NCBI GenBank assembly: GCA_031291955.1
Contig: JARLIA010000008.1
Span: 1-38,752, forward strand
Source of the DNA: Minisyncoccota bacterium
GTDB taxonomy: Bacteria; Patescibacteriota; Minisyncoccia; Moranbacterales; UBA2206
Direction of reading: 5' to 3'
DNA length: 38,752 bases
Shown in pieces: positions 1-38,752 of the stretch; positions within the stretch are counted from its first letter, which is position 1; each line of letters begins with the position of its first letter. Under the pieces are notes generated by a model. The model had not been told where the DNA came from. It did no database searches and worked only from the letters and a program-made list of their open reading frames with translations. The translations under genes and the position numbers were made by a program.

Positions 1-93
1 CGATACTATTAAGCTTCTCAAAGGCATAGATGCCCTTACTGATTTCTTCGCGTTCCCACGCTTTTAGTTCTGATGTTTTGTTACTCATATGGA
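1..93 (-). CDS. Partial ORF running off the window edge (MSNKTSELKAWEREEISKGIYAFEKLNSI...), unknown; possibly part of an element interrupting rarA
   Basis: Open reading frame on minus strand from ATG at 93 to window edge; next to a TGGACT/AGTCCA palindrome. Confidence 0.3.
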
Positions 94-899
94 CTTATCT
101 TAGTCCAGATAGAGCAAATGCAATAATTTCTAGAATCCAGCCAGCTTTGGTTTCGCGCTCCCGGGTTTTTGTGCTGGAAAAATTAGGAAGCGTTGATCTG
201 GAAAAAATCATCCGGCGGGCACTCTCGATTCTTGGCAAGAAAATAAAAATGAAGGAAAGCGAGATAAAGCTTTTGGCGCGCTTGGCCAATGGCGACGCTC
301 GGATGGCGATCAACGCTGTGGAAGCCTGCGCCGCCCAAAAAAATATCATCGACCGGAAACTGATCATGCAAGTCCTTCAGAAATCCCACATTCTCTACGA
401 CAAGACAGGAGAAGAACATTATAATATTATCTCGGCTTTACATAAATCAATGCGCGGGGGTGATGCCGACGCGGCCCTCTATTGGCTGGCCCGGATGCTG
501 GAAGGCGGGGAGGATCCGCTCTATGTTGCCCGGCGCCTAGTGCGCTTTGCTTCTGAAGATGTCGGTTTAGCCAATAACACCGCTCTTCTGGTGGCCAATG
601 CGGTTTTCGATGCAGCCCACAAACTTGGCATGCCGGAATGCAGCGTCCATTTGGCGCAGTGTGTTATCTATTTGGCCAAAAGCAAAAAGGACGTCACGGC
701 CTATTTGGCCTACGGCCGAGCCAAGAAAGATGTTATGGAATATGGCAACCTGTCGGTGCCGCTCCATATCCGCAATGCTCCGACCAAACTAATGCAGGAA
801 CTCGGTTATAGCAAGGGTTACAAATACACGCCGCTGGAAGATAGCTCGGACCAAGTTTATTTTCCGGAAGAGCTGAAAAAAAGGAAATATTTCGATTGA
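30..899 (+). pseudogene. rarA: RarA/MgsA-like AAA+ ATPase, C-terminal part only (N-terminal Walker region absent)
   Basis: SRSRVFVLEKL...LLARLANGDARMAINAVEAC...ALYWLARMLEGGEDPLYVARRLVRFASEDVGLANN is RarA-like; the first ~35 residues are not. Confidence 0.7.
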
Positions 900-943
900 A
901 AAAATACATCTATGCCGTGGTTATTGTTTGGGTCTGTCAAAAC

Positions 944-971
944 TTGACAAATATCTGTTGTATGCTAGAAT
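944..971 (+). promoter_or_regulatory. Sigma-70-type promoter with extended -10: TTGACA-16 nt-TAGAAT
   Basis: TTGACA at 944-949, TGCTAGAAT at 963-971, upstream of the ATG at 999. Confidence 0.6.
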
Positions 972-998
972 AGTTTGACCTAAAAAATAACCACATTT

Positions 999-2078
999 AT
1001 GAACAATTATCAATTCAAGGGGGATGAAAAGTTTGCAAATACGCGTTCGCGTCAGAATGAGCGGCGTTTTTTGGAGTTGGCTGAAAGTCTTTTGGCCGAT
1101 ATGTCCGGACGGTCGGGGGAAATCGTGAAGAAAAGATATGGTCTTCTCGGCGGGAAAAAGGAAACCCTGGAAAGTATCGGGGATGGTTACGGCATCACCC
1201 GGGAACGGGTGCGCCAGATCATTGCCGAAGCGACCAAACGTGTGGCGCAAAAGATGGACCATCCGGATTTTTTGGAAGCGGAAGAAAAAATAATTTTTAC
1301 AATCGAAGCGAATAATGGTATAATCAGAGAAAGCGAAATGGCGGAGAAATTTTCTGCCGCCAGCGACAAAGAAACCAACGCCGTCCGGTTTTTGGCCGGA
1401 GTTTCCGGAAAAATTTTTGAATTTGAAGAAAAAGGTATTTTGGAAAAAGTCTGGGTCGTTTCTTTAGATTCTGCCAAGCGTGCCAAGAAAATTATCGCCG
1501 AGACTGAAAAGATTCTCAAAGAAGAAAAGAAGCTTTTGCCGGACGAGGAGATTTTGGAAAGATTGAGTGAGCGTGGATTTCTTCATCCCGAGTCCGAACT
1601 GATCAGCTATCTTGAAGCGGCCGCGTTGATCAAGAAGAACAAATTCGGCAAATGGGGTCTGATCCATTGGAAGGAAGTCAGTCCCAAGGGCACGCGGGAG
1701 AAGGTCTATCTTGTTTTGAAAGAGAATAAAAAACCGTTGCACTTTACTGAAATTGCCAAGTTGATTGACAAATATGAACTGGGCAAAAGAAAAGCCCATC
1801 CGCAAACAGTCCACAATGAGTTGATCAAGGATGATCGGTTCGTGCTGATCGGTCGGGGCATCTACGCGCTCAAAGAATGGGGCTATTTCGAAGGGACGAT
1901 TCGGGAAGTTTTGGAAAATATTCTAAAAAAGAGCCCGAAGCCTTTGACCAAGGAAGAGATCATGGACCGGGTGCTGAAGATGCGCCGGGTCAAAAAAACG
2001 ACCGTGATGATCAATCTCAACAACAGCAAGATTTTTCAGAAGCAAAGGGATCTCTACAGTGTGAAGGGCAGGAAATAG
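999..2078 (+). CDS. Sigma-70 region 4 / HARE-HTH domain protein
   Basis: ESIGDGYGITRERVRQIIAEATKRV (sigma70 r4 HTH); TREKVYLVLKENKKPLHFTEIAKLI (HARE-HTH-like). Confidence 0.75.
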   Translation: MNNYQFKGDEKFANTRSRQNERRFLELAESLLADMSGRSGEIVKKRYGLLGGKKETLESIGDGYGITRERVRQIIAEATKRVAQKMDHPDFLEAEEKIIFTIEANNGIIRESEMAEKFSAASDKETNAVRFLAGVSGKIFEFEEKGILEKVWVVSLDSAKRAKKIIAETEKILKEEKKLLPDEEILERLSERGFLHPESELISYLEAAALIKKNKFGKWGLIHWKEVSPKGTREKVYLVLKENKKPLHFTEIAKLIDKYELGKRKAHPQTVHNELIKDDRFVLIGRGIYALKEWGYFEGTIREVLENILKKSPKPLTKEEIMDRVLKMRRVKKTTVMINLNNSKIFQKQRDLYSVKGRK

Positions 2079-2135
2079 ATTTTAGCTTTTGGGAAAAGAG
2101 GAAAAACAAAATTTTTTTAAAATATCAAAAAAGTC

Positions 2136-3404
2136 ATGAACAACGTTTCGGGCATCAATTTGATTCTCAATGTTATCTGGCAAGCCATCGTGAGTTTTTG
2201 GTGGATCATTTTGCCGATAATGTTTTATTATATTTTTCACGAGCTTTGGGTTGATTATGTGCTGGCCTACGCGCCCGATTCGTGGCTAGGAAAGCAAACT
2301 TGGACCATGTTGGAAGTCATTCCGCCCCGGGAAATCGAACGCGGGCCGCAAATGATGGAAAATATCTTTACCGGCATGACCGGCGTTTTGACCACTCCCA
2401 ATACTTTCGACAAATACATAAGAGGCTTTTGGATACAGGACCGCTTCAGCTTGGAGTTGGTCGGCGAAGAGGGCAAGGCTCATTTCTATTTCCGGATGCA
2501 GAAAAAATACCGGAAGATGATGGAAGCCCACATCTATGCCCAATATCCGGACGCCGAAATTTTGGAAGTGGAAGATTACTACAATAAATTTCCCCGCATC
2601 GTGCCCAACAAAGACTGGGATATGTGGGGAGCGGATTTTGATTTTGTGAACAAAGACCCGATCCCGATCAAGACTTATGACAAATTCGAAGAATCGGTGA
2701 CTGGCGAAATGATCGATCCAATGGCGGCCTTGGTGGAAAACTTAGGAGCACTCGGTCCGGGCCAGCACATCTGGCTCCAGTTTGTGCTCCAGCCAAGACC
2801 GGAGCCGGATGCCAAAAAAGACTATGCCGATGTTCTCAAAAAACTCAAAGGAGAAGTCGTGCCGGAAGTAATTGGGCCGCTGGGCCATTTGTGGGACGTC
2901 ATCAAAAATGTTCCCAAGGGTTTTTCGGGTCCGGTCGAATTCAAAGCGGCCGACAAAAAAGATCTTGGTCCTTTGGAATTCCGCCTTTCGCCCGTGGAGA
3001 AAGAACTTTTGAAAGCGACTGAGGAAAATTTGGGCAAGAATCTTTTCAAGACCAAACTGCGCTTCATCTATCTGGCTCGTCGGGAAAGTTTCGATGGTAC
3101 TTTGCGCTCGTCTTTCATCGGTGGACTTAAGCAGTTTAATGATATCAACTTCAACCAGATAAAACCGGAAGAAATCAGCAAGACTTACGGCAAAATATTT
3201 TTTACCAAGTCGCGGGGGGATTTCCGGAAGCGGAAGCTCTATGACCGCTACCGGCGGAGAAATATGGATGGGGCCACTATTGTATTTTCCACCAAGGAGT
3301 TGGCCACTATGTTTCATTTCCCGGATATGTACGTCAAGTCGCCGGCTGTGGCGCGAACAGCGGCGAAACTCGGCGCCGCGCCGGCTAATCTGCCGATTGA
3401 ATAA
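2136..3404 (+). CDS. Membrane-anchored protein encoded directly upstream of a T4SS coupling-type ATPase
   Basis: 422-aa ORF with N-terminal TM segment; 8 bp upstream of the ATPase ORF. Confidence 0.6.
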   Translation: MNNVSGINLILNVIWQAIVSFWWIILPIMFYYIFHELWVDYVLAYAPDSWLGKQTWTMLEVIPPREIERGPQMMENIFTGMTGVLTTPNTFDKYIRGFWIQDRFSLELVGEEGKAHFYFRMQKKYRKMMEAHIYAQYPDAEILEVEDYYNKFPRIVPNKDWDMWGADFDFVNKDPIPIKTYDKFEESVTGEMIDPMAALVENLGALGPGQHIWLQFVLQPRPEPDAKKDYADVLKKLKGEVVPEVIGPLGHLWDVIKNVPKGFSGPVEFKAADKKDLGPLEFRLSPVEKELLKATEENLGKNLFKTKLRFIYLARRESFDGTLRSSFIGGLKQFNDINFNQIKPEEISKTYGKIFFTKSRGDFRKRKLYDRYRRRNMDGATIVFSTKELATMFHFPDMYVKSPAVARTAAKLGAAPANLPIE

Positions 3405-3412
3405 ATAAAAAT

Positions 3413-5383
3413 ATGAGTGATATAAATTTTTTCGCCAAAACTAACTTTCGAAATCAAGAGCGGGTTTTCGGCATCAAGAAAGACGACCGAAGGCGGCATA
3501 TGTATGCCATTGGAAAGACCGGTATGGGAAAATCCAACATGCTCGAGAACATGGCTATTCAGGACATCCGCGAGGGTCATGGCGTTTGCTATGTCGATCC
3601 GCACGGTGAAGGAGCAGAAAAAATGCTGCGGGCCATCCCGGCTAGTCGCATTAACGACGTGGTCTATTTCAATCCGGCTGACAAGGAATTCCCCATCGCT
3701 TTCAACATTTTGGAATCGGTGGATGAAGACAAAAAGAACTTGGTGGCGAGCGGCATGATGGGTGTTTTCAAGAAAATTTGGCCAGATGTTTGGAGCCCCA
3801 GAATGGAATATATTCTCAATAACACCATCTTGGCTTTGCTTGACTATCCAGGTTCAACCATGCTCGGGGTGAATCGCATGATGAGCGACAAGGATTTCCG
3901 GAAAAGAATCTATCCTAAAATCAAAGATCCGGTGGTAAAATCTTTTTGGATCAACGAGTTCGACCAATGGGATGATAAATTTCGGAAAGAAGCGGTGGCG
4001 GCCATCCAGAACAAGGTCGGACAATTTTTGTCGTCTTTCGTCATCCGGCACATCGTCGGCCAGCCCAAATCGACCATCGATATGCGGGACATCATGGACA
4101 ACAAAAAAATTCTGATCGTCAATCTGTCCAAGGGAAAAATCGGTGAAGACGCCATGCATCTTCTGGGTGGAATGATTGTGACGAAAATTCAGCTGGCGGC
4201 CATGGGCCGGGTGGAAATTCCGGAAGAAGACCGCAAAGATTTCTATCTCTATGTCGATGAATTCCAAAATTTCGCCACGGAATCTTTCGCCAACATTTTG
4301 TCAGAAGCTCGTAAATATCGCTTGTGTCTCATTCTGGCGCATCAATATATAAACCAGCTGATTTTCGACGGAAATTCGACGGTGCGCGACGCGATTTTTG
4401 GCAACGTTGGGACCATTGTTTCTTTCCGGGTCGGCGCGGAAGATGCCGAGCATTTGGAAAAAGAATTTGAACCGGTTTTTATGCAAAATGATATCGTCAA
4501 CTTGTCCAAATATCAGATGTATCTCAAGCTCATGATCGACGGAATCGCCGGCGACGCTTTTTCGGCCACTTCTCTTCCGCCGGTCGATCTTTCCGACACG
4601 GCGGGAAACGAAGAAAAAGCCATCAAGATTTCCCGTGAACGTTATGGTAAATCCCGCGCCGAAGTCGAGGAAAAAATCGCTCGCTGGAGCGGCATGTTCG
4701 ATTTTGAGGAATTTGAAAAAGAAGCGTCCGGCAACAAAACCAATGGAATTGTGAGAAAAAATAACGCGACGAGCAATGTTTCCGCTTCGCCCGCCCGAAC
4801 TCCCGTCCGTCCGTCCGCCGGAAATTCTCCGGCCAGAAAACCGGTTTTTTCCGCATCCGCCCAGCCGCGTCCGACCGCAGCGCCGCCGGCAAAAGAGGTG
4901 CCGTTAAAAAATAATAATCCAACCACTAATTCTATGAAAGTGAATGGTTTGAGCAGTGCCGACGCTGGAACGGCCAGTCAAGCAAATTCTCCAGGGGCAC
5001 CGAAGCCGATGTATGAAGCGGTTTGTGGTACGTGCGAAGAAAAAATCATGGTGCCGTTCAAACCCGATCCGTCGCGGCCGACTTTTTGCAAGGAGTGCTT
5101 GAAAGACTATCAGCGGGCGAGAGCCAGGGCCAAGGCGGAGAGGGAAGAAAGCCAAGGCGCGAAACGCGAAACGCAAGATGTGAAAAACGCTCCAAGCTCC
5201 ACGATACGCGATACGCAATCTGCCGAACCGGTGGTTTTCGTGTCAAAAGAAAAGCCGATCAGTCTGGGTCAGATGACGCACATCGCTCCCAAAAAATTTA
5301 AACTGGTCAAAAAAAACATCCAGGTCGACCTGGCCGGAATAAAAAAATTAATCGATCAAACACGTGAGAATAAATCTAATTAA
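3413..5383 (+). CDS. Type IV secretion/conjugative coupling-type ATPase (VirD4/TraD-like) with C-terminal CxxC zinc ribbon
   Basis: AIGKTGMGKSNMLENM (Walker A), DFYLYVDEFQNFATESFANILSEARKYRLCLILAHQY (Walker B/TraM-recognition type), CGTCEEKI...FCKECLKDYQ. Confidence 0.8.
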   Translation: MSDINFFAKTNFRNQERVFGIKKDDRRRHMYAIGKTGMGKSNMLENMAIQDIREGHGVCYVDPHGEGAEKMLRAIPASRINDVVYFNPADKEFPIAFNILESVDEDKKNLVASGMMGVFKKIWPDVWSPRMEYILNNTILALLDYPGSTMLGVNRMMSDKDFRKRIYPKIKDPVVKSFWINEFDQWDDKFRKEAVAAIQNKVGQFLSSFVIRHIVGQPKSTIDMRDIMDNKKILIVNLSKGKIGEDAMHLLGGMIVTKIQLAAMGRVEIPEEDRKDFYLYVDEFQNFATESFANILSEARKYRLCLILAHQYINQLIFDGNSTVRDAIFGNVGTIVSFRVGAEDAEHLEKEFEPVFMQNDIVNLSKYQMYLKLMIDGIAGDAFSATSLPPVDLSDTAGNEEKAIKISRERYGKSRAEVEEKIARWSGMFDFEEFEKEASGNKTNGIVRKNNATSNVSASPARTPVRPSAGNSPARKPVFSASAQPRPTAAPPAKEVPLKNNNPTTNSMKVNGLSSADAGTASQANSPGAPKPMYEAVCGTCEEKIMVPFKPDPSRPTFCKECLKDYQRARARAKAEREESQGAKRETQDVKNAPSSTIRDTQSAEPVVFVSKEKPISLGQMTHIAPKKFKLVKKNIQVDLAGIKKLIDQTRENKSN

Positions 5384-5606
5384 TAGCTCATTTTGGAATC
5401 AGGATATTTCCGGTCCCCTGGCTTTGATTTTTCTTATGGTTGTGAGTTTTGCCGTGGCTTGGTATACGGTTTCGATCGGACAAGAAGTTGTCGACAACGC
5501 GAAAAATTCGCCGGCTTTCAATATTCAAAAAAGGATAAAAAAGGAAATGCCGGATGCGAATAAAGGTGCCAGCGGTGTTGCTCCAACTGTGAAGCTGGCA
5601 CAATAA
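5364..5606 (+). CDS. Small single-TM protein
   Basis: 80-aa ORF with hydrophobic segment PLALIFLMVVSFAVAWYTVSI; overlaps the preceding stop region. Confidence 0.5.
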   Translation: MRINLINSSFWNQDISGPLALIFLMVVSFAVAWYTVSIGQEVVDNAKNSPAFNIQKRIKKEMPDANKGASGVAPTVKLAQ

Positions 5607-5620
5607 TATAGATGAAATTC

Positions 5621-5671
5621 ATAGCGGACAGTTCGCCGGGCGGAGTATGCTTACGGGGTGCTGTCCGCTAT
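5621..5671. repeat. Inverted repeat ATAGCGGACAG...CTGTCCGCTAT in the mnmA 5' region
   Basis: 11-bp perfect arms read directly. Confidence 0.75.
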
Positions 5672-5679
5672 TTCTAAAT

Positions 5680-6771
5680 ATGCCAAAAAAAGAGAAAGTA
5701 GCCGTCGGCCTTTCTGGCGGAGTGGATTCGGCTGTGGCGGCGGCTTTGCTAAAAAAAGACGGTTATGACGTAACTGGTGTTTTTTTGCTGACACAGAATG
5801 GCATAGACGCTAAAGACGTGAAAAATATTTGCGCGGAGCTGGATATCCCGCTTGAGATCATCGATGCGCGGAAAAGATTCCAAAAAGAAGTCGTTGGATA
5901 TTTTCTGAAGGAATATTCTGCCGGCCGGACGCCCAATCCGTGCGTTTTTTGCAATGAAAATTTCAAGTTCAAGCTTCTTTTTGAAGCAGCGGAAAAGCTG
6001 GGAGCTGATTATGTTTCTACCGGACATTACGTCCGCATAAAGCAGGAAATCCGAAATCCGAATATCGAAATCCGAAACAAATCAAAAATAATAAATTCAA
6101 AATTAAAAAAAAGTTACAAACTTTTTTCCGCTAAAGATAAAAACAAAGACCAGTCCTATTTTTTATACCGGATCGGGCAGAAAGAATTGGCGCGGTTGAT
6201 TTTTCCGTTGGGGGAATATGAAAAAACGGAAGTGCGCGAGCTTGCCAGAAAATTTAAGCTACCGGTTCAGGACAAGGCGGAATCGCAAGACGTCTGTTTT
6301 TTGGCTGGAATGACGACGGAAAAATTCTTGGAAAAAAACATTAAATCTAAAAAAGGAAAGATAGTTGATGAGCAGGGAGAGGTTCTGGGCGAACATCGCG
6401 GGCTCCCGCTTTATACTTTGGGCCAAAGAAAGGGTATAAATATCGGCGGGACCGGGCCGTACTATGTTTTGGGCAAGAACTGCGAAAAAAATATTTTAAT
6501 CGTCACCAATGACAAGCGGCAGTTGCCATTGCTCGCCAAAACTGCTATTTTGGAACAAACTGTTTTTCCGGCTGGATTGCCGGTTTTTCCGGCCAAGGTG
6601 TTGATCAGAACCAGATACCGAAATCCGCTTTCGTATGCTATAATTAAACCGGATTTAACGCGGAAATATATCGTGGAATTTGAAAAACCCCAACGAGCCG
6701 TGACGCCGGGACAGTCGTGTGTTTTTTATTCGGAAGACGGGAGCTTAATCGGGGGAGGGATAATTAAATAA
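5680..6771 (+). CDS. mnmA: tRNA 2-thiouridine(34) synthase MnmA
   Basis: VAVGLSGGVDSAVAAALLK, TPNPCVFCNENFKF, DKNKDQSYFLYRI, AESQDVCFLAG. Confidence 0.93.
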   Translation: MPKKEKVAVGLSGGVDSAVAAALLKKDGYDVTGVFLLTQNGIDAKDVKNICAELDIPLEIIDARKRFQKEVVGYFLKEYSAGRTPNPCVFCNENFKFKLLFEAAEKLGADYVSTGHYVRIKQEIRNPNIEIRNKSKIINSKLKKSYKLFSAKDKNKDQSYFLYRIGQKELARLIFPLGEYEKTEVRELARKFKLPVQDKAESQDVCFLAGMTTEKFLEKNIKSKKGKIVDEQGEVLGEHRGLPLYTLGQRKGINIGGTGPYYVLGKNCEKNILIVTNDKRQLPLLAKTAILEQTVFPAGLPVFPAKVLIRTRYRNPLSYAIIKPDLTRKYIVEFEKPQRAVTPGQSCVFYSEDGSLIGGGIIK

Positions 6772-6785
6772 ATCCGAATTTTTTT

Positions 6786-7064
6786 ATGTATACTAATGAT
6801 GATTTAAAAAATTTAAGCGACGAGGATAAGAAGCGGCAACGGAGTTCCATCCAGATGCAGATGATTATGTTGGAATCGGACAATCGGAAGCTGGTGAGTC
6901 AAAAAAACATGCTGGACGCGGAGCTGCGAAAACTTCGAATGGACCAGGAAAGGATCCGGGTTGATCACGATCAAAAAAAGAAAGAGTTTGATGTGCTGAT
7001 CTATAAGATCGGTCAGGGCGAGGAAGAATTGAAGCGGATGAGGAAGAAAATAAACTTGTTGTAA
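6786..7064 (+). CDS. Small coiled-coil hypothetical protein
   Basis: 92-aa charged heptad-like ORF. Confidence 0.5.
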   Translation: MYTNDDLKNLSDEDKKRQRSSIQMQMIMLESDNRKLVSQKNMLDAELRKLRMDQERIRVDHDQKKKEFDVLIYKIGQGEEELKRMRKKINLL

Positions 7065-7084
7065 TTTACGAACTGCGAAAAATT

Positions 7085-7303
7085 ATGCAGGCAAATAATT
7101 TTGTGAAAATAGTGAAAGATTTAGCGGTTTCCAAGAAACTTGATTGGACGTCTTTTCGCGAGAAAAGGATGTGGGAAGTGGGAAAAAATTTGGAAAACAA
7201 GCAAATCGATGTTGATCAGGCGATCACGGAAATGAGAGGAGAATTTAAGTCTTATGAAATCAGTGATTCTGACGCAAAAGCAATCAAAGAAAAATTAAGG
7301 TAA
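7085..7303 (+). CDS. Small hypothetical protein
   Basis: 72-aa ORF collinear with neighbours. Confidence 0.45.
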   Translation: MQANNFVKIVKDLAVSKKLDWTSFREKRMWEVGKNLENKQIDVDQAITEMRGEFKSYEISDSDAKAIKEKLR

Positions 7304-7321
7304 CGCAGATTTTATAATTCT

Positions 7322-9214
7322 ATGACAGCAAACGAACTGAGGAAAAAATATTTGGAATTTTTCCAAAGTAAAGGGCATGCGGTGATTCCCAGTGCGCCGG
7401 TTTTGCCGGAAAACGATCCGACGGTGCTTTTTACGACTGCCGGCATGCATCCTCTGGTGCCGTATCTCATGGGCGAGAAACATCCGCTCGGCAAAAGATT
7501 GGCCGACGCCCAAAAATGCATCCGAACAGGCGACATTGACGACGTGGGCGACAACCGGCATCTGACTTTTTTCGAGATGCTGGGTAATTGGTCACTCGGT
7601 GATTATTTCAAGCGCGAAGCTATTGAATGGAGTTGGGAATTTATGACTGATTCCAAATGGTTAGGATTGGATCCAAAGAGAATTTTTGTCACAGTTTTTG
7701 CCGGCGATAAGGAAGCGGGTGTCGATCGCGACAATGATTCAATTGAAATTTGGAAAGAGCAATACAAAAAAATCGGGATGGAAGCGGGCGTGTGCGAGCT
7801 GGACAAAAAAGCCGAAAAAAATAGTCGGATATTTTTGCTCGGGAAAGAAGATAACTTTTGGGGACCGGCCGGCGAGACGGGTCCATGTGGTCCATGTACG
7901 GAAATGTTTTATGATGTCTGGCCAGAAGAAGGCGAACTTCAAGGAACGCATGACGAGTTGGTGAAACAATTCCGTCTCATGGAAATTTGGAACGATGTTT
8001 TCATGGAGTTCAATAAGTCCGCGGAGGGAAAATTTGAGAAGATGGCCCAGCAGAACGTGGACACTGGCATGGGATTGGAGCGGACGGTGACTGTTTTGTC
8101 CGGGAAAGAAAATGTTTTTGATACAGACTTATTTTTGCCAATCATCCAAGAAGTAGAAAAGCTTTCGGGGAAAAGCTATCAAGACGAAGAATACAAAAAA
8201 CCAATGCGCATCGTTGCCGACCACATCAAAGCCGCGGTGTTCATCATTGCCGATGGCGTGGAACCGTCCAATGTCCAGCGCGGATATGTTTTACGTCGAC
8301 TCATCCGTCGCGCGGTGCGGCAGGGACATGTTCTGGGTATCAAAGAAAATTTTACGACTAAAATTGCCAAAGTGGTGCAAAAAATTTATGGCGCGGTTTA
8401 TCCGGAAATTCTGAGAGAAAACATTTTAAATGTTTTGGAAGAGGAAGAAAATAAGTTTGCTAAAACTTTGGCTAGCGGATTATTAAAAATTGAAAAATAT
8501 TTAAGTAATCCAGAAGGGAACTTTATATATAGAAAATTTGGAAATGAGACACAACAAGCTCCAAGTTATTTTAATACTGATGCGGCCGAACTTAGCTTTG
8601 ATTTGTATCAAACCAATGGGTTTCCATTGGAAATGTCCTTGGAGGAGTTGAAAAAAACAGGAATTACTTTCGATGAAGAAAAAATAAAAGAAAAATTTAA
8701 TGAAAAATTAAAACAACACCAGGAACTTTCCCGCACTGCTTCCGCCGGGATGTTCAAGGGCGGACTAGCAGATACGATGGAAAAGACGACCGCATTGCAC
8801 ACGACGGCGCATTTGATGCTGGCGGGACTGCGGAAAGTTTTGGGTGAAGGAGTGCATCAGAAAGGTTCCAATATTAATGGCGAGCGGATTCGCTTTGACT
8901 TTTCTTACGGCGAAAAGATGACCGACGATCAGAAAAAAGCGGTTGAGGATTATGTCAACGCGGCCATCAAAGAAAACGTGAAAGTAATAATGTCGGAGAT
9001 GACGCCGGAAGAAGCGCGTGAGGCCGGGGCGGAAGGCGAGTTCGGACACAAGTACGGCGAGCTGGTGAAGGTCTATGAAATCCCCGGCTTCTCCAAAGAA
9101 ATTTGCGGCGGCCCGCACGTCAAAAACACCGGCGACATCAAAGGCGTGTTTAAAATAGCTAAGGAAGAAAGTTCCAGCGCGGGCGTGAGGCGGATAAAGG
9201 CAACACTTGTCTGA
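7322..9214 (+). CDS. alaS: Alanyl-tRNA synthetase, short form lacking the C-terminal C-Ala domain
   Basis: MTANELRKKYLEFFQSKGHAVIPSAPVLPENDPTVLFTTAGMHPL; HTTAHLML editing motif; ICGGPHV; ends at GVRRIKATLV. Confidence 0.93.
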   Translation: MTANELRKKYLEFFQSKGHAVIPSAPVLPENDPTVLFTTAGMHPLVPYLMGEKHPLGKRLADAQKCIRTGDIDDVGDNRHLTFFEMLGNWSLGDYFKREAIEWSWEFMTDSKWLGLDPKRIFVTVFAGDKEAGVDRDNDSIEIWKEQYKKIGMEAGVCELDKKAEKNSRIFLLGKEDNFWGPAGETGPCGPCTEMFYDVWPEEGELQGTHDELVKQFRLMEIWNDVFMEFNKSAEGKFEKMAQQNVDTGMGLERTVTVLSGKENVFDTDLFLPIIQEVEKLSGKSYQDEEYKKPMRIVADHIKAAVFIIADGVEPSNVQRGYVLRRLIRRAVRQGHVLGIKENFTTKIAKVVQKIYGAVYPEILRENILNVLEEEENKFAKTLASGLLKIEKYLSNPEGNFIYRKFGNETQQAPSYFNTDAAELSFDLYQTNGFPLEMSLEELKKTGITFDEEKIKEKFNEKLKQHQELSRTASAGMFKGGLADTMEKTTALHTTAHLMLAGLRKVLGEGVHQKGSNINGERIRFDFSYGEKMTDDQKKAVEDYVNAAIKENVKVIMSEMTPEEAREAGAEGEFGHKYGELVKVYEIPGFSKEICGGPHVKNTGDIKGVFKIAKEESSSAGVRRIKATLV

Positions 9215-9277
9215 ACCACTGATTCTCACGTGATTATCCTGATTACACTGAATTTTAATCCATTCAAATTCAAAATT

Positions 9278-10489
9278 ATGCCGAAAGTAATTACTGATGA
9301 AAAGTTAGTTGATGAATTTTTGGAACGGGGAGTAGAGGCTATTTATCCTTCCAAAGAGGCGCTCAAGAAAAAATTAATGAGCGGAGAAAGGATGAAGATT
9401 TATCAAGGCTTTGATCCGACCGGGCCATATTTGCACGTTGGGCATGCTATGGGAATTCGTGCTCTTCGGATTTTACAAAAACTTGGGCACGAGGTGATTT
9501 TTTTGGTGGGAGATTATACAGCCAAGGTCGGTGATCCTGACAAAGACACGACGCGGGAAATGCTCACGGACGAACAGATAGAAAAAAATATGGCTGGCTG
9601 GAAAGAGCAGGCGGCTCAGCTTATTGATTTTTCCGGAGACAATCCGGTCAGATTTGAGAGGAATAATAAATGGCTATCCAAAATGACGCTCGGGGATATC
9701 TTAAAACTGATGTCCAGAGTTACTATCCAGCAAATATTACAAAGAGATTTGTTTAAAAAAAGATTGGAAACGGACGATCCTTTAAAATTCCACGAGCTTT
9801 TATATCCATTGATGCAAGGATATGACGGCGTGGCGATGGAAGTCGACATGGAAATTGGAGGAGCGGATCAGACTTTCAATATGCTTTGCGGGAGAGATTT
9901 GTCTAAAAGTTATCTCGGAAAGGAAAAATTCGTGCGGACCAACAAAATGATGGATGCACCGGATGGGATAACCATGAGTAAAACAAAGGGCAATGGAATA
10001 AATTTGGCCGACAGTTCCGAAGATATGTTCGGAAAGGCAATGTCATATCCGGATGACCATATAATTTCCGGTTTGGAACTTTTGACGGAAGTGCCGATGG
10101 AAGAAATAAAAAAGATTGAGAAAGAGCTGAAAGTGGGCGCTAATCCGATGGAGTTGAAAAAGTTTATGGCATTTGAAATAGTGAAGATGATAAAGGGTGA
10201 GCCAGTGGCCGAAGCTGCCCGGGAGCATTTCGTAAAAACTGTCCAGAAAAAAGAAACGCCGGATGAAGTGGATGTTGTATCTACGCCCGTAGGTACGCCC
10301 GTAGGTACACTTATTGCGGAGGCCGGCTTGGCCGAAAGCAATGCTGGCGCCAAGCGGAAGATCAAGCAAGGCGGGGTGGAGATCGGCGGCGAGAAAATTA
10401 CGGACGCTAATGCTAAAATCGCGAAAGAGATGGACGGACAGATTTTGAAAGTCGGAAAGCGCGGCTTTCGAATAATTCAGGTGCGTTAG
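9278..10489 (+). CDS. tyrS: Tyrosyl-tRNA synthetase
   Basis: YQGFDPTGPYLHVGHAMGIRALRILQKLGH; MSKTKGNGI; C-terminal S4-like region KRKIKQGGVEIGGEKI. Confidence 0.85.
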   Translation: MPKVITDEKLVDEFLERGVEAIYPSKEALKKKLMSGERMKIYQGFDPTGPYLHVGHAMGIRALRILQKLGHEVIFLVGDYTAKVGDPDKDTTREMLTDEQIEKNMAGWKEQAAQLIDFSGDNPVRFERNNKWLSKMTLGDILKLMSRVTIQQILQRDLFKKRLETDDPLKFHELLYPLMQGYDGVAMEVDMEIGGADQTFNMLCGRDLSKSYLGKEKFVRTNKMMDAPDGITMSKTKGNGINLADSSEDMFGKAMSYPDDHIISGLELLTEVPMEEIKKIEKELKVGANPMELKKFMAFEIVKMIKGEPVAEAAREHFVKTVQKKETPDEVDVVSTPVGTPVGTLIAEAGLAESNAGAKRKIKQGGVEIGGEKITDANAKIAKEMDGQILKVGKRGFRIIQVR

Positions 10490-10654
10490 TTGTATAAGAA
10501 ACAGGCAGGGGCAAGGAGGAGGTTTATAGGTGGGGCAATGCCTCTTGCCAAGGTTTTAATTTTGTTCTAAATTATGTAAGTTAATTAATAATTAAAAAGC
10601 CGGGCAGTATTTTTAAGTTTTTTTTACTGTTTGCGCTAAATAAGGGAAGGTAAA

Positions 10655-11092
10655 ATGTTTTACCAAAAAAAATTAGCCGTCGCGGTTGAGGAGAAGACGA
10701 TCAATTTCGGTCTTCATCTCACGCTTGATGGCTACGGTGGAAATCCGGATAAACTAAATGACGGGCGGCTCGTGAAAAAATGTCTCGATGAACTCCCGGA
10801 AAAAGTTAATATGCACAAAATTTTCGGCCCGGAAGTGCTGGAGGCCGGCCCGGCCAATCCCAAGGATTCGGGTGGCTGGTCGGGGTTTGTTATGATTGCT
10901 GAATCGCACATCAGCTGCCACACTTTTCCTTGGCGAAAATTCGTAAGTGTTGACGTATATACCTGCGGAAGCACGATGGACAAGGATTTTATTGTTAACT
11001 ACTTCACGGAAGCTTTTGAACTCCAAGATGTAGAAATTAATTTCATTCAGCGCGGGACAAGATTTCCAGCCAAAGATATCGTTTGCGGATAA
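10655..11092 (+). CDS. speD: S-adenosylmethionine decarboxylase proenzyme (SpeD family)
   Basis: MIAESHISCHTFPWRKFVSVDVYTCG contains the SpeD self-cleavage ESH motif. Confidence 0.88.
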   Translation: MFYQKKLAVAVEEKTINFGLHLTLDGYGGNPDKLNDGRLVKKCLDELPEKVNMHKIFGPEVLEAGPANPKDSGGWSGFVMIAESHISCHTFPWRKFVSVDVYTCGSTMDKDFIVNYFTEAFELQDVEINFIQRGTRFPAKDIVCG

Positions 11093-11095
11093 CTT

Positions 11096-11118
11096 AAAAG
11101 GGCTTCGGCCCTTTTTTT
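11096..11118 (+). terminator. Rho-independent terminator after speD
   Basis: AAAAGGGC-TTCG-GCCCTTTTTTT. Confidence 0.85.
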
Positions 11119-11187
11119 GTTTTCGTATTTTTTAATTTTGTGGTATAATTTCAATGATGAAGAATATCTTTTTGAATCAGTTTATTT

Positions 11188-12456
11188 ATGGGAATGTTTT
11201 CCAAAATTTTGGGTTTCAAAGGCAAGTCATCCGAATATTTGCTCTCTTTGGACATCGGGACAGAAGTGGTGAAAGCTCTGGTTTTCAAAATCGATGAGAC
11301 TTCCGGCGTGGGAGTGGTGAAAGGCGTCGGCCGGGCTCGCCAGGGGATTAAGGATATGCACAGCGGCGCCGTGTCGGATATTTCCGGCGTCATTGTCAAT
11401 TGCCGGGAAGCCATCGCGATGGCCAAAGCCATGGCCGGCACCAAGCAGGTGGAGAAAGCTATTATCGGAATTGCCGGCGAATTGGTGAAGGGTACGACGA
11501 CGACGGTGCATTATGAAAGAATCAATCCGGAGATCCGGATCGATACGCCCGAGCTGAAAAATATCATCCAAAAAGTGCAGTGGAAAGCATTTGACCGTAT
11601 CCGGGCTCAGTTGGCCTGGGAAACCGGCCACAGCGAGATCGATGTTCAGCTCATCAACGCGGCAATTGTGGACGCGCGGATCGACGGCTACAAAGTGACC
11701 AATCCGGTCGGCTTTCAGGGGCGCGACGTTTCCATTTCGGTTTTCAACGCTTACGCGCCAATGATCCATCTTGGGGCGCTTCAGAAGATCGGAGACGAAT
11801 TGAAACTGGAACTTTTGAACATCGCGGCCGAACCGTATGCCGTGGCCCGCTCAATGGGCATTGAGGACGCGACGGATTTCTCGGCGGTCTTCATTGATAT
11901 TGGCGGTGGAACGACCGATGTAGCGGTGGTTCGGAATGGCGGTCTTGAAGGAACGAAGATGTTCGGTCTCGGCGGCCGGGCGTTCACCAAGAGATTGGCG
12001 CAGGAACTCTCCGTCGGTTTTGAGGAAGCGGAAGTTTTAAAGATAAAATATTCGGAAGGCAAGCTTGGGAAAGATGTCAGTGTTAAAATTGAAAAAATCT
12101 TGAACGACGATTGCGACGTCTGGCTTCGCGGAATCGAATTGACCCTCTCGGAATTTTCCGAAGCCGATCTCTTGCCATATCGCTTTTTTCTGTGCGGCGG
12201 CGGCTCAGGACTGCCTGGCATCAAAAAAGCCCTGGCTGGTCCCAAGTGGTCAAGCAATCTTCCATTTGCCAAACCTATTGAAGTCAGTTTCCTGCAACCC
12301 AAAGACGTGGTTAATATCGTGGATGAAACCCGGCAATTGAAAGATCCGCAAGACATCACCCCGATGGGATTGGCCAATTTGGCACTGGATCTTGTCGGTG
12401 AGGAAAAAATGATGTCAGGAATCCTGCGGCGGGCGGTGAAGATGATACAGAAATAA
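11188..12456 (+). CDS. FtsA/PilM-like actin-fold ATPase
   Basis: LLSLDIGTEVVKALVFKI; VFIDIGGGTTDVAVVRNGG; FLCGGGSGLPGIKKAL. Confidence 0.8.
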   Translation: MGMFSKILGFKGKSSEYLLSLDIGTEVVKALVFKIDETSGVGVVKGVGRARQGIKDMHSGAVSDISGVIVNCREAIAMAKAMAGTKQVEKAIIGIAGELVKGTTTTVHYERINPEIRIDTPELKNIIQKVQWKAFDRIRAQLAWETGHSEIDVQLINAAIVDARIDGYKVTNPVGFQGRDVSISVFNAYAPMIHLGALQKIGDELKLELLNIAAEPYAVARSMGIEDATDFSAVFIDIGGGTTDVAVVRNGGLEGTKMFGLGGRAFTKRLAQELSVGFEEAEVLKIKYSEGKLGKDVSVKIEKILNDDCDVWLRGIELTLSEFSEADLLPYRFFLCGGGSGLPGIKKALAGPKWSSNLPFAKPIEVSFLQPKDVVNIVDETRQLKDPQDITPMGLANLALDLVGEEKMMSGILRRAVKMIQK

Positions 12457-12565
12457 AATTTCTAATTTCTAATTTTCAAACAATTTTCAATGATTCAATT
12501 TTAAAATTAATTCATTGGAAAATTAGAACTTGTTTGAAAATTGAAAATTGAAAATTTATAAATCT

Positions 12566-14587
12566 ATGCACCAAACTTTTTACATCGACATCGACGAGGA
12601 AATAACCTCGATTGTCGAAAAATTGAAAAAGGCTCGCGTGAAAGAACTTATCATGGTGGTGCCCAAGCGGGCGCTCTTGATCCAGAGTATCGTCAATTTG
12701 CGCATTCTAAAAAAAGAAGCAGACGAGGCGGGGCTGCAGCTTATGATTGTGACCCAGGATAAATTGGGCAAGATTCTGATCGAAAAGGCCGGCATTTTGG
12801 TGCAGCAAAAAATGGATAATATTGCCGATGAAGATATCGACGCCGATGATGAATTGAGAATAGCTCCGGAGCCTGTTTCTTCTGCCGGCCAAAATGAGTT
12901 TAAAGAGAGCGCCAAAACTAAAAATCGCCTGGACAGGATCGGCAGTAGTGAATATTTCAACGAAGCTTCCGTTTCGCATGAAGAAATGAAAAAAGAATTT
13001 GGTCGCGCCAAACAAGTGGCTCTGGCGGAAAGTAATCCGGAAGGTCGGGAAAAAATTCTCAATAAAGAGCTGGTGGCTGGAGCGGGCAGCGAGACTAAAA
13101 AAAGGACCAATTTGGATATGGGTCCGCGTCCGCCAAGGCAAGAGAATTATTCGCCGGCGCCCATCCGCCCAAACCCAGAAGTCTTGTCCGCGCCGCGCAG
13201 TTCCATTCCTCGGGGAAGTTTTCCGGTCAATATGTCTCCGAAAGTTGATCGTTCGATTGGCGAGGATGATTCTTTGCGCCATGACAAGATCAATAATTTT
13301 TTCCAGCCGCAAAACAATGCCTATTTTAAGCAGAAAGATTCTTTGCAAAATAATCCGTATGCAAATCAGCAAACAAAATTCAGGCCGGAAAATGCCAAGC
13401 AGGACTATGCTGTTTCTGGAAAAATCCACAAATGGTTTTGGTCTTTCGGGGTCGTGGTGATTTTGGTTGTGGCTTTGGTGGCGGCGTACCTCCTCATTCC
13501 CAAAGCCAACGTGGTTATTTCCGCCAAGGCGCAAAACCAGGCGGTCGATTCGGAGTTGATGGCTGAAACCAGTGCCAGTTCTCCCGATTATGACAAAGGG
13601 ATAATTCCGGCCAAACTCATAACAACTGATGTCGAAGTGTCCCAAAATTTTACTCCAAGTGGTGCCGTATCGACGGTTAGTCCGAAAGCTCACGGCATGA
13701 TAACGATTTATAATACCTACAGTTCCGCGCCTCAGCTACTGGTGGCCACTACCCGTTTTCTGGCCACTAGCGGAAAGCTTTTTCGTTTAGTGGCTACAGT
13801 GACGGTACCAGGCGACACACAATCAGGCGGGCAAATCAAGCCAGGAACGATTTCGGCGGAAGTGGAGGCTGAACAGGGCGGCGCGGATTATAATATCGGT
13901 CCGGACACTTTCAATTTACCGGGACTTAAAAGCAGCGGGACAAAATATGCCAAGATTTACGCCAAGTCCAGCGGCAACATGAGTGGCGGCAGCAGTGGGA
14001 CTGTCAAAGCCAACAGGGTGACCGCCAAAGACATCTCTTTAGTCGAACAGGCGCTTGGCTCGAATCTTGACGGGTCTGTAAAACAAAAAATAAAAGACGC
14101 GGCTGGTGGCAATGTCCTGATTCCGGACGGCGCGGTGAATGAGGGAAGTGTCAGCTATCTCGTTTCCAATCCGGCTGGCGAGGCGGCCAGCTCTCCTCAG
14201 GTGACAGCCAGCGTTCCAGTTCAGGCATTGGTGGTGGATCAGTCGGTTTTCAACGACGTGGTTGGCCGTAAACTCGCCCAGACGGCCGGATCCGGGCAGT
14301 CGACCATTGACAGCAGCGCTATCAAAGTCAGTTCTGAAAAAGCCGACGCGGATTTCAAAACTGGGACAATGAGCATTTCCTTCCATGCTACCGCTAATCT
14401 TGGATCCAGTTTGGATTTGTCTAAGATCAAAAGTCAACTCATTGGCAAAAGCGAAAGTCAACTAAAGGCTTATTTAAGCAATTATCCCAATATACAGAAG
14501 GTTGAGGTAGACTATTGGCCATCATTTATTTCCGGTCGGATTCCTTTTTGGTCAAAACGTGTCAGTGTGACTCTTGACAGCAATTAA
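12566..14587 (+). CDS. Large envelope-associated protein with one TM segment and repetitive extracellular part
   Basis: Long ORF; TM WFWSFGVVVILVVALVAAYLLIP; downstream beta-rich Ser/Gly region; Pro/Asn-rich linker. Confidence 0.6.
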   Translation: MHQTFYIDIDEEITSIVEKLKKARVKELIMVVPKRALLIQSIVNLRILKKEADEAGLQLMIVTQDKLGKILIEKAGILVQQKMDNIADEDIDADDELRIAPEPVSSAGQNEFKESAKTKNRLDRIGSSEYFNEASVSHEEMKKEFGRAKQVALAESNPEGREKILNKELVAGAGSETKKRTNLDMGPRPPRQENYSPAPIRPNPEVLSAPRSSIPRGSFPVNMSPKVDRSIGEDDSLRHDKINNFFQPQNNAYFKQKDSLQNNPYANQQTKFRPENAKQDYAVSGKIHKWFWSFGVVVILVVALVAAYLLIPKANVVISAKAQNQAVDSELMAETSASSPDYDKGIIPAKLITTDVEVSQNFTPSGAVSTVSPKAHGMITIYNTYSSAPQLLVATTRFLATSGKLFRLVATVTVPGDTQSGGQIKPGTISAEVEAEQGGADYNIGPDTFNLPGLKSSGTKYAKIYAKSSGNMSGGSSGTVKANRVTAKDISLVEQALGSNLDGSVKQKIKDAAGGNVLIPDGAVNEGSVSYLVSNPAGEAASSPQVTASVPVQALVVDQSVFNDVVGRKLAQTAGSGQSTIDSSAIKVSSEKADADFKTGTMSISFHATANLGSSLDLSKIKSQLIGKSESQLKAYLSNYPNIQKVEVDYWPSFISGRIPFWSKRVSVTLDSN

Positions 14588-14725
14588 GAATCGCGATAAG
14601 ATGGGTTAGACGTTGAAAAATACAGAGCAATATCCGAACTCACGAATTTGGATTGTATTGATTTCCTGAAGTTTATTCCATTCATTAAGATGGAAGGATT
14701 GGGAAATCCCTCCGTCTTATTTTTT

Positions 14726-14947
14726 ATGCCACAAGACAAAGAGTTGGTAAAACTAGAGGGAGAAGTGATTGAGAATCTTCCCAGCACCACTTTCCGAGTC
14801 AAATTGGACAACGGGCACGAGATTCTGGCTCACATTTCCGGTCGGATGCGGGTGAATTACATCCGCCTCATTCCTGGTGATCGGGTTTTGGTTGAGATGA
14901 GTCCGTATGATTTGACGAAAGGAAGAATTGTCCATCGATTAAAATAG
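14726..14947 (+). CDS. infA: Translation initiation factor IF-1
   Basis: [65 protein letters not shown]. Confidence 0.95.
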
Positions 14948-14953
14948 ACAAAT

Positions 14954-15067
14954 ATGAAAGTTAGAGCCTCTGTAAAAAAAATTTGTGATAAATGCAAAGT
15001 GATCAAGCGTAAAGGAAAGCTTTACGTTATTTGCGAGAACCCGAAACACAAACAACGCCAAGGCTAG
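14954..15067 (+). CDS. rpmJ: Ribosomal protein L36 (bL36)
   Basis: My translation: [37 protein letters not shown]; not in the supplied ORF track. Confidence 0.96.
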
Positions 15068-15100
15068 TGTTTGTGAATTATTCTATTAAAATCAATCAGC

Positions 15101-15487
15101 ATGCTTAGAATTTCCGGGGTAAACATCCCAGACGAAAAAAGAATAGTCATTTCTCTCACGTATATTTACGGGATCGGTCCCAAGACGGCAGAGCGGATTT
15201 TGAGCGAACTTGAAATTTCGCCGGACAAAAGAACCAAGGAGCTGACAGAGAAGGAACAAAACGAAATCAGGACCCACGTCGAAAAAAAGATCAAAGTCGA
15301 GGGCGAGCTGAAACTTGAAGTGCGCGATAACGTGAAGCGTTTGAAAGAGATTGGTTGCTATCGCGGTACGCGTCATCAAAGAGGCCTTCCGACTCGGGGA
15401 CAGCGAACCAAGACCAATAACCGGACCGTGCGCGGAAACGTGCGGCGCACCATGGGTTCGGGACGGGTGAAGACGGAGAAAACTTAG
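15101..15487 (+). CDS. rpsM: Ribosomal protein S13 (uS13)
   Basis: [34 protein letters not shown]...[24 protein letters not shown]. Confidence 0.97.
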
Positions 15488-15530
15488 CAAATTGTTGGAT
15501 TATCATATTGTTAAATTGTTATCAAATAGA

Positions 15531-16055
15531 ATGGCTGAAGAAATTATTAAAAAAGAAGAAGAGACAAAAAAAGACGAGGTCGCCGAAAAGAAGGCCGAAG
15601 ATTTAAATGTGGCAAAGAAGGCTGAAGATGTAAAAACTGCCGACTCCGCCAAGGCTTCGTCGGGCCGAGAGGAAGATCCAAAAAAGAAGGTTAAAAAAAT
15701 CAAACGGCAGATCGCCAAAGGTCGGGCGACAGTGAAATGCTCGTATAACAACACGATGGTGAGCATTTCCGATTCCAATGGCGGTGTTTTGGGTTGGGCC
15801 TCCTCGGGACTCTTGGGTTTCAAAGGCGCCAAGAAAGCGACGCCATATGCCGCAACTCAGGTAGTGGCCAATGTTAGTGAAAAAGTGAGAAAATACGGCG
15901 TTCGCGAGTTGGAAGTGTATGTTCGGGGCGTCGGATCTGGTCGGGAAGCGTCCGTTCGGGCGCTGGCTAACAACGGTTTTGATTTGACCGTAATAAAGGA
16001 TGTAACTCCGATCCCGCACAACGGTTGCCGAGCGAAAAAACCAAGAAGAATCTAA
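15531..16055 (+). CDS. rpsK: Ribosomal protein S11 (uS11) with a ~60-aa charged N-terminal extension
   Basis: TVKCSYNNTMVSISDSNGGVLGWASSGLLGFKGAKKATPYAAT...IPHNGCRAKKPRRI. Confidence 0.95.
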   Translation: MAEEIIKKEEETKKDEVAEKKAEDLNVAKKAEDVKTADSAKASSGREEDPKKKVKKIKRQIAKGRATVKCSYNNTMVSISDSNGGVLGWASSGLLGFKGAKKATPYAATQVVANVSEKVRKYGVRELEVYVRGVGSGREASVRALANNGFDLTVIKDVTPIPHNGCRAKKPRRI

Positions 16056-16086
16056 GTTATGAACTACGAAATGAAATATTAATTTT

Positions 16087-16719
16087 ATGGCTAGAGATAC
16101 CAATGCAAAATGTAGAAAGTGCCGGCGCGCCGGAGAGAAGCTTTTTTTGAAAGGCGACCGTTGTAATACGCCTAAATGCGCGATTTCTCGGCGGGCTTAT
16201 GCCCCTGGCGTGCATGGAAAGAAACCCAGCCGGAGTTCTAGTGAATATGGCATGCAATTGTCCGTGAAACAAAAGGTGAAGCGTATTTATGGCATTCTGG
16301 AGCGACAATTCCGCTATCATTTTGATGAGGTGAAAAGCAAGAAAGGCGTGACTGGCGATCTTTTGATGGCACGACTCGAAATGCGTCTGGATAACGTGGT
16401 TTATCGGATGGGCTTGGCCAGCTCGCGCTCACTCGCCCGTCAGTTGGTGAATCACGGGCTGATTGTCGTAGACGGCAAGAAATTAACCATTCCCTCGTGC
16501 GAGATCAAAATCGGCCAGACGGTCGGCATCAATCCGACCAAGGCCGGCAATAACTATTTTAAAAATTTGGAACAAGTTATCAAGAATAAGAAAGATTTTC
16601 CAGCCTGGCTCACTTTTGACGCTGCAAAGTCCGAGGGAAAAGTGACCAACCAACCGGAAAAAGCTGACCTTGGCATCAATGTCGACGCCCAGGTGATCGT
16701 GGAATATTACTCAAGATAA
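16087..16719 (+). CDS. rpsD: Ribosomal protein S4 (uS4)
   Basis: MARDTNAKCRKCRRAGEKLFLKGDRC...RLDNVVYRMGLASSRSLARQLVNHG. Confidence 0.96.
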   Translation: MARDTNAKCRKCRRAGEKLFLKGDRCNTPKCAISRRAYAPGVHGKKPSRSSSEYGMQLSVKQKVKRIYGILERQFRYHFDEVKSKKGVTGDLLMARLEMRLDNVVYRMGLASSRSLARQLVNHGLIVVDGKKLTIPSCEIKIGQTVGINPTKAGNNYFKNLEQVIKNKKDFPAWLTFDAAKSEGKVTNQPEKADLGINVDAQVIVEYYSR

Positions 16720-16730
16720 ATTAAGTCATA

Positions 16731-16777
16731 TAACGCATAACGCATAACGCGAAACGTTCCACGTTCCACGCTACGCG
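16731..16777. repeat. Intergenic 47-bp repeat copy 1
   Basis: taacgcataacgcataacgcgaaacgttccacgttccacgctacgcg, identical at 17761-17807. Confidence 0.95.
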
Positions 16778-16788
16778 CTTCAGGATTT

Positions 16789-17754
16789 ATGCAAATATCT
16801 CTTCCGCAAAAACCTAAATATACCGCGATTGATGAAAAGACGAGTCTTTTCGAAATTGACGGCTGCTATCCGGGTTATGGCACGACGGTCGGCAACGCCC
16901 TTCGGCGGGTACTGCTGTCTTCCATGCCGGGCGCGGCCATTACTTCAGTGAAAATTAAGGGCGTGAAGCACGAGTTTTCGACGATTCCTGGCGTAAGCGA
17001 AGATGTTATTCAGATAATCCTGAATTTGAAGCAAGTGCGGTTCAGACTTTTTTCCGACGAACCGGCGACAGTAACTTTGAAGGCCAAGGGCGAGAAAGCT
17101 ATTACGGCCGGGATGTTTGATTGTCCTTCTAATGTGGAAGTGGTCAATTCCGAATTTCCCATTGCCACCATCACCAGTGGAAAGGGCGAGATCGAGATGG
17201 AAATGGAAATTTCCAGCGGTATCGGTTATGTGCCGGTTGAACAGCAGGATCGGGAAAAGAAAGAAGTGGGCGTAATCGCGGTGGATGCCATATATACGCC
17301 AATCAAACGCGTCAACTACACCATTTCCAATATGCGGGTCGGAAAGCGGACTGATTTTGAAAAAATCAGTCTCGAAGTGGCGACTGATGGCAGCATTACT
17401 CCTTTGGAAGCCTTTTCCAAGGCTGTTGATATTTTGGTTGATCAGTTTTCCGTGCTGAAAAGCACGCAGGAGGCCGAGGAAGAAGTGGAGGCGCCGGCGG
17501 AAGAAGTGATGGAAGAGAAGAAGGAAGTTAGGGCGGAAGCGCCTGATCCGAAAAAGACCGAGGTGACCGAACTGAAAAATCTGTCTACTCGGACACTCAA
17601 CGTTTTGGAAAGTAACAAAGTGAAGACAGTCGGTGACATTGTGAAGCTCACTGAAGACCAGCTGAACGAACTGGAAGGTATGGGCGCCAAAGGGATCAAA
17701 GAAATCAAAAAAGCGGTCGGGGACTTTGGGTTGAATTTAAAGAAAGCGGAATAG
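16789..17754 (+). CDS. rpoA: DNA-directed RNA polymerase subunit alpha
   Basis: GYGTTVGNALRRVLLSSMPGAAITSVKIKGVKHEFSTIPGVSEDV; C-terminal HhH alphaCTD. Confidence 0.97.
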   Translation: MQISLPQKPKYTAIDEKTSLFEIDGCYPGYGTTVGNALRRVLLSSMPGAAITSVKIKGVKHEFSTIPGVSEDVIQIILNLKQVRFRLFSDEPATVTLKAKGEKAITAGMFDCPSNVEVVNSEFPIATITSGKGEIEMEMEISSGIGYVPVEQQDREKKEVGVIAVDAIYTPIKRVNYTISNMRVGKRTDFEKISLEVATDGSITPLEAFSKAVDILVDQFSVLKSTQEAEEEVEAPAEEVMEEKKEVRAEAPDPKKTEVTELKNLSTRTLNVLESNKVKTVGDIVKLTEDQLNELEGMGAKGIKEIKKAVGDFGLNLKKAE

Positions 17755-17760
17755 TCGTCA

Positions 17761-17807
17761 TAACGCATAACGCATAACGCGAAACGTTCCACGTTCCACG
17801 CTACGCG
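17761..17807. repeat. Intergenic 47-bp repeat copy 2
   Basis: Identical to 16731-16777. Confidence 0.95.
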
Positions 17808-17821
17808 TTCCATGATTAAGC

Positions 17822-18190
17822 ATGCAGCATAAGAATAGCACAAAAGAATTTGGACGGACGAGAGACCAGCGGCGGGCGCTTTGGCGCACGATGTTGGGGA
17901 GTTTGATCGTACGCGAAAAGATTACGACCACCGAAGCCAAAGCCAAGGAGCTGAAAAGCCGGATTGACAAAATTGTGAGGAAGGCCAAAAAAGGCAAAGA
18001 GGCGAGTCGGAAAGTGGCGGTCATTCGCGATCTCAAGAATGATATTCCGCTTATGGCGGTAAAAAAGATCACTGGCGAATTTTTGGATAAATTTGAAAAA
18101 AGAAACAGCGGATATTCCCGCGTGATAAAACTGGCGGCCCGGAAAAGCGACGGCGCCAAGATGGCTGTTATTGAATTAATAACCCAGTAG
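17822..18190 (+). CDS. rplQ: Ribosomal protein L17 (bL17)
   Basis: MQHKNSTKEFGRTRDQRRALWRTMLGSLIVREKITTTEAKAKEL. Confidence 0.95.
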   Translation: MQHKNSTKEFGRTRDQRRALWRTMLGSLIVREKITTTEAKAKELKSRIDKIVRKAKKGKEASRKVAVIRDLKNDIPLMAVKKITGEFLDKFEKRNSGYSRVIKLAARKSDGAKMAVIELITQ

Positions 18191-18203
18191 CGAAAAAGTA
18201 TTT

Positions 18204-18599
18204 ATGAAAACTATTACTCGAAAATATCATCAATTTGACGCCAAAAGCAAATCTTTTGGGCGCCTGGCGACCGAGATCGCCTTGGTTTTGCGCGGCAAGA
18301 ACAAAGCGGATTTTACGCCCAATATCGACGGTGGGGATTTTGTCGTCGTGATCAATACCGATAATCTCAAAGCAACAGGCGGCAAGATGGACAAAAAGAT
18401 ATATCATTATTTCAGCGGTTATCCGGGAGGAGTCCGGAATGTCGCGCTGAAAGATAAGATAAAGCAAGATTCCCGGGAAGTGATCAAGGAAGCAGTCTAT
18501 GGCATGCTCTGCAAGAACAAGCTGCGTGACCGGATGATGACCAGACTCAAGATTTATAAAGACGACAAGCACGAACATAAGATAGAAATCACTCACTAA
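18204..18599 (+). CDS. rplM: Ribosomal protein L13 (uL13)
   Basis: FDAKSKSFGRLATEIALVLRGKNKADFTPNIDGGDFVVVINTDNLKATGGKMDKKIYHYFSGYPGG. Confidence 0.95.
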   Translation: MKTITRKYHQFDAKSKSFGRLATEIALVLRGKNKADFTPNIDGGDFVVVINTDNLKATGGKMDKKIYHYFSGYPGGVRNVALKDKIKQDSREVIKEAVYGMLCKNKLRDRMMTRLKIYKDDKHEHKIEITH

Positions 18600-18625
18600 T
18601 TTTCAAATTTAAAATTGTCAGACAT

Positions 18626-19084
18626 ATGGCTACCAAGAAAGTTACTAAAAAAGAAGAAGCAACGGAGAAAAAAGAAACTGCCGAGAAAGGCAAGTATTTT
18701 TATGCAGTCGGCAGACGGAAGACGGCCGTGGCCAAAATCAAGCTTTATGAGTCCAAGGGCAGCCAGAATACCATTGTGATCAATGAACGTGCGCTGGAAA
18801 AATATTTTCCGCTGGATCGCTTGTCTGAAGTGGCCAAATCTCCGCTGGCGTTGGCCGGCGAAGGCTCCAAATTTGAAGCGGTGATAAGAGTCCTTGGTGG
18901 CGGCGTGAACGCCCAAGCCGAAGCGATCCGGTTGGGTATCTCGCGCGCACTAGTGGTGTTTGACGAAACGCTCAAAAAATCTTTGAAGGACAAAAAATTC
19001 CTTACCCGCGATTCACGCGAAGTGGAACGCAAAAAGGCCGGTCTCAAAAAAGCCCGCAAGAGTCCGCAGTGGGCGAAGCGCTAA
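18626..19084 (+). CDS. rpsI: Ribosomal protein S9 (uS9)
   Basis: YFYAVGRRKTAVAKIKLYE...GGGVNAQAEAIRLGISRAL...RKKAGLKKARKSPQWAKR. Confidence 0.95.
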   Translation: MATKKVTKKEEATEKKETAEKGKYFYAVGRRKTAVAKIKLYESKGSQNTIVINERALEKYFPLDRLSEVAKSPLALAGEGSKFEAVIRVLGGGVNAQAEAIRLGISRALVVFDETLKKSLKDKKFLTRDSREVERKKAGLKKARKSPQWAKR

Positions 19085-19183
19085 AAAAGTTTCCTTCATT
19101 ATTTTCCTCTCCTTTGGGAGAGGATGTCCGGTACTCCGGACAGGTGAGGGAAAATCGGATTCGAGTACATTTCATATCACATA

Positions 19184-19214
19184 AAAAAATCTCCCAGCGA
19201 TGGGAGGTTTTTTG
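19184..19214 (+). terminator. Rho-independent terminator
   Basis: aaaaaatCTCCCA-GCGA-TGGGAGgtttttt. Confidence 0.8.
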
Positions 19215-19271
19215 CTTTTGTGGTATAATATAACCAGCGATTTTCGCGGTTAATTATTAAGGTCAAAAAAT

Positions 19272-19475
19272 ATGACCAAAAATGAAAGTTCGGTGGACCA
19301 CTGGGTGCGGGCGGTGCTGGGGGTGGTTGTCCTCTGGTTCTCATACGCCAGCCTTTCCGGCTGGGAGATGTGGGTCGGTTACATTATCGGCCTGGCGCTT
19401 CTTGTTACGGCCGCGACCGGCTATTGTTGGCTCTACCAAGTGCTCGGGATGAGCACGAAAAAACAAGGTCAATAA
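19272..19475 (+). CDS. Small two-TM protein, DUF2892/YgaP-TM-like
   Basis: VDHWVRAVLGVVVLWFSYAS...GLALLVTAATGYCWLYQVLG. Confidence 0.7.
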   Translation: MTKNESSVDHWVRAVLGVVVLWFSYASLSGWEMWVGYIIGLALLVTAATGYCWLYQVLGMSTKKQGQ

Positions 19476-19505
19476 AAAAGACAAGCTTTGACGCTTGTCT
19501 TTTTT
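19474..19505. terminator. Bidirectional rho-independent terminator between convergent genes
   Basis: AAAAAAGACAAGC-tttgac-GCTTGTCTTTTTT. Confidence 0.85.
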
Positions 19506-19527
19506 AAAAAACGCAAAAGAAAGAAGA

Positions 19528-19824
19528 TTATTTTTTCTTCTTTTTGGAAACCACTTTCTTGGTTTCGGCTTTGGGTTTTCTGGTGCGTTCCTTTTTCTCG
19601 GAAGTAACCTTTTTCTTTGAAGCGGCTTTTTCGGCCATCTTCTTGAAGCGTTCGACCCGGCCGGTCGTGTCCATCATTTTCTTTTTGCCGGTGTAGAGCG
19701 GATGACAGGCGGAGCAAATTTCCACTTTCATTTCGGCCACGGTCGAGCCCGCCTCGATCACGTTGCCACAGGCGCAAATTATTTTGGCATCAGGATAATA
19801 CTGGGGATGGGTGTTCTTTTTCAT
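19528..19824 (-). CDS. rpmE: Ribosomal protein L31 (bL31) with Lys-rich C-terminal extension
   Basis: [62 protein letters not shown]. Confidence 0.92.
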
Positions 19825-19922
19825 AGATATTAATAGGTTTGTTAACCAATAAACACTAGCATACCCCGGGAAAATTGACAAGAGGGCGCTGGGCTGGTAT
19901 ATTGGATGAGTAACAAAATACA

Positions 19923-20005
19923 TATATTCCAGGGGCTTTTATCCTGTCCCCGCCTTGGCGGGGTAAATTTAAGCCAAATTCCCGAAAGGGGAAAACTGGA
20001 ATATA
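19923..20005 (+). promoter_or_regulatory. Multi-branched structured RNA candidate in the rpsB 5' leader
   Basis: 10-bp outer stem TATATTCCAG/CTGGAATATA enclosing GGCTT/AAGCC, CCCCGCCttGGCGGGG and a GAAA-capped TTCCC/GGGAA hairpin. Confidence 0.55.
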
Positions 20006-20053
20006 GAAGCTTTCCGCCATCGAGGCGGAGAGATAATAATTAAGGAAAAAACA

Positions 20054-20890
20054 ATGGAAAAAGTAAACACCGGATCAGCCGCGGCTGATCAAAAAAAGCC
20101 GGCCCAAAGTCAAACTTTGGACCATTTCGCCGATTTTGATTTCGGCAAGCTGGAAATCAATGTCGAGGCGATGTTTAAAAGTGGGGTCCATTTCGGCCAT
20201 CACAAATCGCGCCGGAATCCCAAAATGGACGAGTATATTTTCACTACCAAAAACGGAGTGAACATATTGAATTTGGAAAAGACGGCTGAGAAACTGAAAG
20301 AAGCGATTGACTTCATGACTCAAACTGTCGCCGAAGGGAAAGATATTCTTTTTGTCGGCACCAAAAAACAAGCCAAAAGGATCGTCGAGTCGGCCGCTCA
20401 GCGTGCGGAGATGCCATATGTCACCGAGCGTTGGCTGGGCGGAACATTTACCAATTTTCCCATCATCTCGGAGCGGACCCGCTATTTGCGCCAAGGTTTG
20501 GAAAAAATGGCCAAAGGTGAATATGCCAAGTACACCAAATTCGAGCAGATGAAATTTAAAGAAGAATTGGAGCGGTTGGAACGGAAGATGGGCGGCATCA
20601 AGAATATGGAGAAATTGCCCGGCGCCGTTTTCGTAACTTCGACGCTGGAGGACAATTTGGCCATCAAAGAGGCGGCGGTCAAAGATATTCCGGTGATCGC
20701 TCTGGTTGACACCAATTCCAATCCGGAAGGCGTCAGCTATCCTATTCCGGCCAACGAAGATGCTGTGTCGTCACTCAAGCTCATTCTTGGATATATGGTC
20801 AAAGCTGTTCTGGAAGGCAAGGCGAAAAAAGCGGCAACGGTTAAGCTGGAAGCCAAGGAGGAAGTGAAGGTGGAGAATAAGAAAAATTAA
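20054..20890 (+). CDS. rpsB: Ribosomal protein S2 (uS2)
   Basis: MFKSGVHFGHHKSRRNPKMDEYIFTTKNGVNILNLEKTAEKL. Confidence 0.96.
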   Translation: MEKVNTGSAAADQKKPAQSQTLDHFADFDFGKLEINVEAMFKSGVHFGHHKSRRNPKMDEYIFTTKNGVNILNLEKTAEKLKEAIDFMTQTVAEGKDILFVGTKKQAKRIVESAAQRAEMPYVTERWLGGTFTNFPIISERTRYLRQGLEKMAKGEYAKYTKFEQMKFKEELERLERKMGGIKNMEKLPGAVFVTSTLEDNLAIKEAAVKDIPVIALVDTNSNPEGVSYPIPANEDAVSSLKLILGYMVKAVLEGKAKKAATVKLEAKEEVKVENKKN

Positions 20891-20912
20891 GTGACTTAAG
20901 AAACTTAACGAT

Positions 20913-21494
20913 ATGACTCTTGAACAAATAAAAAAATTGCGCGAGCGGACCGGAGCGGGAATTGTGGAAGTCAAAAAAGCCTTGGTGGAAGCGGAGGGAG
21001 ACGAAAACAAAGCCATTGAAATCCTGAAGAAAAAAGGACTAGAGAAAGCGGGAAAGAAATCCGAAAGAACCACCCAAGAAGGCGTTGTAGTAAGCTATAT
21101 TCATTCTAATGGACGGGTGGGCGCTATGGTAAAGCTTTTGTCCGAGACTGATTTCGTGGCCCGGAATGACGAATTTCAGACATTGGCCCGGGATATCGCC
21201 ATGCACATTACCGCCATGAATCCCAAATATATCCGACCGGAAGATGTGGACGCGGATTTGGTTGAAAAAGAAAAGGAAATCTGGGTCGAACAACTCAAAA
21301 GGGATGGCAAGCCGGAAAATATCATGACTAAGATTATTTCCGGCAAAGAGAAGAAATTTCGGGAAGATCTGGCGCTTCTCACCCAAGCCTACGTTAAGAA
21401 TCCGGATCAGACAGTGGATGAGTTGATTAAGACGCATATCGGAAAAATCGGAGAGAATATTCAGGTGGGAGACTTTGCGCGGTTGGAACTGTAA
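20913..21494 (+). CDS. tsf: Elongation factor Ts
   Basis: LRERTGAGIVEVKKALVEAEGDENKAIEILKKKGLEKAGKKSERTTQEGVV. Confidence 0.95.
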   Translation: MTLEQIKKLRERTGAGIVEVKKALVEAEGDENKAIEILKKKGLEKAGKKSERTTQEGVVVSYIHSNGRVGAMVKLLSETDFVARNDEFQTLARDIAMHITAMNPKYIRPEDVDADLVEKEKEIWVEQLKRDGKPENIMTKIISGKEKKFREDLALLTQAYVKNPDQTVDELIKTHIGKIGENIQVGDFARLEL

Positions 21495-21592
21495 TCGCGA
21501 AAGCCGAGCGAAGATAAGCGAATAAGAGCGAACAAAATTAGCAAATTTGCTCCCATTCGTCAAAATTCGCGCTGCCTTAGCGAGTATCGATT

Positions 21593-22369
21593 ATGTCTAA
21601 CGTTTTGGTTTTAATATATCCCTGGGAAAATCCGGGACTGTACACCAGCTCTTTTGAAGTAGAGAAAGGCGATAAGGTTATTGTGCCTTTGGAAAACGGC
21701 AATGAATTGGGAATTGTCGCGGATGTCGATATAGCGGCCAAAGATGAACCGGCGGAAAAAATAGTACGGATCGCAACAGCGCGAGATGTCGAGGCTTATG
21801 AAAAGCATGAAGCTGAAAAAGCGGAATTGCTTGAAGCTTGCCGCGAAGAGATCAAGACTCAAGAATTGCCCATGAAACTGATTGATGCCCGAGGAAGTCT
21901 CGATGGAAAGCAGATAATTTTTGTCTTTACGGCGGACGGTCGGGTGGATTTTCGGGAATTGGTCAAGGTCATGGCCAAAAAGTTTAAGCGGTTGATCCGG
22001 ATGCAACAGATCGGCTCGCGCGACGAGGCTCGGAAGTTGGGCGGCTATGGCATTTGCGGCCGGGAGCTCTGCTGTGTCAAATTTCCCGGCAGCATCCCGA
22101 GCATTACAACCGATATGGCCCGCGTCCAGCAAATCGCGCACCGCGGTACGGAAAGAATCTCCGGCCTTTGCGGACGTCTGATGTGTTGCTTGGCTTACGA
22201 AGCGGAACAATACAAGAAACTTTTGGAAGGCATGCCGGAACTCTATAGCGTTGTAACGACGCCGGAAGGGAAAGCGACCGTCATCGAAATCAACGCGGAA
22301 ACTCAAGAAGTGAAGGTCAAGACGGAAAGTGGCAAGTACGTGGTTTTTAAGAAAGAAGATTTTAGATAA
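21593..22369 (+). CDS. ricT: PSP1 / RicT-like protein
   Basis: GGYGICGRELCCVKFPGSIPSITTDMARVQ...GLCGRLMCCLAYEAEQYKKL. Confidence 0.85.
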   Translation: MSNVLVLIYPWENPGLYTSSFEVEKGDKVIVPLENGNELGIVADVDIAAKDEPAEKIVRIATARDVEAYEKHEAEKAELLEACREEIKTQELPMKLIDARGSLDGKQIIFVFTADGRVDFRELVKVMAKKFKRLIRMQQIGSRDEARKLGGYGICGRELCCVKFPGSIPSITTDMARVQQIAHRGTERISGLCGRLMCCLAYEAEQYKKLLEGMPELYSVVTTPEGKATVIEINAETQEVKVKTESGKYVVFKKEDFR

Positions 22370-22409
22370 ATCGCGAAAGCCCATTCGCGAATTAATATCG
22401 GCGATTATA

Positions 22410-23144
22410 ATGTTATATTCAATCATTCCTCCCATCCTCATTATCCTGTCTCTTATCGGAATCATCCTGTTTCTCATGAAGAAAGCGCCGGAGGCGGCCC
22501 GCCTGGAGGAACAAGATAAGAAGAATGTTTTCAGTCGGGTGAGTTCGGCCGAAGATATTTTGAAAGAATCCGCGCCGGCTTTCATGCCGGGAATGGTTAA
22601 TGATTTGAAACAAAAATTTTCTGCCGTTCCTCAAAAAACAAGCGGGGCTGTCAAAGCGGGTTTTTCCAAATTGTCCGGTGCGGGAAAAATATTTTCCGGC
22701 GTTGGGAAATTGACTAAGAGAAAAAATAATCCGAATCTGGACGGTTTTGAAAAAGAACCGGTTGGCGATGAAAGGTGGAAAGAAAAATTCAGGCTCTATG
22801 AAGAAAAACAAGATGTTCAGACTGAAAACGCGCCATCCGTTCGGGTGGAAATTCCCGCCCGGAAAAATGGAATATCCCGGCCGACCATCAGTTCCGAAAT
22901 AGCGGTTCCATCCAGGATGGTTGTCCAAGGAAGAAAAAAAGAGGCTTTTGAGAATATTCTTATCGACAGAATCGCGGCCAATCCGAAAGACACGGAAGCA
23001 TACGAGAGGCTGGGGGAATATTATATCGAGATCCGGAGCTTGAAAGACGCCAAGGAATGTTTCAAGCAAGTTATAAGGATTGATCCGAAAAACAAGAGTG
23101 TGAAGATGAAAATGCGGAGGTTGGAGCGGATGCTGGGGCGTTGA
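22410..23144 (+). CDS. TM + tetratricopeptide repeat protein
   Basis: N-terminal TM; TPR AYERLGEYYIEIRSLKDAKECFKQVIRIDPKN. Confidence 0.65.
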   Translation: MLYSIIPPILIILSLIGIILFLMKKAPEAARLEEQDKKNVFSRVSSAEDILKESAPAFMPGMVNDLKQKFSAVPQKTSGAVKAGFSKLSGAGKIFSGVGKLTKRKNNPNLDGFEKEPVGDERWKEKFRLYEEKQDVQTENAPSVRVEIPARKNGISRPTISSEIAVPSRMVVQGRKKEAFENILIDRIAANPKDTEAYERLGEYYIEIRSLKDAKECFKQVIRIDPKNKSVKMKMRRLERMLGR

Positions 23145-23146
23145 GC

Positions 23147-23258
23147 CGGCCCGCCAGATTTTCTCGTTTTATTATTTTCCAACAACCATATGATATAGTT
23201 AAGCTTATATAGTTAGTTGTTGTTGAATATGAAATTGGAAAATCAAGCGGGCGGGCCG
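23147..23258. repeat. MITE-like inverted repeat ending in the first nucleotides of the outer tRNA
   Basis: CGGCCCGCC...GGCGGGCCG arms, then ATTTTC/GAAAAT and CAACAAC/GTTGTTG nested inside. Confidence 0.6.
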
Positions 23259-23471
23259 ACTTAGCTCAGTGGTAGACCTTGCCCGCAATGCTTCGCATAG
23301 CGATGCAGGCGGGGCAACGCTTTTGCCCGCCCGCCTTGACATGCCGGCTTAGCTCAGTGGTAGAGCAACGCTTTTGTAAAGCGAAGGTCGTCAGTTCAAA
23401 TCTGACAGCCGGCTCAAGGCATGTCGGGCGCGGTAAAGCGAAGGTCGTCGGTTCAAATCCGACAGTCGGCT
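23255..23471 (+). pseudogene. tRNA-Thr(TGT) split in three collinear segments (23255-23276, 23314-23325, 23434-23471) surrounding another tRNA gene
   Basis: The segments sum to 72 nt, the length of the inner tRNA; acceptor GCCGACT/AGTCGGC and T-stem GTCGG/CCGAC pair with each other and differ from the inner copy. Confidence 0.75.
23343..23414 (+). tRNA. tRNA-Thr(TGT), complete, inside the split tRNA-Thr
   Basis: Acceptor GCCGGCT/AGCCGGC, anticodon loop TTTGTAA, T-arm GTCAGTTCAAATCTGAC. Confidence 0.93.
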
Positions 23472-23570
23472 CAAAGAGCATATTAGCATGTCAACATATT
23501 AATATATTAGCAAACGGTATTTTCTGTTAATATGCCAATATGCTGGCATGTTAAAATGAAAATGAATATT

Positions 23571-23653
23571 GGGTCGGTGGCAGAGTGGTCAAATGCATCA
23601 GACTGTAAATCTGACGCCGCAAGGCTTCGGGGGTTCGACTCCCTCCCGGCCCA
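23571..23653 (+). tRNA. tRNA-Tyr(GTA)
   Basis: Class II tRNA; CAGA-CTGTAAA-TCTG anticodon arm; GGGGGTTCGACTCCCTC T-arm. Confidence 0.92.
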
Positions 23654-23693
23654 CAAGGAATTTCAAATCAAGAGATTTGTTAATTGACAATTT

Positions 23694-23966
23694 GCCGTTG
23701 TAGCTCAGTTGGTAGAGCATTTCCATGGTAGATACACTGCCCGCTTTTTGGGAAACTGAAAGGCGAAGCCCGAATAACGGTTAAAGGCCTGGCACAAGGT
23801 TAAGACCGTGGCCCTATTTTGCATGAGGGCCCGAACGACTGACAAGGGGAGCTAAGTCCCGCTCGGCGGGATATGTTCAAGATACAGTCTAATCCTCTAA
23901 TAAGTGCTGAATAAATAGAGGTATAAATGAAGGAAAAGGTCTCCGGTTCAAGCCCGGACAACGGCT
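23694..23966 (+). tRNA. tRNA-Thr(GGT) interrupted by a group I-like intron (exons 23694-23729 and 23930-23966)
   Basis: Acceptor GCCGTTG/CAACGGC, anticodon stem TTTCC/GGAAA, T-arm TCCGGTTCAAGCCCGGA; exons sum to 73 nt. Confidence 0.88.
23730..23929 (+). ncRNA. Group I self-splicing intron (~200 nt, no ORF)
   Basis: 5' exon ends in U, intron ends in G; P1 GGUAG/CUGCC with U.G at the splice site; P7 GACUG (23837-23841)/CAGUC (23885-23889) in AAGAUACAGUCUAAU. Confidence 0.8.
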
Positions 23967-24002
23967 CAGTAACACATAATACGTAACACGTAACATAATT
24001 TT

Positions 24003-24158
24003 ATGGCACGCGAAAATTTGGCAAAGATGAAATGCGAGACTTGCAAGACGACCAACTATTTCACTTCGAGAAACAAGAAGAAGCTGAAAGAAAAGCTGGA
24101 GATGAAAAAACATTGTCCGAAATGCAAGACGCACACGTCGCACAAGGAAGTTAAATAG
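24003..24158 (+). CDS. rpmG: Ribosomal protein L33 (bL33)
   Basis: My translation: MARENLAKMKCETCKTTNYFTSRNKKKLKEKLEMKKHCPKCKTHTSHKEVK*; not in supplied track. Confidence 0.93.
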   Translation: MARENLAKMKCETCKTTNYFTSRNKKKLKEKLEMKKHCPKCKTHTSHKEVK

Positions 24159-24160
24159 AG

Positions 24161-25870
24161 TTAGTTATTGAAGTGAGACAAGGGGTTTCCCTCGCGACTT
24201 CTAGCGGGCTTTGCTCGCCGAAGGTCGCTATGGCGACCGAAGGCGGGTGTCGTATAGTGGCAATACGTCGGTCTCCAAAACCGATAACGGGGGTTCGATT
24301 CCCTCCACCCGTGCATGACAGAAGCAGTCTCCTTGACGGAGGCTGTTTTAGTTTCAAACAAAGCAATATTCAGAGTTCGAAGCTTGCCTTTTTGTGCTGT
24401 TTCAACCTTTGCGCTTTCTATGATCCAGCTGAAAGGCTCGGCAAGCGTAAAAGACTGTATTTTCTTGTCTTTTATAGAGATGTTCGAAGATATGATTGAG
24501 ACAATTTCTTTCTTGGTTTCCAAGTCGCCATTTATGAATAATTTGTTGGCACTTTTTATGAAGAGCGAGGCTTGCTCAATCTTCTCAAAAACATTGCAGA
24601 AATTATCAATGGAACTTCGCAGAATTTCTCCAAGCGTTGCTTCTTCATTGCGAAGCTCTGCTAATTTCTTGTTGTAGATGTCTTGCGGAATAGCATTGTC
24701 GATAAACTTCTCAATCAAAGAATCCTGCCGCGTTTTGTTATTATCCAAAAGCATTTTATTTTTCTTTTCAATATCGCGGGCACTTTCCCATTCTTCTTTG
24801 CTGTTGGCTCGTGCGCCTTCAATCATAATATCAATGGCATTCTCATCGAAGTTAAGTTTTTTGAGATGTTTGTCGATTTCTTTTATTAATTCTTCCTCGC
24901 GCAAATATTTCTGCGAACATTTGCTGGCTCCCTTGGATTTTGTGCAATGATAATAGATATGACCCTTCTGCGTTTCGGCGGTTATTTTCAAACCGCATTC
25001 TCCGCAAGTCAGATGTCCGCGAAAAGGAAAATTATGAATATGCCGCCCGACTATGTGCTGGCGCGGATTAAAAACCTCCTCAACCGTATCAAATAATTGC
25101 TTGGAAACAATCGGCGCGTGCGCGCCTCGATAAACTTGATCATTCCAGCGGAAATAGCCGTAGTAAATCGGATTCTTGAGCATTTTATAAATCCCTCCGC
25201 CATAAACCTTTTTCCCATTGCGCGAACGGAAGCCGTTCGTATAGAGCGTGTCGGCTAATGTCGGCAAGGAATATTTGCCGGTGGCATAGAGCTTGAAAGC
25301 ATCTTTAACATACTGCCAGCGTTTCTTGTCGATGTAGATCTTCTTGGTTTTGTAATCCAATAGATAGCCAACTGGGGGAGTGGCCGGATATTCGCCACGG
25401 CGAATTTTCTCGGCTTGTCCACGCTTCACATTCTTGCTCAAGTCGCGAACATATTGATTGGCCATAGAAAACTCAATGCTGGCCATTACAACATTGTCAG
25501 CGGGATTGTAGTCGCGCTCAAAGGTCTTGATTTGCTGAATCGTGCCTTTTTCCAAAAGCCACTGGACAAGTCCGGCATCCATGGAATTTCTGGCCAGTCG
25601 GTCTATTTTCCAACACAAAATGCCGTCATATTTTCCGCTTTTGAATTTTTCCATCATTTGATTGAAAATCGGACGCCCGGGCTGCTTGGCGGATTTGGAT
25701 TCTTGCAAAATCTCCACAATGTTGAGATTTTCCCTTTTCGCGATTTCTTGCATCTCAAAAATTTGCGATTGAATAGAAAGAGCTTGCCGGTCTTCTGATT
25801 CGGTTGATTTTCTGGCATAAATTACGAAACGCATTTTATTGTTTGTTTTTATCTTTTCCATATTCGACAA
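24161..25870 (-). CDS. Large serine recombinase; last ~51 codons of the integrated ORF are antisense to tRNA-Trp and host DNA
   Basis: RFVIYARKSTESEDRQALSIQSQ; CWKIDRLARNSMDAG; recombinase domain; zinc ribbon LTCGECGLKITAETQKGHIYYHCTKSKGASKC. Confidence 0.92.
   Translation of the reverse strand: MSNMEKIKTNNKMRFVIYARKSTESEDRQALSIQSQIFEMQEIAKRENLNIVEILQESKSAKQPGRPIFNQMMEKFKSGKYDGILCWKIDRLARNSMDAGLVQWLLEKGTIQQIKTFERDYNPADNVVMASIEFSMANQYVRDLSKNVKRGQAEKIRRGEYPATPPVGYLLDYKTKKIYIDKKRWQYVKDAFKLYATGKYSLPTLADTLYTNGFRSRNGKKVYGGGIYKMLKNPIYYGYFRWNDQVYRGAHAPIVSKQLFDTVEEVFNPRQHIVGRHIHNFPFRGHLTCGECGLKITAETQKGHIYYHCTKSKGASKCSQKYLREEELIKEIDKHLKKLNFDENAIDIMIEGARANSKEEWESARDIEKKNKMLLDNNKTRQDSLIEKFIDNAIPQDIYNKKLAELRNEEATLGEILRSSIDNFCNVFEKIEQASLFIKSANKLFINGDLETKKEIVSIISSNISIKDKKIQSFTLAEPFSWIIESAKVETAQKGKLRTLNIALFETKTASVKETASVMHGWRESNPRYRFWRPTYCHYTTPAFGRHSDLRRAKPARSREGNPLSHFNN
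24243..24313 (+). tRNA. tRNA-Trp(CCA), integration target
   Basis: CGGT-CTCCAAA-ACCG anticodon arm; GGGGGTTCGATTCCCTC T-arm; acceptor GCGGGTG/CACCCGT with G.T first pair. Confidence 0.88.
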
Positions 25871-25987
25871 AAATTATAAGAATTATGGTTCCCAAAAATA
25901 ACAATATGGTTGGTAAGTCTGCCGGTGAATCGCTGAGTAATAAGTTTGTGTCCATAATTTTTTGCACAACAAAAGGCGCCACTCGCT

Positions 25988-26085
25988 TGTACACAGATCC
26001 TTACGGACACCGTAGCAAATGACGCCATTTCCCGAAGCGATGCAAAAAGCATCACTTCAGGTGTCCGCGTATTAATCTGTGTACA
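25988..26085. repeat. 98-bp inverted repeat upstream of the recombinase
   Basis: TGTACACAGATccttacgGACACC...GGTGTCcgcgtattaATCTGTGTACA with inner GATGC-AAAAA-GCATC hairpin. Confidence 0.75.
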
Positions 26086-26224
26086 TTTATATATTATCAT
26101 CTTTTTTATCATATTTCCAGCTCTATTTGGTGGCTCGCTTCGCTCGCATTTTATAGCCCTGCCGTCACTCGCTTAGGCTCGTTCCGGCTAATGAAAACCA
26201 AGTTTTTCAATCTTTCCTTTCAAG

Positions 26225-26416
26225 GGTAGTTTTCTCACAACCAAATAATAGAGAAGGCAGAAAGAAACATTGTCATTGGAAAATATTTTATTCAAGGAAG
26301 ATTTGGCAGACTGGAACTTTCGCGGCGAAAGTATCCAGACAGCCAAATATCAAATCATAATTTTCCAACGCCACTGTTTCATCCTGCACATTCTGAAAGG
26401 TTGTGAGAAAACTGCC
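26225..26416. repeat. ~190-nt long imperfect hairpin
   Basis: Nested paired arms: AGTTTTCTCACAACC/GGTTGTGAGAAAACT; GAAACA..TTGGAAAAT/ATTTTCCAA..TGTTTC; ATTTGGC/GCCAAAT; CTGGA/TCCAG; ACTTTCGC/GCGAAAGT. Confidence 0.75.
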
Positions 26417-26492
26417 TTTATAGAAACGAAAACCTCAGCGGTTATTCTTTTCATTCTTTCCCCGTAAGGAAGGAAAAATCCAAGAGCAAGGG

Positions 26493-26550
26493 GATGAGAA
26501 AATGCCTCTAATTGAAAAGCTCAAGGCTGTGGGATTGGCATTTTCTCACC
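26493..26550. repeat. Hairpin GATGAGAAAATGCC...GGCATTTTCTCACC
   Basis: 13 of 14 bp complementary. Confidence 0.75.
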
Positions 26551-26552
26551 CT

Positions 26553-26662
26553 CGCACAACGCGACGTTTTGCGACGCTCCTCTTGTTTGTTGCAAAAACT
26601 GCAGTCCAAGCTTTCCTTTGTTTTTGACAAACAAGGGGCATCGCAAGAACGCTCGTTGTGCG
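26553..26662. repeat. 110-nt imperfect hairpin with ~37-bp stem
   Basis: CGCACAACG...CGTTTTGCGA...CTTGTTTGT pairs with ACAAACAAG...TCGCAAGAACG...CGTTGTGCG. Confidence 0.7.
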
Positions 26663-26703
26663 ACTCGTGGACTTTTCCACTTTTATATTTCAACCACCCC
26701 CTG

Positions 26704-26725
26704 CCCCCGCCAATCTTGGCGGGGG
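26704..26725. repeat. Palindrome CCCCCGCCAA-TC-TTGGCGGGGG
   Basis: Perfect 10-bp arms; same word family as 19948-19963. Confidence 0.85.
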
Positions 26726-26744
26726 TTCACCTGTGGAGCGCGAA

Positions 26745-27120
26745 AACAAAATTCTCACAAACGCTCGGCGCTTGTGTTTTTTGTTTGAGGATGCGGAGGG
26801 GAACAAAAAACACGTCTTCTCACATTTGCTCAAATTTTTTTCTGCCAGCCAGTCTTTCTCTCTGACGCCTCTTTTCTGTTTTGTGCAAAGAACAAAAGCA
26901 CTGCTTCGTTGTCCCATTTCACCGTGTCCAAACAAAATCACTTCAACTTCTCGTCGCTTGTGTTTTTCCGTCCGGCTCCGATATTTAGATCATCGCCGGC
27001 CGGCAAAAACACGTCTCCTCAAAGATTGAATCAATTTTTTTGGCCTCTTGCGCCCTTATCTCTGCGCCTCTGCCAGGCTTTGTCCATTTTTCCAAGCCCG
27101 TGGTTCGTTGCCGGAGCGTG
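26745..27120. repeat. Two degenerate tandem copies of a ~186-bp unit, each carrying a hairpin with a divergent apex
   Basis: AACAAAAT at 26745/26931, CGCTTGTGTTTTT at 26769/26955 (both offset 24), ACGTCTYCTCA at 26812/27011. Confidence 0.6.
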
Positions 27121-27385
27121 GCTGATCATATCTTTGTTTGAAACTCATAAATATGCCTTGTTTAAGCCTTTTTGATGAACTGTGTGTCGCATATTTCGCG
27201 CGACAGAAGGATTTTATTGATACTTTTTTTATTTTCCAATAGAGGGTTTCATGGTTTGCGTAATTCTTTTTTTAGTTTGCTTCTTTATTTTTTCCAATTG
27301 AAAATTTATAAACCATTACAATTTCTTAATACAATTTTTTACTACACTTCCTTATTTCTACACTTTCTTACTACTTCCTTACTAT

Positions 27386-27778
27386 TTACTTAGTAGCATC
27401 CTTAGACTTTCTTTTTTGGTTCTTTTTTCTTTGCGGTGCGGCAATAATTTCATGAGAAACATAGCGGTCAAAGGCTGGACAATTCACGAATTTTCCTCCG
27501 GAGCAAAACTCCTCCTCGCCTTTTTCCAGCTCTCCGCAATTTTTCCACCCGAATTTAGTCAGAAGCGGACAGAGTTTTTCCTCAATGAAGTGATCAAGAA
27601 TTTGGCGGGAAGCGTCTCGGACAATTTTTTTGAGAAGCTCGGGGTCATAATTTTCCAGCATTCTTTTGACGGACTCATCAACGATGGCGTCTGATTTAGC
27701 ACTTTCTTTTTTAGATTGTTCGGACATTTTTTTGAATCTTTCAACAAAAGGATTTCCCTTCGGTGTGTTATTTTCCAT
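27386..27778 (-). CDS. Hypothetical protein
   Basis: 130-aa ORF MENNTPKGNPFVERFKKMSEQSKKES... Confidence 0.5.
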   Translation of the reverse strand: MENNTPKGNPFVERFKKMSEQSKKESAKSDAIVDESVKRMLENYDPELLKKIVRDASRQILDHFIEEKLCPLLTKFGWKNCGELEKGEEEFCSGGKFVNCPAFDRYVSHEIIAAPQRKKNQKRKSKDATK

Positions 27779-27881
27779 AAATTTGGATTTAAGGGTTAAT
27801 AAATTAGTAATTATGATGCGATGTATGCTTGAGTCTGAAAAACCTTGCCAGCCGAGCGTTTGCCTTCAAAACATGCAGTCC

Positions 27882-28091
27882 TCAGCTAGGTTTTGGTTTG
27901 ACTAGTTCCTGCAAAATTCTGCGTTTTTCTTTTTGGCCATAATCTTCTTTTTCAACTAGCCGGTTGAACCAGAAATAAAGCGTGCGTTTTTGGAAATTTT
28001 GTCCTTCAATAGCGTGGCTAAAGCAAGTCAACGAACTCAAATGTGGATTTTTATGTGCAATTTTTTGGAATCTTCTTTCTATGGATCTCAT
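27882..28091 (-). CDS. Hypothetical small basic protein
   Basis: 69-aa ORF, overlaps the upstream 70-aa ORF as in a coupled pair. Confidence 0.4.
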   Translation of the reverse strand: MRSIERRFQKIAHKNPHLSSLTCFSHAIEGQNFQKRTLYFWFNRLVEKEDYGQKEKRRILQELVKPKPS

Positions 28092-28263
28092 TTTTTTGAT
28101 CGTTATTTTGTTTATCCAAAGCGCCTTTTATAAAAATCATTCCGAGCCGGCTCATGCGGTCGAGCATGATTTCAACTTCATCATCATTCAGAATCCGTCC
28201 GCTTTTTTCTTCCAGCAGGGCTTTGGCTTTTTTCATCAGGTTGTCGGAATAGATGCGTTCCAT
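28051..28263 (-). CDS. Hypothetical small protein
   Basis: 70-aa ORF MERIYSDNLMKKAKALLEEKSGRILNDDEVEIMLDRM. Confidence 0.5.
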   Translation of the reverse strand: MERIYSDNLMKKAKALLEEKSGRILNDDEVEIMLDRMSRLGMIFIKGALDKQNNDQKNEIHRKKIPKNCT

Positions 28264-28361
28264 GCGGAGTGGCTAAATACTTATATAGCCATTGTGGGCG
28301 CAACAAAAAAACACGCTTTCGCGTGAAGTTTGTCGTCAAAAATTTAACTTTTTCCTATTTC

Positions 28362-29369
28362 TTAGCTTTTTTTTTGATGTTTCAGGCTGCGCTTGGAAGC
28401 GGCTTTTTTCTTGCAGATGTCAGAGCAAAATTGTTGTGACTTGTGTTCTTTTTTGAAATATGTTTTGCAAAGCGGACAGACATCTACACTCTTCTGACTT
28501 TTAACCAGAAGATAGAATTGCAGACAACAAAGCGCAAAATGTCCATAAACTCGATAACCAGGAACGAGTTGTCCGGCGTCATCAATTTTTCTAAAACCTT
28601 TGATTTCTTCAAATGTCCGCTTATCCGGTGGATATTTGAAATTTACGCTTTTTCCTATTTTTGCAATGTCGTAGTATTTCTTGTCGATAAACATTTCCGA
28701 TGATTGCTCAAGGTAATAATGGATAGATGAAAGATTGGAAAATTTTAATTCTCCAGATTTATACAAATCCAGCAAACTTTTTAGGTATTCCTTTTTGTCC
28801 CATAGATATTCAAGATTGATCTCGCGTATTTTTTCTTTTACAAATAGGTATTCTTTTTTACGATCTTTCGGCACAGGATCTGTCATGGTGTGGGCAAAAA
28901 TATATCTTGCTGTTTTGATTTCATCTACATAGCGATGAATAAGCAATTTCATATCGTCTATGTCGGGGAAAATGCAAAAATCTTTTTTATTTTCAACAAA
29001 TTTTGCAAGGTCATTTTTTGTTTTCAGGCTTATGAATTGCAAATACAAATCCCTTTTTTGATAGTCCGAATAAAAAGTGTAGGGATCTTTATAGGCAAAA
29101 GCCGCTTCAGTCAGATATATTGTTCGGATAGATTGATAGTAATAATACGGACGCTTCGGACTTCTTCTTTGATAATGAGAGAGCCACGGTTCATCTTCCG
29201 TGAAAGCCCGGCCATTTGGTTGCAAATATACCGGCCTTTCCGGATTTTCAGCGTATTCGGCCATATCCCAAACACGGCGAAAAATCCGCCGAATTTCAAA
29301 ATCCGGCATTAAGCAATAATCATTTGATTGGATAATTAACTGGACGCAACGGTCTAAAATGCTGGCCAT
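28362..29369 (-). CDS. Protein with C-terminal treble-clef zinc finger (CGNR-like spacing)
   Basis: CPLCKTYFKKEHKSQQFCSDICKKKAASKR at the C-terminus. Confidence 0.6.
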   Translation of the reverse strand: MASILDRCVQLIIQSNDYCLMPDFEIRRIFRRVWDMAEYAENPERPVYLQPNGRAFTEDEPWLSHYQRRSPKRPYYYYQSIRTIYLTEAAFAYKDPYTFYSDYQKRDLYLQFISLKTKNDLAKFVENKKDFCIFPDIDDMKLLIHRYVDEIKTARYIFAHTMTDPVPKDRKKEYLFVKEKIREINLEYLWDKKEYLKSLLDLYKSGELKFSNLSSIHYYLEQSSEMFIDKKYYDIAKIGKSVNFKYPPDKRTFEEIKGFRKIDDAGQLVPGYRVYGHFALCCLQFYLLVKSQKSVDVCPLCKTYFKKEHKSQQFCSDICKKKAASKRSLKHQKKS

Positions 29370-29442
29370 CAGTAAATCTTGAGTAATTACTTACTTAATG
29401 GTATCATAAAATCAGTAAAAACCCTTTATTTTCAATAAAAAT

Positions 29443-30519
29443 ATGGCATTAAACAGTAATTTACATAAGGCCAACAAGGCAAAGAAAGATGAGTTTTATA
29501 CTCAGCTTGTTGATATTGAAAAGGAATTAAAACACTATAAAGAACAATTTCGTGATAAGGTAGTATATTGCAATTGTGACGATCCTTTTGAAAGTAACTT
29601 CTTTAAATATTTTGCCTCAAATTTTAATGCTTTAGGCTTGAAGAAACTTATCGCTACAAGTTACAAGCCATCACCTATTGCTAATACGGAACTTGTATTA
29701 CAGCCATCCCTCCTTCCCGGTTATGAAGATATGGTTGTAATAAAACCGGCAGAAACAAAAGGCCGTCCAAAAACAACGGCCAACAAATTCATTATCAATG
29801 AAGTTAGTGATCTCGACGGTGATGGCGCGTTTGATTTGCGTGATATTGCTGAACAACTCAAAGCAAACAAAAATAACGAATGGGCACCGCTAGAAGGCGA
29901 TGGAGATTTTAGAAGTGAAGAAAGTATAGAACTTTTAAAACAAGCAGATATTGTGGTAACTAATCCACCTTTTTCATTGTTTCGGGAATATGTTGCGCAA
30001 TTGATTGAATATAATAAGAAGTTTTTGATTCTTGGCGACCAAAATGCAGTAACCTATAAAGAAACTTTCGGTTTCATCAAAGAAAATAAATTGTGGCACG
30101 GCTACGATAACGGGGGTACAAAATGGTTTCAGGTTCCTAACGATTATGATATTGAAACAGAGTCAAGAATAAAAATTGAAAACGGTACAAAGTTTTTCAG
30201 TATGGGTAGGATTGTGTGGTATACAAACCTCGATAATACAAAGCGTCATGAAAAAATAGTGTTATATAAGAAATATACGCCGGAAGAATTTCCAAAATAC
30301 GATAACTACAATGTTATAAATGTTGATAAAGTGGCTGATATACCAATGGATTATGAGAGTGTAATGGGTGTACCGATTACCTTTGTTGATAAATATAGCC
30401 CAGCGCAGTTTGAAATATTGGGCATTGCTAATTCTGCAAGATGGATTGGTTACGAGTGTTTTACTTTAATTGAAGGTAGGAAAATATATAATCGAATTTT
30501 AATTAAACGAAGAAAATAA
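29443..30519 (+). CDS. Adenine-specific DNA methyltransferase, EcoRI-methylase family
   Basis: KKDEFYTQLVDIEKEL, YCNCDDPFESNFFKYFASNF, IVVTNPPFSLFREYVAQL, KFLILGDQNA. Confidence 0.85.
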   Translation: MALNSNLHKANKAKKDEFYTQLVDIEKELKHYKEQFRDKVVYCNCDDPFESNFFKYFASNFNALGLKKLIATSYKPSPIANTELVLQPSLLPGYEDMVVIKPAETKGRPKTTANKFIINEVSDLDGDGAFDLRDIAEQLKANKNNEWAPLEGDGDFRSEESIELLKQADIVVTNPPFSLFREYVAQLIEYNKKFLILGDQNAVTYKETFGFIKENKLWHGYDNGGTKWFQVPNDYDIETESRIKIENGTKFFSMGRIVWYTNLDNTKRHEKIVLYKKYTPEEFPKYDNYNVINVDKVADIPMDYESVMGVPITFVDKYSPAQFEILGIANSARWIGYECFTLIEGRKIYNRILIKRRK

Positions 30520-30520
30520 T

Positions 30521-31615
30521 ATGGAAATTGAACTAAATGAAATTCCAGTGCGTGAACTTTTTGCTGGATATAAGGATAGTGATGAAGAGGGTGTGGTTGG
30601 TTATGGCGGAAAATTAGATATTCGCCCGAAGTATCAGCGTGAGTTTATTTATAAACCCGAACAACAAATTGCTGTAATAAATTCAGTGATTGGCGGTTTT
30701 CCGCTAAATGCAATGTACTGGGTAAAGAATAATGATGGAAGCTTTGAAATTCTTGATGGACAACAACGCACGGTTAGCATTTGTAATTTTGTAGCTGGCA
30801 ACTTCAATATCACAAATCGTGAATATCAAATGTATTTCACCAATTTAACCGAAAAAGAAAAAACGAAGATTTTGGATTATAAACTCATGGTTTATTTTTG
30901 CGAAGGCACATATGATGAAAAATTGGCATGGTTTAAGGTTATCAATACCGCGGGTGAAAAGTTAACAAATCAAGAATTGCTAAATGCTATCTATTCAGGG
31001 ACTTGGGTAACTGATGCCAAGCGATATTTTAGTAAGAGCAATGCACCGGCATCCCTTTTGGCCAATGACTATATGGGTGGAACATTAAACCGTCAAGAAT
31101 ATTTGGAAACAGTACTCCGCTGGATTAGTAATGATAAAATTGAGGATTATATGGGCAAGCATCAACATGATGCAAATGCTGAGGAATTATGGGCGTATTT
31201 TCAAAGAGTGATTGAGTGGGTGCAATTTGTTTTTCCAAAATATCGCAAGGTGATGAAAGGAATTGAGTGGGGCGAATTATATGGTAAATTCAAGGATACT
31301 AAATTAGATGCAGAAGAATTGGAGAGTGAAGTTGCGCGATTAATTGCTGATGAAGATGTTGACAGCAAAAAAGGCGTGTACTGGTATGTGCTAACTGGTG
31401 AAGAAAAATATCTCAATATTCGGGCATTTAACGAGAAAATGAAACTTGAAGCGTATGAAAAACAAAAAGGTATTTGCAAGAAATGCAAAAAACATTTTGA
31501 AATTGAAGAAATGGAAGCTGATCATATAACCCCTTGGCATGAGGGCGGAAAAACTATTGCAAAGAATTGCCAGATGTTATGCAAAGAATGTAATAGGAGA
31601 AAATCGGGGAAGTAA
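30521..31615 (+). CDS. DUF262 (GmrS-like) protein with C-terminal HNH nuclease
   Basis: LDIRPKYQREFIYKPEQQIAVINSVIGGFPLNAMYW, EILDGQQRTVSI; HNH CKKCKKHFEIEEMEADHITPWHEGGKTIAKNCQMLCKECNRRK. Confidence 0.88.
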   Translation: MEIELNEIPVRELFAGYKDSDEEGVVGYGGKLDIRPKYQREFIYKPEQQIAVINSVIGGFPLNAMYWVKNNDGSFEILDGQQRTVSICNFVAGNFNITNREYQMYFTNLTEKEKTKILDYKLMVYFCEGTYDEKLAWFKVINTAGEKLTNQELLNAIYSGTWVTDAKRYFSKSNAPASLLANDYMGGTLNRQEYLETVLRWISNDKIEDYMGKHQHDANAEELWAYFQRVIEWVQFVFPKYRKVMKGIEWGELYGKFKDTKLDAEELESEVARLIADEDVDSKKGVYWYVLTGEEKYLNIRAFNEKMKLEAYEKQKGICKKCKKHFEIEEMEADHITPWHEGGKTIAKNCQMLCKECNRRKSGK

Positions 31616-31620
31616 AATTA

Positions 31621-34379
31621 TGGATGATAACAGACAATACAATCGTGGCTCGGAATGGAGAAAATGGGACTTGCATGTTCACACGCCGTTTTCTCATACA
31701 TCAGAATACGCTGGGGCGACACCTGAAGAAAAGTGGGATAACTTTATTGAAGGGCTAGAGTCTTTACCGGAAGACATGAAAGTTATTGGCATCAATGATT
31801 ATCTTTTCTTGGATGGTTATAAGGAGGTATTGAAATATAAAAATGATGGTCGATTAAAAAATATAGACTTAATATTGCCCGTTGTAGAATTTAGATTAAA
31901 AGAGTTTGTAGGAAATGAACAATTAAAGAAAATTAACTACCATGTCATTTTTGCAGAACAGAGCCTTCTCGACACTGATACTATAGAAGCACAGTTTTTA
32001 TCTTGTTTTAGATCATCATGCAATCTTGAGGTAGACGATGTGGGTGGTGCTACTTGGGGTGGCGTTGTAACAAAAGAAAGTTTAATTGATCTTGGTAAGC
32101 ATATATATGAAACTACCCCAGAAGATAAAAGAGAAAGTGACAATCATTTCGAAATAGGCTTTAAAAACATTAGTTATAGTCTCGACAAACTCAAGGAGTG
32201 TTTAGGAGAAATAAAAGAGCCAAACACATATCTGAAAGGTAAATACATAAAAGCTATTGGAAAGTCAGAATGGGAAGATTTTAGGTGGACAGGGTCTCCT
32301 GCGGATAAGAAGGATATAATCAATAATGCGCATATTGTCTTTTCTGCTTCACCAAATGCAGATCAGGCAAATAAAAATATAGGATCTTTAAAAGATCAAT
32401 CAGCAAATGGTCGTTTACTACATTGCAGTGATGCGCACACTATTAAGCAAATTGAAGATGAGGGGGTTGTAAGATTTGATTTTTCTAATACTAGCCCTAA
32501 AGATTTAGGGCATTGTTTTACATGGATTAAGGGGAGTACTAGTTTTGAGACATTGCGACAAGTGGTGGTGGATTATGAAAACAGGGTCTTGATACAAGAA
32601 AGAAACCCTGCTGAAAACAAGAATTCATCCCCAGAGCTTTTTATTGAGAAAATGGAATACAAACAAGACGGCGAAACTCATACAGTTTATTTTAATAAGG
32701 ATATAAACTCTGTTATCGGTAAACGAGGTGCCGGAAAGTCTGTTTTGCTTAAGCATATAGTTTTTGATGTACTTGAAAAAGGTGTTAAAGAAATAAAAAA
32801 ACTAAACGAATTTAAAATTTATTGGTGTGATAATACATCTGAAAATAAATTTATTGAATATATACCACAAAACTATCTATCAGCCATCACTTATGAAGAT
32901 GGTGAAAAATATGACGAACGAGATGAAATGCTAAAGGCACGATTGTTTAATAACGATTTATTTAAAAATGCCGATACTAGCAAAAATGAAGCTATTGATT
33001 CGATAGAGCTAAAAATCAATGCAAAAGTAAAAGAAGCAATTAGCTTGCATAGGCAGATTGTGGATACTACTAGCCAACTGAAACCGCTTGGAAAAGTTGA
33101 AGATAAGGATAAAGCAATAAAAACCAAGCAGGAAGAAATTAATAATCTTGGAAAGATTGATATAACTGATGAAGATATTAAAAACCAAACAAAGTATTCA
33201 TCAGAAATAGATTCGCTTAGTGGGGATATTAAATTATTAGAGCAGGATGTTCAAATTATAAAGAACATTAATAAGGATAAAGATGCGAGTTTTATCACAG
33301 TTGATGACGAAGCCTTTTTTGGATTGTCGCAGACAACATTAGAGTTAATAGAAAAGCACATAGAGAAACTCTCTAGCCAAGAGATTAAAGCGTATCTAGA
33401 TAATCTACTAACTGATTTAACTAAGAAAATCAAAACCAAGAAAAAAGGAAAAAGCACTGTTGAAAAGAAATTGAAGCCGATAAATGAGAAGTTGCAACAA
33501 AATAAGACTATAGAAAAAATTCTAAAGGAAATTAGTAAGCTTGATGTCGAGAAAAAAGAGATAGAAAAACTAAATAAATTCGTCCAAGAATCTAACGAGA
33601 AAAAGGTGGTATTAATTAGTGAAGTTGCTGATTTATACTTATCCTTTAAAGATAAAATAGAGGGAATAATTCAAACTCTTAAAAATGAATTTAGTAACTT
33701 CACTTTTATAACATTTGACTTTATGGTTGGTTATGATGTGAATGCATACAAGAGCAGATTTTTTGATGTGTACATTGATGGACGATCTGGCGATCGGTTT
33801 AAAAAGTTTATTGATGGCAACAGAGATTTTAATAAGATGGAGTTAATTGAAATTATTAAAGATATTATTGCTGACGCGGATACTGCAAAATTAAAAACTA
33901 CGGGTGGTGATAAGGAGCGTGCGCTAGTTGCATTATTAAGTTGTAGATATGATATTGATTTTACAAAATCCGTTAAATATAAAAATGGGGATGGATTGGT
34001 AGATTTTGAAAACATGACTGGTGGACAAAAAGCAATGGCACTACTGGATCTTATCTTTAATTTATCTAAAAGTGGATATCCGATAATTATAGATCAGCCA
34101 GAAAATGATATTGATGTCTCTGGAATTTCGAATGATTTGAGGAGGCTTGTGTTAGATCAAAAAGAAAGACGTCAAATAATAGTAGCAACCCATAGTCCGA
34201 ATTTATTGCTATTGACTGATTCTGAAAATGTAATAATAGCCGAGAATGAAAATAATATTATACATTATCGCAATGGTGGCATTGAGGACAAAAAAATTCA
34301 AGATGACATTGTAAACATTCTTGAGGGTGGTAGAGATGCATTAAAAAAACGTATGCAAAAAATTGGAGTTAACAGGTAA
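31621..34379 (+). CDS. PHP-domain + SMC-like ATPase (TrlF/Ppl-like)
   Basis: KWDLHVHTPFSH (PHP), NSVIGKRGAGKSVLLKH (Walker A), coiled coil, MTGGQKAMALLDLIFNLSKSGYPIIIDQPENDID (signature/Walker B), VATHSPNLLLL. Confidence 0.85.
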
Positions 34380-34394
34380 TTGTCATTGAATCGT

Positions 34395-35888
34395 ATGAAA
34401 TTATCAAAGACAAACTTTCTAATATGCCTCGATTGTGCAAAGAATGCTTGGCTAAAAATTCATAAGCCGGAGGTGTATAAGAAGAAAGCGCTTTCTTCTT
34501 TTGAGCTGAATATTATTGATACCGGCAATCAAATTGATGAGCTGGCGCGTGGTCTTTTTCCGGGTGGCGTGCTGGTGGAATCTCGCGATGATACAGAACT
34601 CACGAAGAAGCTTATGGAAGAAAAGACGACTGTAATCTATCAGCCTGTTTTTGCAACTGAAAAATATCTCGCAGTCTCTGACATTTTTGTCTTTAACCCA
34701 GATACAAATGCTTATGATCTGTATGAAGTTAAGTCATCAACAGCTTCGGAAGAAAATGGAGGAAGAAAAACTGAGGATTATTTGATAGACATGGCTTTTC
34801 AAAAGAATGTTCTAAATGATTTGGGTATTGAGGTGGGAACCTTGAATTTGATTAGGCTTAATAAAAAATATGTTCGCTCTGGCGATATTGATTTGAAGGA
34901 ACTATTTTTCATAGAAGATTTAACCAAGCAAGTAAATGAAAAATTGGAGGATGTAAGGAAGAACATGGAAGGGGCTTATGAAATATTATCCAGCGAAGCT
35001 GAACCGAAAGGGCATTGCGACTGTATTTTGAAAGGGAAAAACTCGCATTGTACAACAGCTTGGTATTCAAATTCTGATCTTCCGGAATATCCAGTTCATG
35101 CAATTTCAAGAATCAATGGAAAAAAATTAGCCGAGTTGGTTGATAGTCATATTTTTAATATTCACGATGTGCCGGATGATTTCCCACTGTCAGATAATCA
35201 AAAAAGGCAAGTGGAAACGGCCAAATCCGGCAAAGAATATATTGATAAAAAAGGCATTGCTGAATTTTTAGGAACGATGAAATACCCATTGTCATTTCTT
35301 GATTATGAAACATATCCATCAGCCTTGCCGAGGTATAGTGGGTACAGTCCATATCAGCAAATAACTTTTCAATTTTCACTGCATGTGATTGACTCACGCG
35401 AGAGCGAATTGGAACATTATGATTTTATCTATACTGATCAAGGTTGTCCTGATGAAAGTTTTGCAAAAGCATTGGAGAAGCATATCCCAAAAACAGGAAG
35501 TGTTGTTGTTTGGAATCAGAGTTTTGAAAAAAAGAGAAATGAAGAAATTGAAAAACGTCTGCCTGAATACCGGGATTTTATGCAAAGTGTTAATAATCGC
35601 GTTGTAGACTTGATGATTCCATTTTACGGAAAAACAACAATGTATGATCACCCGGAGTTTAAAGGAAGTGCCTCAATAAAATATGTTTTGCCGGCTCTTG
35701 TTCCGCATCTTTCATATAAAAATATGCACATTCAAGAGGGCGGAACTGCCTCCGACACTTGGAATCGCATTGTGTCAGGGGAATATTCCGATGAAGATAA
35801 AAATATGAAAATACAGGCACTCAAGGACTATTGCCATCTTGATACTTTGGCTATGGTTGAGATCTGGAAGAAGTTGAAATCAGTTTAA
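34395..35888 (+). CDS. DUF2779-like nuclease with Cas4/PD-(D/E)XK-like N-terminus and RNase H-like C-terminus
   Basis: AYDLYEVKSSTASEE; FLDYETYPSALPRYSGYSPYQQITFQFSLH; VVWNQSFEKKRNEEI; YCHLDTLAMVEIW. Confidence 0.82.
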   Translation: MKLSKTNFLICLDCAKNAWLKIHKPEVYKKKALSSFELNIIDTGNQIDELARGLFPGGVLVESRDDTELTKKLMEEKTTVIYQPVFATEKYLAVSDIFVFNPDTNAYDLYEVKSSTASEENGGRKTEDYLIDMAFQKNVLNDLGIEVGTLNLIRLNKKYVRSGDIDLKELFFIEDLTKQVNEKLEDVRKNMEGAYEILSSEAEPKGHCDCILKGKNSHCTTAWYSNSDLPEYPVHAISRINGKKLAELVDSHIFNIHDVPDDFPLSDNQKRQVETAKSGKEYIDKKGIAEFLGTMKYPLSFLDYETYPSALPRYSGYSPYQQITFQFSLHVIDSRESELEHYDFIYTDQGCPDESFAKALEKHIPKTGSVVVWNQSFEKKRNEEIEKRLPEYRDFMQSVNNRVVDLMIPFYGKTTMYDHPEFKGSASIKYVLPALVPHLSYKNMHIQEGGTASDTWNRIVSGEYSDEDKNMKIQALKDYCHLDTLAMVEIWKKLKSV

Positions 35889-35915
35889 AAAAATAAGATA
35901 ATTTTTAAAAATTTT

Positions 35916-36566
35916 ATGAAAATGATAACTAAATTTCCAAAAACAAATTCTGCTGATATTGCAAGAAGAAAACAGGTAAGGGATGAAAATCTAGAAAGAA
36001 TAGAAAAGAATAATGAATTTCCAGTTTTTAATTTTAAAGCTTTTGGATTCAGACCTTATTTCAATAATAATGACAAAATAAATATTAAAGGCCCTCTTTG
36101 CTTAGGCTCATTATCCAAGGATAGGCAGTGTTTGGCGGAGCTTCGTGGAGATAATGCTGAAAGTAAAAAAGCTCACTGTATTGTTTGTGGCCGAACATAT
36201 GATTTGCCTCATGGCTTTCAGGAATTTAGAGAAATTGCAAATGAAGCATATGATGGATTTGTAAATTCTCAAGCAGAAATAATAACTTTGGATGTTCCCT
36301 ATGAAGCAATAAAAGCTGAGGATGAAGATGAAACGCGAAAAATAAGAATAAAATGGTCTCAAAAAGATGGCAGAAATCAGGCCGTTATTTATTTCATAAA
36401 TAAAGATGATACGGGGGGTGAAAAGGCTCAAACATTTGTTGATATGGATAGAGAGGAGATAAGGCATGATTCTAGCGACATGCATCCGGATAAATATCTT
36501 GTAAAAATAACAGCAGAATTCAAGAGCACGAATGTGGGTATAGAATATAAGAAAAAAGAAGAATAA
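35916..36566 (+). CDS. Hypothetical protein with Cys-pair motif (CIVCGRTYDLPHG)
   Basis: 216-aa ORF, 27 nt after the nuclease, same strand. Confidence 0.55.
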   Translation: MKMITKFPKTNSADIARRKQVRDENLERIEKNNEFPVFNFKAFGFRPYFNNNDKINIKGPLCLGSLSKDRQCLAELRGDNAESKKAHCIVCGRTYDLPHGFQEFREIANEAYDGFVNSQAEIITLDVPYEAIKAEDEDETRKIRIKWSQKDGRNQAVIYFINKDDTGGEKAQTFVDMDREEIRHDSSDMHPDKYLVKITAEFKSTNVGIEYKKKEE

Positions 36567-36643
36567 TTTTTTTTTCAATTATTGCAAAATAAATAAAGAG
36601 GGTGATTTGTTTTCAGGTTTCTAATCAGGAAAAGATATAGAAT

Positions 36644-36811
36644 ATGCAATATAAGTTTTCAGAAAAACTAAGAAAGGATCTTGCTGAATATTTCAAAAGA
36701 AATCACAACTTGGATATTACAAGCGAAACAGCAGATGAATGGCTCGACTCTATGGCTGGCTTATTTCTAGTATTTAGTGAGATTAATGCTGACAAAAAAT
36801 CACTTCATTAG
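36644..36811 (+). CDS. Small protein (55 aa)
   Basis: My translation: MQYKFSEKLRKDLAEYFKRNHNLDITSETADEWLDSMAGLFLVFSEINADKKSLH*. Confidence 0.5.
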   Translation: MQYKFSEKLRKDLAEYFKRNHNLDITSETADEWLDSMAGLFLVFSEINADKKSLH

Positions 36812-36895
36812 AGCCATCGCTCTCTCCAATCTAATCTCAATCACATCCCAATTTTCCAGTATATTCTCTCGAAGCGCATACCCAAGCCCGTGCAT
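36800..36895 (-). other. Displaced 3' end of the serine recombinase gene (MHGLGYALRENILENWDVIEIRLERAMALMK*)
   Basis: Open in the same frame as the recombinase across the shared ATGCACGGG core. Confidence 0.7.
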
Positions 36896-36903
36896 GCTAA
36901 AAG

Positions 36904-36928
36904 CAAGGCTTATTTGAGCCTTGTTTTT
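36904..36928 (+). terminator. Rho-independent terminator, inferred native terminator of tRNA-Trp before integration
   Basis: CAAGGCT-tatttg-AGCCTTG-TTTTT. Confidence 0.85.
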
Positions 36929-36998
36929 GTGTGGGGTGGTATGAAGTTAGAACTAAATATGTTAGTATTAAAATATAATATTATTGAGGTAAATAATT

Positions 36999-37799
36999 AT
37001 GATAATTGACTCTCACATTCACATATCAATATTTGATAATAATGCGAGCTCTTTGCAGGAAGCATTTGACTTGTTTTTGCAAGAAATGGAAAAAAATGGA
37101 GTAAGGGCTGCAATTATAATTCCTGATAATATTGAGGGCAGTGATAATATCGCAGATTTAGACAAAGCGGTTGAATTGATTGGCGAGCGTAGAAACCTAT
37201 TTTTACTTGGTAGTCCACAAATCATTCAACGAGGCTCAGGCGAATTAGAAAAATATCGAAAACTATTGGAAGAAGAAAAAATCAAAGGACTCAAGTTTTT
37301 TCCGGGGCATGATCCATATTATCCAACCAATGAAAGGTGTCTGCCATATTATGAATTATGCCAAGAATTGGATGTGCTAGTTTTGTTTCACACCGGAGAA
37401 AATTCAGGGGATAGCGTTTGTGCCAATTGGAATGATCCCAAATATATTGTTGAAATCGCGAAGAAATATCCCCAGCTCAAAGTCATCATCACGCACTACT
37501 ATTGGCCGAAGTTGGATTATTGTTATGAAATAACCAAAGATATTCCTAATATTTATTTTGAACTGGCCACCCTGGCTGATTCCGAAGTCATCGAAAAAAG
37601 TGGGGGTATCAAAAAAATAAAAGAAATTTTACAAAAAACTATTTCCGACCGACCCAACAAAGTCATTTTCGGCACAGACTGGCCGATGTGCAAAATTGAA
37701 GAGCATGTTGAGTTGGTGAAATCGTTGGGGTTGAGTGAGGATGTGGGGGATGGGGTATTTGGAAGAAATGCGAAGATAATTTATAAGATATCATCATAG
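36999..37799 (+). CDS. Amidohydrolase family (PF04909-like) metal-dependent hydrolase
   Basis: MIIDSHIHISIFD, GLKFFPGHDPYYPTNERCLPYYELCQELDVLVLFHTGE, VIFGTDWPMCKIEEHVELV. Confidence 0.82.
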   Translation: MIIDSHIHISIFDNNASSLQEAFDLFLQEMEKNGVRAAIIIPDNIEGSDNIADLDKAVELIGERRNLFLLGSPQIIQRGSGELEKYRKLLEEEKIKGLKFFPGHDPYYPTNERCLPYYELCQELDVLVLFHTGENSGDSVCANWNDPKYIVEIAKKYPQLKVIITHYYWPKLDYCYEITKDIPNIYFELATLADSEVIEKSGGIKKIKEILQKTISDRPNKVIFGTDWPMCKIEEHVELVKSLGLSEDVGDGVFGRNAKIIYKISS

Positions 37800-37878
37800 G
37801 TGGTATTAGGCCATTATATGGTTACGCTAAACGAATTGATGTTGGAGGTGAAGAAGTTGATGGGGTAAATATCTTTTT

Positions 37879-38658
37879 ATGAAGAAAGGTAAAAAAATAT
37901 TAGGACTAATGATATACGAGCCTCCATGGCAGTATTATGTTAAATACAAGCGCTTTTTGTATGAACTAAAAAGTCCATTTTTAGATAGCATTGATTTTTT
38001 TACAGATGCCAAATTATCTTTTGCTTTTGAAAAGCTAGATAAATATGGGGTAGTTATTTTCTTTTATCATGACCCACTGAAGCAATTATATCCAGAAGTG
38101 TATGAATATGCTAAAAAAGTTAAAAATTATTGCACAAAAAAAGGAATTATTTTTATAAATAATCCTGATGCCCTTTCTCTATCCCAGAAATCGATGCAAC
38201 TAAGTTTACTCAAAAATAAAAAAATTAATGTAGCTAAAACATATTCATTTAGTAATTGGAACGATTTTTTTGCTGACAAAGGCCTAAAATATCCTATATT
38301 TTTTCGTTACGATATTGGGCACGATAGCCTGGGCGAAGGCTGTTCGGAACCATTTAAATCAAAAAAAGAACTCAATGAATCAAAAATATGGAAAAACAAA
38401 AAATGGAATAAAAGGAATCATTTAGAAGGGATTGTCGCAGTGGAATGGATTGACACTAAGGGTAAAGATGGATTTTACAGAAAATATAGGATGTTTGTTT
38501 TTGGCGATTTGGTTATAAAAGGCCCACTGCAAATTTCAGGCGATTGGTTTGTTCATGGAAATAATGCACTTAAAAATAAATCATGCAGGCTAGAAGATAA
38601 AATTTTTATGAAGTATAATGGACTGGCAAATCTAGACAACCATATTAGATGGATGTGA
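37879..38658 (+). CDS. ATP-grasp-like protein, possibly truncated at the C-terminus
   Basis: YPIFFRYDIGHDSLGEGCSEPFKSKKEL; FYRKYRMFVFGDLVIKGPLQISGDWFVHG; stops 12 nt before the IS orfA. Confidence 0.5.
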   Translation: MKKGKKILGLMIYEPPWQYYVKYKRFLYELKSPFLDSIDFFTDAKLSFAFEKLDKYGVVIFFYHDPLKQLYPEVYEYAKKVKNYCTKKGIIFINNPDALSLSQKSMQLSLLKNKKINVAKTYSFSNWNDFFADKGLKYPIFFRYDIGHDSLGEGCSEPFKSKKELNESKIWKNKKWNKRNHLEGIVAVEWIDTKGKDGFYRKYRMFVFGDLVIKGPLQISGDWFVHGNNALKNKSCRLEDKIFMKYNGLANLDNHIRWM

Positions 38659-38670
38659 TAGACTATTAGT

Positions 38671-38752
38671 ATGAAAAAATCATACACTCCAAAGCAAAAA
38701 GCCTCGATTGCTTTGGCAGCCATCAAGGGCGAATCGGTTTCCAAGTTAGCCA
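38671..38752 (+). mobile_element. IS3-family orfA-like transposase start (partial, runs off the window)
   Basis: My translation: MKKSYTPKQKASIALAAIKGESVSKLA..., IS3 orfA-type HTH start. Confidence 0.75.

Follow-up and report, generated by a model that had tools for sequence, protein, structure and literature searches.

Nested tRNA genes in a Minisyncoccota genome: probable replacement of a resident tRNA-Thr(UGU) gene from within by a palindrome-borne foreign tRNA

The window, a stretch of 38,752 nucleotides from the genome of a Minisyncoccota bacterium, contains at positions 23255-23471 an intact tRNA-Thr(UGU) gene nested in a broken tRNA-Thr(UGU) gene, an arrangement that can be read directly from the sequence. 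It is quite likely that the native tRNA-Thr(UGU) gene was killed by insertion and replaced from within by a foreign tRNA carried on a palindrome.

The outer gene lies on the + strand in three pieces. Its 22-nt 5' piece (23255-23276) comprises the 5' strand of the acceptor stem and the D-arm up to GGTAGA, after which a cargo-less palindrome, a 37-nt hairpin (23277-23313, +), interrupts the D-loop. The 12-nt middle piece (23314-23325, +), which runs from the 3' strand of the D-stem to anticodon position 35 and is identical to the corresponding segment of the inner tRNA, is followed by a second insert of 108 nt (23326-23433) that splits the outer anticodon between positions 35 (G) and 36 (U). This cassette is made up of a 17-nt left arm (23326-23342, +), the intact inner tRNA-Thr(UGU) of 72 nt (23343-23414, +) and a 19-nt right arm (23415-23433, +), the latter delimited from the sequence and a predicted fold in which the arms pair. 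The 38-nt 3' piece of the outer gene (23434-23471, +) extends from anticodon position 36 to the discriminator base. Joined, the three outer pieces amount to exactly 72 nt with the same anticodon as the inner tRNA, and are paired at 7 of 7 acceptor and 5 of 5 T-stem positions. An earlier note, made from the sequence alone, had described this three-piece gene; its pieces, their 72-nt sum, the break between positions 35 and 36 and the 37-nt hairpin were all confirmed by direct reading. From covariation of the acceptor and T-stem pairs, the note had also taken the outer gene for a formerly functional one instead of an echo of the inner copy, a view supported by the compensated pair differences seen in both stems.

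Both ARAGORN and Rfam (70.8 bits) call the inner tRNA only, and the outer gene is undetected by Rfam even at a low threshold. Neither insert has an Rfam intron match at E up to 1, which is a weak test, as the intron-like insert of a neighbouring gene is equally missed. In the predicted RNA fold, the outer acceptor and T domains stay together with the arms paired (z = -6.45), and the inner tRNA sits on a long extension of the outer anticodon arm.

The neighbouring gene, a tRNA-Thr(GGU) at 23694-23966, is interrupted between positions 36 and 37 by an intron-like insert of 200 nt (23730-23929). As in group I introns, T is the last base of its 5' exon and G the last base of the insert; no Rfam intron match is found at E up to 1. 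The window also encodes a large serine recombinase on the - strand (24161-25870), with Resolvase, Recombinase and zinc ribbon domains, the 3' end of whose ORF overlaps tRNA-Trp (24243-24314).

The window's own genome (G000), an assembly of about 1.01 Mb in 15 contigs that is rated 100% complete, holds six nested loci among 45 intact tRNA genes. Besides the Thr(UGU) locus with its three-piece outer gene, these are a Thr(CGU) gene within a Thr(CGU) gene broken at the D-loop and between positions 35 and 36, in the layout of the window (L002, C10:82002-82218); an Arg(UCG) locus with three layers (L163); an Arg(CCU) gene inside the T-loop of a decayed gene; a Gly(CCC) locus; and a Leu(CAA) locus with a D-loop palindrome and an anticodon-loop cassette. 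Every anticodon in this genome is single-copy except CAU (three genes), so that no inner tRNA has a second intact gene for its anticodon in the assembly. A free-standing cassette was not found in the genome, and by eye no other tRNA in it has comparable GC-rich flanking arms. Because random insertion predicts free-standing cassettes, their absence counts against it, unless such copies have been lost.

Other genomes contain the same architecture. The search for further tRNAs with such a cassette, which the earlier note had proposed, yields many loci beyond the five additional ones of G000: in the order, at least 20 genomes have the architecture, a count obtained by reading loci, and it affects at least ten isotypes; clear nested genes were read for Thr, Ala, Pro, Arg, Val, Glu, Gln, Met, Gly, Ser, and Leu. 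Of 133 genomes of the order, 59 have two T-loops spaced more closely than tandem tRNAs permit, though the reversed control shows that some such pairs arise by chance. A stringent nested-T-loop pattern is present in 16 of 245 genomes across the phylum (15 of the 244 besides G000) and in 0 of 245 in the reversed control; nearly all of its loci that were read out are nested genes of one isotype. A locus from another family (L307) has the exact three-piece layout of the window, also for Thr(UGU). The nested layout is not a product of chance, since it recurs in L002 and L307 and the stringent pattern far exceeds its control. Other searches were less informative: the pattern GGYAGACYYGCCCGC, which matched 7 of 133 genomes, was judged too narrow, and a scan across GTDB gave mostly chance matches. 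Among the matches listed in that scan are five true named records, from Ca. Kerfeldbacteria (L185), Ca. Wolfebacteria (L196), Ca. Gottesmanbacteria (L226), and Ca. Omnitrophota (L188 and L201), and L201 carries the CCCCGCACCAAAAA arm family that is found in the window's order too. The automatic candidates L125, L141, L123, L099, L105, L098, L122, and L076 are false or ambiguous and are excluded from the argument, and blind joining of flanks with ARAGORN, too permissive for reading outer anticodons, was not used for that purpose.

This recurrence also bears on whether the locus is an artefact of assembly, to which hardly any credence can be given. G000 is a 15-contig assembly with palindromic repeats, but the same architecture, with precise junctions and shared syntenic states, is found for many isotypes in dozens of independently assembled genomes, on which ground misassembly was rejected.

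Inner and outer isotype agree in every readable case. The intact tRNA nearest to the outer end regions (acceptor, D, and T) shares the isotype of the inner tRNA at 35 of 40 automatic loci; the remaining five are one false candidate and four ambiguous loci that agree by eye, mostly via the anticodon loop. Inner-outer similarity has a median of 30 of 43 positions, against 30.5 of 43 for random same-isotype pairs, and of 50 candidate loci only 3 have an inner tRNA whose closest relative is its own outer gene (at the other 47, a tRNA elsewhere is as close or closer), in a comparison that includes a few false candidates and in which decay of the outer gene depresses similarity somewhat. The window's inner tRNA agrees at 43 of 43 positions with another tRNA of the library, which by eye is the native gene of G020, and at 39 of 43 with its own outer gene. 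As judged from these alignments, the inner tRNA is shown to be foreign and not a copy of the outer one.

The earlier note had considered the break-up of a duplicated tRNA, in which one tRNA gene would have been duplicated locally in tandem and then disrupted through palindromic repeats. Such an origin would account for the D and anticodon arms that the inner and outer tRNAs of the window have in common, but it is very unlikely: the similarity within loci is that of random same-isotype pairs, the window's inner tRNA has its perfect match elsewhere, and nesting within inverted arms is not the outcome expected of tandem duplication. In situ duplication is disfavoured by the inner-outer similarity comparison for most loci.

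A single cassette, arms and tRNA together, is found in two genomes of different genera (G015 and G021) with differences at 2 of about 108 positions (98% identity by eye). The two copies are located inside different tRNA-Thr genes, at one and the same D-loop position, in surroundings without evident similarity. In the genome G184, one arm family occurs both with Ala cargo and with Val cargo. Both observations favour a tRNA-carrying mobile palindrome, another of the possibilities first raised from the window. Identical matches of 34-35 nt to the window's cargo-less D-loop palindrome are dispersed in other genera. With a pattern drawn from the window itself, about 14 copies of the palindrome's core were located in G000; four of these lie in broken tRNA genes, although tRNA genes as a whole account for well under 1% of the genome. 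Across the phylum, the tRNA-bearing cassettes sit in D and anticodon loops, rarely in the T loop. As no insertion polymorphism was seen between near-identical strains, we infer movement from distribution. For the mobilising enzyme, RAYT-like Y1 transposases of the IS200 type are no more than a candidate; a match to the Y1 transposase family is present in 20 of 22 genomes and absent in the nested genome G015. At another site in G000 (L095, contig C7), the Y1 transposase ORF at 1180-1935 contains a long near-perfect in-frame palindrome, and an RT-like ORF without a Pfam match lies nearby on the opposite strand.

The same distribution might be reached by homologous recombination, if nested genes arose a few times and imported DNA recombined through the outer halves into genes of the same isotype, the cassette travelling with the outer gene. 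This would explain the same-isotype rule and the repeated use of the site between positions 35 and 36 without a dedicated enzyme, and the D-loop position shared by the G015 and G021 cassettes is in keeping with it. The outer genes of G015 and G021 differ, however, and the variety of arm sequences, isotypes, and insertion sites points to many independent origins. Palindromes must also move somehow regardless, as the cargo-less arm family is dispersed. Recombination of this kind is regarded as unlikely, although it retains real weight.

Comparison with sister genomes, which the earlier note had called for, is informative about the fate of the outer genes. At the syntenic site in G020, the tRNA-Thr(UGU) gene is uninterrupted, upstream of tRNA-Tyr. 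At the Thr(CGU) locus of G022, the inner tRNA is intact and, with most of the right arm, identical to that of G000, whereas the outer gene has decayed: its 5' half is lost together with the palindrome and the left arm, and its T-arm is overwritten. The outer anticodon stem of Arg(CCG) is broken in one of two genomes of the same genus (G097 and G051), and the outer genes of G230 and G357 are decayed. At L068, L072, L137, L302, and L312, an intact inner tRNA sits in an outer gene that has lost its middle piece, its 5' half, or its stem pairing. At junctions of the CCCCGCACC arm family, 1-4 nt of the anticodon loop are replaced. The window, L002, L042, L154, and L116 retain intact outer stems. 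From the decay in relatives and the loss of anticodon-loop nucleotides at junctions, outer genes generally appear to be dead, and the outer pieces in the window would constitute a pseudogene. The fully paired outer gene of the window is best read as a sign of recent insertion, and its pairing is also compatible with function.

If the outer gene were functional, the locus could be a split or intron-like tRNA, as the earlier note had suggested. RNase P and a 3' tRNase would release the inner tRNA, the arms would hold the outer halves, and a ligase would join them, so that each locus would produce two tRNAs. The loci with intact outer stems fit this scheme, as does the predicted fold of the window with its outer domains together and its arms paired. 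It is nevertheless highly improbable. The outer gene of the window, with two inserts to splice, would need two excisions; outer pieces or stems are lost at the five decayed loci (L137, L302, and L312 among them) while the inner tRNA stays intact; the CCCCGCACC-family junctions have replaced part of the anticodon loop; and the anticodon is already supplied by the inner tRNA. We know of no bacterial splicing enzyme for such tRNA halves.

Several loci contain further remnants. L303 and L313 (G184:C4:24840-24951) comprise the right arm and outer 3' part of a nested Ala(GGC) gene as a tandem repeat, a pattern suggestive of duplication of one outer 3' half or of one sequence serving two layers. L164 (G127:C11:3000-3640) is a row of T-loop matches at a spacing of about 67-69 nt with the common unit GTCTCCCGGAGGGAGAT; the row may consist of decayed tRNA fragments. 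At L069 and L129, other palindromes (TCCCGCTAAGCGGGA; TCCTAAAGTTGAACTTTAGGA) lie within decayed outer tRNA genes, which suggests that dead tRNA genes collect several palindrome families.

Some nested genes have themselves been interrupted. At the Arg(UCG) locus of G000 (L163), the outermost layer (GCGCCCT...AGGGCGC) is broken between positions 35 and 36, the middle layer (GCCCTCG...CGAGGGC) is broken in its D-loop, and the innermost (GCCCCTT...) is intact. In another genus of the same family (G013), a homologous Arg(UCG) locus, likewise adjacent to tRNA-His, is two layers deep, and its counterpart of the middle layer of G000 is intact. Sequence comparison of the two loci suggests an order of events in which each replacement was replaced in turn. 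An Ala(CGC) locus of G041 (L111) also has three layers, and a Thr(GGU) locus of Kerfeldbacteria is apparently three-layered.

Under replacement from within, a GC-rich inverted-repeat element with a foreign, functional tRNA-Thr(UGU) in its loop would have entered the anticodon loop of the resident gene, presumably by transposition directed to a single-stranded hairpin. The related cargo-less palindrome probably reached the D-loop after the gene had been inactivated. Transcription of the inner tRNA presumably starts at the outer promoter, which the two genes would share, and RNase P and 3' tRNases would cut this tRNA out. Across the phylum, cassettes with many isotypes would enter tRNA hairpin loops, and only isotype-matched nestings are found presumably because destruction of a single-copy tRNA gene is survivable only if the cargo replaces the target. 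A surviving cassette would then be indispensable, and a later cassette could strike the replacement, giving rise to two or three layers. More tentatively, these cassettes may be dedicated selfish tRNA-replacing elements, single hairpins of ~110 nt that target their own isotype via loop structure or sequence homology, destroy the target, make the cell dependent on their cargo, spread between genera and phyla, and stack; this is conceivable, but falls short of being probable.

The nested loci resemble several known systems in part. REPs are palindromes of 20-40 nt without cargo, and the REP/RAYT system (REPtron) features short GC-rich imperfect palindromes dispersed in the genome, as are met here (PMC3733652). 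Y1 transposases of matching size are common in the genomes studied here, but the palindrome described here carries a tRNA gene and replaces its target. By eye, a GTAG/CGTC end tag is not consistent at these palindromes; the D-loop insert follows GGTAGA, which is tRNA sequence, and the anticodon-loop inserts follow TTTTG, GGCTTC, or TTTGA. Taken by themselves, the palindromes would count as repeats of a common type. Rickettsia palindromic elements (RPE) also lie inside genes, in the manner of the in-frame palindrome in the Y1 gene at L095, and the host gene of an RPE is still read through (PMC3767692, PMC3733652). At the nested loci, in contrast, the host gene is destroyed, a second gene is supplied, and the outer genes decay in relatives, which sets them apart from RPE by description.

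Islands and phages that target tRNA genes encode an integrase and restore the 3' end of the gene by att-site recombination. They share with the present loci the tRNA gene as target and an insert that supplies what it destroys, but here a whole foreign tRNA gene is contained in a palindrome of ~110 nt. An integrase gene and att direct repeats are absent from this insert of about 110 nt, the only gene of which is the tRNA and the ends of which are inverted. The split, tri-split, and intron-containing tRNAs of archaea (reviewed in PMC4390854) are likewise in pieces, with breaks in the anticodon or D-loop and complementary flanking arms. Unlike these, the outer pieces here decay and the interrupting sequence appears to be itself a functional tRNA; the joined halves are not the sole source of the anticodon, as the inner tRNA supplies an intact one. 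Group I introns occur in the anticodon loops of bacterial tRNAs, and twintrons are layered introns, a parallel both in the site of insertion and in the layer-in-layer history. The window's inserts of 37 and 108 nt, the larger being mostly tRNA, are neither intron-sized nor intron-like, however, and the layers appear to be functional replacements that are not spliced out. Because no family considered fits, this type of locus is rated as new within the open-access literature, as far as searches show; looking there for nested, disrupted, or palindrome-bearing tRNA genes brought up no account of loci like these.

For annotation, the tRNA finders used here report the inner gene only and overlook the broken outer one. 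Reduced genomes keep, in these nested loci, a legible record of essential and mostly single-copy tRNA genes being replaced in series by foreign ones, and the loci illustrate how an element of ~110 nt could become indispensable. They raise the questions of how the palindromes are moved, why insertions strike the hairpin loops of tRNAs, and at what rate core translation genes are exchanged between lineages.
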